The notes under the pieces were generated by a model that was not told the DNA's origin, made no database searches, and was given only the letters and a program-made list of their open reading frames with translations. Position numbers and translations under genes: made by a program. A stretch of DNA of 64,000 nt from the NCBI RefSeq assembly GCF_900217815.1, contig NZ_OBMT01000003.1:186001-250000 (forward strand), in the 5' to 3' direction. Shown here one piece after another: positions 1-64,000 of this stretch (position 1 is its first letter; each line of letters opens with the position of its first letter). Origin of the DNA: Rhodobacter maris (lineage in GTDB: Bacteria; Pseudomonadota; Alphaproteobacteria; Rhodobacterales; Rhodobacteraceae).

Positions 1-107
1 TTGGCGAGGTCAAGGAGGGCCGGATCGAAACGCTTTATGACCCGAAGCGCGCGATCACCTCCGGCCCCGGCCACGTCAAACCCCCGAAAAGCCTTCAAGG
101 AGCGTGA
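1..107 (+). CDS. hdrB1: sHdrB1-like subunit, C-terminal end (partial)
   Basis: An open frame enters from the left edge in frame 3 and stops with TGA at 105-107, giving about 34 residues that end in KPPKSLQGA. It lies three bases before the sHdrA start. In known sulfur-oxidising heterodisulfide reductase-like operons the gene before hdrA is hdrB1, which encodes a CCG-domain iron-sulfur subunit. The identification rests on position and on the reading frame running straight into hdrA, because no cysteine motif is left in this fragment. Most of the gene lies outside the window. Confidence 0.6.
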   Translation, partial: GEVKEGRIETLYDPKRAITSGPGHVKPPKSLQGA

Positions 108-110
108 TGC

Positions 111-1166
111 ATGCGTGACAAACCCATCCTGATCGTGGGCGGTGGCCCGGCGGGGCTTTCAGCGGCCCATGCGGTCGTGGCCTCCGGGCGGCAGGCGGTG
201 CTGGTGGACAAGGCCGACCGGCTTGGCGGGGCACCGATTTTGCAAGGCTATGCAAAGCTCGTGCCGAGCCACGAATGGGCGAAGGATGCGATTGGCGCAA
301 TGGTGCGCCGGGTGGAGCAGAACAAATCTGTCACTGTTTACACCGGCGCGCAGGTGCAAAGCTTCACCGGCGATCCGGGCGCTTTCACGGCCACGCTGAA
401 GGATGGCACCAGGATCGCCGCCGATGCCGCGATCCTCGCCACTGGCTTCACCCATTTTGACAGCCTCAACAAACCTGAATGGGGGTTTGGCACCTATCCC
501 GACGTGGTGACGACGGTGCAGGTCGAGCAGATGATCTCTTCGGGCAAGGGCATCCGCTGCCCCTCCGATGGCCGGGTGCCGGAGCGGGTGGCGATCCTCC
601 TGTGCGTCGGCTCGCGCGACCGCCAGATTGGCCGCGAATGGTGCTCGAAGATCTGCTGCACCGTTTCAGCAAACATGGCGATGGAAATTCGGGAGCTCTC
701 GCCCCAGACCAATGTCTATATCTATTACATGGATATCCGCACCTTCGGCCTTTACGAGGGCGAGTTCTACTGGAAAAGCCAGGAGGAGGCGCGGGTCAAA
801 TATATCAAGGCGCGCATCGCCGAGGTCACCTCGGACGGCAAGCGGCTGGTGGTGAAGGGCGAGGATACGCTCGTCAAACGGCCAATCACCATCCCCTTCG
901 ACATGGTCGTCCATGCGATCGGCATGGACCCGAATGTCGACAACATGACGCTCGCCTCGGTCTTCGGCGTGAAGCTCTCGGGCTATGGCTATATCGAGAA
1001 GGCCGCCGCCTATGTCACCACGGGCCAGACCTCGCGGCCCGGGGTCTATGTGGCGGGGGCGGCCGCCGGGCCGGAAACGATTGACGATTCCATCGCACAG
1101 GGGCAGGCGGCCGCAATCGCGGCGCTCTCGCTTGCGGGTGTCGGCGTCGCCGAGGCGGCGGAGTGA
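111..1166 (+). CDS. hdrA: sHdrA, FAD-binding subunit of the sulfur-oxidising Hdr-like complex
   Basis: The 351-aa flavoprotein begins with a Rossmann FAD motif (VGGGPAGLSAA, residues 9-19). Cys165, Cys178, Cys182 and Cys183 (CVGSRD...WCSKICC) match the iron-sulfur motif of HdrA-type proteins. A C-terminal FAD segment (GVYVAGAAAGPETIDDSIAQG) closes the fold. The length matches short sHdrA proteins rather than the longer methanogen HdrA. In the cytoplasmic sHdr complex this subunit is thought to route electrons while sulfane sulfur delivered by TusA/DsrE and LbpA is oxidised to sulfite. It sits between hdrB1 and the hypothetical gene, and its stop overlaps the next start (TGATG). The family assignment is secure; the detailed reaction comes from work on homologous systems. 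Confidence 0.93.
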   Translation: MRDKPILIVGGGPAGLSAAHAVVASGRQAVLVDKADRLGGAPILQGYAKLVPSHEWAKDAIGAMVRRVEQNKSVTVYTGAQVQSFTGDPGAFTATLKDGTRIAADAAILATGFTHFDSLNKPEWGFGTYPDVVTTVQVEQMISSGKGIRCPSDGRVPERVAILLCVGSRDRQIGREWCSKICCTVSANMAMEIRELSPQTNVYIYYMDIRTFGLYEGEFYWKSQEEARVKYIKARIAEVTSDGKRLVVKGEDTLVKRPITIPFDMVVHAIGMDPNVDNMTLASVFGVKLSGYGYIEKAAAYVTTGQTSRPGVYVAGAAAGPETIDDSIAQGQAAAIAALSLAGVGVAEAAE

Positions 1167-2041
1167 TGCGCGGGCGCGCAACACCACCCGGGCCTGTGCT
1201 CGATCTTTCGGGCGACCGGTTGCGCCGGGCGATGGCAGATCTTGCCGCCTCGGCGGAGCCCACCGGCGGCGTGAACCGCTATCTGACGGCGCTGCATCTG
1301 AAATCTGCGCTGTTCAAAGAGGTTTTGGGGCAGGGCGCGACGGGGCTCAGCGAGACCGAGTTTTTGGACCTCGTCGCGTTCATGGCCCCGGTGCGCCGCC
1401 GCATCGGCCCGGTGATCGCGCGCCTCGGTGTTGAGGAGCTGGGCCGAAGGATCGAGGCGCTTTTGCACGGCGAAGGCGGGGTTGACGCGCGTCTGGCCCG
1501 CTTCATTGCGGCTTTCCCGAACGGCAAGGAAATGCGCTGGGTGCGCGACCTCGGCGCGGAGCTTTTGCACTTCACCCAGCCCTCGGTGCCGCTGATGGCG
1601 CGCTGGGTCTGGGATGCGCGGGTCTCCACCGGCGTGCTGCGCGAGATCTGGCATGCGGCGGATGTCGATATGGCAGAGATTTCCGTGCCCGACGACCTCG
1701 CCACCTTCACCACACTCTATGCCGAGTTGGAGGGTTTTCTGGAGGGCGAGGGGGTCTGGCGCGACCGGATCTGGATGGTCGATCTGCTGATGGCCCATAT
1801 CTACGCGGGTTATATCAACGACCGCGGCGGGCAATATCTGCGCTCTGATTTTACGCAGGATGTCGATCCGATGCTGCACACGCGGCGCATGCTCGGGCTT
1901 GATGCCGTTGATACCGAGACCGGCCGCACGAGGCTGCGCCTGATCGACGGCAGCGCGCATGAATTTGGGGGCGGACGTGCCGCCCGCCTGGACGTGACGA
2001 CGGCCGAGGCCACCCCGGAGGACGCAAATGCCGATCCATGA
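1166..2041 (+). CDS. Conserved hypothetical protein of the sHdr cluster (sHdrH position)
   Basis: This 291-aa protein has no catalytic motif I recognise. It is soluble and rich in helix-forming residues, with no cysteine clusters, signal peptide or membrane segment. Genes of this size between hdrA and hdrC2 are a constant part of sHdr operons and have been called Hyp or sHdrH, so a structural or assembly role in the complex is a reasonable inference. The ATG at 1166 overlaps the hdrA stop and follows a GGAG. A GTG three bases upstream is an alternative start. Its 3' end overlaps hdrC2 by 14 bases, which implies translational coupling. Confidence 0.75.
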   Translation: MRGRATPPGPVLDLSGDRLRRAMADLAASAEPTGGVNRYLTALHLKSALFKEVLGQGATGLSETEFLDLVAFMAPVRRRIGPVIARLGVEELGRRIEALLHGEGGVDARLARFIAAFPNGKEMRWVRDLGAELLHFTQPSVPLMARWVWDARVSTGVLREIWHAADVDMAEISVPDDLATFTTLYAELEGFLEGEGVWRDRIWMVDLLMAHIYAGYINDRGGQYLRSDFTQDVDPMLHTRRMLGLDAVDTETGRTRLRLIDGSAHEFGGGRAARLDVTTAEATPEDANADP

Positions 2042-2774
2042 AAAGACCCTGATCCGGCCCGAGAACCTTGTCACGCACGAGAGCCTCGTGATCGACGGGA
2101 TGGATGTCTCGGGCCACTGGTCGACCTTCATCAAGCCGCGCACGATCACCGATTACAACGAGGCGATGCAAGAGGAGATCTCGGCGCTGCCGGGGGGTGA
2201 GAACATCCATCGCTGCTGGCAATGCGGCTCTTGCACCAATGCCTGCACGATCAATGCCGTGAACCCGGAGTTCAATCCGCGCTACTGGATTTACCTGATC
2301 CGCCAAGGCCTTGAAGAGGAACTCCTGCGCGACAAGGAGATCATCTGGCAATGCGTGAGCTGCAACAGATGCACCTATGCCTGCCCGCGCGATGTGGTGC
2401 CCGAAGCGGTGATGAAGGCGACCGCGCATTGGCTCGAACTGAAGGGCCATACCGGCGAGAGCCCGTCGTCCGTCTTTGATCGCGGCTTCACCGACAACGT
2501 GCTTGCCTCCGGCAAGATCGAGGAGGGCCATGTGCTGCGGATCTTTTTCTGGCGCACCGGCCAGCCGCTCGCGCCGCCCTGGCTGCGCGATCTGATCCTG
2601 GGGCTCGCGAAGAAATTGCCCGTTTTCTACCTGTTCAACCTGCTCTGGACCGCCGTGTTCCGCCCGCGCACCCGCGACTGGGGCAAGACCGGCGCCGCGA
2701 TCGAGGAGTATGTGCGCGAGCGCCATGCCGAGCAGGCGGCAGCGCTCGGGCTTTCCGGCGAAAGGAGGCACTGA
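2028..2774 (+). CDS. hdrC2: sHdrC2, dicluster ferredoxin-like subunit
   Basis: This 248-aa iron-sulfur protein carries two CxxCxxCxxxC motifs. They are Cys63/66/69/73 (CWQCGSCTNAC) and Cys109/112/115/119 (CVSCNRCTYAC), each expected to bind a [4Fe-4S] cluster. HdrC subunits pass electrons between the flavin subunit HdrA and the catalytic HdrB. No transmembrane segment is evident, in keeping with a cytoplasmic complex. It overlaps the hypothetical gene upstream by 14 bases and touches hdrB2 through an ATGA overlap, so the subunits are probably made in step. The family is clear from the motifs; the number 2 comes from its position downstream of hdrA. Confidence 0.92.
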   Translation: MPIHEKTLIRPENLVTHESLVIDGMDVSGHWSTFIKPRTITDYNEAMQEEISALPGGENIHRCWQCGSCTNACTINAVNPEFNPRYWIYLIRQGLEEELLRDKEIIWQCVSCNRCTYACPRDVVPEAVMKATAHWLELKGHTGESPSSVFDRGFTDNVLASGKIEEGHVLRIFFWRTGQPLAPPWLRDLILGLAKKLPVFYLFNLLWTAVFRPRTRDWGKTGAAIEEYVRERHAEQAAALGLSGERRH

Positions 2775-3715
2775 TGGCGAAGGACATGGAACGGCCCAAA
2801 TCGCTCAAGCAAGTGGCCTATTATCCGGGCTGCGCGCTGGAGGGCACGGGGCATGCCTACAACCGCTCGACGAAGGCGGTGGGCAAGGCGCTCGGGCTTG
2901 ATCTTGTCGAGGTGAAGGACTGGAACTGCTGCGGCGCGATGGAGGTGAAGAATATCGACCCGCAGGTGCAGACCTACCTTTCCGCGCGCAATCTCGCGAA
3001 GACCGAGGAGATGGGGTTCGACGTGGTGATGGCGCCCTGCAACGGTTGCTATCACAATCTGAAAAAAGCCGAATACGATCTGGCCCACAACCGTCAGGCG
3101 GTCGAGGCGAATGCGCGGATCGCGGGCAAGGCGGGGCATCACGCCTATCAGCCCGGCGGGGTGGAGACGATCCACGCGCTCGACTGGATCAAGCGCGCGG
3201 TGGGCGAGGAGGAGCTGGCGCGGCGCACGGCCGGCAAGCTGAAGGGCATGAAGATCGCCAATTACTATGGCTGCATGTATACCCGCCCGCGCCATATCTT
3301 TCCGCAAAACGACCGCGGCGGGGAGAGCGAGTCGAGCTACAAGCCGCATTTCATGGATGACCTGCTCGCCGCGGCCGGGGCGGAGAATGTCGATTTTCCG
3401 CTCAAAACCGCCTGCTGCGGCGGCGCGCATGCGATGTCGGATGCCGATACCTCGACCGAGCTGGTGTTGAACATCCTGACCACCGCCGAGGCCTGCGGCG
3501 CAGAGGTGATCGCCACCGAATGCCCGACCTGCCATACCTCTCTCGAGATCCACCAGCTGCGCGCGGAAAAGCTTCTGGGCCGCAAGACCACGGTGAAGAT
3601 CCTCTATTTCACCCAGCTTCTCGGCCTCGCGCTCGGGCTCTCGCAGCGCAAGGTCGGCGTGCAGGAAAACATGGCCGACCCGCGCGGCTATCTCAAGGCA
3701 CGGGGGCTGGGGTGA
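2774..3715 (+). CDS. hdrB2: sHdrB2, CCG-domain subunit
   Basis: The 313-aa protein has two CCG domains typical of HdrB and related proteins. The first has YYPGC (Cys20), NCCG (Cys52-53) and PCNGC (Cys89, Cys92). The second has YYGC, ACCGG and ECPTC. In homologues these cysteines hold non-cubane or [4Fe-4S] clusters that form the heterodisulfide-type active site. In sHdr systems this is the likely site of oxidation of persulfide bound to lipoyl-LbpA. Both cysteine sets are complete, so the protein should be functional. Its stop overlaps the start of the next gene in a TGATG arrangement. Confidence 0.92.
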   Translation: MAKDMERPKSLKQVAYYPGCALEGTGHAYNRSTKAVGKALGLDLVEVKDWNCCGAMEVKNIDPQVQTYLSARNLAKTEEMGFDVVMAPCNGCYHNLKKAEYDLAHNRQAVEANARIAGKAGHHAYQPGGVETIHALDWIKRAVGEEELARRTAGKLKGMKIANYYGCMYTRPRHIFPQNDRGGESESSYKPHFMDDLLAAAGAENVDFPLKTACCGGAHAMSDADTSTELVLNILTTAEACGAEVIATECPTCHTSLEIHQLRAEKLLGRKTTVKILYFTQLLGLALGLSQRKVGVQENMADPRGYLKARGLG

Positions 3716-4128
3716 TGGGGGTCTTTCCTGCAATCATCGCCGCGATCGATGCCGGGCTCGAAGGGCGCGAAGACCTGCCCGGGCTCGACCGGCTTCTGTC
3801 GATGGCGGAGGAAGTGCTGGTGGCCTGGCTTGTCGCGCAGGGCCAGCCGGTGCCGCGCGACGAGGTGGAGGGGTTCTGGCTTCTGGGCCTGCACCGGCAG
3901 GGGGCGCGGGCGAACCCGTCTTTCAACGCCTGCCGCGAGACCTGCCGCGAAATAGTGTTTCGCCGCAACGTCGCGCTGCTTTACCCTGACGAGGCCGACC
4001 ATGCGCACAAGCTGATGGCGATGGTGGTGAAACATCTGGCCCTCTTCGTCGGTGGGAAGCTGGAGCAGACGGGGTTGGGCGAATTCTGTTGTTCAGCACG
4101 GCCGCTGCATGTGGCCGAGGCGGATTGA
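3715..4128 (+). CDS. Unrecognised 137-aa protein inside the sHdr operon
   Basis: I do not recognise this protein. The ATG at 3715 overlaps the hdrB2 stop, and the gene ends 13 bases before lbpA, so it is clearly part of the operon. The sequence is helical, soluble and without signal or membrane segments. It has four cysteines, in FNACRETCRE near the middle and EFCC near the C terminus. That spacing is unlike a ferredoxin motif but could bind metal or sulfur. A longer frame opens at 3520 but lies inside hdrB2, and the coupled ATG is preferred. A role in handling LbpA or the Hdr complex is only inferred from position. Confidence 0.7.
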   Translation: MGVFPAIIAAIDAGLEGREDLPGLDRLLSMAEEVLVAWLVAQGQPVPRDEVEGFWLLGLHRQGARANPSFNACRETCREIVFRRNVALLYPDEADHAHKLMAMVVKHLALFVGGKLEQTGLGEFCCSARPLHVAEAD

Positions 4129-4141
4129 GGAGGAGGACAAG

Positions 4142-4585
4142 ATGCCGATCGTGCGTGGATGCAGCCTGCCCGACGAGCTTTTCTACGATGTGCCCAACAA
4201 TCTGTGGTATCGCGCCGAGGCGGACGGCAGCTACACCGTGGGGATGACGATGATCGCCACCGCCATGGCCGGGGCGCTGGTCGCCTTTACCGCCAAGAAG
4301 GTGGGCAAGACGATCGATGCGGGCAAATCGGTCGCCACGGTGGAAAGCGGCAAATGGGTCGGCCCGGCGAAGCTCGGCTTTGCCGCCGAGATCGTGGCGG
4401 TGAACGACGAGCTCACACAAAGCCCGAAGCTCGCCAATACCGATACCTACGGCGCGGGCTGGATGGTGCGGGTGAAGCCCGTCGACCCGGCGGCGGCAAG
4501 CGCGGTTCTGGTGCCCGGCTCGGGCGTGGCCGCGCCCTATGAGGCCAAGATGGAAGCCGACAATTTCGCCGGCTGCGCCGCCTGA
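4142..4585 (+). CDS. lbpA: LbpA, lipoate-binding protein of sulfur oxidation
   Basis: This 147-aa protein resembles the glycine-cleavage H protein and fits the LbpA branch encoded with sHdr. Lys71 in ESGKW lies where lipoate is attached in GcvH-like folds. LbpA is thought to carry sulfur or a dithiol group between sulfur-transfer proteins and the sHdr complex, separately from central-carbon lipoyl proteins. The start is the ATG at 4142, eight bases or fewer after a strong GAGGAGG. A longer in-frame extension overlaps the upstream gene and is unlikely. No glycine-cleavage T or P gene is nearby, which argues against a true GcvH. Dedicated lipoate-attachment genes are not in the window. Confidence 0.9.
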   Translation: MPIVRGCSLPDELFYDVPNNLWYRAEADGSYTVGMTMIATAMAGALVAFTAKKVGKTIDAGKSVATVESGKWVGPAKLGFAAEIVAVNDELTQSPKLANTDTYGAGWMVRVKPVDPAAASAVLVPGSGVAAPYEAKMEADNFAGCAA

Positions 4586-4599
4586 ATGATGGAATGTCT

Positions 4600-4624
4600 C
4601 CTCTCGGGCGGTCCGCCCGGGAGG
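4600..4624 (+). other. Hairpin in the lbpA-dsrE gap
   Basis: The arms CCTCTCGGGCGG and CCGCCCGGGAGG pair with a single G-U wobble around one central base, 15 bases after the lbpA stop. No T run follows, so it looks more like an RNA-processing or stability element, or a partial terminator, than a full terminator. The 126-base gap before dsrE holds no gene. Confidence 0.6.
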
Positions 4625-4711
4625 GCGTGAAACGGGGGCGGGGAGGCCTCGAGAGCCGGCTGACTGTGGCGGCCGGGCCAGGCAGGCATTCTCGCGCTCA
4701 AGGGAGGGAGC

Positions 4712-5203
4712 ATGACGGAAAACAACGCGAAATCCATGTCGATCATCGTCACCAAGGGCACGCTCGATTGGGCTTATCCACCCTTCATCCTCGCCACGAC
4801 CGCGGCGGCGATGGGGCTTGAGGTGACGATGTTCTTCACCTTCTACGGGCTGACTTTGCTCAAGAAGAAGCTCGATCTGAAGATCAACCCGCTCGGCAAT
4901 GCGGCGATGGAGATGCCGGTTGCCGGCATGCATATGGCAATGCCCAACCTGATTGCCGCGATGCCCGGCGCCACCGCGCTCAGCACCACGATGATGAAGG
5001 AGATGTTGAAGAAAAAGGGCGTCGCCTCGATCGAGGAGCTGCGCGAGATGGCGATTGAGGCGGATGTGAAGATCATCGCCTGCCAGATGACGATGGATCT
5101 GTTTGAATACAACAAATCCGACATGATCGAGGGGCTCGAACTGGGCGGCGCCGCCACCTGGGTCGATGCTGCCACGCGCTGTGACATCAATCTTTACATC
5201 TGA
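4712..5203 (+). CDS. dsrE: DsrE-family sulfur carrier
   Basis: The 163-aa protein matches the DsrE/DsrF-like family, in the DsrE3-type group found in sHdr loci. It starts IIVTKGTLDWAYPPFILATT and has a conserved Cys124 (KIIACQMT) in the position of the persulfide-carrying cysteine. A second cysteine, Cys157, lies near the end. It is expected to take sulfane sulfur from a rhodanese or TusA and hand it on in the cytoplasm. It is separated from lbpA by 126 bases but followed by tusA after 14 bases, so dsrE-tusA is a tight pair. The start has an AGGGAGG seven bases upstream. Confidence 0.9.
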   Translation: MTENNAKSMSIIVTKGTLDWAYPPFILATTAAAMGLEVTMFFTFYGLTLLKKKLDLKINPLGNAAMEMPVAGMHMAMPNLIAAMPGATALSTTMMKEMLKKKGVASIEELREMAIEADVKIIACQMTMDLFEYNKSDMIEGLELGGAATWVDAATRCDINLYI

Positions 5204-5217
5204 GGGAGAGAGACAAT

Positions 5218-5442
5218 ATGGCCGACCAGGTGCTGGATGCAAAAGGGCTCAGTTGCCCGCTGCCGATTCTGCGCACGAAGAAGGCGATCAAGGAGATGAG
5301 CACCGGGCAGGTGCTCGAGATCCAGGTGACGGACCCGGGCGCGGTGGCGGATTTCGAGGCCTTCTGCCGCACCACCGGCAACGAGATGCTGGCGCAGCGC
5401 AGCGAGGGCGGCACGCTGATTTTCGAGATCAGGGTGAGCTGA
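5218..5442 (+). CDS. tusA: TusA-family sulfur carrier
   Basis: This 74-aa protein has the signature CPLPILRTKKAI with Cys13 as the sulfur-accepting residue, and the length is normal for TusA. TusA relays persulfide sulfur in tRNA thiolation and, in sulfur oxidisers, to Dsr or sHdr enzymes. Its place at the end of the sHdr operon, 14 bases after dsrE, points to the energy-metabolism role. It converges on the stress-protein gene with only two bases between the stop codons. Confidence 0.93.
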   Translation: MADQVLDAKGLSCPLPILRTKKAIKEMSTGQVLEIQVTDPGAVADFEAFCRTTGNEMLAQRSEGGTLIFEIRVS

Positions 5443-5444
5443 TC

Positions 5445-6296
5445 TCAGCGGAACAGCAGGAAGGGGACGCGGCAGGCCCGCATTGTGGCCGTGGTGGTTG
5501 AGCCGATGAAAAGCGAGCGGATGCGGGAATGGCCGTAGGCGCCCATCACCAGCATGTCGTAGCCCCGTTCCTCGACCATCCGTCCCAGCACCCCTTCGGG
5601 CTGGCCCTGCAAAAGCGTGGTCTCCGCGACGATCCCGGCGGCGGCGAGCATCGCTTTCGCATCGGAAAGGCGTTTTTCGACCGCAGGCGCTTCGATGTCG
5701 ATCGCCACGAGATGCACCTCGAGCCCGGCAAACAGCGGGCTGCGGGAGATGTGATCGACGGCCTTGAGTGCCGAAACCCCGCCATCATGGGCCACAAGGA
5801 CGCGCCCGATCGGATGGAAGGCGCGGTTGTCCACCAGCACCGGCACCCGGCAGGAGCGCGAGATCCGCTCCAGATTGGCGCCCAGATGCTCCATCGCCTG
5901 ATCGGCATCCTCGCCGCGTTTGCCGAGCACCACGACCCGCGCCTGCGACTCATATTCGGCGACGATCGAGAGCAGATCGCCCTGCCGCAATTCAGTTGTC
6001 ACATCGGAGACGCCCGCGGCTTCGAGCAGCGCCTTGGCATCGTCGAGCAGCGCGCGCCCCTGCACGCCCATCAGCCGGGCGCGCTGCGCATCGAGGGCGG
6101 AAAGCTCCTCCATCACGCCCGAGCGACGGCCAAGCGGCGCGGGCGCCCCCACCTCGGGCGGCACCACGCCATTGGCGCGCAGCACATGCACCACAATCAC
6201 CGGCGCGCCGGTCGCCCGCGCAATCCAGGCCGCATGGTCGCACACGCTCGTGGCATAGATCGAGCCATCGACGAAAGCGATGATCTTTTCGCTCAT
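5445..6296 (-). CDS. Universal stress protein with two Usp domains
   Basis: The 283-aa cytoplasmic protein contains two tandem UspA-like domains. The first begins MSEKIIAFVDGSIYA and the second IGRVLVAHDGG. A nucleotide-binding G-2x-G-9x-G(S/T) type segment near the end reads MGAYGHSRIRSLFIGSTT, as in ATP-binding Usp proteins. Members help cells survive starvation, redox or energy stress, but the actual partner cannot be read from sequence. It is convergent with tusA and shares no obvious promoter with it. The 107-base gap upstream of its start presumably carries its promoter. Confidence 0.88.
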   Translation of the reverse strand: MSEKIIAFVDGSIYATSVCDHAAWIARATGAPVIVVHVLRANGVVPPEVGAPAPLGRRSGVMEELSALDAQRARLMGVQGRALLDDAKALLEAAGVSDVTTELRQGDLLSIVAEYESQARVVVLGKRGEDADQAMEHLGANLERISRSCRVPVLVDNRAFHPIGRVLVAHDGGVSALKAVDHISRSPLFAGLEVHLVAIDIEAPAVEKRLSDAKAMLAAAGIVAETTLLQGQPEGVLGRMVEERGYDMLVMGAYGHSRIRSLFIGSTTTATMRACRVPFLLFR

Positions 6297-6403
6297 GAGA
6301 CCTCCCCGGTCGCGTTCAGAGCCTTGTCACATTGGCGATTACACCCGTTTCGGACGCCTCACAAGCGGGCTGCCGAGGCGTCCTTAAAGGCGGCCGCAGC
6401 GGC

Positions 6404-7120
6404 TCAGAAATCGAGCCGCGCATCTGCCGGTTCTTCGGCGAAATAATCATGGTTCTGTTGCAAAATCCGGTCGATCTGCTCCTTGATCCGGCTCAGATGC
6501 GCGCGCATCGCGGCTGCGGCCGCCTCGGGCTCGCGGCCCCGCAACGCGCCGAGGATCGCCACATGGTCATCCCACGCAGTGCGCGAGGCGAAGGAGAGCG
6601 AGAGCATCCGCACCCGGTCCATATGCCCCTTGTTCTCGGCGATCAGCTCCCAGGTGAAGGCAAGATTCGCCCGCGCGCAGATCTCGCGGTGGAAAGCGTC
6701 GTCGAGGCGGTGGAACGCAGGGCGGTCGTCGGCCTTGATCGCCCGGTCCTGCGCCTCGATGATTGCGGCCAAAGCGTCAAGATCGGCTTCGCACAGCCGC
6801 GGCGCGGCGGTGCGGATCGTCTCCACTTCGAGCGCGGTGCGGATGAAGCGCGCGCGCATCACAGCAGCCGCCGAGATCAGGGTGACGGTGGTGGCGCGCT
6901 GTGGGCGGATCAGCAGAAAACCGAGTTTTGACAAGCGGTAAAAGGCATCGCGCACGGGTTGGCGGGAGACCCCCATCGCCTTTGCTACCTCCACCTCGGA
7001 GATCTTCGCGCCGGGCTTCAGCTCAAGCGAGAGCACCTGCCGATAGAGCTCGGCATAGATCTGATCCGCCACGGTCATGGGCGCGAAATCGAGCTTGGGC
7101 AGATGCAATACCTGGGTCAT
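6404..7120 (-). CDS. GntR-family (FCD) repressor of the uronate operon
   Basis: This 238-aa regulator has an N-terminal winged helix-turn-helix (about residues 15-75, with ISEVEVAKAMGVSRQPVRDAF). A C-terminal all-helical FCD ligand domain includes FHRLDDAFHREI with metal-binding histidines. FCD regulators of this branch (UxuR, ExuR, KdgR-like) sense uronates or their breakdown products. It is divergent from uxaC across 95 bases holding a palindrome, so it probably represses both its own gene and the operon. I chose the third ATG because GAGG lies six bases before it; ATGs at 7126 and 7132 are alternatives. The ligand is inferred from context. Confidence 0.88.
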   Translation of the reverse strand: MTQVLHLPKLDFAPMTVADQIYAELYRQVLSLELKPGAKISEVEVAKAMGVSRQPVRDAFYRLSKLGFLLIRPQRATTVTLISAAAVMRARFIRTALEVETIRTAAPRLCEADLDALAAIIEAQDRAIKADDRPAFHRLDDAFHREICARANLAFTWELIAENKGHMDRVRMLSLSFASRTAWDDHVAILGALRGREPEAAAAAMRAHLSRIKEQIDRILQQNHDYFAEEPADARLDF

Positions 7121-7147
7121 GTCCATCCTCATTGACGGAGCGGTTAT

Positions 7148-7161
7148 ACTAGCATATTAGT
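7148..7161. promoter_or_regulatory. Candidate GntR operator in the divergent promoter
   Basis: ACTAGCATATTAGT lies in the only AT-rich stretch between the divergent regulator and uxaC. Its outer ACTA and TAGT are inverted repeats separated by six bases, fitting a dimeric FCD regulator. A second small repeat, GGTGG-N6-CCACC, lies at 7169-7184. No binding data are available. Confidence 0.45.
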
Positions 7162-7215
7162 TTATCAAGGTGGTTCCGTCCACCGTTTGAATATCAAGAG
7201 AATGGGGGAGGAACC

Positions 7216-8622
7216 ATGGCTCTGCTGGACGCTGACCGCCTGTTTCCGGTCGAGGAACGGGTGCGGGGCTTGGCCCGGGCGCTTTATGACACCGTCAAGG
7301 ATGCGCCGATCGTCTCGCCTCATGGCCATACCGATCCGCGCTGGTTTGCCGAGAATGCGGCCTTCCCCGACCCCGCCCAGCTCTTTGTGACGCCGGACCA
7401 CTACGTGTTCCGCATGCTGCACAGCCAGGGCGTGCGCCTTGAAAGCCTCGGTGTGCCGCGCGCCGATGGCGGGCCGGTGGAAACCGATGGCCGCACGATC
7501 TGGCGTCGCTTTGCCGAGCATTTCCACCTGTTGCGCGCCACCCCCTCGCGGATCTGGCTCGACCATGCGTTCGAGACCGTGTTCGGGCTCACCGAGCGGC
7601 TTTCGGCCAAGACCGCCGATGCCTCTTACGATCATATCGCCGAATGCCTTGCGCGCCCCGAGTTCCGCCCGCGCGCCCTGTTCGAGCGCTTCAACATCGA
7701 CGTGATCGCCTCCACCGAAAGCCCGCTCGATGAGCTGAAATGGCACCGGATGATCCGCGAAAGCGGCTGGGGCGGGCGCGTGATCACCGCTTATCGCCCC
7801 GACCCGGTGGTGGACCCCGATTTTGGCGGGTTTGTGAATAATGTCGAGCAGTTCTGCGGGCTTGCCGGGGAAGACCCGGCAAGCTACGCGGGCTACCTCG
7901 CCGCGCACCGCAACCGGCGCGCCTATTTCAAGACGTTCGGCGCCACGTCGAGCGACCACGGCCACCCGACGGCCACCACTCACAACTTCAGCCCGGCGGA
8001 AGCGGCAGCGCTTTACGATCGGGTCCTGTCGGGCAAGGCCGATGCCGCGGAGCGCGAGGCGTTCCGCGGACAGATGCTGACGGAAATGGCGAAGATGTCG
8101 CTTGACGACGGGCTGGTGATGCAGATCCACCCCGGCGCCTTCCGCAACCACTCGGGCCCGGTGCTTGACCGCTTTGGCCGCGACAAGGGCTATGACATCC
8201 CCTCGCGCACCGATTACGTCACCGCGCTCAAGCCGCTTCTCGATGCGGTGGGCGAGGAAACCGGGCTGACGGTGATCCTGTTTACCCTCGATGAAACCAC
8301 CTATGCGCGCGAACTGGCGCCGCTTGCGGGCGTATATCCCTGCCTGCGGCTTGGCCCGCCGTGGTGGTTCCATGACAGTTTCGAGGGCATGTGGCGGTTC
8401 CGCCAGATGACCACGGAAACCGCGGGCCTTTATAACACCGTCGGCTTCAACGACGACACCCGCGCCTTCTGCTCGATCCCCGCGCGTCACGATGTGGCCC
8501 GGCGGGTCGATGCGGCCTTCCTCGCCACGCTGGTCGCCACCGGGCGGCTTTGCGAGGACGAAGCTTTCGAGGTCATGCCCGACCTCGCTCACCGGCTTGC
8601 CCGGCAAGCCTACCGGCTCTGA
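7216..8622 (+). CDS. uxaC: Uronate isomerase (glucuronate/galacturonate isomerase)
   Basis: The 468-aa protein is a full-length UxaC of the amidohydrolase superfamily. His36 and His38 (SPHGHTD) form the family metal-binding motif, and the C-terminal GFNDDTRAF is a clear family signature. The enzyme interconverts D-glucuronate with D-fructuronate and D-galacturonate with D-tagaturonate in the cytoplasm. It is the first gene of a long operon with a TRAP transporter and the downstream reductase and dehydratases. The start follows GGGGGAGG by six bases. Expression is probably controlled by the divergent GntR regulator. Confidence 0.96.
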
Positions 8623-8647
8623 GCCAACTCATGGGAGGAGAAAAACC

Positions 8648-9625
8648 ATGAAACATCTGACGACCCTCGCGGCGCTTCTCGCGGGTGTGGCCTTCGCGGG
8701 GGCTGCTGGCGCCTGTGACACCACGCTGCGCGCCTCTGACACCCACCCGGATGGCTATCCGACCGTCGAGGCGGTGAAGGCCATGGCGCAGGAGGTCGAG
8801 GCGGCCACCAACGGGCGCGTCTGCATCGAGATGTTCCCCTCCGCCCAGCTCGGCGAGGAAAAGGACACGATCGAGCAGACCCAGTTCGGCGTCATCGACC
8901 TCGTGCGCGCCTCGTTTGGCACCTTCAACGATATCGTGCCGGAAACCCAGCTCTTCTCGCTGCCCTATCTGTTCCGCTCGACCGAACACATGCATGATGT
9001 TCTTGACGGTCCGATCGGTGCCGAAGTGGGCGAGGCTTTCGCGCAGCACGATCTCATTGCGCTCGCCTATTACGACGGCGGCTCGCGCAGCTTCTACAAT
9101 GCGAAGCACCCGATCAATTCGATCGCGGATCTCAAGGGGATGAAGTTCCGCGTGATCCCGAACGATGTCTTCGTCGACATGATGTCGGCACTGGGTGCCA
9201 ATGCCACGCCGATGCCCTATGGCGAGGTCTATTCCGCGATCCAGACCGGCGTGATCGACGGGGCCGAGAACAACTGGCCCTCCTACGACAGCTCGGGCCA
9301 TTACGAAGTCGCCAAATACTACACGCTCGACCAGCACCTGATGGTGCCCGAAGTGGTGGCGATGTCGAAGAAAACCTGGGAAGGTCTTTCGCCCGAGGAT
9401 CAGGCGGCAGTGAAAGCGGCGGCGCTGAAATCGACCCAGATCGAACGCGATCTCTGGGCGGCACAGGAAAAGGCTTCGGAAGAAAAGGTGAAGGCGGCGG
9501 GTTCGGAGATCGTCTCCGAGATCGACAAGGCGCCCTTCATCGAGGCGATGAAGCCGGTCTACGAGAAATACGTGACCACGCCCGAAGCCAAGGATCTCGT
9601 GCAACGGATCCAGGACACCCAATAA
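8648..9625 (+). CDS. dctP: TRAP transporter substrate-binding protein (DctP family), uronate type
   Basis: This 325-aa periplasmic protein starts with a signal peptide ([22 protein letters not shown]) and continues with the DctP fold. It shows [15 protein letters not shown], the SLPYLFR segment and the FRVIPNDV strand that carries the carboxylate-binding arginine in TRAP proteins. It captures an organic acid and passes it to the DctQM permease. Given its neighbours the ligand is likely glucuronate, galacturonate or an unsaturated uronate. An upstream in-frame extension overlaps uxaC and is rejected because of the GGGAGGAG before the ATG at 8648. A hairpin follows the stop codon. Confidence 0.94.
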
Positions 9626-9633
9626 GGGAAAGC

Positions 9634-9660
9634 GCGGCCCCGGCCTGAAGGCCGGGCCGC
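9634..9660 (+). other. Stem-loop between dctP and dctQ
   Basis: GCGGCCCCGGCC and GGCCGGGCCGC pair around a TGAA tetraloop with one bulged C, nine bases after the dctP stop. No T run follows. In TRAP and ABC operons such a loop often protects the binding-protein message, giving more binding protein than permease. That role is inferred here. Confidence 0.65.
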
Positions 9661-9737
9661 CATTGCTCGCGATCCGGTCGTCCGCCCGCGCGCCCGCGGC
9701 GCGGTCGACCCTTTCACGCCTCGGGAGCCTTCCGCGA

Positions 9738-10295
9738 ATGCGCGATTTCATGGAACGACTTGCCCTCGCCACGGGGCTCCTGGCACGTGCCGGGCTGTGG
9801 TTTTCCGGTATCGGACTGGTGCTGATGACAGCCTTCGTCTTCGCCCAGGTCTTTTACCGCTATGTGCTTGGCACAAGCCTCTTCTGGGCGGAGCCTGCCG
9901 CCGTGATGCTGATGGGCTGGTTCATCTTTCTGGGCGCCGCCGTCGGCATCCGCGAGGGCTACCACCTCAGCTTCGACGTGCTGCTCTACGTGCTCCCCGA
10001 AAAAGTGCGGCTCACTCTTTTCACGGTGTCCGATCTGGTGATCTGCGGCTTCGCTGTCGGCATGACAAAATATGGATGGGAACTGGCGATCAAGACGGCC
10101 AGCACCACGATGCCCGGCCTCGGCATATCGGGTGCCTTCAACTTCCTGCCGCTTGTGGGCGGGGGGGTGCTGCTCATCCTGTTCTGCATCGAGCGGATCC
10201 TGCGCCGCGCTGTCGGTCTGCCGACCTCGCGCTTTGGCGACGATCACGAGCCTCTCCCTACTGCGAATGACGCCCCGGCGGCAAAGGAGCGCTGA
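9738..10295 (+). CDS. dctQ: TRAP transporter small permease (DctQ family)
   Basis: The 185-aa membrane protein has four predicted transmembrane helices and the DctQ pattern FYRYVLGTSLFWAEPAAVMLMGWFIF near the second helix. DctQ pairs with the large DctM subunit in the inner membrane of sodium-driven TRAP transporters. The ATG at 9738 gives a normal family length; the longer frame from 9663 would run through the GC-rich region after the hairpin. It ends one base before the dctM start, so the two are probably translated together. Confidence 0.93.
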   Translation: MRDFMERLALATGLLARAGLWFSGIGLVLMTAFVFAQVFYRYVLGTSLFWAEPAAVMLMGWFIFLGAAVGIREGYHLSFDVLLYVLPEKVRLTLFTVSDLVICGFAVGMTKYGWELAIKTASTTMPGLGISGAFNFLPLVGGGVLLILFCIERILRRAVGLPTSRFGDDHEPLPTANDAPAAKER

Positions 10296-10296
10296 C

Positions 10297-11577
10297 ATGG
10301 AACTCTGGATTCTTTTCGGCACGTTCGTCGGGCTTTTGCTGATCGGCACGCCTGTCGCCTTCTGCCTCGGCATCGCGTCCTTCGCGACCGTGCTCTATCT
10401 TGGCCTGCCGCCGGTGGTGGTGTTCCAGCGTCTCAACTCGGGCGTGTCGGTCTTCGCGCTGATGGCGATCCCGTTCTTCATCTATGCCGGCGACCTGATG
10501 GTGCGCGGCGACATCGCCCGGCGCCTCGTGGCGCTGGCGGGGGCGCTTGTGGGCCATATCCGCGGCGGGCTGGGGCAGGTGAACATCCTTGCCTCGGTGA
10601 TGTTCGGCGGCGTTTCCGGCTCGGCCGCGGCCGATGCCTCCGCGGTCGGCGGGCTGATGGTGCCGCAGATGCGCGAGCGCGGCTATGGCGCGGATTACGC
10701 GGTCAACATCACCGTTGTCGGCGCGATCATCGCGCTGATGCTGCCGCCGAGCCACAACATGATCATCTATTCGATCTCGGCGGGCGGCAAGATCTCGATT
10801 GCCGATCTCTTCACCGCAGGTATCGTGCCGGGCCTGATCCTCGCGCTCTCGCTGATGGTGGCGGCCTGGTTCGTGGCGAAGCGCCGCGGCTATCCGACCG
10901 AGGCCTTCCCGGGCCGCAAGGCGCTGGGGCGGCTCTTCCTCAATGCCGTGCCCGGCCTGATCATGATCCTGATCATCTTCGGGGGCGTGCGCTCGGGTAT
11001 CTTCACCGCGTCAGAAAGCTCCAATATCGCGGTTGTCTATGCGCTCGTTGTGACCGTGTTCCTCTACCGCACGATGACGTTTTCGGAGTTCGTCGAGGCG
11101 ACCAAGGGCGCGGTGCGCACCACCGCGATGGTGCTGATGGTGATCGGTTGCGCGGCGGCCTTTGGCTGGCTGCTCGCCTTTGAAAAGGTTCCGACGCGGC
11201 TGATTTCGGCGCTGCAGGATTTTTCCGACAATCCGATCGTGATCCTGCTCCTGATCAACGTGCTGCTTCTCGTGCTGGGCACTTTCATGGACATGTCGCC
11301 GCTGATCGTGATCTGCACGCCGATCTTTTTGCCGGTGGCTCAGGCCTTTGGCGTCGATCCGGTGCATTTCGGCGTGATCCTCGTGCTCAACCTCGGCATC
11401 GGGCTCTGCACGCCGCCGGTGGGGGCCGTGCTCTTTGTCGGTTGCGCGGTGGGCAAGGTGCCGATCGCGGCCGTGATGAAGTCGATCTGGCCGTTCTATT
11501 TCGCCGCTTTCGGAACGCTGATGCTGGTCACCTATATTCCGGCGCTCTCGCTCTGGCTGCCCGGCGTGTTCCACTGA
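10297..11577 (+). CDS. dctM: TRAP transporter large permease (DctM family)
   Basis: The 426-aa integral membrane protein has about a dozen hydrophobic helices. It shows typical DctM motifs such as FGGVSGSAAADASAVG, LPPSHNMIIY and GIGLCTPPVGAVLF. It is the ion-coupled translocation subunit working with DctQ and DctP. Its placement between uxaC-dctPQ and kdgF-kduI-kduD supports import of uronic acids. The length and motifs are complete. The next gene starts ten bases downstream. Confidence 0.95.
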   Translation: MELWILFGTFVGLLLIGTPVAFCLGIASFATVLYLGLPPVVVFQRLNSGVSVFALMAIPFFIYAGDLMVRGDIARRLVALAGALVGHIRGGLGQVNILASVMFGGVSGSAAADASAVGGLMVPQMRERGYGADYAVNITVVGAIIALMLPPSHNMIIYSISAGGKISIADLFTAGIVPGLILALSLMVAAWFVAKRRGYPTEAFPGRKALGRLFLNAVPGLIMILIIFGGVRSGIFTASESSNIAVVYALVVTVFLYRTMTFSEFVEATKGAVRTTAMVLMVIGCAAAFGWLLAFEKVPTRLISALQDFSDNPIVILLLINVLLLVLGTFMDMSPLIVICTPIFLPVAQAFGVDPVHFGVILVLNLGIGLCTPPVGAVLFVGCAVGKVPIAAVMKSIWPFYFAAFGTLMLVTYIPALSLWLPGVFH

Positions 11578-11587
11578 GGAGATCATC

Positions 11588-11908
11588 ATGCGCGCTTCCC
11601 CCTCCGCCTATCCCGTCGTCGAGACCGGCCCCGGTGCCACCCGTCAGGTGCTCAGCGAGGCGCCCGAACTGATGGTGGTGCGCTTCGCCTTCGAAGCGGG
11701 GGCGGAGGGGCTTCTCCACAGCCATCCGCATGTGCAATCCACCTACTGCCTCTCCGGGCGGTTCCGTTTCGAGCTTTCGGGCGAGACCTTCGAGGTCGCC
11801 CCGGGCGACAGCTTCACCATCCCCTCGGGGGCGGTGCATGGCTGTCTTTGCCTCGAGCCGGGCGTGCTGATCGACAGTTTCGCCCCCCGCCGCGACGATT
11901 TTCTGTGA
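11588..11908 (+). CDS. kdgF: KdgF-like cupin (unsaturated uronate processing)
   Basis: This 106-aa single-domain cupin has the first cupin motif LLHSHPHVQSTYCLSGRF, with metal-binding histidines, and a second motif, IPSGAVHGCLCLEPG. KdgF proteins linearise 4,5-unsaturated uronates released from pectin or alginate to 5-keto-4-deoxyuronate, which feeds KduI. The gene order kdgF-kduI-kduD matches this pathway. Small cupins are hard to separate by sequence alone, so the symbol rests partly on context. GAGGAG precedes the ATG by six bases. Confidence 0.8.
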   Translation: MRASPSAYPVVETGPGATRQVLSEAPELMVVRFAFEAGAEGLLHSHPHVQSTYCLSGRFRFELSGETFEVAPGDSFTIPSGAVHGCLCLEPGVLIDSFAPRRDDFL

Positions 11909-11919
11909 AAGGGCCTGAA

Positions 11920-12744
11920 ATGCTGACCGTCGAAACCCGCCACGCCGTGCATCAGGAGCATGCGAAAACCCTCGACACTGAAGGGCTGCGCCGTCACTTT
12001 CTGGCGCAGGATCTGTTCACCGAAGGCGAGATCCGCCTCGTCTACACCCATTACGACCGCTTCGTTCTGGGCGGCGCGGTGCCCGGCGCGGGCACGCTCG
12101 TGCTCGACAAGGTCGAGGAGACCCGCACCCCCTCCTTCCTCGACCGCCGCGAGATGGGGATCGTGAATATCGGCGAAACTGGCACCGTCACCGCTGCGGG
12201 CGAGACCCATACGCTTGAGCGGGGCGATGTGCTCTATCTCGGCATGGGCTCCGGGCCGGTGAGCTTTGCCGGGGCGGGGCGGTTCTACATCACCTCCGCC
12301 CCCGCGCATCGGCGCTGCCCGAGCCGGCTCATTCGCCTGTCCGATGCCAAGGAAGTGCGCCTTGGCGATACCGCCACCGCCAACAAGCGGGTGATCAACC
12401 AGTTCATTCATCCGCTGGTGATGGAGAGCTGCCAGCTCGTGCTCGGCTATACCACGCTTCTGGATGGATCGGTCTGGAACACGATGCCCGCCCATGTGCA
12501 TGACCGCCGGATGGAGGCCTATCTCTACTGGAATATGGATGAAAAGGCCCGCGTGCTGCATCTGCTGGGCGAGCCCACCGAAACCCGGCACCTGTTCGTG
12601 GCGAATGAGGAGGCCGCGCTCTCGCCGCCCTGGTCGATCCATGCGGGCGCGGGCACCGGGGGCTACACCTTCATCTGGGCGATGGCGGGCGACAATGTCG
12701 ATTACACCGACATGGACTTCGTGCAACCGGAGGAGCTGCGGTGA
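11920..12744 (+). CDS. kduI: 5-dehydro-4-deoxy-D-glucuronate isomerase
   Basis: The 274-aa protein is a complete KduI. It opens MLTVETRHAVHQEHAKTLDT, the usual KduI N terminus, and contains the metal-binding region NTMPAHVHDRRMEAYLYWN. KduI isomerises 5-keto-4-deoxyuronate to 2,5-diketo-3-deoxygluconate. It lies 11 bases after the cupin gene and overlaps kduD by four bases (GTGA), so the three act together on unsaturated uronates. An in-frame extension to 11848 overlaps kdgF and is not favoured. Confidence 0.95.
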   Translation: MLTVETRHAVHQEHAKTLDTEGLRRHFLAQDLFTEGEIRLVYTHYDRFVLGGAVPGAGTLVLDKVEETRTPSFLDRREMGIVNIGETGTVTAAGETHTLERGDVLYLGMGSGPVSFAGAGRFYITSAPAHRRCPSRLIRLSDAKEVRLGDTATANKRVINQFIHPLVMESCQLVLGYTTLLDGSVWNTMPAHVHDRRMEAYLYWNMDEKARVLHLLGEPTETRHLFVANEEAALSPPWSIHAGAGTGGYTFIWAMAGDNVDYTDMDFVQPEELR

Positions 12745-13484
12745 ACCCGTTCTCGCTTGCAGGGCGGCGCGCTCTGGTGACGGGCGCCAATACCGGCATC
12801 GGTCAGGCGATTGCGGTCTCGCTTGCCGCGCAGGGCACACGCGTCACCTGTGCCGGGCGGCGCGATTGTGATGAAACGCTTGCCCTGATCGCCGCCGCCG
12901 GTGGCCATGCCGATTTTCTCGCGCTCGACTTTGCCGACCCGCTGGCGGGGCAGGGGGTGTTTGCGGGCGCGGGCTATTCGATCCTTGTCAACAACGCGGG
13001 CATCATCCGCCGCGCCGAGAGCCTCGATTTCACCGAGGCGGATTGGGACGCGGTGATGGATGTGAACTTGAAAGCGCTTTTTTTCACCACGCAGGCCTTT
13101 GCCAAGGCCGCCCTTGCAGAGGGCAACACGCCCGCCGCTGTGGTCAACATCGCTTCGCTGCTCTCGTTTCAGGGCGGCATCCGCGTGCCCTCCTATACCG
13201 CCGCCAAACATGGCGTGGCGGGCATCACCAAGATCCTCGCCAATGAATGGGCGGCCAAGGGCGTGAACGTGAATGCGATCGCGCCCGGCTATATCGCCAC
13301 CAACAATACCGAGGCGCTGCGTGCCGATGAGGCGCGCAATGCCGCGATCCTTGAGCGGATCCCGGCGGGCCGCTGGGGCGCGCCCGAAGATATCGGCGGC
13401 ACCGCGGCGTTCCTCTGTTCCCCCGCTGCGCGCTACATCCATGGCGCGGTTCTCAATGTCGATGGAGGCTGGCTTGCCCGCTGA
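12741..13484 (+). CDS. kduD: 2-deoxy-D-gluconate 3-dehydrogenase (KduD), SDR family
   Basis: The 247-aa classical short-chain dehydrogenase has the cofactor motif TGANTGIG near residue 14, VNNAG in the middle and the YTAAK catalytic pair. KduD reduces 2,5-diketo-3-deoxygluconate to 2-keto-3-deoxygluconate with NADH, completing the unsaturated-uronate branch that joins KdgK downstream. It starts with GTG overlapping the kduI stop by four bases. The specific reaction is inferred from linkage to kduI. Confidence 0.9.
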   Translation: MNPFSLAGRRALVTGANTGIGQAIAVSLAAQGTRVTCAGRRDCDETLALIAAAGGHADFLALDFADPLAGQGVFAGAGYSILVNNAGIIRRAESLDFTEADWDAVMDVNLKALFFTTQAFAKAALAEGNTPAAVVNIASLLSFQGGIRVPSYTAAKHGVAGITKILANEWAAKGVNVNAIAPGYIATNNTEALRADEARNAAILERIPAGRWGAPEDIGGTAAFLCSPAARYIHGAVLNVDGGWLAR

Positions 13485-14910
13485 CACCCCCGCACCGCGG
13501 CTTTACCGCACCACGCCCGCCCCGAAACTGGGCATCGTCCACCTTGGCCTTGGCGCCTTTTTCCGGGCCCATGGGGCGATTTTCACCGAGGAGGCGATCG
13601 CCGCCTCGGGCGGAGACTGGGGGATTTTGGGCGTCTCGCTGCAAAGTGCCGGCACGCGCGATGCGCTGGAGCCCCAAGGCGGTGCCTATATCGCGCTCGA
13701 ACTCGCGCCGGAGGGTGCAAAGGCGCGCCCGGTGCAGGTGATCGCGGGCGTGCTCGTGGCGCCGGAAAACCCGGAGGCGGTGCTGGCTGCGATGGCCGAT
13801 CCGGGTGTCAAGATCGTCTCACTCACGGTGACGGAGAAGGGCTATTGCCACGAGCCCGCCACCGGCGCGTTGAACCTTGACCACCCCGATATCGCGCATG
13901 ATCTTACGGCCGCCTTGCCGCGCTCGGCGCCGGGCTTTATCGTACGCGCGCTCGAGCGCCGCCGGGCTGCGGGCCTTGCCCCCTTCACGGTGATGAGCCT
14001 CGACAACCTGCCCCATAACGGCAAGGTGCTGCGCGGCGTGGTGCTGGCGCTTGCGCGCGAGATCGACCCGGAACTCGCCGACTGGATCGCCGCCGAAGGC
14101 TGCTTCCCGGCGACGATGGTGGACCGGATCGTGCCCGCCACAAAGCCCGAAGACATCGCCGAGGTCGAAGCCCTGATCGGCTGCCATGACGCGGCGCCGG
14201 TGATGCACGAACCGTTCCGCCAATGGGTGATCGAAGACAGTTTCGTCAATGGCGAGCGCCCGGGCTGGGGCATGGTCGGCGCGCAACTCGTCGCCGATGT
14301 GACGCCCTATGAGCATATGAAACTGCGCATGCTCAACGGGACGCATTCCTCGCTCGCCTATCTTGGCTACCTTGCCGGGCATGAGACGATTGCCGAGACG
14401 ATGGCCGATGCGGTCTTTGCCCGCTTTGTGGCAAAGCTCTGGAAAGACGAGATCATCCCCGCGCTGACCCCGCCGCCGGGCGAGGATCTTGGCGCCTATG
14501 CCGAGGCGCTGGCAAAGCGCTATGCCAACCCGGCGATCCGCCACCGCACCTGGCAAATCGCGATGGACGGCAGCCAGAAGCTGCCGCAACGTATCCTTGG
14601 CACGCTTGCGGAGACCTTTGCGACGGGCCGCCATGCGCCGGGCCTGCAACTCGCCGTTGCGGCATGGATGCGCTACGTCGGCGGCGTGGATGAAAAGGGC
14701 GCGCCGATCGAGGTAAAAGACCCGCTCGCCGCGCGCCTCAAGGCGCTTTCCGACAGTGCCGAGAGCCCCGAGGGCAAGGTTGCCGCGCTGCTCTCTCTGC
14801 GCGAGGTGTTTTCCGAAGAGATGGCCGCGGCGCTTCTGGCCCCGGTGAGTGCGGCCTATGCGCGCCTCCTAGCCGTGGGCGCGCGCAAGGCGGTTGAGGA
14901 GATCCTGTAA
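13474..14910 (+). CDS. uxuB: Fructuronate (or tagaturonate) reductase, mannitol dehydrogenase family
   Basis: This 478-aa member of the long-chain polyol dehydrogenase family has an N-terminal NAD-binding domain (LGIVHLGLGAFFRAH). The catalytic signature is KLRMLNGTHSSLAYLGYLAGH. With uxuA next to it, reduction of D-fructuronate to D-mannonate is the likely reaction. Because uxaA also follows and no second reductase is present, it may also reduce D-tagaturonate to D-altronate. I prefer the TTG at 13474 because GGAGG lies five bases before it. An ATG at 13462 is possible. It overlaps kduD by 11 bases and uxuA by one. Confidence 0.88.
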   Translation: MPADTPAPRLYRTTPAPKLGIVHLGLGAFFRAHGAIFTEEAIAASGGDWGILGVSLQSAGTRDALEPQGGAYIALELAPEGAKARPVQVIAGVLVAPENPEAVLAAMADPGVKIVSLTVTEKGYCHEPATGALNLDHPDIAHDLTAALPRSAPGFIVRALERRRAAGLAPFTVMSLDNLPHNGKVLRGVVLALAREIDPELADWIAAEGCFPATMVDRIVPATKPEDIAEVEALIGCHDAAPVMHEPFRQWVIEDSFVNGERPGWGMVGAQLVADVTPYEHMKLRMLNGTHSSLAYLGYLAGHETIAETMADAVFARFVAKLWKDEIIPALTPPPGEDLGAYAEALAKRYANPAIRHRTWQIAMDGSQKLPQRILGTLAETFATGRHAPGLQLAVAAWMRYVGGVDEKGAPIEVKDPLAARLKALSDSAESPEGKVAALLSLREVFSEEMAAALLAPVSAAYARLLAVGARKAVEEIL

Positions 14911-16085
14911 TGGAAGAATGCTGGCGCTGGTACGGCCCCGAGTTTGATCGCATCACCCTGCCCGAAATCGCGCAAACGGGCGCGACCGGCATCGTGCATG
15001 CGCTCCACGAGATCCCCTATGGCGAGATCTGGACGCGTGAGGCGATTGCGGCGCGCAAGGCCCAGATCGAAAGGGCGGGCTTTCGCTGGTCGGTGGTCGA
15101 GAGCCTGCCGATCCATGAGCGGATCAAGCGCGATGATGGCGATCTGAGTGGGCTCTTTGCCAATTACCGGCAGTCGATGGCGAACCTCGCTGCCGAGGGC
15201 GTGACAACGATCTGCTACAACTTCATGCCGGTGCTCGACTGGACCCGGACCGACCTGCAGGCCCCCGTGGCCCGCGGCGGCTCGTGCCTGCGCTTTGAGG
15301 CCTACCGGATGGCGGCCTTCGAGATCCACATGCTGGGCCGCGAGGGCGCGGAGGATGACTATTCCCCCGAGGTTTGCGCGCGGGCGAAAACCTGGTTCGA
15401 GGCGAGCGGCGAGGCGGAGCGCAACGCGCTCTTGCACGCGATCATGTCGGGCCTGCCGGGTGCGTTTGACCGCTATGACATCGCCGGGCTGAAGGCGCAG
15501 CTTGCGCTTTATGACGGCATTGGCCGCGAGGAAATTCGCCGTAACTACAAGCGCTTCCTCGAAGAGGTGATCCCGGCGGCGGAAGAGCTTGGCATGCGCC
15601 TTTGCGTGCATCCCGATGACCCGCCGCGCAACATCCTCGGCCTGCCGCGGGTGGTCTCCAATGCCGAAGACATCGCATGGATCTTGCAAGCGGTGGAAAG
15701 CCTCGCCAACGGGCTGACGCTTTGCACAGGCTCGCTCGGCGCCAATCCGGTGAACGATCTGCCCGCGATTGCCGAACGGTTTGCGCCGCGCATCCACTTT
15801 GCCCATCTGCGCAACGTGAAAAAAGACCCCGATGGCAGCTTCGAGGAAGCCGCGCATCTGGCGGGCGATACCGATATGATTGCCGTGGTGAAGGTGCTGA
15901 TCGCGGAAGAGGCCCGGCGCAAGGCCGAAGGCCGCGCCGATGCCGCCATTCCGATGCGGCCGGACCATGGCCATGAGCTTCTGGCCGATGTCGGGCGCGG
16001 CACCTTCCCGGGCTATCCGCTGATCGGGCGGATGCGTGGCCTTGCCGAGCTGCGCGGTGTGGTGATGGCGGTGTCCCATGGCTGA
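14910..16085 (+). CDS. uxuA: Mannonate dehydratase
   Basis: The 391-aa protein is a typical UxuA (TIM-barrel, xylose-isomerase-like). Family motifs include WYGPEFDRITL, CYNFMPVLDWTRTDL and LCVHPDDPPRNILGLPRVVS. The last provides the metal-binding cysteine, histidine and aspartate. It dehydrates D-mannonate to 2-keto-3-deoxygluconate in the cytoplasm. Its ATG overlaps the uxuB stop by one base and its 3' end overlaps uxaA by eight, so the group is probably translationally coupled. The length is normal and nothing is missing. Confidence 0.96.
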   Translation: MEECWRWYGPEFDRITLPEIAQTGATGIVHALHEIPYGEIWTREAIAARKAQIERAGFRWSVVESLPIHERIKRDDGDLSGLFANYRQSMANLAAEGVTTICYNFMPVLDWTRTDLQAPVARGGSCLRFEAYRMAAFEIHMLGREGAEDDYSPEVCARAKTWFEASGEAERNALLHAIMSGLPGAFDRYDIAGLKAQLALYDGIGREEIRRNYKRFLEEVIPAAEELGMRLCVHPDDPPRNILGLPRVVSNAEDIAWILQAVESLANGLTLCTGSLGANPVNDLPAIAERFAPRIHFAHLRNVKKDPDGSFEEAAHLAGDTDMIAVVKVLIAEEARRKAEGRADAAIPMRPDHGHELLADVGRGTFPGYPLIGRMRGLAELRGVVMAVSHG

Positions 16086-17595
16086 CGTGCTGATCCTCAA
16101 CTCCGCCGATACGGTGGCGGTGCTGACGGTGCGCGCCGCGGCGGGGGCGGATCCGCTCGGCCTTGGCGCCCCCTTGCCCGCGCCGCTTGCCGCGGGCCAC
16201 AAGATCGCGCGCATCGCGATGGCCCCGGGCGACCGGGTGGTGAAATTCGGCCAGATCATCGGTTTGGCGACACAGCCCATCGCCGCCGGGGAGCATGTGC
16301 ATTCCCACAACTGCGCCTTTTCGGACCATGACCGCGCCTATGCGGTTGGCGCCGATCTCGCGCAGGCGGAGGCGGCGGTTCCCGAGATGGCGCCGCAAAG
16401 CTTCATGGGCTACGCGCGTGCCGATGGCCGCGTGGGCACGCGCAACATGATCGCGCTTTGCGCCACGGTGAACTGCTCGGCAACGGTGATCCGCCACGCC
16501 GCGCAGGAACTGCTGGCGGAGGGCGCGCTTGCAGCCTTTCCCAATGTCGATGGCATCGCGGCCTTTGCGCATGGCACCGGCTGCGGCATGGCGGCCACCG
16601 GGCGCGGCGCAGACCATCTGGAGCGCGTGCTCTGGGGCACGGCGACCCACCCGAACGTGGGCGCCACCATCTTTGTCGGCCTTGGCTGCGAGGTGATGCA
16701 GCTTGCCCGGATGCAGGCCCGCTTTGGCGAGGCCGGGAGCGAGCGCTTCCACGGCCTGAGCATTCAGGAGATGGGCGGCACCCGCGCCACGATCGAGAAG
16801 ATCAAGGCCGAGGTGCGCCGCCTGCTGCCGCAGGTGAACGCGATCACCCGCACGCCGTGCCCGGTCTCTGCCCTCACCATCGGGCTGCAATGCGGCGGCT
16901 CGGATGGCTTTTCGGGCATCACCGCCAACCCCGCGCTTGGCGTGGCCTCCGATATGATCGTGGCGCAGGGCGGCACGGTGATCTTGTCGGAAACGCCCGA
17001 GATCCACGGCGCCGAACAGCTTTTGCTGCGCCGCACCTCGCCCGAGGTGGCTCAGCGCCTCACCGCCTGCCTCGACTGGTGGGAGGATTACGCCGCGCAG
17101 GGCGGAGGCTCGATGGACAACAACCCCTCTCCCGGCAACAAGCAGGGCGGCATCACGACGATCCTCGAAAAGTCGCTCGGGGCGGTTGCCAAGGCGGGGG
17201 CAACGCCCTTGCGCGCCTATTACGACTATGCCGAGCAGGTGACGGCCAAGGGCCTCGTCTATATGGACACGCCCGGTTATGACCCGGTCTCTGCCACCGG
17301 GCAGATTGCGGGCGGCGCGCAGCTTGTGGTCTTTACCACCGGGCGCGGCTCTGCCTTTGGCTCGAAACCCGCGCCCACGATCAAGATCGCCACATCGGAC
17401 CGGCTCTTTGCCGCGATGCCCGAGGATATGGATCTGAACGCGGGCGATGTGCTCTCGGGCGTGAGCCTCGCCGAAAAGGGCGCCGAGATCTATGCTGCGA
17501 TCTTGCGCGTGGCCTCGGGCGAGGTGACAAAATCTGAGGCGCAAGGCCTTGGCGACAATGAATTCCTGCCCTGGCAGGTTGGCGCGGTGATGTGA
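16078..17595 (+). CDS. uxaA: Altronate dehydratase
   Basis: The 505-aa protein has the UxaA layout. An N-terminal SAF-like domain (residues about 1-95) ends with EHVHSHNC. A large C-terminal UxaA domain carries the cysteine-rich motifs TPCPVSALTIGLQCGGSD and DNNPSPGNKQGG. It dehydrates D-altronate to 2-keto-3-deoxygluconate, normally in the galacturonate branch. Both dehydratases being in one operon implies use of glucuronate and galacturonate, yet no separate tagaturonate reductase is present. It overlaps uxuA and is followed by kdgK after seven bases. Confidence 0.95.
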   Translation: MADVLILNSADTVAVLTVRAAAGADPLGLGAPLPAPLAAGHKIARIAMAPGDRVVKFGQIIGLATQPIAAGEHVHSHNCAFSDHDRAYAVGADLAQAEAAVPEMAPQSFMGYARADGRVGTRNMIALCATVNCSATVIRHAAQELLAEGALAAFPNVDGIAAFAHGTGCGMAATGRGADHLERVLWGTATHPNVGATIFVGLGCEVMQLARMQARFGEAGSERFHGLSIQEMGGTRATIEKIKAEVRRLLPQVNAITRTPCPVSALTIGLQCGGSDGFSGITANPALGVASDMIVAQGGTVILSETPEIHGAEQLLLRRTSPEVAQRLTACLDWWEDYAAQGGGSMDNNPSPGNKQGGITTILEKSLGAVAKAGATPLRAYYDYAEQVTAKGLVYMDTPGYDPVSATGQIAGGAQLVVFTTGRGSAFGSKPAPTIKIATSDRLFAAMPEDMDLNAGDVLSGVSLAEKGAEIYAAILRVASGEVTKSEAQGLGDNEFLPWQVGAVM

Positions 17596-17602
17596 GGCGG
17601 CC

Positions 17603-18469
17603 ATGAAGATTGCCTGTGTCGGCGAAGCGATGATCGAGCTCAACCCGGACCGTGCTGGCGCGCAGATCGGCTATGCGGGCGATACGCTCAACACCGCAAT
17701 CTATCTCGCGCGCAACTTTTCCGCGGCAGAAGTCGATTTTGTCACTGTGCTCGGGCGCGACGGCATGTCGGCGCGGATGGAAGCTTTCATCCGCGCCGAA
17801 GGCGTGGGCACCGGGCGCATCACCCATCATGCCGAGCGGCTGCCCGGCGTCTATGCGATTGCAACCGACGAGACGGGCGAGCGCAGCTTCAGCTACTGGC
17901 GCAACCAGTCGGCGGCGCGCACCTTGTTTGAAGATGGTTTCGCGCAGCTCGAAGGCTGCGACGTGATTTATCTGAGCGCGATCACACTCGCGATCTTGCC
18001 GCCTTCGGTGCGCGCGGGTCTGCTCGCTCATATCGGCGCCCATCCGGCAACGGTTGTGTTCGACAGCAATTACCGTCCGCGGCTCTGGGAAGATGCCAAG
18101 ACGGCGCGGGATTGCATTGCCGCCGCCTGGGCGGTGAGCGATATCGCGCTGCCCTCGGTCGATGACGAGATGGCCCTTTGCGGGGAGGCCACGCCGGCCG
18201 AGGTGCTGGTGCGGTTTCGCGCCATGGGCTGCACGCAAGGGGCGCTCAAATGCGGGGCCGCAGGGGCTTTGCCGCTCGATCCGGGCGTGAGAGCGCCCGA
18301 TTTTCCGCCCGCCGCGCGCGTGGTCGACACCACGGCCGCCGGGGACAGTTTCAATGGCGCCTATCTCGCAGCGGTGTTGCAGGGCGCGCCCGAGGCCGAG
18401 GCGCTTGCCCGCGCCCATGTGCAGGCCTGCGCGGTGATCGCCCAGCCGGGCGCGATCATCCCCCGTTAG
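17603..18469 (+). CDS. kdgK: 2-keto-3-deoxygluconate kinase
   Basis: This 288-aa PfkB-family sugar kinase starts CVGEAMIELNPD and has the anion-hole and catalytic-base motif DTTAAGDSFNGAYL near residue 235. It phosphorylates 2-keto-3-deoxygluconate, the common product of the UxuA, UxaA and KduD branches, to KDPG. The KDPG aldolase needed for the last step is not in the window and is presumably encoded elsewhere. It is the last gene of the uronate operon. Confidence 0.93.
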   Translation: MKIACVGEAMIELNPDRAGAQIGYAGDTLNTAIYLARNFSAAEVDFVTVLGRDGMSARMEAFIRAEGVGTGRITHHAERLPGVYAIATDETGERSFSYWRNQSAARTLFEDGFAQLEGCDVIYLSAITLAILPPSVRAGLLAHIGAHPATVVFDSNYRPRLWEDAKTARDCIAAAWAVSDIALPSVDDEMALCGEATPAEVLVRFRAMGCTQGALKCGAAGALPLDPGVRAPDFPPAARVVDTTAAGDSFNGAYLAAVLQGAPEAEALARAHVQACAVIAQPGAIIPR

Positions 18470-18480
18470 CCCTATCAGGC

Positions 18481-18509
18481 TTGGCCCGAGCGCGCTGCGG
18501 CTCTATAAC
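18481..18509 (+). promoter_or_regulatory. Sigma-70-type promoter upstream of selD
   Basis: TTGGCC at 18481-18486 and TATAAC at 18504-18509 are separated by 17 bases, close to the sigma-70 consensus. The start site would fall about 20 bases before the selD ATG. This suggests selD is expressed separately from the uronate operon. Confidence 0.55.
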
Positions 18510-18535
18510 GCTGCGTCATCTGCCCGGAGGTCGCC

Positions 18536-19603
18536 ATGCCCGATGATAGTTTCACCCGCTGCGAGCCGCGTCTGACCTCGCTCTCGCATGGAGGGGGCTG
18601 CGGTTGCAAGATCGCGCCGGGCGTGCTGGAGCGGATCCTGGCCGGCAGCCTCACGCCTCTGGTGCCGCCCGAGCTTCTGGTGGGGCTCGGCACCTCCGAT
18701 GATGCGGCCGTCTGGCGGCTCAACGACAGTCAGGCCCTTGTCGCAACAACCGATTTCTTCATGCCGATCGTCGATGACCCGCGCGATTTCGGCCGGATCG
18801 CCGCGACCAATGCGCTTTCCGATGTTTACGCCATGGGGGGGCGGCCGATCCTCGCGCTGGCCCTTGTCGGCATGCCGATCAAGACGCTTTCCGAAGCGAC
18901 GATCGGTGCGATCCTGAAAGGCGGGGCGGATACTTGCGCGGCGGCGGGTGTCGCGCTCGCGGGGGGGCATACGATCGACTCGGTCGAACCGATCTACGGG
19001 CTCGTGGCGCTCGGCCTCGTCCATCCCGATCAGGTGAAGACCAACGCGGGTGCGCGGCCCGGCGATGTCCTGATCCTTGGCAAGAGGATCGGCGTCGGTA
19101 TCCTCACCGGGGCAATGAAGAAGGGGCAGGCCTCGGCCGCGGAAGAGGCGGCGCTGATTGCTTCGGTCACCCAGCTCAACACGCCCGGAACCGAGCTTGG
19201 CACGCATGCAGGCGTACATGCGATGACCGATGTGACGGGGTTCGGGCTCGCCGGCCATGCGATGGAAATGGCGCGCGGCTCGGGCTGCGATCTGGAAATA
19301 TTCTGGGCTGATGTGCCGAAATTCACCGGGGTGCGCGAAGCCGCCGCTGCGGGGCATGTCACCGGCGCCTCGGGCCGCAACTGGGACAGCTACGGCACCA
19401 TGGTCGATCTGCCCGCGGGGTTCGACCTGCTGGACCGTGGCCTTCTCACCGATCCGCAAACCTCGGGTGGGCTTCTTGTCGCCTGTGCCCCCGAAGCGGC
19501 GGATGAGGTGCTCGCGATCTTTCATGCGCAGGGGTTCGACGCCGCGGCGGTGATCGGCCGGATGGGGGCAGAGAACCCCGCGCCCCGGTTGCGCATCTTC
19601 TGA
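18536..19603 (+). CDS. selD: Selenide, water dikinase (selenophosphate synthase)
   Basis: The 355-aa SelD is complete. The N-terminal LSHGGGCGCKIAPG holds the catalytic Cys (in place of Sec) and the essential Lys. Later motifs include DDAAVW and TDVTGFGLAGHAMEMA. It makes selenophosphate from selenide and ATP for selenocysteine or 2-selenouridine synthesis. No selA, selB, selC or selenouridine synthase lies nearby, so the end use cannot be read here. It follows kdgK after 66 bases behind a separate promoter. Its TGA stop is part of the palindrome TGATGCATCA. Confidence 0.96.
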   Translation: MPDDSFTRCEPRLTSLSHGGGCGCKIAPGVLERILAGSLTPLVPPELLVGLGTSDDAAVWRLNDSQALVATTDFFMPIVDDPRDFGRIAATNALSDVYAMGGRPILALALVGMPIKTLSEATIGAILKGGADTCAAAGVALAGGHTIDSVEPIYGLVALGLVHPDQVKTNAGARPGDVLILGKRIGVGILTGAMKKGQASAAEEAALIASVTQLNTPGTELGTHAGVHAMTDVTGFGLAGHAMEMARGSGCDLEIFWADVPKFTGVREAAAAGHVTGASGRNWDSYGTMVDLPAGFDLLDRGLLTDPQTSGGLLVACAPEAADEVLAIFHAQGFDAAAVIGRMGAENPAPRLRIF

Positions 19604-19610
19604 TGCATCA
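19601..19610. repeat. TGATGCATCA palindrome, copy 1
   Basis: This perfect 10-base palindrome overlaps the selD stop codon and lies about 125 bases before the acyl-CoA dehydrogenase start. Identical copies occur at 20909 and 24011, all within 4.4 kb. Confidence 0.6.
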
Positions 19611-19735
19611 TCTTTCATCTTGATGTGATTTCTCCCCTGCCGGGCGTGCCGGGGGCGGGCCTTGCGGAGCTTGGCGCTGGACCGGCGCGAGAGCGCTCCT
19701 TAGGCAGAAGGGGTCTTTCCAGCCCCGAGGATGCC

Positions 19736-20911
19736 ATGGACCTGAGCCTTTCGCACGAGCAGACCCTTCTGGTGCAGACCGTGCGTGATTTTATCGCTGC
19801 GGAACTGGCGCCGCTGGAGGCCGAGGTCGAGGACACTGGCGCGCTGGCGCCCGAACATGCTGCGCGGATCTTTGACAGGAGCCGCGGCCTCGGGCTTTAT
19901 GCGATGAACATTCCCGAGGCATTTGGGGGGGGCGGGCTCTCGGCGCTCGACACGATGCTGGTTGAGGAACAATTCGGCCGCACCTCCGACATTCTCGTCC
20001 GCCGCGCTTTCGGCAATGTCTATGAGGTGCTGCTCGCTTGCGAGGGGGAGCAGATCGACCGTTGGCTCACCCCCACCGTGCGCGGGGAGCGGGTCTGCTC
20101 GATCGCCATCACCGAGCCCGGTGCGGGCTCAGATGCCGCCTCGATCCGCACCAAGGCGGTCGAGGACGGGGAGGGCGGCTGGCGCCTCACCGGCACCAAG
20201 CATTTCATCTCCGACGGGCTCGTGTCAGATTTCTTCGTGGTCTCCGCCGTCACTGATCCGGACAAGGGGGCCAAGGGTATCTCCCTGTTTTTGGTTGATA
20301 AAGGTGCGCCGGGCTTCACCATCGGGCGCGATCAGCCGATGATGGGGCTGCGTGGCACCTCGCATGTGGAGCTGAGCTTTGACGATGTTCCCCTCGCGCC
20401 CGTCACCATGCTCGGTGCGCGCGGCATGGGGTTTCGCATGGCGCTTGGCGTGCTCGGAAGGGTGCGTCTCGCGCAGGTGGGCGCGCGCTCGATCGGCAAG
20501 GCGACGAAAGTGCTCGACCTGATGCTCGATTATGCCCGCGAGCGGCGCCAGTTCGGCCAGCCGATCGGGGAGTTCCAGCTTGTCGCGCAGATGCTCGCAG
20601 ACTCTGCGCTCGAGATCAATGCCGCGCGCCTCGCGCTCTGGCAGACTGCGCTCGAAATCGACGCCGGGCGCGACCCGCGCAGCCGCATCAGCCTTGTGAA
20701 GGTGCAGGCGGCCGAAACGCTTGGCCGGGTGGCGGACCGGGCGGTGCAGGTGTTCGGCGGCATGGGCTTTTGCAAGGATCTGCCGATTGAGCGCTATTAC
20801 CGCGACGCCCGGATCTACCGCATCTTCGATGGCACCTCCGAGATCCACCGCACCGTGATGGGGCGGGCCTTGATGAAGGGCGAGCCGGGGCTTTACGACC
20901 CGTTTGCCTGA
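19736..20911 (+). CDS. Acyl-CoA dehydrogenase
   Basis: The 391-aa FAD enzyme has the three usual domains. Signatures include AITEPGAGSDAASIRTKA, where FAD and substrate bind, a hinge beginning GTKHFISDG, and a C-terminal helix bundle with the RQFGQPIGEFQL segment. Members oxidise acyl-CoA thioesters at the alpha-beta bond. The C-terminal motif reads RIFDGTSEIH, so the residue that is the catalytic glutamate in MCAD-like enzymes is aspartate here. The ATG at 19736 gives the normal length, and a longer frame from 19625 adds a non-homologous stretch. It lies between selD and an opposing dehydratase gene; the substrate is unknown. Confidence 0.9.
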   Translation: MDLSLSHEQTLLVQTVRDFIAAELAPLEAEVEDTGALAPEHAARIFDRSRGLGLYAMNIPEAFGGGGLSALDTMLVEEQFGRTSDILVRRAFGNVYEVLLACEGEQIDRWLTPTVRGERVCSIAITEPGAGSDAASIRTKAVEDGEGGWRLTGTKHFISDGLVSDFFVVSAVTDPDKGAKGISLFLVDKGAPGFTIGRDQPMMGLRGTSHVELSFDDVPLAPVTMLGARGMGFRMALGVLGRVRLAQVGARSIGKATKVLDLMLDYARERRQFGQPIGEFQLVAQMLADSALEINAARLALWQTALEIDAGRDPRSRISLVKVQAAETLGRVADRAVQVFGGMGFCKDLPIERYYRDARIYRIFDGTSEIHRTVMGRALMKGEPGLYDPFA

Positions 20912-20918
20912 TGCATCA
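20909..20918. repeat. TGATGCATCA palindrome, copy 2
   Basis: This exact copy overlaps the stop of the acyl-CoA dehydrogenase gene and sits just before the 3' end of the opposing dehydroshikimate dehydratase gene. Confidence 0.6.
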
Positions 20919-20928
20919 GGCGCTGCGC

Positions 20929-22755
20929 TCAGAGCAGGTGCAGCGCCTCTTCCGCCTCGATCTCGCGCAATTGCGCCAGCATCCGCACCGGTGCATTGGC
21001 CGCGCCCATGCCGGTATAGCCGCGCCGCTCCACCACCTCGAAGAAGAAGCCGTTGATCGCGCGGGTGTAGAGCTGCAGATAGCTGCCGCCCTCGTCGCGG
21101 TCATACATCAGGTTCCCCTCGCGCAGCCGGGCGATGAAATCGGGCGCGAGGTCGAAACGCAGCGCGAGGTCTTCGTAGTAATTGGGCGGGATGGCGAGCA
21201 CGTCTTGCGGGTCGAGTTTGGCTGCGAGGCCGAAGATGTCGTCGCTCGCCAGCGCGATATGGTGGAAGGGCGCAAAGCCCGACTTGCCGAGGAAGCGCTG
21301 CGTTGTGGTGCCCGCGCCAAAGCTTGCGTTGAGCGAGAGCCGGAAGGCGGCGCTGTCGTTCACCAGAGTGCGTGAATGCACCGTGCCATGCGGGTCGAGC
21401 ACATCGCGCAGCTCATGCGCCCGCAAGTCGAAGGCCGCGCGATAAAAGAGCAGCCCCGAGAGGAAGAGGTTTGGCTGCAGCGCCTGCGCCACATGGTCGA
21501 TATGGGTCAGCAACCCCTGCGCGGGGGCGGCACCGGTGACGTGGAACTCGGGCCCCGGCGCATAGCGGCCGGGTTGCAAAAACAGCACCGAGCCGCCGGG
21601 GCCGCGCAGCCGCGCAAAGCCGTAAGGCTCGGCCAGTTCCACCGCCTCGCCATGGAAGAGGCCGATCCGGCCCAGCATCAGCGGCATGTCTTCCACCACG
21701 AGCCCGACGCCCGAGACCGAGGCGCCCTGCACGAGATAGATCGAATGCGCGAGGCCCTTGGTTGTGGTGTTCAGCGCAAGCGTGATCGCGCCTTGGCTCC
21801 AGAGGCTCACGGGGCCGTTCTCATGCGTTTCGACAAATCCCAGGGCGTTGAAAAGGCTCGTGAAGTCATCGACATCCCCGCCTTGCGCCGTGAATTCAAC
21901 CAGCCCCGGGCCGCGCAGGTCGGCGCGCGGGCGGGCGGTGCGGGTGTGGGTTTCCTCCAGCAGGTGGAAGGCGCGCATCGCATCCTCGGCGATCCGCGCG
22001 GCGGGCAGCGAGCGGATCTGGTCGTTGAAGCTTTCGATCGACATCGGCCCGTCGTAGCCCTGCACGAGAAGCTGGCTGTAAAGCGCCGCAACGGGGAGGG
22101 TGCCCTGACCGGGAAAGAGCCGGAACGAGGCGGCGATCAACGCCGGGTCGATGCGCGTGGTGGGGGTGTCGGCGAGATGGACGAGGAAAAGCTTCTGGGG
22201 CTCGATCTCGCGCAGGGTCGCGAGGGCGTCTTCAAGCGAGCCGCTTGCCGAGGCGAAGAGATGCACCGTGCCGATCACAAGGCCGAAATTCTTGCGCCCG
22301 ACCGCCTGCACCGCGGCATGGGCGGCGGCGACGGTGGGAATATGGCGCGAGGAGGCGAGCGCCTCGTAGCCCACCTTGAGCCCGCGCGCTGCTGCCATGT
22401 CGGCGAGCAGGCGCAGGTCTTCGAGCGCGCCCTCGGCGTGGCTCTCGGGGCGGGTATTGGCGCAAAGGATCAGCATTTCCGCGCCGATCCGCGCGGCGAG
22501 ATCGAGGAATTTTTCCGCCCGCGCGAGCGCCTCGGTGCGGGCCGCGCCCGAAAGCCCTTCGTAGTCGCGCAAAGATTGGAGCGAAAGCACCGCGATCCCG
22601 GCGTCCCGGGCAAACCGGCCGATCTCGTCGGGGGGGCCATCAAAGCCGATGATGTCTTCGCGGAAAATCTCGATCGCCTCGAACCCGCACGCGGCTGCGG
22701 CCTCAATCTTGTCTTCAAGCTGACCAGAGAAGGAAATCGAGGATATCGCGCGCAT
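20929..22755 (-). CDS. quiC: 3-dehydroshikimate dehydratase fused to an HPPD-like domain
   Basis: The 608-aa protein joins two domains. Residues about 1-270 form a sugar-phosphate isomerase/epimerase-type TIM barrel (SISFSGQLEDKIEAAAACGF, then LILCANTRPES). Residues about 290-608 form two vicinal-oxygen-chelate repeats resembling 4-hydroxyphenylpyruvate dioxygenase (HIDHVAQAL, FGAGTTTQRFLGKSGFAPFHHIAL). This architecture is known for QuiC1-like dehydratases that turn 3-dehydroshikimate into protocatechuate. The ATG at 22755 follows GGAGG by five bases; the TTG one codon earlier is not needed. Dehydroquinase and shikimate dehydrogenase genes lie a few kilobases downstream, completing a quinate route. 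Confidence 0.88.
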   Translation of the reverse strand: MRAISSISFSGQLEDKIEAAAACGFEAIEIFREDIIGFDGPPDEIGRFARDAGIAVLSLQSLRDYEGLSGAARTEALARAEKFLDLAARIGAEMLILCANTRPESHAEGALEDLRLLADMAAARGLKVGYEALASSRHIPTVAAAHAAVQAVGRKNFGLVIGTVHLFASASGSLEDALATLREIEPQKLFLVHLADTPTTRIDPALIAASFRLFPGQGTLPVAALYSQLLVQGYDGPMSIESFNDQIRSLPAARIAEDAMRAFHLLEETHTRTARPRADLRGPGLVEFTAQGGDVDDFTSLFNALGFVETHENGPVSLWSQGAITLALNTTTKGLAHSIYLVQGASVSGVGLVVEDMPLMLGRIGLFHGEAVELAEPYGFARLRGPGGSVLFLQPGRYAPGPEFHVTGAAPAQGLLTHIDHVAQALQPNLFLSGLLFYRAAFDLRAHELRDVLDPHGTVHSRTLVNDSAAFRLSLNASFGAGTTTQRFLGKSGFAPFHHIALASDDIFGLAAKLDPQDVLAIPPNYYEDLALRFDLAPDFIARLREGNLMYDRDEGGSYLQLYTRAINGFFFEVVERRGYTGMGAANAPVRMLAQLREIEAEEALHLL

Positions 22756-22951
22756 CAAAGCCTCCGGGCCTTGCAGCCGTGCCGCAAGCGGTTGTTATTG
22801 CAGAAACAAGGGCTGTTCGGGCCCGTTGGGCGCAGTCTAGTCGAAGCCGGGCCGTCGTGGCAAACCGCAAATCGGGCCGCCTGTCCGGTGATGCAATCTG
22901 GCCGGAGGCGAGATGCGGCGTGACCCGCGGGAGGGCTGGACGGTGCGGACT

Positions 22952-22961
22952 TGATGCCTCA
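22952..22961. promoter_or_regulatory. Near-copy of the palindrome before the LacI-type gene
   Basis: TGATGCCTCA differs from the repeated TGATGCATCA at one base and lies 11 bases upstream of the regulator ATG. This is a plausible autoregulatory site. The rest of the 217-base divergent gap holds no gene. Confidence 0.35.
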
Positions 22962-22972
22962 TTCTGGGCGGC

Positions 22973-24013
22973 ATGAGCGATCATGAGCCGTCCCGCCCCC
23001 GAATTTCCGATATTGCGCTGCTTGCCGGGGTTGGCACGGCCACGGTGGACCGGGTGTTGAACAACCGCCCCGGGGTGCGGACGGCGACAGTGGAACGGGT
23101 GCGTGCGGCCGAACGCGAACTGGCGCTGACCGGGGCGCGGCCGCAACTGGTGCCGCCCGCGCCGGCGGGGCTGGTGCTCCGCGCCTTTCTTGGCGGACCG
23201 CCGGGTTTTGCCAACGAGAAGCTTGCGCGTGAGTTGCGGGGGGCGGCGCGCACCCGCGGCGTGCTGCTGCAGGTGGATTTTCCGCGCCGGACAGATGCCG
23301 CAGCACAGGCGGCGGCGCTGCTGGCCTGCCTAGAGGATGGCACCGGCGGCGTGATCGTGCAGCCGAGCGAGCATCCGCTGCTGCGCGATGCAGTGATGCG
23401 GCTACAGGCGGCGGGGGTGTCCGTGGTCTCAGTGTTGAGCACGCTCCCTGGCCTGCCCGCGCTGCCCTATGTCGGGCTCGACAACCGCGCCGCGGGCCGC
23501 CTTGCCGGGCAAATTTTGGCAAATCTTATTGGAAAAAAAGGGAAAATCGCTTATTTCTTCTCGGATGCGATCTACCGCAGCCATGAGGAGCGCGAGGCCG
23601 GGCTGCGCTCGATCCTGCGCGAGGAATTTCCCGCGATCGAGGTGGTGGAGACGCTTTCTACCAATGACATGCCCGATCAGTGCTTCCGCCTTGCCACCGA
23701 TCTCTTCGCGCGGCGACGCGACCTTGCGGGGGTGGTGAATTTTGCTGCAGGCAACCGCGGGCTGGAACGGGCCATTGCCGATGCCGGGCTTGCGGGCACG
23801 CTCTGCTTTGTCAGCTTCAACCTTACCGCGCTGTCGCGCAAGGCGCTGATCGAACGCACCATGGCGGCGGTGGTGCATCAGGATATGGGACAGATCGCGG
23901 CGCGCGCGGTTTCGGCACTGATCGCGCTGCATCGTGGCGAAGTGCCGGTGCTGCGCCCGGTCCCGGCCGAACTGATCCTGCGCGAGAACCTGCGCGACAC
24001 GGAAGAGCTTTGA
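22973..24013 (+). CDS. LacI-family transcriptional regulator
   Basis: The 346-aa protein has an N-terminal LacI-type helix-turn-helix (ISDIALLAGVGTATVDRVLNNRPGV) and hinge. A periplasmic-binding-protein-like ligand domain follows from about residue 65 (YVGLDNRAAGRLAGQIL). The recognition-helix residues differ from LacI itself, so a non-canonical operator is likely. It is divergent from the dehydroshikimate dehydratase gene and upstream of a CoA-transferase gene, either of which may be its target. The natural ligand is unknown; quinate-pathway compounds are a guess from context. Confidence 0.9.
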   Translation: MSDHEPSRPRISDIALLAGVGTATVDRVLNNRPGVRTATVERVRAAERELALTGARPQLVPPAPAGLVLRAFLGGPPGFANEKLARELRGAARTRGVLLQVDFPRRTDAAAQAAALLACLEDGTGGVIVQPSEHPLLRDAVMRLQAAGVSVVSVLSTLPGLPALPYVGLDNRAAGRLAGQILANLIGKKGKIAYFFSDAIYRSHEEREAGLRSILREEFPAIEVVETLSTNDMPDQCFRLATDLFARRRDLAGVVNFAAGNRGLERAIADAGLAGTLCFVSFNLTALSRKALIERTMAAVVHQDMGQIAARAVSALIALHRGEVPVLRPVPAELILRENLRDTEEL

Positions 24014-24020
24014 TGCATCA
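24011..24020. repeat. TGATGCATCA palindrome, copy 3
   Basis: The third exact copy overlaps the LacI-type regulator stop codon. A degenerate copy, TGAGGCATCG, follows at 24028-24037. Both precede the CoA-transferase gene by just over 100 bases. Confidence 0.6.
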
Positions 24021-24139
24021 TTGAGCTTTGAGGCATCGAAAGTGACCCCGTGCCGTCTGGCGCCGACCCGTGGAGCATGGCCAAGGCTTGGGGCAGGACG
24101 CGCAGGGCGCTAGCAAGGCGGAAACAGGAGGATCCCGCC

Positions 24140-25360
24140 ATGACCGAACCCAGCGCCCCCCTGCCGCTTGCCGGCATCAGGGTGATTGACTACAGCCATT
24201 TTCTTGCCGGGCCGTTCCTGTCGCGCCAGCTCGCCGCGCTTGGTGCCGATGTGATCAAGGTGGAGCGGCCGCGCACGGGCGATGCAGGCCGCGCCTCTCC
24301 CACGCAGCGCGCCGGCGTCTCGGGGTATTTCCTGCAGCAAAACATGGGCAAGCGCGGCCTCTGCCTTGATCTGCGCCAACCTGCAGCGGTGGATCTGATG
24401 CGCCGCCTTGTGGCCAGCGCCGATATCTTCGTCGAGAATTACCGCCCCGGGGCGTTGAAAAAGCTCGGCCTTGGCTATGAGGCGCTCTCGGCGCTCAATC
24501 CGCGGCTGATCTATGCCTCGGTCTCGGCTTTCGGCCATTCCGGCCCGCTCTCGGACCGGCCGGGCTTCGGGCTCATCGCCGAGGCGATGTCGGGCGCAAT
24601 GTCGATCATCGGCACCGAGGGGGCGGCGCCGCCGCTCTTCCGTATGCCGCTTGCGGATATGTATACCGGCAGTCAGGGAGCGACGGCGGTGCTGGCGGCG
24701 CTTCTGTCGCGGATGCAGACCGGGCGGGGCCAGCACATTGACCTTGCGCTTTATGATTGCATGGTCTCGATGCATGATTACGCGCTGCAGGGCTATCTGA
24801 TGTCCGATGGGGCCGAGATGCCCAAGCGCTCTGGCGACAACCTTCCTGATTCAACGGTTTATGGCTGTTTTTCCGCGCCCGATGGCGATCTGGTGATCGC
24901 CGCGCAAGTGGATGAGAGCTGGCTCAGGCTGGCTGAGCTGATGGGTGGTGCGGATCTTGCCGCCGACAGCCGTTTTCATGGCGCTGCCAGCCGCAACGCC
25001 CATAACGTAGAGGCCATTGCGTTGGTGCGGGGCTGGTGCGCCGCGCAGCCAAGCCGCGCGGCGGCGCTGGCCGCGCTTGAGGCGGCGGGGGTTCCCGCCG
25101 CGCCGATCCAGACCATCGACGAGGTGGCGAGGGATCCGCAGATCGCCGCGCGCGGGATGATCCTCGAGCAGGAGCACCCCAGGCTTGGCCGGGTGAAAGT
25201 GCCGAACCTGCCGTTCCATTTTTCCGGCCTCGATCTCGGTACCCCGGAAGCCGCCCCCGCGCTAGGCCAGCACAACCGGGATCTGGCGGCGCAGCTCGGC
25301 TTCAGCGCGGCAGAGATCGCGGCGATGGAAGCGACAGGGGCGCTTTACGCGGAAATCTAG
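24140..25360 (+). CDS. Family III CoA-transferase (CaiB/BaiF type)
   Basis: The 406-aa protein starts with GIRVIDYSHFLAGPFLSRQLAALGADVIKVE, the family signature. The catalytic aspartate lies in LADMYTGSQGATAVL. Such enzymes move CoA between carboxylic acids. The start at 24140 follows CAGGAGG by eight bases, and a possible TTGGGG-N17-TAGCAA promoter lies at 24088-24116. Its neighbours are a LacI-type regulator and an AEC permease gene. The substrate is not evident; activation of an acid linked to the nearby acyl-CoA dehydrogenase is one possibility. Confidence 0.88.
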   Translation: MTEPSAPLPLAGIRVIDYSHFLAGPFLSRQLAALGADVIKVERPRTGDAGRASPTQRAGVSGYFLQQNMGKRGLCLDLRQPAAVDLMRRLVASADIFVENYRPGALKKLGLGYEALSALNPRLIYASVSAFGHSGPLSDRPGFGLIAEAMSGAMSIIGTEGAAPPLFRMPLADMYTGSQGATAVLAALLSRMQTGRGQHIDLALYDCMVSMHDYALQGYLMSDGAEMPKRSGDNLPDSTVYGCFSAPDGDLVIAAQVDESWLRLAELMGGADLAADSRFHGAASRNAHNVEAIALVRGWCAAQPSRAAALAALEAAGVPAAPIQTIDEVARDPQIAARGMILEQEHPRLGRVKVPNLPFHFSGLDLGTPEAAPALGQHNRDLAAQLGFSAAEIAAMEATGALYAEI

Positions 25361-25373
25361 ATCGCGAAGCCCG

Positions 25374-26288
25374 TCAAATCTCCAGGAAGGCGACGAGCCC
25401 GGTCAGGGTGAAAAAGGAGACCGCGGTGGTGAGGATCAGCGCGGTCGCAGCCAGTTGCGGACGGCCGTAATTCAGCCCGAAAAGCGCAAAGCTGCTCATC
25501 ATCGGCACTGCGGCATTGAGAATGCCTGCGCGTGCGAGCACCGGATCGACCGAAAAGGCGAGCATCGCCGCGCCAACGAGCGCCGGGAACACCACGAGCT
25601 TGAGCGGCACAAGCCGCACCGCCGCCCAGCCGAGCGCGCCGGGAGACAGCTCGGCCACTGCGGCGCCGATCACCAAAAGCGCCACGGGGGCCGCGACCGG
25701 GTTCAGCATCTCGAAAGTGCGCGCCAGTGTTTCGGGGAGGGGGAGGCCTGTCGCCGCATAACCGAGCCCCGCGACCGAGGCGATCAGCAGCGGGTTGCGC
25801 AAGGTGGTGGCGGCAAGCCGGCCAAAGCTAACGCGCCCGCCCGCGGTTTCCATCAGTCCGATCGCGAGCGGCAAGGTGACAAGGTTTTCGACCAGAAGAT
25901 GCAGCGCAAACACGCGAAAGGCGGTGTCGGCGCCAAACACCATCGTCACGACAGGCAGCCCGAAATAGGCCGAGTTGGAAACCGAGGCGCCCATCGCCTC
26001 CAGCCCGGCATCGGCGCGGCTGTTGCCAAGGCCAAGCGAGAGCGCGAGCGTGAGGCCCCAGATCGCCACCGAGGCTGCGGCATAGGCGGCGAGATAATCG
26101 AGGCGCAATGTCTCGTGAAGCGGCGCCCGGGCAAGGGCATAAAAAAGCGTGGCCGGGATGAACACACGCAGCACGAGCCGGCCGAGCGAACCCATCTCGC
26201 CTCCCGCCACCCAGCGCGTACGCACCACCGCCCAGCCTATCGCCACAAGCAGATAGACGGGTAGCAAGAGCGCAAGAACGGTCAGCAT
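25374..26288 (-). CDS. AEC-family permease (auxin efflux carrier type)
   Basis: This 304-aa membrane protein has about ten hydrophobic helices in the AEC arrangement, opening LTVLALLLPVYLLVAIGWAVV. Bacterial AEC members move small carboxylates such as malate or malonate. It lies four bases after aroQ on the same strand, so the two form one transcript. Transport of quinate, shikimate or a related acid is inferred from that link. The ATG at 26288 is preferred over a longer frame overlapping aroQ. Confidence 0.85.
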   Translation of the reverse strand: MLTVLALLLPVYLLVAIGWAVVRTRWVAGGEMGSLGRLVLRVFIPATLFYALARAPLHETLRLDYLAAYAAASVAIWGLTLALSLGLGNSRADAGLEAMGASVSNSAYFGLPVVTMVFGADTAFRVFALHLLVENLVTLPLAIGLMETAGGRVSFGRLAATTLRNPLLIASVAGLGYAATGLPLPETLARTFEMLNPVAAPVALLVIGAAVAELSPGALGWAAVRLVPLKLVVFPALVGAAMLAFSVDPVLARAGILNAAVPMMSSFALFGLNYGRPQLAATALILTTAVSFFTLTGLVAFLEI

Positions 26289-26292
26289 CGGC

Positions 26293-26733
26293 TTATTTCG
26301 ACAACAGCGAGCAGGCGCGGCGCAGGCAAAGCTCATAACCCTCGATGCCGAATCCAGCCATCACGCCATCGGCGCGCGCGGAGATGAAGCTGTGATGACG
26401 GAAGGGCTCGCGCTTGTGCACATTCGAGATGTGGCATTCGAAAACGGGCCCCTCATAGGCGTAGAGCGCGTCGAGGATGGCGACCGAGGTGTGGGTGAAG
26501 GCGCCGGGGTTGATGATGATTGCCGCGGCCTTCTCGCGCGCCTCATGGATGGTGTCGATCAGCACGCCCTCGTGGTTCGACTGGAAGCAGGCGACGGTGA
26601 AGCCGAGACTTTCGGCGAGCGTGGCACAGCGCGCCTCGACATCGGCGAGCGTTTCAGACCCGTAGATCGCGGGCTCGCGCTTGCCGAGCAGGTTCAGGTT
26701 CGGACCGTTCAGGATGTAGATGGGTTTCGACAC
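26293..26733 (-). CDS. aroQ: Type II 3-dehydroquinate dehydratase
   Basis: The 146-aa protein is a typical type II dehydroquinase. It shows [18 protein letters not shown] with the catalytic arginine and tyrosine, [18 protein letters not shown], and [17 protein letters not shown] with the active-site histidine. It removes water from 3-dehydroquinate to give 3-dehydroshikimate. Such enzymes serve aromatic biosynthesis or quinate breakdown. The permease, dehydrogenase and dehydroshikimate dehydratase genes nearby favour a catabolic role. The start is GTG at 26733 with AGGAGG five bases upstream. Confidence 0.95.
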
Positions 26734-26951
26734 TCGGGCCTCCTGCCGCTGCTTCGGGGCGAGCCTAGCGCGCGCCGGGCGCGAGAGCCATGGCAATCAC
26801 GAAAACCTGTCCGGGGGCCGGGCATCGCCGCGAAAAATGTGCCGGATTTGACGGAGTGCGGCAAAACTCATGGTCGTGACCGGTCCGGGGGGCTAGGGTG
26901 GCCAGATTAGCGGCCCGCGGGCCGCGCTTTGGCCAAAACGGAAATCGGATC

Positions 26952-27809
26952 ATGACTTCGTCTGAAATGCCGCGCAGCCTGCGCCTTGGCCTGATCGGTG
27001 GCAACATCACTGCAACACGCTCACCGGCGCTGCATGTTGTCTGCGGGCTCTCTCTGCGCTGCAATGTCACTTACGACCTAATCATTCCGGCGGAGCGCGG
27101 CAAGGGCTTTGCCGCGGTGCTCGCCGATTGCGCGGCGCAGGGGTTCGACGGAGTGAACGTGACCTATCCGCACAAGGAGGAGGCCGCGTCGCTGGTGGCG
27201 CCGGGCGATGCGGTGGTGGCGGCGATGGGAGCGGCGAATACGGTGAAGTTCACGCCCTCCGGACCCCTCGCGTTCAATACCGATTACGCGGGCTTCAAGG
27301 CGGCCTATCATGCGGCCTTCGGGGCGGTTTTGCCGGGGCGGGTGATGGTGCTCGGTTCGGGCGGCGTGGGGCGTGCGGTGGCCTTTGGCCTTGCCGATCT
27401 GCATGCAAGCGAGCTTGTGCTCGTCGACCGGGAGCCAGCCAAGGTGGCACGCCTTGCCGAAGCGCTGCGCGCCTATGCGCCGCTTTTGAAGGTTGTTTCG
27501 GGGCATTCGGGGGTCGAAGCAGATCTGAAGGGGTTTGACGGCGTCGTCAATTGCACGCCGCTCGGCATGGTCGGGTGTCCGGGCTCGGCGCTGCCCGAAG
27601 GAGTGCGCGGTGCGCTGCGCTGGGCTTTCGATGCCGTCTATACGCCGATCGACACCCGCTTTCGCGCTCAGGTGGAGGGGCTCGGCGCCCGGTTCCTGAG
27701 CGGTTACGAGCTCTATTTCCATCAGGGCATCAACGCTTTCGAGATCTTCTCGGATCTGCATGTGAGCGACCCGGGCTGGGTGCGCGAGATCATCCAGCGC
27801 GGGAGCTGA
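26952..27809 (+). CDS. Shikimate/quinate dehydrogenase family protein
   Basis: The 285-aa protein follows the AroE fold. The N-terminal substrate domain has NVTYPHKE, with the catalytic lysine, and FNTDYAGF, with the catalytic aspartate. The C-terminal Rossmann domain has VLGSGGVGRAV. The usual SxS substrate motif is altered (TATRSPALH), as in quinate- or shikimate-catabolic relatives rather than housekeeping AroE. It oxidises or reduces the shikimate/dehydroshikimate or quinate/dehydroquinate pair. It is divergent from aroQ and convergent with tctA. Choosing between quinate and shikimate from sequence alone is not safe. Confidence 0.9.
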   Translation: MTSSEMPRSLRLGLIGGNITATRSPALHVVCGLSLRCNVTYDLIIPAERGKGFAAVLADCAAQGFDGVNVTYPHKEEAASLVAPGDAVVAAMGAANTVKFTPSGPLAFNTDYAGFKAAYHAAFGAVLPGRVMVLGSGGVGRAVAFGLADLHASELVLVDREPAKVARLAEALRAYAPLLKVVSGHSGVEADLKGFDGVVNCTPLGMVGCPGSALPEGVRGALRWAFDAVYTPIDTRFRAQVEGLGARFLSGYELYFHQGINAFEIFSDLHVSDPGWVREIIQRGS

Positions 27810-27865
27810 CGGGGCGAGGCGGCACCGCTGTTTTGCATGGGCATGCCCTGCGCGGGGGGGCCGGA

Positions 27866-29383
27866 TCAGGCTTCATCCTTGCCGGGCCGGCGGCGGTGCA
27901 GCCGCGTCTTCAGCATCGGCCAGAGCGGCGTCGAGGTGAATAAGATCGCCAGCACCGCGAGGAAGAGCGTCAGCGACAGGGGCGAGGTGAGAATGCCGTG
28001 CATCAGCCCGCCCAGGCTCTCGCGCTCGGAGATGATCGCGCGGCGCCAGTTGTCGTCGATCAGCCGCGACAGGATCACGCCGAGGATCACCGGGCCGAGT
28101 TGGTAGCCATAAAGCTTCATGAAATAGCCCAGCACCCCGAAACCCAGCATCCAGTAGACATCGGTCAGGGAATTGTTCACCGCAAAGGCGCCGATGATCG
28201 ACAAGAGCAGGATCAGCGGAAACAGCATCGCGCGCGGCAGCTCCACCACCTTCACGAAGAGCCGGATACCCGTCAGGCCGAAGAGCAGCATGAATCCGAC
28301 CGCCAGCACCAGCGCGCCGAGGATGAACCAGAACATTTCGGGGCGCTCGATCATCAGCATCGGGCCGGGGTTCAGCCCGTGGATGAACATGGCGCCGATG
28401 ATGATGGCGGTGACGGAATCGCCCGGAATGCCCAGTGTCAGCATCGGGATGAAAGCGCCGCCCACAGCCGCGTTATTCGCGGTTTCGGGGGCGACGAGCC
28501 CCTCTTGCGCGCCTTTGCCAAAGGGCACTTTCGGGTTGCGGGTCACGCGTTTGGCATGGTCGTAGGCCATCAGGGCCGCGATATCGCCTCCGGTGCCGGG
28601 CAGGGCGCCGATGATCACGCCGATCGCCGAACTTTGCAGCGAGAGCGGCAGGAATTTTACCACGGCGCGCCAGGAGGGGATCACGCGCGAGATCTTCTGT
28701 TTCACCGCGGGGGTGTCGATGTGCTGGAGCTGCATCAGCGCTTCGGACACGCCGAACAGCCCGATCATCACCGCGACGAAGGAAATGCCGCCCCAAAGCT
28801 CGACATGGCCAAAGGTGAAGCGCTCCTCGGCGGTGAGCGGGTCGAGCCCGACACAGCCGATGGTGAGGCCGAGCGCGCCAGCAAAAACGCCCTTGATCAG
28901 GCTCTCGCCGGAGAGCGAGCCGACCAGCAGAATGCCGAGCACCGCAAGCAGCAGGTAATCGCGCGGCTGGAAGCGGATGGCGAATTCCGAAACGGCGGGG
29001 GCGGCAAGGCCGAGCACCGCAATGCCAACGAGCCCGCCGAGCGCCGACATCGTCGTGGAAAGCCCGATCGCCTCGCCCGCGAGGCCCTTTTTGGCGAGCG
29101 GATAGCCGTCGAGCGCGGTGGCGATGGCGGAGGGCGCGCCGGGGATGTTGAGCAGGATCGCCGTGCGCGAGCCGCCGTAAACGCCGCCCATATAGATGCC
29201 GATCATCAGCGCGAGCGCGTCATACATCTCCCAGCCGAAAGTGAAGGAGATCAGGATCGACACCGCCATGGTGACCGAAAGCCCCGGAATCGCGCCGATA
29301 TAGATGCCCGCAAACGTGCCAAGCCCAACGAGGCCCAAAAGCTGCGGGTCGATCCAGCTCATGAAGAAATGCGCAAAATCCAT
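27866..29383 (-). CDS. tctA: Tripartite tricarboxylate transporter large permease (TctA)
   Basis: The 505-aa protein has about twelve membrane helices and TctA signatures. These include IPGLSVTMAVSILI near the start, YGGSRTAILLNIPGAPSA, and LGIPGDSVTAIIIGAM in the second half. TctA is the main translocation subunit of the TctCBA system, which imports carboxylic acids with a periplasmic binding protein. The ATG at 29383 overlaps the tctB stop by one base. An upstream continuation of the frame runs through tctB and is spurious. Confidence 0.94.
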   Translation of the reverse strand: MDFAHFFMSWIDPQLLGLVGLGTFAGIYIGAIPGLSVTMAVSILISFTFGWEMYDALALMIGIYMGGVYGGSRTAILLNIPGAPSAIATALDGYPLAKKGLAGEAIGLSTTMSALGGLVGIAVLGLAAPAVSEFAIRFQPRDYLLLAVLGILLVGSLSGESLIKGVFAGALGLTIGCVGLDPLTAEERFTFGHVELWGGISFVAVMIGLFGVSEALMQLQHIDTPAVKQKISRVIPSWRAVVKFLPLSLQSSAIGVIIGALPGTGGDIAALMAYDHAKRVTRNPKVPFGKGAQEGLVAPETANNAAVGGAFIPMLTLGIPGDSVTAIIIGAMFIHGLNPGPMLMIERPEMFWFILGALVLAVGFMLLFGLTGIRLFVKVVELPRAMLFPLILLLSIIGAFAVNNSLTDVYWMLGFGVLGYFMKLYGYQLGPVILGVILSRLIDDNWRRAIISERESLGGLMHGILTSPLSLTLFLAVLAILFTSTPLWPMLKTRLHRRRPGKDEA

Positions 29384-29895
29384 CACTTGCCCCCGCCCGA
29401 GAAGAGTGCAGCGATATAGGCCAGAATCTCGCGCTCGGGCACCAGCCCCTCGGGCATCAGCACGGAGAAGACGAGGCGGAACACCACATAGACGAGGATG
29501 AGCGAAAGCGCCGCAAAGCCTGCCGCGCGCCACAGCGCGCAGCGCATCATCGCCCAGGTCGAGAGTGTCAGGAACAGAAAGGAGGTGGGCAAAAAGCCCA
29601 CGGGTTTCAGCGCCAGCGCATAAAAGCCCATCAGTATCGCGGTCAGGATCACGAAGCCCGGAAAGATCGCGCGCCAGCCATGCTCGAGGCTGTGTGGCAG
29701 CCGGAAGGTGCGCAGCGCGATGACAACGGAGGTGATCGCCATCACCCCGGTCACGAAAATCGGAAAGCTGCCGGGTTCGGCCAGCCCCGCAAAGCCCGAG
29801 ATCCCGGTTGCGGTGTGAAACAGGAACAGGCTTGCCGCCACCATCAGAACGGAAAAGAGCCGTTCTCCGGGCAGCCTGCGGCTGGGGTCGTGCAT
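29383..29895 (-). CDS. tctB: Tripartite tricarboxylate transporter small permease (TctB)
   Basis: This 170-aa membrane protein has four hydrophobic helices with the loose conservation typical of TctB, including EPGSFPIFVTGVMAI and LKPVGFLPTSFLFL. It partners TctA in the inner membrane. It is transcribed after tctC across a 66-base gap containing a strong hairpin, and overlaps tctA by one base. The start at 29895 follows GAGG by five bases; a longer frame adds eight residues. Confidence 0.9.
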   Translation of the reverse strand: MHDPSRRLPGERLFSVLMVAASLFLFHTATGISGFAGLAEPGSFPIFVTGVMAITSVVIALRTFRLPHSLEHGWRAIFPGFVILTAILMGFYALALKPVGFLPTSFLFLTLSTWAMMRCALWRAAGFAALSLILVYVVFRLVFSVLMPEGLVPEREILAYIAALFSGGGK

Positions 29896-29913
29896 CGGGG
29901 CCTCCTCGCAAGG

Positions 29914-29944
29914 GAACACCGCCCCCGGTCGGAGGGCGGTGTTC
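29914..29944 (-). other. Stem-loop between tctC and tctB
   Basis: An 11-base perfect inverted repeat (GAACACCGCCC / GGGCGGTGTTC) encloses a nine-base loop just after the tctC stop. There is no T run on the coding strand. A role in stabilising the tctC part of the message is inferred. Confidence 0.65.
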
Positions 29945-29961
29945 GGCGTCTTACAGCAAAC

Positions 29962-30960
29962 TCACGGACGCGGAATGCCGAACTCTTCGGGCGATGTCTT
30001 GGCGATGCCGGCATCCTGCACGAGCCAGGAGGTGACCGATTGCCATTTCGCCATATATTCCTTGGCCGCGTCGCCAGTCAGGTTGAGCGGCAGGTAGGCG
30101 CGGTTGTCGAGCAGTTCGACAAAGTCAGGGGCCTTGGCGCCTTCCAGATAGGCGTTCGAAAGCTTGGTCACCACCTCCTCGGGGGTGCCCGCCTTCACGA
30201 AGACACCGAAGAACGGACCCCAGGGCAGATATTTGCCATAGCCCGGAAAATCTTCGGTGATCGGCGCCACATCGGGGATGGCGGCATTCGGTGTCGCATC
30301 GACAAGGGTGAGCACCTTCATCCGGCCGCCTTTGATGCCCTCGAGCGCGGCGCCGAGCACCGCGGGCATCACATCGATGGCGCCGCCCTGCAATGCGGTG
30401 AGGGCCGGGCCGTCGCCATCATAAGGCACGAAGGTCGCAGGCAGGTCCACTTCGGCGCTCAGCATCGCGGTGACGACCGAGGGCAGGCCGCCCGGGCCGG
30501 TCGAGCCGAATTTCACCTCATCGGGGTGGGCCGCCATATAATCGACAAGCTCGCGGAAGCTGTTGTAGGGCGCATCCGGCCGCGCCACGAGGATCGGCAC
30601 GCCGCGCGCAAGCAGCGCCACCGGCTCGAAATCGCTGTTATAGTCGAATTTGCCGAGCCCCATCACCTTGTAAAGCATCGGGTTTTCGGCGCCCATCAGG
30701 ACGGTGTAGCCATCGGCGGGCTGAATCATGGTATATTTGGTGGCAATCGCACCGACGCCGCCGGTCATGTTCTGCATCACGACCTTGCCGCCGAGGATGT
30801 CTTCGGCATGCGGCGTCACCGCGCGCATCACCGCATCGGTCGAGCCACCGGCGCCCCACTGGATGATACCCTGGATTTCCTTCTCCGGATATTCGGCCAG
30901 CGCCGCGCCCGCGATCACGAGCGCCGCAACAGAGACCGCTCCGAACAGCTTCAGTTTCAT
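29962..30960 (-). CDS. tctC: Tripartite tricarboxylate transporter binding protein (TctC)
   Basis: The 332-aa periplasmic protein has a signal peptide (MKLKLFGAVSVAALVIAGAALA) and the TctC fold, with GGSTDAVMRAVTPHAE and FGSTGPGGLPSVVTAML in the ligand region. These receptors bind carboxylates and small acids with great variety. Next to shikimate/quinate genes, an alicyclic or aromatic acid is a sensible guess. The gene is first in the tctCBA operon and is followed by a hairpin. Its promoter should lie in the 158-base gap before putR. Confidence 0.92.
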   Translation of the reverse strand: MKLKLFGAVSVAALVIAGAALAEYPEKEIQGIIQWGAGGSTDAVMRAVTPHAEDILGGKVVMQNMTGGVGAIATKYTMIQPADGYTVLMGAENPMLYKVMGLGKFDYNSDFEPVALLARGVPILVARPDAPYNSFRELVDYMAAHPDEVKFGSTGPGGLPSVVTAMLSAEVDLPATFVPYDGDGPALTALQGGAIDVMPAVLGAALEGIKGGRMKVLTLVDATPNAAIPDVAPITEDFPGYGKYLPWGPFFGVFVKAGTPEEVVTKLSNAYLEGAKAPDFVELLDNRAYLPLNLTGDAAKEYMAKWQSVTSWLVQDAGIAKTSPEEFGIPRP

Positions 30961-31083
30961 GTCTTCTCCTCCCAGAGTCGCCTTGCCCGCCGTGGCGCGG
31001 GTGCCGGGAGAGTTTCCGATACGGCAAGGGGCGTCAAATGTTAAAATCGTCGCCCGAGCCGCACCTGTGCCCTATTTGGCCCC

Positions 31084-31107
31084 GCACCTGACCAAATGGA
31101 CAGGTGC
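31084..31107 (-). other. Inverted repeat after putR
   Basis: GCACCTG and CAGGTGC are perfect arms around a ten-base loop, 12 bases beyond the putR stop. It may help end putR transcription, though no T run is present. Confidence 0.35.
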
Positions 31108-31118
31108 TTCCGGCGCGG

Positions 31119-31583
31119 TCACAGGCTGGGCGTATTTTGCTCCACGACGGCCTCCATCGCGACATAGCTTGAGGTTGCCGCAACATGTGGCAGGGTCGAA
31201 AGCTGCTCCCCCATGATGCGGCGGTAATCGGCCATGTCACGCGAGCGGATCTTGAGCAAGTAATCGAACCCGCCCGCGATCATGTAGCATTCTTCCACTG
31301 CGTCGATGGCCCGCACCGCGGCATTGAACTGTGAAAGCGCCTTTTCGCGCGTGTCGGTGAGCCGCACCTCGACAAAGGTGACATGGCTGAGCCCGAGCTT
31401 GAGCGGGGACAGGATCGCCCGGTAGCCGGTTATCAGCCCCATCTCCTCCATCGCGCGGATCCGCGCCGCCACCGGGGTCTTGGAGAGCCCGACCTTGCGG
31501 CCAAGCTCGGTGATGGCGATGCGCGCATTGGCGGTGAGCGCGTTCAGGATCTTGCGGTCGGTCGAATCGAGCGGGTCAGTCAT
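31119..31583 (-). CDS. putR: Lrp/AsnC-family regulator, probable proline-utilisation activator
   Basis: The 154-aa protein has an N-terminal helix-turn-helix (LDSTDRKILNALTANARIAITELGRKVGLSKTPVAARIRAM) and a C-terminal RAM ligand domain. It is divergent from putA across 112 bases, the arrangement of PutR in Rhodobacter and rhizobia. There it activates putA in response to proline. A perfect inverted repeat in the shared gap is a likely binding site. The name depends on the neighbour; the family itself is certain. Confidence 0.9.
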   Translation of the reverse strand: MTDPLDSTDRKILNALTANARIAITELGRKVGLSKTPVAARIRAMEEMGLITGYRAILSPLKLGLSHVTFVEVRLTDTREKALSQFNAAVRAIDAVEECYMIAGGFDYLLKIRSRDMADYRRIMGEQLSTLPHVAATSSYVAMEAVVEQNTPSL

Positions 31584-31634
31584 GCCTGAATTCCGGCTGA
31601 ATAATGTTCTCTTGGGCTATGATAGTGACATGCT

Positions 31635-31651
31635 ATGGACGCATCGTCCAT
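31635..31651. promoter_or_regulatory. Candidate PutR operator overlapping the putA promoter
   Basis: ATGGACG-CAT-CGTCCAT is a perfect 17-base interrupted palindrome. It overlaps a possible TATGGA -10 (31634-31639) whose -35 would be TTGGGC at 31612-31617, 16 bases away. It lies 45 bases before the putA ATG. Confidence 0.5.
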
Positions 31652-31695
31652 GAGCCACGTGATAGAATCGCGCAAATGCCCAAGGAGCGCGTCCG

Positions 31696-34600
31696 ATGAT
31701 CCACCCTGTTCTCTCCCCTCTCGGCCCCGAGGCCAAATTCGCCCCCGAACCGGAGGTTCTGGCCCGGCTGATCGCCGACTGGGGCCCCTCGGAGGCCACG
31801 CGTGCCGCATCGGTGCGTCGTGCCGTGGCGCTGATCGGGCGACTGCGCGCGGCGGGGCGGCCCGGCATGATGGAGCAGGTGCTCGCTCAATATGCGCTTT
31901 CGAGCCGTGAGGGCGTGGCGCTGATGTGCTTGGCCGAGGCGCTGCTGCGCGTGCCCGATGCCGCCACCATTGATGCGCTGATCGAAGACAAGATCGCGCC
32001 TTCGGACTGGAGCCGCCATCTGGGCGCCGCGGCCTCGCCGCTCGTCAATGCCTCGACATGGGCGCTGATGCTGACGGGCAAGGTGCTGGAAGAGGGCGAA
32101 GGCGTGGCGGGCACGCTGCGCGGCCTTGTGCGGCGTCTTGGCGAGCCGGTGATCCGCGTTGCCGTGGGGCAGGCGATGAAGGAGATGGGCCGCCAGTTCG
32201 TTTTGGGCGAGACCATCGAAAAGGCGCTTGAGCGGGCAAAATCGCGCGAGGCGCAGGGCTATACGCTGAGCTATGACATGCTGGGCGAGGCGGCGCTGAC
32301 GGCGGGCGATGCGGTGCGCTACCGTGAGGCCTATGCGCGCGCCATTGCCGCGATTGGTGCCGCTGCCAAGGGCGCCACCGTGCACGACAATTCGGGCATT
32401 TCGATCAAGCTTTCGGCGCTGCATCCGCGCTATGAGGTGGCGCAGGAGGCCCGCGTGATGGCCGAGCTTGTGCCGGTGGTGCAGGCGCTCGCGCGGCAGG
32501 CGGCCGTGGCGGGCATTGCGCTTCATGTCGATGCCGAGGAGCAGGACCGGCTCGCGCTCTCGCTCAAGGTGATGGATGCGGTGATGGCCGATCCGGCCAC
32601 CGTCGGCTGGGAGGGCTTTGGCGCGGTGGTGCAGGCCTATGGCAAGCGCGCCGCGGCGGCGATCGACACGCTTTATGAAAGCGCGCGCCGCCACGACCGG
32701 CGCATCAACATCCGCCTTGTGAAGGGCGCCTATTGGGACAGCGAGATGAAGCGCGCTCAGGTCGAGGGGCATCCGGGCTTTCCGCTCTTCACCTCGAAAG
32801 TGGCGACCGACGCGGCCTATCTCTGCTTGGCCTCGAAACTGTTTTCGCTTTCGGACCGGGTGTTCCCGCAATTTGCCACGCATAACGCGCATACCGTTGC
32901 GGCGGTGCAGGAAATTGCCGCCGGTCGGCCGTTCGAATTCCAGCGCCTGCATGGCATGGGGGCGCAGCTTCATGACATGGTGCTGGCCGAAACCAAGGGC
33001 CGCTGCCGGATTTATGCGCCCGTGGGGGCGCATCGCGACCTGCTGGCCTATCTGGTGCGGCGGCTGCTCGAAAACGGCGCCAATGCCTCCTTCGTGCATC
33101 AGATCGTCGACCCGGAGGTGCCCGCCGAACGGATCGCCGCCTGCCCGTTCGACCGGCTCGCTGATGCCACCGCGCCGCGCGGGCTCGTGGCGCCCGCCGC
33201 GCTCTTTGGCGAGGCGCGCGCGAATTCCCGCGGCTTCGACCTCTCCGATCCGGCGGTTCTGGCCGCGATCGACGCCGCCCGTGCGGGCGATATCCCCGAT
33301 GCCGAGCCGTTGACGGCTGGCCCCGCAAGCGGGCCGCGCCGCGCCGTTATCAACCCCGCCACGGGGGCCGAGGTCGCGCAGGTGACTGAGGCCGATGCGG
33401 CGACTGTTGCCGCGGCACTCGATGCCGCGCAGGTCTGGGCCGCGCCGGCCGCCGAACGCGCTGCGGTGCTGCGCCGTGCTGCCGATCTTTATGAGGAAAA
33501 CTTCGGCCCGATCTTTGCCGTGCTTGCGCGCGAAGCGGGCAAAGCGCTCCCCGATGCGGTGGCGGAGCTGCGCGAAGCCGTTGATTTTCTGCGCTACTAT
33601 GCGGCCCAAGGGGAGGGTGAGACGCGCGCGCCCCGTGGCCCGATTGTGGCGATCAGCCCCTGGAACTTCCCGCTCGCGATCTTCTCCGGCCAGATTGCCG
33701 CGGCGCTGATGGCGGGGAATGCCGTGCTTGCCAAGCCGGCCGAGCAGACGCCGTTGATCGCTGCTTTGGCGGTGCGGCTTCTGCATCTTGCGGGCGTGCC
33801 GCGCGCTGTGCTGCAGCTTCTGCCCGGCGATGGTGCGACGGTTGGCGCCGCGCTCACCCGTGATCCGCGCGTCGCGGGCGTGGTTTTCACCGGCTCGACC
33901 GAGACCGCGCAGATCATCGCGCGTTCGATGGCCGCGCATATGGCGCCGGGCACGCCGCTCATCGCCGAAACCGGCGGCCTCAATGCGATGATCGTCGACA
34001 GCACCGCGCTTCCCGAACAAGCCGTGCGCGATATCGTCGCCTCCGCCTTCCGCTCGGCGGGCCAGCGCTGCTCGGCGCTGCGCTGCCTTTACGTACAGGA
34101 CGACATTGCGCCCCGGATCCTCGAGATGCTGAAAGGCGCGATGGACGAGCTCACGCTCGGCGACCCGTGGCAAGTGGAAACCGATATCGGCCCGGTAATC
34201 GACGCCGAGGCGCAGAGCCTGATCGAGGCCTGGGTCGCGGCGCATGAAAGCGCGCTCCTGCACCGCGTTTCCGCGCCTTCTGACGGGCATTTCATCGGTC
34301 CGGTGCTGCTGAAAGTCGAGGGCATCGCGCAGATGGAGCGCGAGATCTTCGGCCCGGTGCTGCATTTTGCAACCTATGCCGCCGAGGATCTGCCGCAGGT
34401 GATCGAAGCGATCAACGCGCGCGGTTTTGGCCTCACTTTCGGGTTCCATTCGCGCATTGATGGCCGCGTCGAAGAGGTGGCCGAAGAGGTGCGTGCAGGC
34501 AATATTTACATCAACCGCAACCAGATCGGCGCGGTGGTGGGCAGCCAGCCCTTTGGCGGCGAGGGGCTCTCGGGCACCGGGCCGAAGGCGGGCGGGCCTC

Positions 34601-35049
34601 TTTACCTGAACCGCTTCTTTGCGCCCGATGCGCCGGAGGCGCCGCAGACGGCAGCGGCCCCGGCCGCTCTCGAGATCGTTCTGCCCGGCCCGACCGGTGA
34701 GCTGAACCGGCTCAGCTTCCATCCGCGCGAGCCGGTGCTTTGCCTCGGCCCGGGGGTGGAATGTGAAGCGGCACAGGCAACGGCTGTTTTGGCGCTGGGC
34801 GGGCGGGCAAAACGCCCCGAGGCTCCGGTGACGCCCGAGCAACTGACGGACATGGAAGGCATTTCCGCCGTGCTCTGGTGGGGCGATGCGGAGCGGGGCC
34901 GCGCCTTCGCGCAGGCGCTCGCCGCGCGGCCCGGGCCGATCGTGCCGCTGCTGACGGTGCGGCCCGATGCGGCGCATGTGCTCCATGAGCGGCATCTGTG
35001 CGTCGATACGACCGCCGCGGGCGGCAATGCGGCGCTCCTGGCCAGCTGA
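31696..35049 (+). CDS. putA: Bifunctional proline dehydrogenase / glutamate-semialdehyde dehydrogenase
   Basis: The 1117-aa enzyme converts proline to glutamate. The FAD-dependent proline dehydrogenase barrel lies at about residues 150-470 (IRLVKGAYWDSEMKRAQ, FPQFATHNAHTVAAV). The NAD-dependent aldehyde dehydrogenase domain lies at about 520-980, with catalytic Glu758 (AETGGLNA) and Cys792 (GQRCSALR). A C-terminal region of roughly 120 residues follows, as in type B PutA. There is no N-terminal ribbon-helix-helix, so it does not repress its own gene, and regulation falls to the divergent PutR. All catalytic motifs are intact. GGAGCGC precedes the ATG. Confidence 0.96.
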   Translation: MIHPVLSPLGPEAKFAPEPEVLARLIADWGPSEATRAASVRRAVALIGRLRAAGRPGMMEQVLAQYALSSREGVALMCLAEALLRVPDAATIDALIEDKIAPSDWSRHLGAAASPLVNASTWALMLTGKVLEEGEGVAGTLRGLVRRLGEPVIRVAVGQAMKEMGRQFVLGETIEKALERAKSREAQGYTLSYDMLGEAALTAGDAVRYREAYARAIAAIGAAAKGATVHDNSGISIKLSALHPRYEVAQEARVMAELVPVVQALARQAAVAGIALHVDAEEQDRLALSLKVMDAVMADPATVGWEGFGAVVQAYGKRAAAAIDTLYESARRHDRRINIRLVKGAYWDSEMKRAQVEGHPGFPLFTSKVATDAAYLCLASKLFSLSDRVFPQFATHNAHTVAAVQEIAAGRPFEFQRLHGMGAQLHDMVLAETKGRCRIYAPVGAHRDLLAYLVRRLLENGANASFVHQIVDPEVPAERIAACPFDRLADATAPRGLVAPAALFGEARANSRGFDLSDPAVLAAIDAARAGDIPDAEPLTAGPASGPRRAVINPATGAEVAQVTEADAATVAAALDAAQVWAAPAAERAAVLRRAADLYEENFGPIFAVLAREAGKALPDAVAELREAVDFLRYYAAQGEGETRAPRGPIVAISPWNFPLAIFSGQIAAALMAGNAVLAKPAEQTPLIAALAVRLLHLAGVPRAVLQLLPGDGATVGAALTRDPRVAGVVFTGSTETAQIIARSMAAHMAPGTPLIAETGGLNAMIVDSTALPEQAVRDIVASAFRSAGQRCSALRCLYVQDDIAPRILEMLKGAMDELTLGDPWQVETDIGPVIDAEAQSLIEAWVAAHESALLHRVSAPSDGHFIGPVLLKVEGIAQMEREIFGPVLHFATYAAEDLPQVIEAINARGFGLTFGFHSRIDGRVEEVAEEVRAGNIYINRNQIGAVVGSQPFGGEGLSGTGPKAGGPLYLNRFFAPDAPEAPQTAAAPAALEIVLPGPTGELNRLSFHPREPVLCLGPGVECEAAQATAVLALGGRAKRPEAPVTPEQLTDMEGISAVLWWGDAERGRAFAQALAARPGPIVPLLTVRPDAAHVLHERHLCVDTTAAGGNAALLAS

Positions 35050-35055
35050 GTGCCG

Positions 35056-35078
35056 ATCCATGCGTAAAACGCATGGAT
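35056..35078 (+). other. Inverted repeat downstream of putA
   Basis: ATCCATGCGT and ACGCATGGAT are perfect ten-base arms around AAA, seven bases after the putA stop. It could be a terminator without a T run or an operator for the next gene, about 85 bases away. Confidence 0.5.
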
Positions 35079-35161
35079 GCGCATGAAATCGGCGGTCGAT
35101 CCGGGGCCGCCGACGCGCTAACAAGGGCCTTGGCGCGGCAGGCGCGCCGAGGGAGACGGAG

Positions 35162-36310
35162 ATGACGGACGCGCCGCTCAAAGGGCTCAAAGTGGTCGAG
35201 CTGGCCCGGATTCTGGCCGGGCCGTGGATCGGTCAGGTGCTGGCCGATCTGGGCGCGGAAGTTGTAAAAGTAGAATCCCCCGAGGGCGACGACACCCGCC
35301 GCTGGGGCCCTCCCTTCATCGAGCGCATCCGCGCAGACGGCACGTTTGAGACCGTGGCGGCCTATTTCCACGCTGCAAACCGCGGCAAGACCTCCGTGAC
35401 CTGCGATTTTTCCGACCCGGAGGACTTGGCGCGGCTGAAGCGGCTGATTGCCGGGGCCGATGTGGTGATCGAGAATTTCAAGTTTGGCGGGCTGAAAAAG
35501 TTCGGTCTCGATTACGAAAGCCTTGCCGCCACCAACCCCGGCCTCGTCTATGTCTCGGTCACGGGTTTTGGCCAAACCGGCCCGCGCGCCGCGCAGCCGG
35601 GCTATGATTTCCTTGTGCAGGGCATGTGCGGGATCATGGACCTGACCGGGGCGGCAGGGGGCGAGCCGCAAAAGGTCGGAGTGGCGTGGATCGACATTTT
35701 TACCGGGCTTTATGGCGTGATCGGGGTGCAGGCGGCGCTCGCCGAGCGGGCGCGCTCGGGCCGTGGCCAGCAGGTGGATATGAGCCTTCTCGATTGCGGC
35801 GTCGGGGTGCTGGCCAATCAGGCGATGAACCATCTGCTCGGCGGGCTGGTGCCGCACCGGCTTGGCAATGCGCATCCGAATATTGTGCCTTATCAAGTGT
35901 TTCCGGCGGCTGACGGGCATCTGATCATTGCTTGCGGCAATGACCGGCAGTTTGCCGCTCTGTGTCAGATGCTCGGTTTCCCGGAGCTGGCGCAGGCGCC
36001 CGACTATGCCACCAACCCGGCCCGCGTTGCGCATCGTGACGCGCTTTGCGCGCGCATTGCCGCGGCGACCGTGGCGCGCTCGAAAGCGGATCTGATTGCC
36101 GCGCTGGAGGCGGCGGGCGTGCCGGGAGGGCCGATCAACGATGTGGCCGAGGCTCTGGCCGAACCGCAGGTGATTGCGCGGGGCATGCACATCGCACCCG
36201 AAGGGATCGCCGGGCTGCGCACGCCGATTGCCTTTTCGCGCTCGGATCTGACGCTTGAGAAGGCGAGCCCGGTGCTCGGTGACGGAGATTGGCATTTTTC
36301 CGTCGGTTGA
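35162..36310 (+). CDS. Family III CoA-transferase (CaiB/BaiF type)
   Basis: The 382-aa protein is a second family III CoA-transferase, with LKVVELARILAGPWIGQVLADLGAEVVKVE at the start. The catalytic aspartate lies in AWIDIFTGLYGVIGV. It moves CoA between acids; the substrate is not evident. It lies downstream of putA behind an inverted repeat and a CTAAC promoter-like element at 35118, so it is probably a separate unit. pabB begins 54 bases later and may be cotranscribed. Confidence 0.88.
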   Translation: MTDAPLKGLKVVELARILAGPWIGQVLADLGAEVVKVESPEGDDTRRWGPPFIERIRADGTFETVAAYFHAANRGKTSVTCDFSDPEDLARLKRLIAGADVVIENFKFGGLKKFGLDYESLAATNPGLVYVSVTGFGQTGPRAAQPGYDFLVQGMCGIMDLTGAAGGEPQKVGVAWIDIFTGLYGVIGVQAALAERARSGRGQQVDMSLLDCGVGVLANQAMNHLLGGLVPHRLGNAHPNIVPYQVFPAADGHLIIACGNDRQFAALCQMLGFPELAQAPDYATNPARVAHRDALCARIAAATVARSKADLIAALEAAGVPGGPINDVAEALAEPQVIARGMHIAPEGIAGLRTPIAFSRSDLTLEKASPVLGDGDWHFSVG

Positions 36311-36364
36311 GGCGTTGCCGGAGGGCGCGCGCGCCGCATATCTGGGCAAACCGCGCGGGAACGA

Positions 36365-37498
36365 GTGACCAAGATGCCGAGTTTCGACTTCGACCGGGGG
36401 CCGGAAGGCGCCGGGCAGCGTTTCGCGCAGCCCGAGGCGGTGATCCGGGTCGAGCGGCCGGAGGAGGTCGCGCCCGCATTCGCGGCGATTGCGACGGCGC
36501 AGCGGGCAGGCAAATGGCTCGCGGGGATGATGAGCTATGAGCTGGGCTATCTCTTCTCCCCCAAACTCGCGCCGCTTCTGCCCGAAAACCGGGATCTGCC
36601 GCTGATGCTGTTTGGCGTTTACGATGCGCCCGCGCCGTTGCCCCCCGAGGTGGCGCCGTGCCCGGAGGCGCCCGCCTTTACCCCGATGATGTCGCAGGCG
36701 GAGTATCTGGCGGCATTTGCTCGGGTGCAGGGCTATATCGCGGCGGGAGACTGCTATCAGATCAATCTGACCTTCCCGCTTGGTGCGCGTTTCAGTGGCG
36801 ATCCGCGCGCGCTTTATGCGCGCCTCAAGGCGGTGCAGCCGGTCGGGCATGGGGTGCTGCTCGAGGCGGAAGATTTCACGCTGCTCTCGCGCTCGCCGGA
36901 ACTCTTCTTTGCCATTGATGCGGCTGGCCAAGCCACGGTGCGTCCGATGAAAGGCACGGTGCCACGCGGCCGTGACCCTGCCGCAGACCGCGCCGCAGCG
37001 GACTGGCTCCGCGGCTCGGAAAAGAACCGCGCCGAGAATTTGATGATCGTCGATCTGTTGCGCAACGATCTGAGCCGGATTTCGGCGCTGGGGTCGGTCA
37101 GGGTGCCGCGGCTTTACGAGATCGAGAGCTACCGCACCGTGCATCAGATGACTTCGACCGTCACCGCGCAGATCTTGCCCGGCACGGACTTTCGAAGCAT
37201 TTGCGAGGCGCTCTTTCCCTGCGGCTCGATCACCGGCGCGCCGAAGATCCGCGCCATGCAGATCATCCGCGAACTGGAAATCAGGCCACGGGGTGCGTAT
37301 TGTGGCGCTATCGGCTGGATCGCCCCCACAGGCGCGATGGCGTTCAACGTGGCGATCCGCACCATCACGCTGCGGGGCGATGAGGCGGTGCTGAATGTCG
37401 GCGGAGGGCTGGTGCATGACAGCGAGGGGGCGGCAGAATGGGCGGAAGCGCTGAGCAAGGCCGCCTTCGTGCGCGCGCCCCTGCCGGATTGCAACTGA
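36365..37498 (+). CDS. pabB: Aminodeoxychorismate synthase component I
   Basis: This 377-aa chorismate-binding enzyme has the family motifs GDCYQINLTFPLGARF, PMKGTVPRGRDP, RNDLSRI and FPCGSITGAPKIRAM. It adds ammonia to chorismate to form 4-amino-4-deoxychorismate for folate synthesis. It is shorter than E. coli PabB because the N-terminal region is trimmed, as in other alphaproteobacteria. The start may be the GTG used here or the ATG at 36374. The glutaminase partner pabA is not in the window. The next gene overlaps it by 61 bases and encodes the matching lyase. Confidence 0.9.
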   Translation: MTKMPSFDFDRGPEGAGQRFAQPEAVIRVERPEEVAPAFAAIATAQRAGKWLAGMMSYELGYLFSPKLAPLLPENRDLPLMLFGVYDAPAPLPPEVAPCPEAPAFTPMMSQAEYLAAFARVQGYIAAGDCYQINLTFPLGARFSGDPRALYARLKAVQPVGHGVLLEAEDFTLLSRSPELFFAIDAAGQATVRPMKGTVPRGRDPAADRAAADWLRGSEKNRAENLMIVDLLRNDLSRISALGSVRVPRLYEIESYRTVHQMTSTVTAQILPGTDFRSICEALFPCGSITGAPKIRAMQIIRELEIRPRGAYCGAIGWIAPTGAMAFNVAIRTITLRGDEAVLNVGGGLVHDSEGAAEWAEALSKAAFVRAPLPDCN

Positions 37499-38088
37499 TC
37501 GAGACGATGCGCTGGGTGCCGGGGCTCGGCGTCGAGTTGCTGCTCGGCCATATGGCGCGGCTCGAAGCGGGCTGCGCGGCGCTCGAGATCCAATGCGATC
37601 TGTGGCGGGTCGAGCAGATGATCGATGCGGTCCGCGGCGAAGAGCCCTTGCGCCTGCGGCTCACGGTGGGGCTCGATGGCACGGCAGATCTCACGCAGGC
37701 GCCGCTGCCGGACCCCAAGCCGATGTGGCGGGTGGGGCTGGCGCAAGCGCGGGTTGATGCGACGGACCCGTTCCGGCAGATCAAGTCGACGGAACGCGCG
37801 CTTTATGACGGGACAAGGGCGGATCTCCCCAAGGGGTGGGACGAGGCGGTGTTCCTCAACGAGAAAGACGAGCTTGTGGAGGGCACGATCAGCACGGTCT
37901 TTCTTTGGGCGGACAATGCGCTTCTGACGCCACCGCTTTCCTCGGGGGCGCTGCCGGGCGTCTTGCGTGCCGATCTGATCCGGGCGGGCCGCGCGCGCGA
38001 GGCCCGGCTCAGCTTTGCCGACATCATGGATGCGCGCATCTATATGGGCAATGCGCTGCGCGGGCTCATTCCGGCAGTGGTGATCTGA
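37438..38088 (+). CDS. pabC: Aminotransferase class IV, aminodeoxychorismate lyase-like
   Basis: The 216-aa class IV PLP enzyme has the expected lysine region FRQIKSTERALYDG and the motif FLNEKDELVEGTISTVFL. It is short but covers both PLP-fold halves. It most likely converts aminodeoxychorismate to p-aminobenzoate and pyruvate, given the overlapping pabB. The exact start is unclear. The ATG at 37438 lies inside pabB, while an in-frame TTG at 37489 would make the overlap smaller. D-amino-acid transaminase relatives look similar, so the specific role relies on context. Confidence 0.85.
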   Translation: MGGSAEQGRLRARAPAGLQLIETMRWVPGLGVELLLGHMARLEAGCAALEIQCDLWRVEQMIDAVRGEEPLRLRLTVGLDGTADLTQAPLPDPKPMWRVGLAQARVDATDPFRQIKSTERALYDGTRADLPKGWDEAVFLNEKDELVEGTISTVFLWADNALLTPPLSSGALPGVLRADLIRAGRAREARLSFADIMDARIYMGNALRGLIPAVVI

Positions 38089-38148
38089 GGGGGATTCCCA
38101 TCCCTGCGCGGCTGTGGCAGGGTGCGGGCGCTAACATGAGAGGACCGC

Positions 38149-39195
38149 ATGCGGAAAGTGGAACTGGGCCGGACCGGCGTGATGGTAACGGAAATCTGCC
38201 TTGGCACGATGACCTGGGGGACGCAAAATACCGAGGCCGAGGGCCATGCGCAGATTGATTGCGCGCTCGATCGGGGTGTGAATTTCATCGACACGGCAGA
38301 GGTTTACCCGGTCAACCCGATCAGCGCCGAGACCGTCGGGCGCACCGAGGAAATCATCGGCACTTGGTTTGCCAAAACCGGGCGGCGCAAGGAGGTGGTG
38401 CTCGCCACCAAGATCGCGGGCAATGGCATGAAGGCGGTGCGCGAGGGCGGGCCGATCTCGCCTCAGGAGATCCGCACCGCGGTCGAGGGCTCTCTGAAGC
38501 GGCTCCAGACCGACCACATCGACCTTTACCAGTTCCACTGGCCGAACCGCGGTGGCTATCATTTCCGCCAGAACTGGAAATATGACGCCACGAAGCAGCC
38601 CGGTAAGGCGGAGATCGAGGCGGATATGATCGCCTGCCTCGAAACCCTCGCGGCGCTGCGCGGCGAGGGCAAGATCGGCCATTTCGGGCTTTCGAACGAA
38701 AGCGCCTGGGGCACGATGCAATTTGCCCGCCTTGCGGACGCCGGGCATGGGCCGCGCGTCGCCGCGATCCAGAACGAATATTCGCTGATGTATCGGCTCC
38801 ACGATACCGATCTGGCCGAGACCTGCGTGCATGAGGGGGTGACGCTGCTTGCCTATTCGCCGCTCGCCACCGGCATGCTGAGCGGCAAATATTCGGGCGG
38901 GGCGGTGCCGGAGCGCTCGCGCCGTTCGATCAACCGTGATCTCGGCGGGCGCTCGAACCCGCGCGCGTTTGACGTGGCCGATCTTTATGTCGGGCTTGCC
39001 CGCGAGGCGGGGCTCGACCCGGTGACGATGGCGATTGCCTGGGTGATGGGGCGGCCTTTCCCGGTGGTGCCGATCATCGGCGCAACTTCGGTGGCGCAGC
39101 TCGAAAAATCGCTCGACGCCGCGGGGAGAACGCTCGACAAGGCCCTCCTCGACGCAATCGACCGGGTGCATCATGCCCATCCGATGCCGTTCTGA
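38149..39195 (+). CDS. Aldo/keto reductase (Tas-like)
   Basis: This 348-aa barrel enzyme belongs to the aldo/keto reductase superfamily. It has the catalytic aspartate and tyrosine in NFIDTAEVYP and a lysine in VLATKIAGNG. Its opening (VELGRTGVMVTEICLGTMTWGTQNTE) is typical of the Tas subgroup. It probably reduces carbonyl compounds with NADPH; the natural substrate is unknown. It is preceded by a CTAAC element 15 bases from the ATG and overlaps the next small gene. Confidence 0.92.
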   Translation: MRKVELGRTGVMVTEICLGTMTWGTQNTEAEGHAQIDCALDRGVNFIDTAEVYPVNPISAETVGRTEEIIGTWFAKTGRRKEVVLATKIAGNGMKAVREGGPISPQEIRTAVEGSLKRLQTDHIDLYQFHWPNRGGYHFRQNWKYDATKQPGKAEIEADMIACLETLAALRGEGKIGHFGLSNESAWGTMQFARLADAGHGPRVAAIQNEYSLMYRLHDTDLAETCVHEGVTLLAYSPLATGMLSGKYSGGAVPERSRRSINRDLGGRSNPRAFDVADLYVGLAREAGLDPVTMAIAWVMGRPFPVVPIIGATSVAQLEKSLDAAGRTLDKALLDAIDRVHHAHPMPF

Positions 39196-39520
39196 ACTCG
39201 CTCTCCTCGGGCTCGTTGCCCTGCTCGCTGCCTGCAAACCGGGGGGCGAGCCAGAGGCGGCGCTGCCCCCGGTGGGGGAGGCCGCGCTCGCGCAGCAACA
39301 GGCCCAATGCGAAAAGGATGGCGGCCAGTGGGCGCGGCTTGGCGGGGCGTTCACCTGTGTCCGGCGCACCAAGGATGCGGGCAAGGCGTGCCACACCGGC
39401 CTTGACTGCGACGGCGCCTGCCTCGCACGCTCGATGACCTGTGCGCCTGCGCGCCCGCTTCTGGGCTGCAACGAGGTGTTGTCCGAAACCGGGATCAGGG
39501 GGACCGAATGCATCGACTGA
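39173..39520 (+). CDS. Small cysteine-rich lipoprotein
   Basis: The 115-aa protein has a lipoprotein signal (LLGLVALLAAC, lipobox cysteine Cys21) and eight cysteines in the mature part, which suggests four disulfides in the periplasm. I do not recognise a family. It overlaps the aldo/keto reductase 3' end by 23 bases and the next lipoprotein gene by 13. The three are therefore probably cotranscribed and the two lipoproteins may work together. Confidence 0.75.
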   Translation: MPIRCRSELALLGLVALLAACKPGGEPEAALPPVGEAALAQQQAQCEKDGGQWARLGGAFTCVRRTKDAGKACHTGLDCDGACLARSMTCAPARPLLGCNEVLSETGIRGTECID

Positions 39521-40026
39521 GCACAGCCGGGGCCGGGCTTTTGATGGCGGCGGCGCTTGCGGCCTGTTCCCCGCCCCCGCCGCTTTTGGCGCCCCTGCGC
39601 AATACTGGCGCGCGGATCTCTTCGGCGGCGCTTTTTGATCCGGCCCGCTTTGGCGGCGACTGGATCGTGGTGCAATCCGGTACGCCGGGCTGCATGGGGG
39701 CGAAGCAAAGCTGGATCTGGGACGCAAAGCACGGCCGCTATGATCTCACGGGCGTGGATTGCACCGGTCTTACCCCGAGCCGTCTCAATGGCGAGGCGGA
39801 GCTGACCGGGCCGGGCGGGCGGCTCAGCGCGATCAAGGGCTACGGTCAGGACGTGATCTGGGTACTCTGGTTCGATCAGGATTACCGGGTTGCCGCGCTT
39901 GGCACACCCTCAGGATCCTGGGGGGTGATCCTGGTGCGCCCCGGGCATGACCGGCTCGACCTGATCAATGCGGCGCGCGAAGTGATGGAATTCAACGGCT
40001 ACGATACCAGCCGGATCGGCCCGTGA
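39508..40026 (+). CDS. Lipocalin-like lipoprotein
   Basis: The 172-aa protein starts with a lipoprotein signal (AAALAAC) and has the lipocalin G-x-W motif in FGGDWIVVQSG. Later strands are consistent with a small beta barrel (GQDVIWVLWFDQDYRVAALG). Bacterial lipocalins of the Blc type bind lipids at the outer membrane and act in envelope upkeep. The fold call is from short motifs and pattern, so moderately sure. It overlaps the cysteine-rich lipoprotein gene. Confidence 0.75.
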   Translation: MHRLSTAGAGLLMAAALAACSPPPPLLAPLRNTGARISSAALFDPARFGGDWIVVQSGTPGCMGAKQSWIWDAKHGRYDLTGVDCTGLTPSRLNGEAELTGPGGRLSAIKGYGQDVIWVLWFDQDYRVAALGTPSGSWGVILVRPGHDRLDLINAAREVMEFNGYDTSRIGP

Positions 40027-40041
40027 TCGCGGCACGGCCGG

Positions 40042-40722
40042 CTATTTCAGCCGGGCGAAAGTCGCGCGCGGCCCGCGGTTGTCAAAAAACGGGATTGTCG
40101 CGGGCTCGGTTCCAGAGACCAGTTGCGCCTGCACCTCGGCCAGCACCACTTCGGTGATGAAAGGCAGGTTCAATTCGCGCGCCTGCGCGAGCGGCACCCA
40201 TTGCAGAAGGCTCAGCTCGTCGCTTGCGCGGCTGAAATCATCGGGGTCGCAGGCAAGCGCGCGGGCCTCGGCGAGAAAGAACCGTGCATCGAAGCGACGT
40301 GGTCGGCCGGGCGGCGTGATGGCGCGGAAGATGAAGCGCAGCCCCGCAGCAGAGGGGCGATGGCCGGTGGCCGCAAAACCGGCCCAGTCTTCCGGGACCG
40401 GCCCCTCCCAGGCGCCGGGCTCCCCGAGGATCAGCCCGGTTTCCTCCCAAAGTTCGCGGATCGCCGCGGTCGCCAGCGCCGGGCCGATGCCGTCCGGGGC
40501 GTCTTGGGCGAGACGTCGCGCGGAAGCGTCGGGCAGGGGGGCCGCAAGGGGCACCACACTGTCGCCCGGATCGAGCGCACCGCCAGGGAAGACATGTTTC
40601 GAGGGCATGAAGGCGGCCGTTGCACCGCGCAGACCCATCAGCACGGCCGGTCCCTCGGAATGATCGCGGCGCAGCACGATCAGCGTCGCGGCATCGCGCA
40701 GAGCGGATTTGTCGATAGTCAT
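40042..40722 (-). CDS. Nudix hydrolase
   Basis: The 226-aa protein contains the Nudix core AAIRELWEETGLIL. The preceding glycine is separated by an insert of about 30 residues, so the box is of the split type seen in NUDT7/NUDT19-like and some bacterial members. It should hydrolyse a nucleoside diphosphate linked to another group; the substrate is not clear. I prefer the ATG at 40722, and an in-frame extension to 40851 is unlikely. It is divergent from the EF-hand gene. Confidence 0.88.
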   Translation of the reverse strand: MTIDKSALRDAATLIVLRRDHSEGPAVLMGLRGATAAFMPSKHVFPGGALDPGDSVVPLAAPLPDASARRLAQDAPDGIGPALATAAIRELWEETGLILGEPGAWEGPVPEDWAGFAATGHRPSAAGLRFIFRAITPPGRPRRFDARFFLAEARALACDPDDFSRASDELSLLQWVPLAQARELNLPFITEVVLAEVQAQLVSGTEPATIPFFDNRGPRATFARLK

Positions 40723-40886
40723 GCGGCCTCGATCGGGCGGGGACGGTCGGGGCAAGCCTAGCGACGGCCCCGGTCGCTGAAAAGCCTGACCGCGCGTCAC
40801 GGTGTCGTGAAGGGGCGACGGAATGGTGCGGCCGGGGCGTTTGGTCAGCACATACGGACAATGAACCGTGCGCGAACAGGAGAATA

Positions 40887-41708
40887 ATGATGAAATCTGC
40901 TCTCACCAAAACGATGATCGCCGTGCTGGCGACGAGCGTAGCCCTGGGGGCGATGCCGGTGCTGGCGCAGGAGACCGCACCTGCCGCAGACGCCGCCAAT
41001 CCGGCGCAAGCGGTGCCGCCCGCGGCGATGCCGGGCGGCCCCGGCCCGATGGGACCGCAAGGTGGAATGGGGATGGGCGGCATGGGTCCGCAAGACGGGA
41101 TGGGGCCGATGGGCGGTTCGTTCGAGGGTCCGATGGGGCCGCTGGCCGACGGTTGGCCCGCCATTGATCTGAAAAGCCTCGACACAGATGGCGATGGCAA
41201 GGTGACGATGGCAGAGATTCAGGCCAGACGCGCCGAGATGGCGAAGGGGATTGACGCGGATGGCGATGGTCTTCTGAGCGCCGACGAACTGGTGGCAGCC
41301 GATCTCGCGCGCATCAAGAGCCGTATCGAGACACGGGTGCAGGCGCGGATTGCGGCGCAGGATATCGATGGCGATGGCAAACTCTCGGCGGCGGAACTTG
41401 CGAGCCCGCCGGTGCCGGTGCGGCTGTTCGAACGGCTCGACACCAATGACGATGGTGCGGTGAGTGCGGAGGAAATGGCGCAGGCGCCGCAAATGATGCC
41501 GCACCGCGGCCAGGACCGCGGCGGTCGTCCCGGCCCGCAGGGCATGGGGCCGATGGGTCAGGGGCCTCAGGGCATGGGGCCGCAGGGAATGGGGTCGATG
41601 GGCCCGGGCCAGAATGGCATTGGGCCCGCGGGAGACCAGGGGCCGGGCGGGGGCTGCGATGCCGCTGCGCGAGATCATCATCGCGGCTGGTTCAATTTCG
41701 GCAATTGA
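40887..41708 (+). CDS. Secreted EF-hand calcium-binding protein
   Basis: This 273-aa protein begins with a signal peptide (MKSALTKTMIAVLATSVALGAMPVLAQ). A Gly/Met/Pro-rich stretch at about residues 45-85 is followed by four EF-hand loops: DTDGDGKVTMAE, DADGDGLLSADE, DIDGDGKLSAAE and DTNDDGAVSAEE. A second Gly/Met/Pro-rich tail and a histidine pair follow. It probably binds calcium in the periplasm. It is first in a group with a sigma factor and a Spy-like protein, so a sensor or buffer role in envelope stress is inferred. Confidence 0.88.
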   Translation: MMKSALTKTMIAVLATSVALGAMPVLAQETAPAADAANPAQAVPPAAMPGGPGPMGPQGGMGMGGMGPQDGMGPMGGSFEGPMGPLADGWPAIDLKSLDTDGDGKVTMAEIQARRAEMAKGIDADGDGLLSADELVAADLARIKSRIETRVQARIAAQDIDGDGKLSAAELASPPVPVRLFERLDTNDDGAVSAEEMAQAPQMMPHRGQDRGGRPGPQGMGPMGQGPQGMGPQGMGSMGPGQNGIGPAGDQGPGGGCDAAARDHHRGWFNFGN

Positions 41709-41788
41709 CGCCGGAAGCGGGCGGCCCCGGGCATCCGGGGCCGGGCCGATGATTGCGATGCGGATCGATCCGCGCTAGGCCTGAGGCG

Positions 41789-42373
41789 ATGGAGATGGCA
41801 TTCGACGCGCAGAGCGAGCTTTCCGACGAGGCCCTGCTGGTGCTTTATGGCAACGGCGACGGGGCGGCGGCGCGCGCGCTCGTGACCCGGCTCGGGCCAA
41901 TCGCCTATCGTGTCGCGCTGCGGATGCTGAACGATCGTGCCGAAGCCGAGGATCTCGCCCAGGAGGCGATGCTGCGGCTGTGGCGGATCGCGCCGGACTG
42001 GCGTTCGGGCGAGGCGAAACCCTCGACCTGGATCTACCGCGTCACCACCAACCTCGCCACAGACCGGCTGCGCAGGCGGCGCGGTCTGGGGCTCGACGAG
42101 GCGCCAGAAGTGGCCGACGGGGCGGCTTCGGCGCTCGACACGATGATCGAAACCGATCGCGCCTCGGCGCTGGAATGCGCTTTGGCGCAACTCCCTGCGC
42201 GGCAGCGTCAGGCGGTGGTGCTGCGCCATCTCGAGGGACTCTCGAACCCCGAGATCGCGGCGGCGATGGAGATCGGGGTCGAGGCTGTGGAAAGCCTGAC
42301 CGCGCGTGGCAAGCGCGCCCTTGCGGCGCTTCTGGCGGGTCGGCGGGAGGAACTGGGGTATGGGCATGACTGA
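41789..42373 (+). CDS. ECF-like sigma-70 family sigma factor
   Basis: The 194-aa protein has region 2 (EAEDLAQEAMLRLWRIAPDWRSGEAKPSTWIYRVTTNLATDRLRRRR) and region 4 (LAQLPARQRQAVVLRHLEGLSNPEIAAAMEIGVEAVESLTARGKRAL). Region 3 is missing, as in extracytoplasmic sigma factors. It should direct RNA polymerase to a small regulon, perhaps including its own cluster. A CTAG element sits 11 bases before the ATG, so the message may be nearly leaderless; the ATG at 41795 is an alternative. It overlaps the next gene, a membrane protein that may be its anti-sigma factor. Confidence 0.9.
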   Translation: MEMAFDAQSELSDEALLVLYGNGDGAAARALVTRLGPIAYRVALRMLNDRAEAEDLAQEAMLRLWRIAPDWRSGEAKPSTWIYRVTTNLATDRLRRRRGLGLDEAPEVADGAASALDTMIETDRASALECALAQLPARQRQAVVLRHLEGLSNPEIAAAMEIGVEAVESLTARGKRALAALLAGRREELGYGHD

Positions 42374-42782
42374 GATGAGTGACGAAGACGACATCCGGCT
42401 TGAAGATTTCTTTGCCCAGGCGCGCCAGGTGGCGCCCGAACCCGCGCCGGCCCTTCTGGCGCAAATGGCGCTTCAGGCCGAAGTGATTCTCGCCGAGCGG
42501 CAGGCGGCCACTGCCGCTGCGCGCGCCAAAGCGGCGGTGGCACCCCGGCGCGGGCTGCTGGCGACCCTTGCGGAGACGTTTGGCGGGTGGAGGGCGCTCG
42601 GCGGCATGGCGGGCGGCATGGCCACCGCCACCGTGGCCGGGCTCTGGATTGGCATCGCGCAGGCCCCGAACCTGATGCAATCGGCGGGGTTTGCGACCAA
42701 CGGCACGAGCACGGCTGCGGTGAGCGAGACATCAAGCTATCTCAACGATGGCGATATTCTGGCGCTGGCACTGGTGGATTGA
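42366..42782 (+). CDS. Single-pass membrane protein, candidate anti-sigma factor
   Basis: The 138-aa protein has a cytoplasmic alpha-helical N half (MSDEDDIRLEDFFAQARQVAP) and one transmembrane helix (GGMAGGMATATVAGLWIGIA). A short outside tail follows. It contains no cysteine or zinc anti-sigma motif. Its gene overlaps the sigma factor gene by eight bases, the usual place for an anti-sigma factor. The role is inferred from position and topology, not sequence similarity. Confidence 0.65.
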   Translation: MTEMSDEDDIRLEDFFAQARQVAPEPAPALLAQMALQAEVILAERQAATAAARAKAAVAPRRGLLATLAETFGGWRALGGMAGGMATATVAGLWIGIAQAPNLMQSAGFATNGTSTAAVSETSSYLNDGDILALALVD

Positions 42783-42792
42783 GAGGGCAGGC

Positions 42793-43428
42793 ATGACGAA
42801 CGACACGACCGGCGCACCGCAGCCCGCACCGGGGAAAAGCGCCGAGGGGCGGATGCGCGGCGGTGTGAAAGTGCTTTTCATCCTCTCGCTGACGCTCAAC
42901 TTTCTGGTTCTGGGCGTCGTCGCCGGAGGGGTGATCGGCCATTTCCGGCATCCGCCGCCCCCCCCGGGGATGGAGCGCGGCAGCGGCGGGCCGGAGGCTT
43001 TCGCCTTCGGGCCGCTCGCCGGGGCCTTCACCCGCGAGGACCGGCAGGCGATGCGCCGCAGCGCCGAGGGCGCGGGCAGCGATCTGGCGGGGATGCGCGC
43101 GCAGATGCAGTCCGATTTCGCGCAACTCGATGCTGCGCTTCGGGCGCAGCCCTATGATGAGGTGAAATTGCAGGCCGTGCTTGCCGAGATGCGCGCCCGC
43201 TCGCAAGCGCGGATTGATCTGGGCGAACAGGTGATGCTGCGCCGGATCGCGGCGATGAACGATGCCGAGCGCGCCGCCTTTGCCGACCGGATGCAGAAGG
43301 GTGTCGAACGGTTTCAGCACCGCTTTGACGAGCGGCACGGACAACGGCCGGAAGGGGGAAGGCCCGGGGAAGACAGACCCGGTGACGCCGGCCCCGGATA
43401 CGGTCAGCCGGGCCGCGCCGGAAACTGA
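42793..43428 (+). CDS. Periplasmic heavy-metal-sensor / Spy-CpxP-like protein
   Basis: The 211-aa protein has an N-terminal membrane anchor (VLFILSLTLNFLVLGVVAGGVIG). A helical periplasmic domain starts FTREDRQAMRRSAEG and resembles the heavy-metal-sensor/Spy fold used for chaperone or metal-sensing roles. The C-terminal tail is Gly/Arg/Pro-rich. It lies ten bases after the anti-sigma candidate in the same operon and may report envelope state to it. The start has GGCAGGC before it. Confidence 0.8.
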   Translation: MTNDTTGAPQPAPGKSAEGRMRGGVKVLFILSLTLNFLVLGVVAGGVIGHFRHPPPPPGMERGSGGPEAFAFGPLAGAFTREDRQAMRRSAEGAGSDLAGMRAQMQSDFAQLDAALRAQPYDEVKLQAVLAEMRARSQARIDLGEQVMLRRIAAMNDAERAAFADRMQKGVERFQHRFDERHGQRPEGGRPGEDRPGDAGPGYGQPGRAGN

Positions 43429-43452
43429 GCCGACAGGGCGCGGCGGGGCCGG

Positions 43453-44865
43453 TCAGGCCGCGCCGCGCTGGAACACGGTCACTTGATTGCGGCCCTCGGC
43501 CTTGGAGCCCAGGAGCGCGCGGTCGGCCTGATGGATCAGCTGCTCGATCGCTTCGGGCTCGGAGCCCAGATTGCTCGTGCCCCCGCCGATCGCGAGGCCA
43601 ATCGACACGGTGATGTCGAGGCGCAGTCCGCCGGGCAGATTGAAGGGCGTTTCCTCGATCATCCGGCAAAGCCGTTCGGCGGCGATCCGCGCCGCCTCGA
43701 GCGTCGTTTCCGGCATTGCCACCAAAAATTCCTCGCCGCCGATCCGCGCCACCAGATCGACCTGTCGCAGATTCATTGTCAGCCGCCGCGCCACCTCGAC
43801 CAGAACGGCATCGCCAGCGGGATGGCCATAGGTGTCATTGACCGATTTGAAGCGGTCCAGATCGAGCGCCATCAATGCGAAACTGCGCCCCGAAAGCCGC
43901 GAGCGCTCCGCCAGCCGCGCCAGATGCGGCATCGCGTAGCGGCGGTTGTAAAGCCCGGTGAGCGGATCGACCAGCGCGAGCCTCAGCCCGTCGGCCACCC
44001 GTTCGCGCTGCCGGTCGTGGCGGCGCTTGCGCGCGATCTGGGCGCGTAGCCTGAGCGCCGCCTCTTCAGCCAAAGCGGGCTCGGTGAGCCGCCCGGGCGT
44101 GACATCGGAGGCGCCGAGATCGAGCGCCACGGCCGAGGTTTCGCGTGCCGCCTCGGGCACGCCGATGCAGATCACCGCATGGCGCGAGCCGGTGCGCGAG
44201 CGCAGCTCGGACATCAGCCGCAGCCCCTCACCCGGGCGGGTCAAATCGGCGGCGATCACATAGGCATCAAGGGGCGGGCTCTCGGCCGCGGCCGAAAGCG
44301 CTCCCTGATAATCGAGCACCCGCAGCGTATCCTGCGGCAAGAACCGCGCCATCGCATTTTTCCAGCTGACGCAGGTTTCACGATCCGGCGCGACGAGGCC
44401 GATGCGGGCGGGCGGCTCGATGGCCGGGGCCGCCGCCTCGGCAAACCCGAGATCCTGACAGGTGGTTTCGCGCAGCCGCAGTTCCTCGTCGGTCTCGCGC
44501 ATCCGCATCAGCGCGCGCAGCCGGGCGAGCAGCGTCAACTCCTCGAACGGTTTGACGATGAAATCATCGGCCCCCATCCGCAGCGCCTCAAGGCGCAGTT
44601 CGGGTGTGGGAAAGGCGGTGACGACGATCACCGGGAGATGACGGCTGGCCGGATCGGCTTTCAGCCGGCGGCACACGTCCAGACCGCTCATGTCGGGCAG
44701 CTGCACGTCGAGAAGCACGAGATCAGGGCTCTCCTGCGCGACCATGCGCAGAGCCGCCGCCCCGGTGCCGGCCTGAATCGTCTCGTATCGGGCGCCCGCA
44801 AGCTTGACCTTCAACACGATCCGATTGGTCGCGACATCGTCCACGATCAGGACTTTCCCTGCCAT
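43453..44865 (-). CDS. pleD: PleD-type diguanylate cyclase response regulator
   Basis: The 470-aa protein has a first receiver domain (DLVLLDVQLPDMSG with the phosphorylated aspartate, and IVKPFEE). A degenerate second receiver occupies about residues 150-280. A GGDEF domain has an intact active site, GGEEF. An RQVD inhibitory site lies five residues upstream, so product feedback is likely. PleD proteins make cyclic di-GMP after phosphorylation by a histidine kinase. No kinase gene is next to it. It converges on the Spy-like gene and is divergent from the DUF3572 gene. Confidence 0.92.
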   Translation of the reverse strand: MAGKVLIVDDVATNRIVLKVKLAGARYETIQAGTGAAALRMVAQESPDLVLLDVQLPDMSGLDVCRRLKADPASRHLPVIVVTAFPTPELRLEALRMGADDFIVKPFEELTLLARLRALMRMRETDEELRLRETTCQDLGFAEAAAPAIEPPARIGLVAPDRETCVSWKNAMARFLPQDTLRVLDYQGALSAAAESPPLDAYVIAADLTRPGEGLRLMSELRSRTGSRHAVICIGVPEAARETSAVALDLGASDVTPGRLTEPALAEEAALRLRAQIARKRRHDRQRERVADGLRLALVDPLTGLYNRRYAMPHLARLAERSRLSGRSFALMALDLDRFKSVNDTYGHPAGDAVLVEVARRLTMNLRQVDLVARIGGEEFLVAMPETTLEAARIAAERLCRMIEETPFNLPGGLRLDITVSIGLAIGGGTSNLGSEPEAIEQLIHQADRALLGSKAEGRNQVTVFQRGAA

Positions 44866-44957
44866 GAACTTTCTGCTCCTTCCACCTGCTCGTTATGATG
44901 TCTATCATTGCTTAGGAAAGGTTAACAAATCCTTTAACATTGCGAAGGGGCAGTGGT

Positions 44958-45236
44958 TTGGAACGCGATTCGGCACAAATTCTTGCGATCAGGGCCCTGG
45001 GCTGGATGGCCGGAGAGCCTCCTGTCTGGGACGCGTTCCTGGCTGCGAGCGGGGCGGATGCAGGCCAGGTGCGCGCCGAGGCGGGCCAGCCGCAGATGCA
45101 GCGCGCGGCGCTTTCCCATGTGATGCGGGAGGATGACTGGGTGCGCGCCTGTGCGGCCGCGCTCGGTGTGCCGCCCGAAGACCTCGCTATGGCGGCGGCG
45201 CTGCTTGAGGGCCCGGGCGGCCGGAACTGGACCTGA
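44958..45236 (+). CDS. DUF3572-family protein
   Basis: This 92-aa protein has the alphaproteobacterial DUF3572 pattern (AQILAIRALGWMAGEPPVWDAFLAASG). It is soluble and helical, with no known role. The start is taken as TTG at 44958 after AGGGG; an earlier TTG at 44940 would add six residues. It shares a divergent promoter region with pleD and lies nine bases before the HAD phosphatase gene. Confidence 0.75.
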   Translation: MERDSAQILAIRALGWMAGEPPVWDAFLAASGADAGQVRAEAGQPQMQRAALSHVMREDDWVRACAAALGVPPEDLAMAAALLEGPGGRNWT

Positions 45237-45245
45237 GGGGGCGTG

Positions 45246-45950
45246 ATGACGGATATTGTCGCGATCCTCTTTGACAAGGATGGCACGCTTTTCGATTTCG
45301 AGGCGACCTGGGGGGCCTGGGCGCGCGGGCTGATGGCGGATCTGGCCAGTGGCGATGCGGCGCAGATCGGGCTGCTTGCGGACGCGATCGGGTATGATCT
45401 TGTGGCGCAGCGGTTTGCGCCCCGGTCACCGGTGATTGCCGGGACGGTCGCGCAGGCCGCAGCCTTGATGCTGCCGTACCTGCCGGGGCGGGAGCTGGGC
45501 GAGCTTGTGGTGACACTCGATGCCGCGGCGCTGCGCGCCCCGCAGGTGCCTGCGGTCGATCTGCCGCGCTGTCTGGGCGGGCTGCGCGCATCCGGGTTCC
45601 GGCTTGGCGTGGCGACGAATGACAGCGAGGCCTCGGCGCGCCACCAGCTTGCGCGGGCAGGCGTTGAAACGCTGTTCGACTTCGTCGCGGGCTACGACAG
45701 CGGCTTTGGTGCGAAACCCGAGCCGGGCCCGCTGCTGGCCTTTGCCGCGCGGCTGGGCGTGGCTCCGGAGCAGGTGGCAATGGTGGGCGACAGCCTGCAT
45801 GATCTTGCCGCCGCCCGCGCCGCCGGCATGCTGGCTGTCGCGGTTCTGACCGGCCCCGCAACGCGCGAGACGCTGGCCCCCGCCGCAGATCTGGTGCTTG
45901 AGACGATCGACGGGCTCGCCCCCTGGATCGCCGGTTCCCCACAGGTCTGA
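45246..45950 (+). CDS. HAD-family phosphatase (phosphoglycolate phosphatase-like)
   Basis: The 234-aa hydrolase has all HAD motifs: nucleophile FDKDGTLFDF at residues 9-18, a threonine-type motif in GVATNDSEAS, a lysine in FGAKPEPG, and GDSLHDLAAARAAG. The general type is phosphoglycolate phosphatase or beta-phosphoglucomutase-like; the substrate cannot be set from sequence. GTG at 45243 is an alternative start. It is probably cotranscribed with the DUF3572 gene. Confidence 0.88.
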   Translation: MTDIVAILFDKDGTLFDFEATWGAWARGLMADLASGDAAQIGLLADAIGYDLVAQRFAPRSPVIAGTVAQAAALMLPYLPGRELGELVVTLDAAALRAPQVPAVDLPRCLGGLRASGFRLGVATNDSEASARHQLARAGVETLFDFVAGYDSGFGAKPEPGPLLAFAARLGVAPEQVAMVGDSLHDLAAARAAGMLAVAVLTGPATRETLAPAADLVLETIDGLAPWIAGSPQV

Positions 45951-46007
45951 ACCCGCTGGCATACCGGCGCCGTCGGCGCTAGCCTGCCGCAACGGCAGGA
46001 GAACACT

Positions 46008-47735
46008 ATGACGGAACGGCTCATTTTCATTTTCATCGGCCTTGTCGGCGGGCTCGCCTTCTGGGGGCTCACCGAGGCGCCCGAGGTGTTCCGGGCGGCG
46101 TTCCTCTGGCTGCCGCTTTGCGTCGCTGCGGCGGCGTTCTTCTTTGCGCTGCTGTCGATGCTCTCCGATCTCGGGCTGCGCCGGGCGCTGTTGCTGGCGG
46201 CGGGCATCGCGCTTGTGACGGCCGCGCTCTCTGCGCTTGAACGGAGCGCTTTCGCGAACGCGGCGCAGATGCTCGACACCGGCCACAACCTTGCGGCGCT
46301 GATCGTGCTCGGCACGCTTCCGGTGCCCTTTGCGCTCGCTTTCGGGCGCGAGGGGCGGCATGGGCTCACCGATTACCGCATTCTCTTCATGGAGAGCTGG
46401 AACATTGTTGTGCGCCAGCTTGCCGCCTGGCTTTTCGTCGGCGTGGTTTTTGCGGTGCTCTGGTTGATGGGAGCGCTGCTCGATCTCGTGGGCGTGCATC
46501 TGCTCAGTGCCCTTCTCCAGCAGGGGCTGGCGGTCTGGCTGATCCTCGGCGCCACCCTCGGGCTCGGCCTCTCGGTGGTGACGGAGATGTCCGACATGGT
46601 CTCGCCCTATCTTCTGCTGCGGTTCTTGCGACTGCTGACCCCGCTCGTGCTGGCCGTGGTGACGGTCTTCCTCGCCGCGCTGCCCCTGCGCGGCCTCGGC
46701 CATCTCTTTGGCGCGCTCTCGGCGGCCTCGGCGCTTCTTGCGACGGCGCTGGCGGTGATCGGGCTCGTATCGGTGGTGGTCGATCAGGACGAGATCGAGG
46801 AGGCGCATGCGCCGGTGCTGACCTGGTCGGCGCGCGGCCTCATGCTTTTGCTGCCAGCGCTGGCAGGGCTTGCGATCTGGGCGCTGGCCGAACGGGTGCG
46901 CCAATACGGCTGGACGCCGGACCGGGTGGCGGCAACGGCGCTCGCCGGGGTGGTGGCGGGCTATGCGCTAGGCTATCTGGGCGCGCTTTTGTCGGGGCGG
47001 CGCTGGATGGAGAAGCTGCGTCAGGCCAATGTGGCGATGGCCTTCGCGATGATCGGGCTCGCCGCGCTCTGGCTCACGCCGCTGATTTCGCCGGAACGGA
47101 TCGCAGCGCAGGGGCAGCTCGCCCGCTTCGCCGCGGGAACCGTGCAAGCCGGGGCTTTGCCGCTTTGGGAGATGGCGCATGACTGGGGCCGACCCGGGGC
47201 TGCGGCGCTCGCGGATCTGCGCAAGGAGGCCTCGCAGGATGGTGCGCTCGCGGGCCGGCTGGCCCAGCTCGATGCCGCCGAAAACCGCTTCAGCTTCGCG
47301 CGTGCGGCGGCCCCGGCTTCCGTTCCCGTAACCTGGCCCGCGGGGCTTGTGCTCTGGCCCGCGGGCGAAGCGCTGCCCGAGGGGCTTGAGGCCGCGCTGC
47401 TTGCCGCGCTCGAACCCACAGAGCAGGCGCAATGCGCCGCCCCCGCCGGGGCCGGGGCCGTGCCGTCCTGCGCGCTGGTTCTGGCAGATCTGAGCCCGGT
47501 GGCGCCCGGGCCGGAGGCGGTGCTTTTGCGCGCTGCGGAATGGGGCGCGCCGAGCGTGTTCGTGAAGGGGCCGAAAGGCTGGAAACGGGTTGCGGCGCGG
47601 CTTCTGGGCGCGGGCACGGCGCCCAGCGGGACCGATCTGATCACCGCGCTCGAAGCGGGCTCGGTGGCGCCGGTTCCCGTCGACCTTCGGGCACTGCAGG
47701 CGGGCGCCTGGCAGATCATCGTGCTGCCGCAATAA
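46008..47735 (+). CDS. DUF4153 membrane protein
   Basis: The 575-aa protein has about ten hydrophobic helices in the first 360 residues and a soluble C-terminal part. The region YRILFMESWNIVVRQLAAWLFVGVVFA matches DUF4153 proteins. The function is unknown. It stands alone, with a CTAG promoter-like element 26 bases before the ATG and GCAGGAG as ribosome site. Confidence 0.8.
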   Translation: MTERLIFIFIGLVGGLAFWGLTEAPEVFRAAFLWLPLCVAAAAFFFALLSMLSDLGLRRALLLAAGIALVTAALSALERSAFANAAQMLDTGHNLAALIVLGTLPVPFALAFGREGRHGLTDYRILFMESWNIVVRQLAAWLFVGVVFAVLWLMGALLDLVGVHLLSALLQQGLAVWLILGATLGLGLSVVTEMSDMVSPYLLLRFLRLLTPLVLAVVTVFLAALPLRGLGHLFGALSAASALLATALAVIGLVSVVVDQDEIEEAHAPVLTWSARGLMLLLPALAGLAIWALAERVRQYGWTPDRVAATALAGVVAGYALGYLGALLSGRRWMEKLRQANVAMAFAMIGLAALWLTPLISPERIAAQGQLARFAAGTVQAGALPLWEMAHDWGRPGAAALADLRKEASQDGALAGRLAQLDAAENRFSFARAAAPASVPVTWPAGLVLWPAGEALPEGLEAALLAALEPTEQAQCAAPAGAGAVPSCALVLADLSPVAPGPEAVLLRAAEWGAPSVFVKGPKGWKRVAARLLGAGTAPSGTDLITALEAGSVAPVPVDLRALQAGAWQIIVLPQ

Positions 47736-47885
47736 GCCGCGCATGCGACCTGCGTGGCCCGACCGACCCTGCCGGCCCGCGCACACTGAAAAAAACGGGC
47801 CGTGTGGGAGAATCCGCTTCGCTCCCCGGTGCCTCTTCGTGCTTTCTTAACAGCCGAACCTCTAGGCTGCGCGCGTGGAGGTCGC

Positions 47886-48485
47886 ATGCTCGGTGTTGTC
47901 AATAAATCTATCCAATCCTTTTTGAGCTCCCATTACGGGGGGCATGTCTGGCGTGAGGTGGCCGAGCGCAGCAACGTCGACCCGGCAGGGTTCGAGGCGA
48001 TGCTGAGCTATGACGACCGTCTTACCGAGGCGCTGCTCGACGCGGCTGAAGCGGTGCTGGAGACACCGCGGGCGATGATCCTCGAAGATATCGGGGCCTG
48101 GCTTGCGATGACCGAACCGATGCGGCGGCTGTTGCGCTTTGGCGGCGCGGATTACTGGGACTTTCTGTTTTCCCTCGATGAACTGCCCGGCCGCGGGCTG
48201 ATGGCACTGCCCGGGCTTGGCCTGCCCGAGCTGATGCTGGCGACCGAGGCGCAGGGCCGGTTCACGCTCTCCGTGAAGGGCGCGATGCCGGGCTGGGGCG
48301 CGGTTATGGCGGGGCTCATGCGCGCGATGGCGGATGATTACGGTGCGCTCGTGCTGATCGATGCGAGCGGGCGCAGCGGTCCGGTGGAACGGGTCTCGGT
48401 GACGCTGCTCGATATGGCCTTTGCCGAGGCACGGCATTTCGATCTGGCCCTGCCGGCGGGAGTTTTGCGCCATGACCTTGCTTGA
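47886..48485 (+). CDS. H-NOX-like protein without the heme histidine
   Basis: The 199-aa protein aligns along its length with H-NOX (heme nitric oxide/oxygen) domains. It starts LGVVNKSIQSFLSSHYG and has the FLFSLDELPGRGLMALPGL helix. In heme-binding H-NOX the fourth residue of the D-E/N-L-H motif is the iron-ligand histidine; here it is Pro101. The YxSxR heme-propionate motif is also not present. It therefore may not bind heme in the usual way. It overlaps the downstream HNOBA-GGDEF gene by 14 bases, the standard H-NOX/cyclase pairing. Confidence 0.85.
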   Translation: MLGVVNKSIQSFLSSHYGGHVWREVAERSNVDPAGFEAMLSYDDRLTEALLDAAEAVLETPRAMILEDIGAWLAMTEPMRRLLRFGGADYWDFLFSLDELPGRGLMALPGLGLPELMLATEAQGRFTLSVKGAMPGWGAVMAGLMRAMADDYGALVLIDASGRSGPVERVSVTLLDMAFAEARHFDLALPAGVLRHDLA

Positions 48486-49506
48486 TCCGAAGGGCCCGGT
48501 GCTGCCCGGCGCCCCCGAATTGCAGCTGACCCTCACCCCTGCGGTGCTGGGGCGACTGATGCCGCTGTTCCTCTGGCTGGACCGGCGCGGCCGGATTCAG
48601 GCGATGGGGCCGACGCTGGCGAAGATTGTCGGATCCGAGGCGCTGGGCACAAGCTATGCGCGCCATTTCACGTTGCGGCGCGCGCGCGGGCGTGATCTTG
48701 GCCCGGAATCGCTCGCGGACGGCCGGCATATCGCGGTGACGCTGGTGCGTCATCCCGGCTTCAACCTGCGCGGCACGGCCGTGGAACTGCCGGGCGCGGC
48801 GCAACCGGGGGCCCTGCTCGTCAATCTCTCCTTCGGGATCCACCTTTCGGAAGCGGTGCGGTTCTTCGGGCTGACCGAACAGGATTTCGCGGCTTCCGAG
48901 CTGGCGATCGAATTTCTCTTCCTCGCCGAGGCGAAGACCGCGGTACTGAACGAATTGCAGGCGCTGACGCGGCGGCTTGAGGAGGCGCGGCGCGAAGCCG
49001 AGAGCGAGGCGCTCAGCGATCCGCTCACCGGCCTGCCGAACCGGCGTGCCTTCGATGCCGCGCTCGACCGCGCGGTAAAGCTGCTCGCACGTGGTGGGCG
49101 CAGCTTTGCGCTTCTTCATCTCGATCTCGATTTCTTCAAGCAGGTCAACGACAATCTTGGCCATGCCGCAGGTGATACGGTGCTGATCCGCGTGGCGCAG
49201 GTGCTGGCGGAGGAGACCCGGCGCGGCGATATGGTGGCGCGGGTCGGCGGCGACGAGTTCATGCTCATTCTGCGCGGGCCGATCGACGAGCGGCGCGTCG
49301 CCGCCTTCGCAGAGCGGCTGATCGCCCGGCTTGAGGAGCCGATCTTCTATGATGGCCGGCCCTGCTGCGTGTCCGCTTCGATCGGTGCGGTGATCGGCGC
49401 CGATGGCGCGGGCGCGGTGGCCGACCGGATGCTCGCCGACGCCGATTCGGCGCTTTACCGCTCCAAGCGCGCCGGGCGAGGGCGCTGCACTGTCTGCGCG
49501 GAGTGA
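48472..49506 (+). CDS. HNOBA-GGDEF diguanylate cyclase
   Basis: This 344-aa cytoplasmic protein has an N-terminal HNOBA (H-NOX-associated) domain at about residues 15-150 (LGRLMPLFLWLDRRGRIQAMG). A coiled-coil linker (TRRLEEARREAESEALSD) follows, then a GGDEF domain from about residue 180. The active site GGDEF is intact and RRGD forms the inhibitory site. It should make cyclic di-GMP and be controlled by the H-NOX-like partner. The ATG at 48472 overlaps that gene's end, and a longer frame upstream is rejected. Confidence 0.92.
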   Translation: MTLLDPKGPVLPGAPELQLTLTPAVLGRLMPLFLWLDRRGRIQAMGPTLAKIVGSEALGTSYARHFTLRRARGRDLGPESLADGRHIAVTLVRHPGFNLRGTAVELPGAAQPGALLVNLSFGIHLSEAVRFFGLTEQDFAASELAIEFLFLAEAKTAVLNELQALTRRLEEARREAESEALSDPLTGLPNRRAFDAALDRAVKLLARGGRSFALLHLDLDFFKQVNDNLGHAAGDTVLIRVAQVLAEETRRGDMVARVGGDEFMLILRGPIDERRVAAFAERLIARLEEPIFYDGRPCCVSASIGAVIGADGAGAVADRMLADADSALYRSKRAGRGRCTVCAE

Positions 49507-49587
49507 GCGAGGGCGCGTCGCTGCGTCCCGTCACCCGAGCGTCACATGCCGGTGGCGCGGGGCCTGCCGATCGGATAGGGCAGGGGC

Positions 49588-50193
49588 ATGAGACAGGGCT
49601 TTCCCATTGCCATGCGCGGCCAGCGCATCGGCCTTCTGGGCGGATCGTTCGATCCCGCCCATGAAGGTCATGCGCATATCACCCGCGAGGCGTTGCGCCG
49701 GTTCGGGCTCGACCGGGTCTGGTGGCTCGTCTCGCCGGGCAATCCGCTGAAAGCGCGCGGCCCGGCGCCAATGGCGACGCGGCTGAGGCAGGCGCGCCGG
49801 GTGATGCGCGATCCGAAAGTGGTGGTGAGCGGTCTTGAGGCCGAGCTCGGTACGCGCCACACAGCGCAAACGCTGGCGCGACTCACCGCGCTTTATCCGG
49901 GGGTGCAGTTCGTCTGGCTGATGGGGGCCGACAATCTGGCGCAATTCGACCGCTGGGAGGGCTGGCGCCGGATTCTGGCTCTGGTGCCGGTGGGGGTGCT
50001 GGCGCGCCCCGGGCACCGGATGGTGGCGGGGCAGGCGCGCGCCGCACGGATCTTTGCGCACGCAAGGCTCGATGCGGGCCGGGCGCGGCTCTTGCCTTTC
50101 GCGCGCCGTCCTGCATGGTGCTTCGTGCAGATGCCGATGTCGGACCTCTCCTCTTCCGCGATCCGCGCGGGGGGCGGCTGGCGCGGCCGGTGA
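49588..50193 (+). CDS. nadD: Nicotinate-nucleotide adenylyltransferase
   Basis: The 201-aa enzyme has the nucleotidyltransferase motif [13 protein letters not shown] near residue 19. [18 protein letters not shown] and the C-terminal SDLSSSAIR are typical of NadD. It makes deamido-NAD in the NAD pathway and is likely essential. The 81-base gap after the cyclase gene probably holds its promoter. An ATG at 49612 is an alternative start. It is followed 22 bases later by dacB. Confidence 0.93.
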
Positions 50194-50215
50194 GGGCGCA
50201 CGACGGGGACGGACC

Positions 50216-51667
50216 ATGAAGCTGACGCGGCGGAGCATTCTGTGCGGGGGTGCGGTTGCGGGGATGACGGCGCTGGCTGCGCCACGGCTTGCGCGGGCTG
50301 AGGCGCAGGCGCTGCGCCCGCTCTCCGGGGCGGAACTTGTCGCGGCGGCGCAGCTTGGCGGCGAGGTGGGCTATCTGGTAGCCGATGCCCGCACCGGGCT
50401 CGTGCTCGAGGCGATGAATGCGGATCGGGCAATGGCGCCCGCCTCCACGGCAAAAACGATCACCACACTTTATGCGCTTGAAACGCTTGGATCTTCCTAT
50501 CGTTTTGTCACCCGGCTGCTGGCAACGGGGCCGGTGAGCGGGGGCGTTTTGCGGGGCGATCTGATCCTTGCTGGCGGCGGTGATCCGACGCTCGACACCG
50601 ACGGGCTCGCCGATCTGGCCGCCCAGCTCGTGCGCGCGGGCGTGCGCGGGCTCACCGGGCGGTTCTACACTTGGGGCGGTGCGCTGCCCTATGCCGCCGA
50701 AATTGCCGCCGACCAGCCCGTCCATGTGGGCTACAACCCGTCGATTTCCGGGCTGATCCTGAATTACAATCGGGTGCATTTCCGCTGGAAACGCGGTCAG
50801 GGCGGCTATGCGCTGGGGATGGAGGCCTGGTCGGAGAAATACCAGCCCACGGCCTATACGATCGACGCCGCGCTCGCAAACCGTTCGACGCCGCTCTTCG
50901 GCTACCGGCAGACGGGGGGGAAAGAGCACTGGACGGTTGCATCGGGGGGGCTGAACAAGGCGGGAAGCCTCTGGTTGCCGGTGCGCCTGCCCGATGCTTA
51001 CGCGGGCGATGTGTTCCAGACACTGGCGCGGGCGCAGGGCTGTGCGCTGCCCGCGCCCGAACCCCTGCGCGGGCTGCCTGCCGGTGCGCAAATGATCGCC
51101 GCGCGGCAATCGTCAGAGCTTCCGGTGATCCTGCGCTCGATGCTCAAATATTCCACCAACATCACCGCCGAGGCGGTGGGGATGACCGCGAGCGCGGCGC
51201 GCGGGGCCAATGCGGCGCGCGGCGCTTCGGGCGCGGCGATGAGCGCCTGGCTCGCGGCCAAGCTTGGGGGGGGCAAGGCGCGGTTTGTCGATCATTCGGG
51301 GCTTGGGGCCGAGGACCGGATCTCGGCGCTCGAGATGGTGCGCGCTGTGACCCTGCTTGGTCCGAAGGCGGGGCTGCGAGGATTGATGAAGCCCTTCGGG
51401 CTGCGCGATAGCGCGGGGCGCACGGTTGAGGTGCCGGGGCTGCGCGTCGACGCCAAGACCGGCACGCTGAATTTCGTCTCGACGCTGACGGGGTTCATCA
51501 CGGCGCCTGACGGCACCGAGCTCACCTTTGCGATTTTCACCGGCGATCTGGCGCGCCGCGCGCGCTCGCAAAGCAGCGGCGAGCCCGAAGGGTCACGAAC
51601 CTGGGTGCGGCGGTCAAAAGTGCTGCAAAGCCAGTTGATCACGCGCTGGGCCGCGCTTTACGGCTGA
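50216..51667 (+). CDS. dacB: D-alanyl-D-alanine carboxypeptidase/endopeptidase (PBP4 type)
   Basis: The 483-aa protein has a twin-arginine-like signal (MKLTRRSILCGGAVAGMTAL). All three penicillin-binding motifs are present: SxxK at Ser77/Lys80 (PASTAK), SxN in KYSTNITAE and KTG in DAKTGTLNF. An inserted region lies between the first two, as in DacB/PBP4. It trims or opens peptidoglycan peptides in the periplasm. The ATG at 50216 is the natural start; an in-frame extension covers nadD and is rejected. Confidence 0.92.
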   Translation: MKLTRRSILCGGAVAGMTALAAPRLARAEAQALRPLSGAELVAAAQLGGEVGYLVADARTGLVLEAMNADRAMAPASTAKTITTLYALETLGSSYRFVTRLLATGPVSGGVLRGDLILAGGGDPTLDTDGLADLAAQLVRAGVRGLTGRFYTWGGALPYAAEIAADQPVHVGYNPSISGLILNYNRVHFRWKRGQGGYALGMEAWSEKYQPTAYTIDAALANRSTPLFGYRQTGGKEHWTVASGGLNKAGSLWLPVRLPDAYAGDVFQTLARAQGCALPAPEPLRGLPAGAQMIAARQSSELPVILRSMLKYSTNITAEAVGMTASAARGANAARGASGAAMSAWLAAKLGGGKARFVDHSGLGAEDRISALEMVRAVTLLGPKAGLRGLMKPFGLRDSAGRTVEVPGLRVDAKTGTLNFVSTLTGFITAPDGTELTFAIFTGDLARRARSQSSGEPEGSRTWVRRSKVLQSQLITRWAALYG

Positions 51668-51747
51668 CGCAATGGACCGGCTTTGCCGCTGCGAGGCTTT
51701 CCCGCCTGCCATCCGGCGGCAATGAAAACCTTGTCGCTTGCACGACC

Positions 51748-53931
51748 CTATCTCTTGCGGGGTCGTTTCACCCCGCCGCGTTGCCCCGGGCGGCCCGCGG
51801 TTGAGCGGCCCTTGGCCTGTGTCGCGGCTTCGACCGCTTCTTCCACAACGGACTGACGCGCCAGCGGATCGTCGGCAACCACTAGCTCCACCGCCTCGAG
51901 ACGCTTGATCTCGTCGCGCAGTCGCGCCGCTTCCTCGAATTCGAGGTTCTCGGCAGCCTTGCGCATTTGCAATCTCAGCCCCTCAAGATGCGCCGCCAGA
52001 TTGGCGCCCGATTGCACTTTATCAACTTTTGCGGTGACGCGCGCCATATCGGTGTCGCCCGCCCAGAGCCCGGCCAGCACATCCTCGACATTCTTGCGCA
52101 CGGTCTGCGGTGTGATGCCATGCGTCGCGTTGTAAGCGATCTGCTTTTCGCGGCGGCGGTTCGTTTCGCCAAGCGCACGCTCCATCGAGCCGGTGATCTT
52201 GTCGGCATACATGATCACCCGGCCATCGGCGTTGCGCGCGGCCCGCCCGATGGTCTGGATCAGCGAGGTCTCCGAGCGCAGGAAGCCCTCCTTGTCGGCA
52301 TCGAGAATGGCCACGAGCCCGCATTCGGGAATGTCGAGCCCCTCGCGCAGAAGGTTGATGCCGATCAGCACGTCAAAGGCGCCAAGCCGCAGATCGCGCA
52401 GGATCTCGATGCGCTCAATCGTGTCGATGTCGGAGTGCATGTAGCGCACCCGCACCCCCTGTTCGTGCAGATATTCGGTGAGGTCTTCCGCCATGCGCTT
52501 GGTGAGCGTGGTCACAAGCACGCGCAGCCCGCGCGCCGCGACCTTGCGGATTTCATCGAGAAGGTCATCCACCTGCGTCTCGACCGGGCGGATCTCCACC
52601 TCCGGGTCCAGAAGCCCGGTGGGGCGGATCACCTGTTCGGTGAACACGCCGCCGGTCTGCTCCAGCTCCCATCCCGCGGGTGTGGCGGACACGAACACCG
52701 ATTGCGGGCGCATCGCATCCCATTCCTCGAATTTGAGCGGACGGTTGTCCATGCAGGACGGCAGCCGGAAGCCGTGTTCGGCGAGCGTGAACTTGCGCCG
52801 GTAGTCGCCCCGATACATGCCGCCGATTTGCGGCACGGTGACGTGGGATTCATCGGCAAAGACAATCGCCGTGTCGGGAATGAATTCAAAAAGAGTCGGG
52901 GGCGGCTCGCCCGGATTGCGCCCGGTCAGATAGCGCGAATAGTTCTCGATGCCGTTGCACACACCCGTTGCCTCGAGCATCTCAAGGTCAAAATTGGTGC
53001 GCTGCTCAAGCCGTTGCGCCTCCAGAAGCTTGCCCTCGCCGGTGAGCTGCTTGAGCCGCTGCGCGAGCTCCGAGCGGATCGACTTGATCGCCTGCTGCAG
53101 CGTCGGGCGGGGGGTCACGTAGTGGCTGTTGGCGTAGATCCGGATCTGCTCGAAGCTGTTCGTCTTCGCCCCCGTGAGCGGGTCGAATTCGGTGATCGCT
53201 TCCAGTTCCTCGCCAAAGAAGCTGAACTTCCAGGCGCGGTCTTCGAGGTGGGCGGGCCAGAGGTCGACCGTGTCGCCCTTCACGCGGAAGGCGCCGCGCT
53301 GGAAGGCGGCATCGAGGCGCTTGTATTGCTGCGCCACGAGGTCCGCCAGAAACTTGCGTTGATCGTAAAGCCCGCCCACGGTCAGGTCCTGCGTCATCGC
53401 CGAATAGGTCTCGACCGAGCCGATGCCATAGATGCAGCTCACCGAGGCAACGATGATCACATCGTCCCGCTCCAGCAGCGCCCGGGTGGCCGAGTGGCGC
53501 ATCCGGTCGATCTGCTCGTTGATCATCGATTCCTTCTCGATATAGGTGTCGGTGCGCGCGACATAGGCCTCGGGCTGGTAGTAATCGTAGTAGGAAACGA
53601 AGTATTCCACCGCGTTGTCGGGGAAGAAGCCTTTGAATTCTCCGTAGAGTTGCGCCGCCAACGTCTTGTTGGGCGCAAGGATAATCGCCGGGCGCTGGGT
53701 CTCCTCGATCACTTTCGCCATCGTGTAGGTCTTGCCGGTGCCGGTGGCCCCCAGAAGCACCTGATCGCGCTCGCCCGCAAGCACAGCGGCGGCAATCTCG
53801 GCAATCGCGGCGGGCTGGTCGCCGGCCGGGGCAAATTCGGTCTTCATGGTGAAACGCTTGCCGCCTTCGAGCTTGGCGCGGGTGAGCACATCGGGGCGTT
53901 CGACGGGGCGGTTGTCGTTGTTGTGGGGCAT
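51748..53931 (-). CDS. uvrB: Excinuclease ABC subunit B
   Basis: The 727-aa UvrB is complete. It has the Walker A motif GATGTGKT, the damage-probing hairpin [21 protein letters not shown], the DESH motif ([11 protein letters not shown]) and a C-terminal UVR domain ([23 protein letters not shown]). A short basic tail follows. It verifies DNA damage with UvrA and recruits UvrC in nucleotide excision repair. The ATG at 53931 is favoured over one 51 bases earlier. The gap upstream is 365 bases and shared with the complex I subunit gene. Confidence 0.97.
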
Positions 53932-54296
53932 GCTGAGTCCTCGGGCAGGCCTCACTGTCGGTCCCTTTTCGTTCTCTTTCAAGGCCTTGTCGAAAGAGTT
54001 GCCGAAAGGTTAAGGTAAACGTTCAAATTGATATAGCAAATCAATGAGTTGCGCGGATATTTCGCTTGCGATTCGGGGCCGTTGTTCGCATGTTGTCGGA
54101 GCAAGCAGCATTCGCTACCGGCCGGGGCACCACCCCCACCCCTCGCTCCCCAGACCCGGCCGGTAGCATCCCTCCCCCTTCTTCCGAGCATGATGTGCGG
54201 GCGCCTGTGCGAACCGCAGTTTCGGCACACAATGGTATGCAGCGCTTGCGTTTCCGCGCGGATCCGATACAAAGAGGTGTCAGCAGAGAGGGTCCC
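53932..54296. other. Divergent intergenic region between uvrB and the complex I subunit gene
   Basis: This region contains no convincing gene. It includes an AT-rich part with the palindrome ATTGAT-N7-ATCAAT at 54027-54045, which could hold promoters for either side. It also contains the strong inverted repeat listed separately. A GTTC-N7-GTCG sequence at 54084 is a poor match to the alphaproteobacterial SOS box. Confidence 0.6.
54114..54167. repeat. 13-base inverted repeat with a C-rich loop
   Basis: GCTACCGGCCGGG (54114-54126) and CCCGGCCGGTAGC (54155-54167) are perfect arms. The 28-base loop is almost all C and A on the plus strand. On the minus strand the loop and arm hold four runs of three to five Gs, a G-quadruplex-type pattern. 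It lies about 130 bases before the complex I subunit start. Confidence 0.65.
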
Positions 54297-54608
54297 ATGC
54301 GCGCACGTATCTACCAGCCTGCCCGCAACGCGATGCAGTCCGGCCAGGCGAAAACCAAGCTTTGGTATCTCGATTTCCTGTCATCCGAGGCGCGGGACAT
54401 TGACCCGCTGATGGGGTGGACCGGGTCGTCGGACACGCAAAGCCAGGTGCGCCTCAAGTTCGACAGCCGCGAGGCGGCAGAGCATTATGCAAAAACCAGA
54501 GGCATCGATTATGTCGTGACGGGCGCCCACAAGCGCGCGATCAATATTCGCCAGATGGGCTATGGCGAGAATTTCCAATCGAATCGCCGTGCGAACTGGA
54601 CGCATTGA
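54297..54608 (+). CDS. ETC complex I subunit (NDUFS4-like)
   Basis: The 103-aa protein matches the ETC complex I conserved region of the mitochondrial 18-kDa NDUFS4 accessory subunit. It has [35 protein letters not shown] and the closing [12 protein letters not shown]. It helps build or stabilise NADH:ubiquinone oxidoreductase, a feature of alphaproteobacteria. The ATG at 54297 gives the usual length, and a longer frame from 54066 crosses the inverted repeat. A clear terminator follows 62 bases after the stop. Confidence 0.93.
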
Positions 54609-54670
54609 GAGTGTAGAAAAGACCCGAGTTCTCACCGTAGGGCATAAGTTTTAACCGAGATCTGCATATG

Positions 54671-54694
54671 GGGCGCCCTTGGGGCGCCCTTTTT
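54671..54694 (+). terminator. Rho-independent terminator
   Basis: Two copies of GGGCGCCC (54671-54678 and 54682-54689), each self-complementary, can form an eight-base stem with a three-base loop. TTTTT follows. It ends transcription from the complex I subunit gene. Confidence 0.85.
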
Positions 54695-54740
54695 GTATCT
54701 GCTGTGCGCAGGGCGAAGGCTCGTGCGCGGCCCGCGCGCA

Positions 54741-54785
54741 ACAGGGATGACCGTAACAGGGATGACCGTGACAGCGCTGACCTGC
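54741..54785. repeat. 15-base tandem repeat
   Basis: ACAGGGATGACCGTA is followed by ACAGGGATGACCGTG and a third diverged copy beginning ACAGCGCTGACC. It lies in the 322-base gap between the complex I subunit gene and the chemoreceptor gene, where I see no coding sequence. Confidence 0.7.
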
Positions 54786-54805
54786 ACCGGCAGATCTTCC
54801 ACGAT

Positions 54806-54836
54806 CGCCCCGCACCATCTGTCGAAGTGCGGGGCG
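54806..54836. repeat. Inverted repeat in the same gap
   Basis: CGCCCCGCAC and GTGCGGGGCG are perfect ten-base arms around an 11-base loop. No T run follows on either strand. Confidence 0.5.
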
Positions 54837-54897
54837 GCGGCGAACCAAGGGGCTCTGGACCCGTGCCGGCAATGATCGTGATGCGGCTGCGAAGATC

Positions 54898-54923
54898 GGA
54901 GAGATCCTGCCGCGGATCTCTCC
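54898..54923 (-). terminator. Hairpin just after the chemoreceptor gene
   Basis: GGAGAGATCC and GGATCTCTCC form a ten-base perfect stem with a six-base loop, eight bases beyond the stop of the minus-strand chemoreceptor gene. No clear T run follows, so termination strength is uncertain. Confidence 0.55.
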
Positions 54924-54930
54924 CTACCCT

Positions 54931-57300
54931 TCAAGCGGCGGTGGCCCGGGGATCCGTCTCCGCGGTGCGGAACCGCTTGACATTCGCAACGAGTTGATCC
55001 GCCTCGATCCGCAGGGCCGAGAGTGCGGCATTCGTCTCTTCGATCATCGCGGCGTTTTGCTGCGACACCCGGTCGAGCTCGGTGGTTGCCTTGGAAATCT
55101 CCGCGATGCCGACCTTGCTTTCGCCCACGGCGCCCGCGATATGCTCGATCCGTTCCTGAACATCCCCGATCGAGCCGACGATCTGGCCAAGCGCATCGGC
55201 CGTGTGATCCACCATCTCGACGCCGCGCCCGACGTCGCGCGCCGCGGTTTCAATGATCTGCGCGATCTCGCGGGAGGCTTCGGACGAGCGCTGCGCCAGC
55301 GCGCGCACTTCCGAGGCGACAACGGCAAAGCCGCGCCCGCTTTCGCCCGCCCGCGCCGCCTCGACCCCGGCGTTGAGCGCCAGAAGATTGGTCTGGAAGG
55401 CGATTTCGTCGATCACCTGGAGCACGCGCTCGATCCGTTCGGACGATTGCCGGATGCTTTCCATTGCGACAAGCGCATCCTGGGCAATGGTGTTGCCGCT
55501 CTCGGCATGGGTCGAAATGGTGTGCATGCGCTCCTTGGCATCATTGGCGATCCCCGCCATGCCACCGATGGAGCTCGCCATTTCCTCAAGTGCCGAGGCG
55601 GTTTCCTCAAGCATCGCGGCATTGTGCTCGCTGCGCCGAGCCAGATCGTGCGCGGCGGTCCCGATTTCGGCGCTCGAACTGTCGATGATGCGTGAGGTGT
55701 CCTCGATCGCCCGTACCGTCGTTGTGATGCTGTCGTTCGCCGCCCGCACCGATTGCGCCATCTCGGCGAAGACACCGACGAAACCATCAGAGATGAGATA
55801 GGTCAGATCGCCTTCGGCGAGGTGACGTAGCGCCCTGTTCACCTCGGCGATGCCCGCATCGGCGATCTCGCCGATCTGGTTCAGACCCCGGCAGATCTCG
55901 GCCAGGATCCCCTCCTTGTCGGCCAGGTCGATCCGGCGCGAGAAATCACCTTGCGCACAGGCATTGACGACGACGGAAATCTCGGCGGCGATATGGCGGT
56001 CGCGTTCGGCCATCAGCCGTGCCGCCTCGGCCTCGCGGGCCAACCGCGCTTCCTTGCCGGCCCGCGCCGCTGCCTCGCGCTCGGCTTCCTGCCGGCGATG
56101 CGCCTCGCGCTCTGCCCTGGCTTGCCGCTCGCGCTCCTGCGCCTCAAGGATGCTCACCCGGAAACTGTCGAGCGCCGCGCCCATTTGCGCCGTTTCGCGC
56201 AGGTGCGGCAGGGGCAATGCAGTATCCAGCGCGCCGCGTGCCATCTCGCCCGCCGCCTGTGCGAGATCGCGCACATCCGTCTCGGTGCGTCGCACCGATC
56301 GCAGGCCAAGGATCAGGGAGCCCACGAGGGCGCCGACGATGATCCCGCCCACCGCAAGAAAGCCGATCAGGGCGGAACGGGCCTCGTCGGCCGCTTCCGC
56401 CTTGATGCCATTGCCGATCACGCTTTCGGCCTCCTTCATCGCCTCGATCCTTTGGGTCGCCGTCGCAAAAAATTCTTCGCCCGTCACACCGCCCAGATCC
56501 TGGGTTTCGGGCGAGGTGAAGGCGATCTGACGCATCCGCGCCAGCTCGACGTTGGCCGGCAGCGTTTCAAGGCGCGCGACCGCGGCGCGGTCTTGCGGGG
56601 CGGCCAGCGCCTCGAAGAAGAGGAGCGCTTGTTCCTGCTGCGCCACCATCGTGCGCATTGCGAGCAGGACCTGGGTGCCGAAGGCGCCCTTGCGAAAGGC
56701 TCCGGCCCCCAGCGCCCGTTCGAGTCCGGAGCGCTCTTTTGCTGTCAGGAAAGCGCCATAGGCGGCGATCCGGTTGCTGATCCGCGCGTTCGAAGTGGAC
56801 CTCGCCACCACTTCGACCATTTGCAGCACATCTGCATCCATCTCGGTGTAATATTCGATCGCCTCGGCCACTGGCAGGCTGCGCGCATCGACCCCGCTGC
56901 GGATCTCCTCGGAGCGTTCAAAATCTCCCGCAAGTTCCGTCACGAGCGCGGAAATCTCGTCGGACAGATGGTCGAGCCCGATCCCGTCGGCCTTTGCCAG
57001 AAGCGTCGCGCGTGCGGTGTCGGTGGCGGTGCGCTGCGCCACCAGCCGCTCGGGCAAGGTGGTTTCCGTGCCGTTCAGGAACAGGCTCGTCATGCCGCGT
57101 TCGAGTTGCTGTTCATGCGCCACGGCGCCCGCGTCCTGGGCCAGCTCCATCAGTTGCTGAACCATGCGCGCATCGCTCAGCACCTGCCAGCGCTCTGCGA
57201 TCAGGAAAATGCCGAACACCAGCGCGAGGGTCGCGGGAAGGCCGAGAGACACCGCCATGACGCGGCGCAAGGAGGTTTTGGGGAGGTTAACAGATGTCAT
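54931..57300 (-). CDS. Methyl-accepting chemotaxis protein with NIT sensor domain
   Basis: This 789-aa chemoreceptor has an N-terminal membrane helix (residues about 14-34). A periplasmic nitrate/nitrite-sensing NIT domain (about 40-290) includes [12 protein letters not shown] and [19 protein letters not shown] second helix ([20 protein letters not shown], about 318-340), HAMP segments and a long signalling coil follow. The coil's tip is [23 protein letters not shown]. It would report ligand binding to CheW/CheA. No che genes are nearby. The ATG at 57300 is chosen over a GTG four codons earlier. Confidence 0.94.
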
Positions 57301-57718
57301 CGTTACTACCACAGATCTACATGGGAAAAAGGTGCGGCAAGTTTCCTAAAGCTTCGCAAAGGCGCCCCGGGCCGTGGATTGATCCCGCAAGCGGTACTCG
57401 CAAGCGCTTGGATCAACACCGCATTTCTTTCCCTAAAATCCCGACTATCGGCGGTTTTCCCGAAAAAAGGCGGCGTGTTGCCCCTCGCGGCCTGTCCTGC
57501 AGGCAACCAAACAGAAGCGGGCGGGCGCGGGGCGAGCCGGGTCAGAAAGGGATCGGCGCAACCGCGCGCTGCGACGGTGATCCTCTGGCTGCGTCAGGCG
57601 CTTTGCGTCCCGGCCCAGCGGAACACCCTTAATCCTTTCTAAACCGAGCCGGATTAAGCCTGTTTGTGCTGCGGCCGTGGCCAATTTGGCCCCGATCACA
57701 TCTCAGAAGGAGACAGCT
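57301..57718. other. Intergenic region between the chemoreceptor and FkbH-like genes
   Basis: I find no convincing gene in these 418 bases. It must contain two divergent promoters. Notable sequences are the palindrome CTTAATCC-N15-GGATTAAG at 57628-57658 and the palindrome GGCCAATTTGGCC at 57679-57691 close to the FkbH-like start. Confidence 0.6.
57628..57658. promoter_or_regulatory. Inverted repeat upstream of the FkbH-like gene
   Basis: CTTAATCC and GGATTAAG are perfect arms 15 bases apart, centred about 75 bases before the start codon. This is a possible operator for an unknown regulator. Confidence 0.4.
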
Positions 57719-59566
57719 TTGAACGCCGAAGAATTCCTTTTTCCGCGCGCGCTGGAGGTCCGGCCCAGTAAAATATCGAAGGTTCTGGTCCTCGGCTCCT
57801 GCATGGCCGAGGAAACCGTAGCCGGGTTCCGCCGCCAGACGCCGAACACCGAGTTCGATCTTCTGGTTTTCAACGGGCCGGGCGATTTGCCCGATCTGTC
57901 AAAAGAAGCCGTTCTGGCCTATGATTTTCAATATGTTCAGCTCTCGCTGCGCTACATCGTGCGCGATGAGGTGGTGCGCTTTGCCGATTTCCAGCAGCCC
58001 GGCGTTGCAGAGAGCGTCATGGAGCGATCCTTGCAGTTCTTGCGGGTGACGCTTGAAGCGGCCCTCGCCTACAACCGTGCGCATGGTCTGCTGACATTCG
58101 TGACGAATTTCTTCGTGCCGCAGGTGCCGGTCGTGGCGGCCCTCGACCGGGCGGGCAGCAGCAGCGATTTTGCGTCAATCGTCCGTCGGCTGAACGAGGA
58201 ATTGGCGCGGCTCGTGGCGACCTGTCCCAATGCCTATATCGCCGATGTGGACATGGTTGCCTCTGCCTGTGGCAAACGGTTCCTGATGGACGACACTTTC
58301 ACTTTCTACTCGCATTCCCATTTCTGGTCGGCGGTCGACAACGAGTTCGACATCTCTCCGGAGTGGAACGCCCCGGCCTGGGGGCGGCTGGACCCGGTGG
58401 TTCCTCTGGAGGACATCTACGCCGGGCCGGGGGGTGATGTGTTTTGCGCGCTCTGGCGTCAGGCCGAGTGCCTCTACCGGATCGTGAACCAGACCGACAT
58501 GGTCAAGATGGTCATCTTCGATCTGGACGACACGCTCTGGCGCGGCCAGATCGTCGAGCATTATGGCCCCGGGATCGCTTCGCCTGTGTTTCACGGCTGG
58601 CCTGTGGGCATGTGGGAAGCGATCCAGCACTTGCGCGCGCGCGGCATCATCACGGCGGTGTGCTCGAAAAACGAGGAAAGCCTCGTTCGCGAGCGCTGGC
58701 ATCATGCCGTGATGCCAAGCTGGCTCACGCTCGACGATTTCGCCATCGTCGAGATCGGCTGGACCCCGAAGGCGGAAGTGATCGGGCGGATGATCTCGCG
58801 GGCGGGACTGACCCCCAAGAGCGTGGTATTTGTCGATGACAATCCGGTCGAACGTGAGGCGGTTCGCGCGGCCCTGCCCGGCATCCGCGTGCTTGGCGAC
58901 TCGCCGAACCAGACGCGGCGGATCCTGCTGTGGTCTCCGGAAACGCAGCTGGCGACATTGTCGAACGAAACGGTCAATCGCGAAACGTCGATCCGGCAGA
59001 TCCAGCATCGGGAACAGGACCGCGAGACCCTCTCGCGCGAGGAATTCCTGCGCGATCTCAATTGCCGGGTGCGTCTGGTCCGGGTGCCGTCGACCGCACA
59101 TCGCGACGGTGCGCGCTGCCTGGAACTGCTCAATAAGACCAACCAGTTCAACACAACAGGCCTGCGCTGGACGGCGGCGCAGCTCGACAGTGTGCTCGCC
59201 TCCGGCGGCACGCTTTACGGCTTTTACGCCCAGGATCGCTATACGGATTATGGATTGGTCGGGGTGGTGATCTATCGCGAGGGGATCTTTGTGCAATTCG
59301 CGATGAGCTGCCGCGTCCTTGGTTTGAGCATCGAGCAGGCGGTCATTCGCGAGATCATGGCCGATGTGCGCCTGCGCGAGCCGGGCCGTGAGTTCGGGGC
59401 CCGCATCTTTGCCACCGACTCCAATCTGGTCAGTCGCGATGTGTTCCTGAAATGCGGCTTTCGCGCGCTCGAGACCGATCAGACCGTGCAGGTCGCCGCC
59501 GGTGGAACCGAAGTCGCCGCGCCCGCGCATGTCGCGCTCACTTTCGAGCTGTCTGCCGCCGCCTGA
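57719..59566 (+). CDS. HAD-IIIC family FkbH-like protein
   Basis: The 615-aa protein has three parts. The first is an N-terminal SGNH-like domain (VLVLGSCMAEETV). The second is a HAD-IIIC domain from about residue 260, with nucleophile FDLDDTLWRG and VFVDDNPVEREAV. The third is a C-terminal GNAT-like domain (about 450-615). FkbH relatives load glyceryl groups from 1,3-bisphosphoglycerate onto carrier proteins in polyketide pathways, but no carrier or synthase gene is near. The start is TTG at 57719 with AAGGAG five bases upstream. A different role, such as surface polysaccharide decoration, is possible. Confidence 0.85.
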   Translation: MNAEEFLFPRALEVRPSKISKVLVLGSCMAEETVAGFRRQTPNTEFDLLVFNGPGDLPDLSKEAVLAYDFQYVQLSLRYIVRDEVVRFADFQQPGVAESVMERSLQFLRVTLEAALAYNRAHGLLTFVTNFFVPQVPVVAALDRAGSSSDFASIVRRLNEELARLVATCPNAYIADVDMVASACGKRFLMDDTFTFYSHSHFWSAVDNEFDISPEWNAPAWGRLDPVVPLEDIYAGPGGDVFCALWRQAECLYRIVNQTDMVKMVIFDLDDTLWRGQIVEHYGPGIASPVFHGWPVGMWEAIQHLRARGIITAVCSKNEESLVRERWHHAVMPSWLTLDDFAIVEIGWTPKAEVIGRMISRAGLTPKSVVFVDDNPVEREAVRAALPGIRVLGDSPNQTRRILLWSPETQLATLSNETVNRETSIRQIQHREQDRETLSREEFLRDLNCRVRLVRVPSTAHRDGARCLELLNKTNQFNTTGLRWTAAQLDSVLASGGTLYGFYAQDRYTDYGLVGVVIYREGIFVQFAMSCRVLGLSIEQAVIREIMADVRLREPGREFGARIFATDSNLVSRDVFLKCGFRALETDQTVQVAAGGTEVAAPAHVALTFELSAAA

Positions 59567-59581
59567 GCGCGGCGAGGCCCG

Positions 59582-59673
59582 GCCTTCGTCGCGCCGAAGG
59601 CACCAAAGCGGCCGTGCCGGCTTCAGCCCCGTCTCGCGGGGCTCGGAGCGCCGGAGCGAAGGGCCGCTCCGGC
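59582..59673. terminator. Cluster of hairpins between convergent genes
   Basis: Three inverted repeats lie in this 113-base gap. They are GCCTTCG-N6-CGAAGGC at 59582-59601, GCCCCG-N5-CGGGGC in the middle and GCCGGAGCG-N6-CGCTCCGGC at 59650-59673. They probably act as a two-way terminator for the FkbH-like and thiolase genes. Confidence 0.5.
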
Positions 59674-59679
59674 ACGCCG

Positions 59680-60861
59680 TCACATCAGCCGCTCGATCGC
59701 CATCGCCGTTGCCTCGCCCCCGCCGATGCAGAGCGTGGCGACGCCGGTTTTCAGGCCATGCGTCTCAAGCGCGGCGAGCAGCGTTACGAGCACCCGCGCC
59801 CCCGACGCGCCGATCGGATGGCCAAGCGCGCAGGCGCCGCCGTGGATGTTGACCTTCTCGTGGTCCAGATCGAGCGCTTGCATCGCCGCCATGGCCACCA
59901 CCGCGAAAGCCTCGTTCACCTCGACAAGATCGACCCGCGCGAGGTCGAGATCGAGTTTGTCCGAGAGGCGCCTGAGCGCCCCGATCGGCGCCGTCGGGAA
60001 GAGGTTTGGCCTGTCGGCATGGGTCGCATGGCCGAGAATGCGGGCGCGGGGGGTAAGGCCCCGCCGTTCGGCCTCTGAGGCCCGCATCAGCACGAGGGCC
60101 GCGGCACCGTCGGAGATGGAGGAAGAATTCGCCGCCGTCACGGTGCCGCCCGCCCGGAACGCGGGGTTCAGGGTCGGGATCTTGTCGAGCCGTGCCTTGC
60201 CGGGCTGCTCGTCGATCTCCACGAGTGTCGTGCCCTTGCGGCCCGAGAGCGGGACCGGTGCGATCTCGGCGGCAAACCGCCCCCCTGCGATGGCCGCCTG
60301 CGCGCGGGTGAGCGAGGCGATCGCGTAGCTGTCCTGCGCCGCGCGGGAAAAGCCGAAGCTCTCGGCGCAATCCTCAGCAAAGGTGCCCATCAGGCGGCCC
60401 TTGTCATAGGCGTCTTCGAGACCGTCGAGGAACATGTGATCGAGCACCTGATCATGCCCGAGCCGGTAGCCCCCGCGCGCCTTGGCGAGGAGGTAGGGGG
60501 CGTTCGTCATGCTCTCCATGCCGCCGGCAAGCACCACCTGCGCCGTGCCCGCAAGCAGCAGGTCATGCCCGAACATCGCCGCTTTCATCCCCGAGCCGCA
60601 CATCTTGTTCACCGTGGTTGCGCCAGTAGCGAGCGGCAGCCCCGCGCCAAGCGCCGCTTGCCGCGCGGGGGCCTGCCCCTGCCCGGCAGGGAGCACGCAG
60701 CCCATGATCACCTCCTCCACGGCCTCGGGCGGGAGCCCGGCACGCGCGACCGCGGCCTTGATCGCCACCGCGCCGAGATCGGCCGCGCTGGCGGTGGCGA
60801 GATCGCCCTGAAAGCCCCCCATAGGGGTGCGCGCCATCCCCACGATCACGACAGGATCCAT
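59680..60861 (-). CDS. Acetyl-CoA C-acyltransferase (thiolase)
   Basis: The 393-aa thiolase has the nucleophile cysteine in KMCGSGMKAAMFG (near residue 88). The catalytic histidine lies in GGACALGHPIGASGARVL and the final cysteine in LCIGGGEATAMAIERLM. It condenses or cleaves acyl-CoA in fatty-acid or polyhydroxybutyrate metabolism. It lies 11 bases after an SDR gene on the same strand, a common pairing for 3-hydroxyacyl-CoA to acyl-CoA steps. The exact chain length is unknown. An ATG five codons upstream is possible. Confidence 0.93.
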   Translation of the reverse strand: MDPVVIVGMARTPMGGFQGDLATASAADLGAVAIKAAVARAGLPPEAVEEVIMGCVLPAGQGQAPARQAALGAGLPLATGATTVNKMCGSGMKAAMFGHDLLLAGTAQVVLAGGMESMTNAPYLLAKARGGYRLGHDQVLDHMFLDGLEDAYDKGRLMGTFAEDCAESFGFSRAAQDSYAIASLTRAQAAIAGGRFAAEIAPVPLSGRKGTTLVEIDEQPGKARLDKIPTLNPAFRAGGTVTAANSSSISDGAAALVLMRASEAERRGLTPRARILGHATHADRPNLFPTAPIGALRRLSDKLDLDLARVDLVEVNEAFAVVAMAAMQALDLDHEKVNIHGGACALGHPIGASGARVLVTLLAALETHGLKTGVATLCIGGGEATAMAIERLM

Positions 60862-60872
60862 CGCATCCCCCC

Positions 60873-61640
<768 letters not shown>

Positions 61641-61650
61641 GATTTCCTCC

Positions 61651-61667
61651 CTTTCCCTGAGGGAAAG
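61651..61667. promoter_or_regulatory. Palindrome upstream of the SDR/thiolase operon
   Basis: CTTTCCC-TGA-GGGAAAG is a perfect 17-base interrupted palindrome beginning 11 bases before the SDR start codon. It could be an operator; it also overlaps the ribosome-binding region (GGGAGG). Confidence 0.45.
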
Positions 61668-61786
61668 TTTAATCGCGCCCGGCCGCCCCGCAATGCCCGA
61701 GCGGGTCTGAGGCCGAAAGCGACGCAACGGAATTTGCCGTTGACGGGGCCGGACCGGGCGGCGAGAACGGCACAAAGGAGAGCGCC

Positions 61787-62263
61787 ATGAGCACTGCCAC
61801 CCCCGCCACCCGCGCCCTTGAGGCTGCAAAAGTGGCATTTGAGCGGATCGCTTACGACTATGTCCCGGGGCAGGAGAAAATCGGGCTGCATGCGGCCGAG
61901 GCGATCGGCGCCGCGCCGCGGGAAGTGCTGAAAACACTGATGGTCGAGGTGGATGGCAAGCCCGCCTGTGCGGTGATCCCGTCGGATGGCTCGCTGTCGA
62001 TGAAGAAGGTGGCGGCGGCTTTCGGAGGAAAGACCGCGGCGATGATGGCCCCCGACAAGGCCGAGCGTCTGACCGGTTTTCATACCGGCGGCATTTCGCC
62101 TTTCGGGCAGAAAAAACGTGTGCCCGTCGCGTTCGAGGAAAGCGCGCTCGGACTGGTCTCGGTGGTGATCAACGCTGGCCAGCGCGGCTTGATGGTGCGG
62201 CTCGCGCCAGCCGATGCGCTTGCCGTCTCGGGCGGCACGGCGCGGCCGCTTCTGGCGGGATAA
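61787..62263 (+). CDS. ybaK: Cys-tRNA(Pro) deacylase, YbaK/EbsC family
   Basis: The 158-aa protein is a typical YbaK. It has the catalytic lysine region [20 protein letters not shown] and the [16 protein letters not shown] motif. It removes cysteine wrongly attached to tRNA-Pro. The length is normal and AAAGGAG precedes the ATG by seven bases. It stands alone next to a long gap. Confidence 0.94.
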
Positions 62264-62792
62264 GACATGTCATGGCCCCTGCGGCGGCCGGACAGCGGCT
62301 GCAATCCAGGGCGAGGCTGAAGGCGATGCGGACCCGGGGCTCCGGCCGGGAAGAGAGGCCCGATGATGAAAACGCTCCCCCCGTTTTGGCGACCGCGACG
62401 GGGAGATGCGCAGCCTACGCGCAAGCGGCCGCGGCTCGGTCCGCACAACCGGCTTGGCGGCTTGAGCGGATTTTAGGGGCTCACCCGACACTTCAGAAAT
62501 TCGGGGGCCAGCCGGAACGGCAATGGACCGGCGCGCTGCGGAGCGACAAACGCTTTTGAACCGGGGCGCGCCGGGGCGCGAAGAAGGGGATTCACAAGCC
62601 GAATCACTCGTGCTAGCCTGAGGGCAATCAAGGACCAGAAGGTCCATACCCAGGGCACGGGACATACAGGCAAAGACCTCTTGACCTCTCGAGGCGTTCG
62701 TGAGGTCAAGAGATTTCGGAAATCCGCGACATTCCCGGAAGACCCTTGCCGCTTTCGCGGTGCGCCCATGCGCGCCGGCGGCCCGAACCCGA
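62264..62792. other. 529-base intergenic region with RNA-like structure
   Basis: I find no supported protein gene. A minus-strand open frame covering most of the gap overlaps the 3' end of the OmpA-domain gene and looks like a chance frame. The right half contains a possible promoter (TTCACA-N17-TAGCCT at 62591-62619). A small hairpin, GGACC-AGAA-GGTCC, follows at 62632-62645, and the strong inverted repeat listed separately comes after it. Confidence 0.5.
62678..62712 (+). ncRNA. Candidate small RNA 3' hairpin
   Basis: CTCTTGACCTC and GAGGTCAAGAG are perfect 11-base arms around a 13-base loop. The hairpin follows a promoter-like sequence and a smaller hairpin, so the stretch from about 62625 to 62720 could be a small RNA. 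No poly-T run follows, so this is tentative. Confidence 0.3.
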
Positions 62793-64000
62793 TCAACGCT
62801 CGGTGAGTTTGAGTTCGATGCGGCGGTTCTGGGCCCGGGCATCCTCGCTTGTGCCTTCCGCTACCGGGCGGAATTCGCCATAGCCCGCCGCGGCGAGGCG
62901 TTTCGGGGCGAAACCCTGTGCGTCGATCAGGTAGCGCACCACCGAGAGCGCGCGGGCCTGACTGAGTTCCCAGTTGTCCTTGAACGCGCCTTGCCCGGAA
63001 AGCGGTGTGTCATCGGTGAAGCCATCGACTTCGAGCACCCAGTCGATCTCGGGCGGGATCTCCGAGGCCAGGATGCGGAAGGTTTCTGCCACACGGGCGA
63101 TTTGCGCCTGCCCTTCCGGGGCGAGATCGGCCGAACCGGGAGTGAACAGCACTTCGGACGAGAACACGAACCGGTCGCCCACCACCCTTACGCCTTGCCG
63201 GCCTTCGAGCAATTGCGACATCCGGCCGAAAAATTCCGAGCGGTAGCGCGCAAGATCCCTCGCTTCCGCTTCGGCGCGTTTGCGCGCCTCTTCTTCCAGC
63301 GTGGCGCGACGCTTCTGCTCGGCGGCCACCTGCGCCAGCGCAGCGTTGAGCTGGGTGCCGAGCGCCTCGACTTGCACCTTCGCGGCATCGTCCTTCGCTT
63401 TAGCCTCCCCCAGAACCGCTTGCAGATCGGCAAGCTGGCCGCGCAGGGCCGCGATCTGCTGGTTCAGAAGTGCCACCTGTTCGGCATTGCGGTCGGCCTC
63501 TGCCCGGGTTTCGGTGAGGGTCTTTTCAGCCAGCGCCTTCAGCGCGGCTTCCTTCTCGGCGGCGCTCAGCTGGGTCTCGAGCCTGCCTTGCAGATCCGTT
63601 TTCGCAGCCTCGGCGGCAGCGAGAAGCGTGAGCGTTTCCTCCGCCTTCCTGCGCGCCTGATCGAGGTCGAGCCGCGCTGCTGCGAGGGCGCTGTCGGTGG
63701 CCTTCAGATCCGCCTGAAGCCCCGCGATCTGCGCCGCTCGGGCCGTGAGATCCGTGCCTTGCGCCGCGATCGTGGCACTTTGCGATGCGATCCGTTCACG
63801 CGCCGTCGCGGCCTCGGCAAGAAGCCCCGCCACCTGCGCCTCGAAAGCGGAGATCTTCTCGCCCGCCGCGGTGAGCCGCCCGGTCAGCGCAGTGTTTTGC
63901 GCCTCTTGCAGGGAGAGCGCCTGCGCCAGCCCCGCCACCTGCGCGGCAAGGGCATCAAGCTCCTGATCTTTCGTGGTGATGGTGTCGCGCAGCATGGATT
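62793..64000 (-). CDS. Coiled-coil protein with C-terminal OmpA domain (partial)
   Basis: The frame enters from the right edge and ends at 62793. At least 400 residues are visible: a long Ala/Gln/Glu-rich coiled coil, then an OmpA/MotB-type peptidoglycan-binding domain (VLFTPGSADLAPEG, LEVDGFTDDTPLSG, AAGYGEFRPVAEG, NRRIELKL). It probably links the inner membrane to the cell wall, as in large alphaproteobacterial MotB-like proteins. The start and any membrane anchor lie beyond the window. Confidence 0.88.
   Translation of the reverse strand, partial: SMLRDTITTKDQELDALAAQVAGLAQALSLQEAQNTALTGRLTAAGEKISAFEAQVAGLLAEAATARERIASQSATIAAQGTDLTARAAQIAGLQADLKATDSALAAARLDLDQARRKAEETLTLLAAAEAAKTDLQGRLETQLSAAEKEAALKALAEKTLTETRAEADRNAEQVALLNQQIAALRGQLADLQAVLGEAKAKDDAAKVQVEALGTQLNAALAQVAAEQKRRATLEEEARKRAEAEARDLARYRSEFFGRMSQLLEGRQGVRVVGDRFVFSSEVLFTPGSADLAPEGQAQIARVAETFRILASEIPPEIDWVLEVDGFTDDTPLSGQGAFKDNWELSQARALSVVRYLIDAQGFAPKRLAAAGYGEFRPVAEGTSEDARAQNRRIELKLTER

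Follow-up and report, generated by a model that had tools for sequence, protein, structure and literature searches.

An H-NOX-like protein of Rhodobacter maris that lacks the heme-ligand histidine and is encoded with a putative diguanylate cyclase

The window, as the whole 64,000-nucleotide stretch of Rhodobacter maris DNA analyzed here is called, encodes a protein with a predicted H-NOX fold in which the heme-ligand position is occupied by proline and the YxSxR motif is missing. Its gene overlaps that of a putative diguanylate cyclase. Judged by its sequence, the protein is no local oddity and falls within Group 5, a large set of H-NOX proteins known from earlier work. In the reading tentatively favored here, it may be a heme-free pseudo-sensor that restrains its cyclase. 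The features of the locus, in window coordinates, are as follows.

45243–45950, forward strand: HAD-family hydrolase (Pfam)
46008–47735, forward strand: DUF4153-like protein, the upstream neighbor (DUF4153 22.6 bits, below the cut-off of 27)
47836–47851, forward strand: CtrA-like box TT-N9-TTAAC, with the left TT at 47836–47837 and TTAAC at 47847–47851
47886–48485, forward strand: H-NOX-like (HNOB) protein, P0002, 199 residues (Pfam HNOB 61.2 bits, AF2 model)
48186–48188, forward strand: Pro101 codon, corresponding to the heme-ligand site (Nostoc alignment, clade column, sequence)
48273–48287, forward strand: residues 130–134 (VKGAM), in the place of YxSxR (alignments)
48472–49506, forward strand: protein with an HNOBA-type region, a helix and a GGDEF diguanylate cyclase domain, P0001, 344 residues (Pfam GGDEF, model)
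49246–49260, forward strand: GGDEF motif of the cyclase (sequence)

The HNOB gene starts with an ATG at 47886 and its stop codon ends at 48485. The product matches the Pfam HNOB profile with 61.2 bits and an E-value of 1.5e-16 (cut-off 25.5), which places it in the H-NOX/HNOB family; all 46 of the 46 aligned members of its clade (see below) match the same profile at E≤0.001, and no NCBIfam model matched the window protein at E≤0.01. In a phmmer alignment against PDB sequences, Pro101 lies under the histidine of the NLHAR stretch in the Nostoc Alr2278 H-NOX, which we take to be the iron ligand of that protein, and the neighborhood of the site is free of gaps. V130, G132 and M134 occupy the Y, S and R columns of YxSxR. 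Of the features that mark a heme-binding H-NOX, the proximal histidine and the YxSxR motif are thus both absent in the alignment. The preliminary description of this DNA had asserted both losses, and the gap-free Nostoc alignment, together with the clade column, bears it out. The alternative raised at that stage, that an alignment might place another histidine at the ligand site, was looked for and not found. The protein has four histidines (residues 16, 20, 184 and 196), none of which is conserved among 159 clade rows, and the commonest clade histidine, His2, is absent from it; another histidine as the iron ligand was ruled out on these grounds. At column 2, histidine is present in 142 of the 159 rows and leucine in the window protein, and His2 could be a further point near the N-terminus at which metal or heme is contacted. 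The window protein contains no cysteine, as is true of 22 of the 159 rows, and the commonest clade cysteine column is filled in 79 of 159. The protein therefore has neither a thiolate ligand nor a cysteine/zinc switch of the V. cholerae type, and cysteine redox sensing like that of V. cholerae was ruled out for it.

The AF2 model of the H-NOX protein (pLDDT 91.8) is most similar to the NO-activated human sGC beta subunit (8hbh_B, Z 21.1, rmsd 2.0, 176 aligned residues), followed closely by the Nostoc H-NOX (2o09_A, Z 20.7), and the first row outside the H-NOX family in the fold comparison has a Z of 9.4. The H-NOX fold recognized earlier from the sequence pattern is thus recovered in the predicted structure as well as by the HNOB profile. 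Among human sGC entries, the model scores higher against the activated beta subunit (8hbh_B, 21.1) than against the inactive one (8hbe_B, 19.8), and higher against the activated-side entry 6jt2_B (20.4) than against 6jt0_B (19.2). The Fe(II) and Fe(II)-NO forms of S. oneidensis H-NOX are tied (19.8 and 19.4), and the Manduca entries are mixed. These scores weakly favor an activated-like shape for the model, in the human sGC entries only.

The first 14 nucleotides of the cyclase gene overlap the HNOB gene. Its product contains a GGDEF domain (Pfam, 148.2 bits) with an intact GGDEF active-site motif and an intact RxxD I-site, the two motifs by which it is assigned as a diguanylate cyclase. The model (pLDDT 88.2, pTM 0.59) matches 3ign with a Z of 25.9; the rows shown in that comparison are dominated by GGDEF domains, so that the HNOBA/PAS part was barely probed. 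Against the HNOBA profile the protein reaches 13 bits where the Pfam cut-off is 23.4, and the HNOBA label applied here follows from its relatives, since the profile matches 13 of 28 aligned clade partners at E≤0.01. Of the "usual HNOBA-GGDEF partner" proposed initially, the GGDEF half is secure and the HNOBA half falls short of the cut-off in the protein itself. A second GGDEF protein, with a receiver domain and a GGDEF domain (Pfam), is encoded at 43453–44865 on the reverse strand, 3 kb upstream of the pair. A second cyclase of the receiver-GGDEF kind is also present in P. denitrificans (PMC5588039).

Homologues of the DUF4153-like neighbor are present at 16 of 17 genus loci and at 54 of 141 other clade loci, those of the HAD hydrolase at 78 of the 141 non-genus clade loci, and a NadD neighbor at 2 of 141 clade loci outside the genus. 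The R. maris genome has a single HNOB match, as does each of the 18 genomes of the genus that were examined (its own included). A search of this genome for a second HNOB, FIST/NosP or copper nitrite reductase found none.

The nearest named relatives of the window protein are those of Rhodobacter sp. TJ_12 (73% identity) and of R. capsulatus and R. viridis (65%). HNOB matches at E≤0.001 are present in 296 of 394 Rhodobacteraceae genomes, classical H-NOX included. Among the matches listed, scores run from 146 bits down with classical H-NOX proteins highest, and the lower-scoring loci fetched fall nearly all into one clade. Three of them are classical (L099, 114.6 bits; L101, 101.3 bits; L110, 91.3 bits), so the HNOB score alone cannot separate the clade from the classical proteins. 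Searched across the class, the clade alignment matched 10 of 385 genomes at E≤1e-6; four reach at least 260 bits, all from Rhodobacteraceae and including the window's own, and the other six score at most 119 bits. Among plasmids and chromids, 6 of 72,556 plasmid records match the window H-NOX at 38–45% identity; the copies of P. denitrificans and Phaeobacter sp. G2 in the plasmid collection are clade members with proline at the ligand site.

The family rows were a non-random sample, consisting of the higher-scoring matches listed, the nearest relatives and the genus. For the ligand column, rows shorter than 150 residues, repeats, the loci that duplicate the window (L001 and L181) and two loci with a broken frame (L112 and L064) were set aside, leaving 159 distinct clade rows, the window protein and 158 others. 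A tree of 33 classical and 130 clade rows places the clade on one side of a branch with an SH-aLRT of 99, and the split again received 99 after eight sGC-type outgroup rows were added; these are rapidly built trees in which many branches are weak, 67 of 159 being open in one of them. The ligand column of the clade holds proline in 98 rows, glutamine in 17, histidine in 17, glutamate in 12, arginine in 6, serine in 2, asparagine in 2, and valine, tyrosine, threonine, alanine and lysine in one each, compared with histidine in 37 and glutamine in 1 of the 38 classical rows. Thus 142 of the 159 distinct sampled members lack the histidine, and the question posed earlier, whether the loss is common to a clade, can be answered in the affirmative. 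The neighbors of the site are nearly fixed (L100 in 106 and R103 in 110 of 117 rows). A complete YxSxR motif is found in none of 130 clade rows versus 31 of 33 classical rows, and its tyrosine in none of the 159. P114 is invariant in 46 rows, and G70 and G143 are invariant in all 197 aligned rows, the two glycines presumably lying near the heme pocket or at hinges.

The classical protein L101 has glutamine at the ligand column, retains YxSxR and adjoins an open reading frame with a histidine-kinase-like motif; on its alignment it lost the histidine separately from the clade, and its genome carries a clade member (L102) as well. The clade gene L112, with an in-frame stop, encodes histidine at the ligand column.

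A cyclase gene adjoins the H-NOX gene in 157 of the 158 other clade rows, with a 4-nucleotide overlap in 108, and the sole exception sits at a contig end. GGDEF is present in 156 of 157 partners, the remaining one being cut by a contig end, and the I-site motif in 153 of 156 scored. In 30 printed close pairs (57 prefiltered), the dN/dS of the H-NOX gene ranges from 0.03 to 0.31 and is lower than that of the partner in 26; the values come from the Nei-Gojobori method only, and many pairs have high dS. For the window H-NOX and its two nearest relatives, dN/dS is about 0.21, the same as for the partner. The low ratios indicate that the H-NOX gene is maintained under purifying selection, and a decaying gene was thereby ruled out.

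These characteristics are already in print for related proteins, and the core finding is therefore not new. A 2022 review describes Group 5 H-NOX proteins as a very large group, fewer than 10% with the histidine, mostly with proline and with no conserved cysteine, and asks how they sense anything (PMC8738867). The absence of the ligand histidine was reported for P. denitrificans by Kumar and Spiro in 2017 (PMC5588039) and, in a passage of the same article citing Iyer 2003, for R. sphaeroides. The histidine share of the sampled clade, 10.7%, compares with the "fewer than 10%" of the review. By its grouping with the P. denitrificans H-NOX, its proline and its want of a conserved cysteine, the window protein is assigned to Group 5; nothing essential sets it apart, its peculiarities being Leu2 in place of His2 and the lack of any cysteine.

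A two-state model on three trees gave probabilities of 0.047, 0.038 and 0.055 for histidine at the base of the clade. A model without histidine gain is 12–14 log units worse, and the fewest state changes number 11, compared with 28 losses needed without regain on the same tree. We infer that the histidine-less state was already present at the base of the family-wide clade and that the histidines now found within it were probably regained; as the trees are weakly resolved and share one H-NOX alignment, the result for the base is a lean, not a proof. The earlier suggestion that this pair itself may have switched from NO sensing finds no support in that form, given that base (0.038–0.055 for histidine) and an anomaly already published. 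Histidine goes with Trp132 (8 of 17 histidine rows versus 5 of 142 others, Fisher 2.8e-6; the other 9 of the 17 are without it) and, in an earlier, smaller row set, with Ser8 (14 of 14 versus 45 of 116). Trp132 and Ser8 had come out highest among 836 comparisons (uncorrected p 3e-6 and 6e-6), and the later p values for co-variation are therefore not free of selection. Correlated models outperform independent ones on two trees (p 0.0002–0.0008, from our own approximate Pagel-type likelihood code), and an independent-pairs test of histidine against Trp132 had only two usable pairs and no power. The D. shibae H-NOX (L098) is a clade member with histidine at the ligand site and Trp132, and without YxSxR; its gene is presumably Dshi_2815, being the only HNOB match counted for its genome and in keeping with its place in the order of locus tags. 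A scenario in which the clade ancestor was a heme-free, protein-only brake and NO sensing was re-invented repeatedly through the return of histidine with Trp132 and Ser8, with the D. shibae protein as a re-evolved sensor, is rather unlikely to be correct as a whole.

In the window, TTAAC of the CtrA-like box begins 39 nucleotides before the ATG. Compared with the CtrA consensus TTAA-N7-TTAA(C), as given in PMC4046655 and PMC6180460, the right half is complete and the left half is degenerate (TT only). TTAAC or GTTAA occurs at −110 to −20 in 112 of the 158 other clade operons and not in the remaining 46, and the left TT stands at CtrA spacing in 90 of these 112 boxes versus 18 of 183 other TTAAC in the same loci. 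At −250 to 0, 114 of 158 operons (the window counted) have the element, compared with a mean of 30.5 and a maximum of 42 in 20 shuffles; at −70 to −40, 85 of 158 have it, whereas five shifted stretches give counts of 0–2 and the classical genes 3 of 37. A perfect full CtrA site is present in 1 of 158, no CtrA-like box was found within 150 nucleotides of the P. denitrificans locus, and an FNR-like box is not enriched upstream of clade operons. The box is accordingly not universal, being lacking in 46 of 158 operons and in P. denitrificans. CtrA control is stated for D. shibae hnox and for R. capsulatus rcc02629 in PMC7232146 and PMC9143464, respectively, and the pair may likewise be controlled by CtrA in R. 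maris. The co-variation of histidine, its regain and the upstream box of the operon were not found in searches of an open-licence library that did not target the co-variation by name.

Genetic evidence on proline-bearing members, in that literature, comes only from gene deletion in P. denitrificans (PMC5588039, PMC12582929). The H-NOX of this species (L220) shares 38.8% identity with the window protein and has an identical ELPGR ligand site; its score of 187.4 bits against the clade profile versus 56.1 bits against the classical one makes it a clade member. The hnoX mutant is partially deficient in biofilm and is without BapA, whereas loss of dgcAB leads to overproduction of both, and in the authors' view H-NOX may inhibit DgcA; NO stimulates biofilm formation and is placed upstream of H-NOX, and NO consumption is also altered in the hnoX and dgcAB mutants (PMC5588039). 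A 2025 metabolomics study reports raised acyl-homoserine lactone levels upon hnox deletion (PMC12582929), and a search of a c-di-GMP survey (PMC9756655) yielded no passage on H-NOX.

The reading that we tentatively prefer, at somewhat less than an even chance, is that the window protein is a heme-free Group 5 pseudo-sensor that restrains its cyclase, with the output set through expression and perhaps by a second input. The protein would hold no heme through a proximal histidine and would contact the HNOBA-type region of the adjacent cyclase directly. Without an iron-histidine bond, it may rest in the conformation reached by a classical H-NOX only once NO has broken that bond, by analogy with the H105C variant of sGC beta, which contains no heme and is similar to the activated enzyme both structurally and in its activity (PMC8196705). 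An activated-like H-NOX would restrain the cyclase constantly, by analogy with D. shibae, where the activated form inhibits; constant restraint would also be consistent with the mutants of P. denitrificans. The output would then depend on the amount of the pair made from the CtrA-like promoter and perhaps on a second input. The basis for this proposal consists of the modelled fold, the missing ligand and YxSxR, the intact cyclase motifs, a pairing that is constant among the sampled rows, purifying selection and the upstream box. Counting against it are the weakness of the activated-like match, in a comparison that had no classical control model; the NO response of P. denitrificans biofilm; the absence from the window protein of a plug of the sGC alpha type; the lack of a CtrA-like box in P. 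denitrificans; and the changed NO consumption of mutants that leave direct contact unproven. Between another ligand and protein-only signaling, both offered in the preliminary description, the sequences lean towards a protein-only signal.

Heme might still be bound, either through a different axial ligand or weakly with none, and serve to sense NO or redox state as in the D. shibae relative. That relative belongs to the same clade and is listed in PMC8846402 as a heme NO sensor inhibiting Dgc1; it also lacks YxSxR, so that this motif would not be required if the D. shibae protein binds heme, and NO stimulates P. denitrificans biofilm. However, D. shibae has histidine where the window protein has proline, histidine-bearing members differ elsewhere too (positions 132 and 8), and the window protein offers Leu2, unconserved histidines and no cysteine; retained heme is unlikely. 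The old pocket might instead bind another small molecule that tunes the cyclase, such as an iron-free porphyrin, a hydrophobic metabolite or a quorum signal. The kept fold, the invariant P114, G70 and G143, the absence of an N-terminal plug and the raised acyl-homoserine lactone levels of the P. denitrificans mutant would suit such a role, and the low dN/dS argues for an active one; but the former ligand column varies among proline, glutamine, histidine, glutamate, arginine and others, and no ligand is known; this too is improbable.

A purely structural role, the protein being a subunit of the cyclase or an aid to its folding without signaling itself, would resemble that of the sGC alpha H-NOX, described in PMC8196705 as a heme-free pseudo-H-NOX, and would agree with pairing in 157 of 158 rows and with genes that mostly overlap. 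The P. denitrificans deletion, however, has an effect opposite to the loss of both cyclases, unlike the loss of a needed subunit, and such a role is very unlikely. The co-variation of histidine with positions 132 and 8 lends itself to small, direct tests of which residues turn this fold into a heme sensor or into a plain protein switch.

Among the known systems close to the window pair is that of H-NOX and Dgc1 of D. shibae, with which it shares the clade, the pairing with a cyclase, the lack of YxSxR and a CtrA-like box upstream. PMC7232146 likewise treats the D. shibae protein as an NO sensor inhibiting Dgc1, and direct NO assays are cited for it at review level; the window protein differs from it in the ligand histidine, Trp132 and the reported NO response. 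R. capsulatus H-NOX is treated as an NO sensor by homology with D. shibae in the same source, and has glutamine at the ligand site (L020, L022). Clade members have thus been treated as NO sensors (P. denitrificans, R. capsulatus) despite ligand sites other than histidine. Should the D. shibae site be a rebuilt exception, the analogy with D. shibae would fail for about nine in ten of the sampled members.

The Nostoc Alr2278 H-NOX and sGC beta, the closest sequences with a solved structure, share the fold of the window protein (Z 20.7 and 21.1). The Nostoc protein carries the ligand histidine and a YxSxR-type motif and binds heme, and the window protein lacks the histidine as well as the motif. 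The same combination of histidine, YxSxR-type motif and bound heme is described for sGC beta in PMC8196705. According to that source, sGC alpha is without the histidine (human) or YxSxR (moth) and loses heme because its pocket is occupied by an N-terminal extension. The window protein resembles sGC alpha in the loss of such residues, but it starts level with the Nostoc H-NOX and has no N-terminal plug, and, unlike in sGC alpha, H-NOX and cyclase are separate chains.
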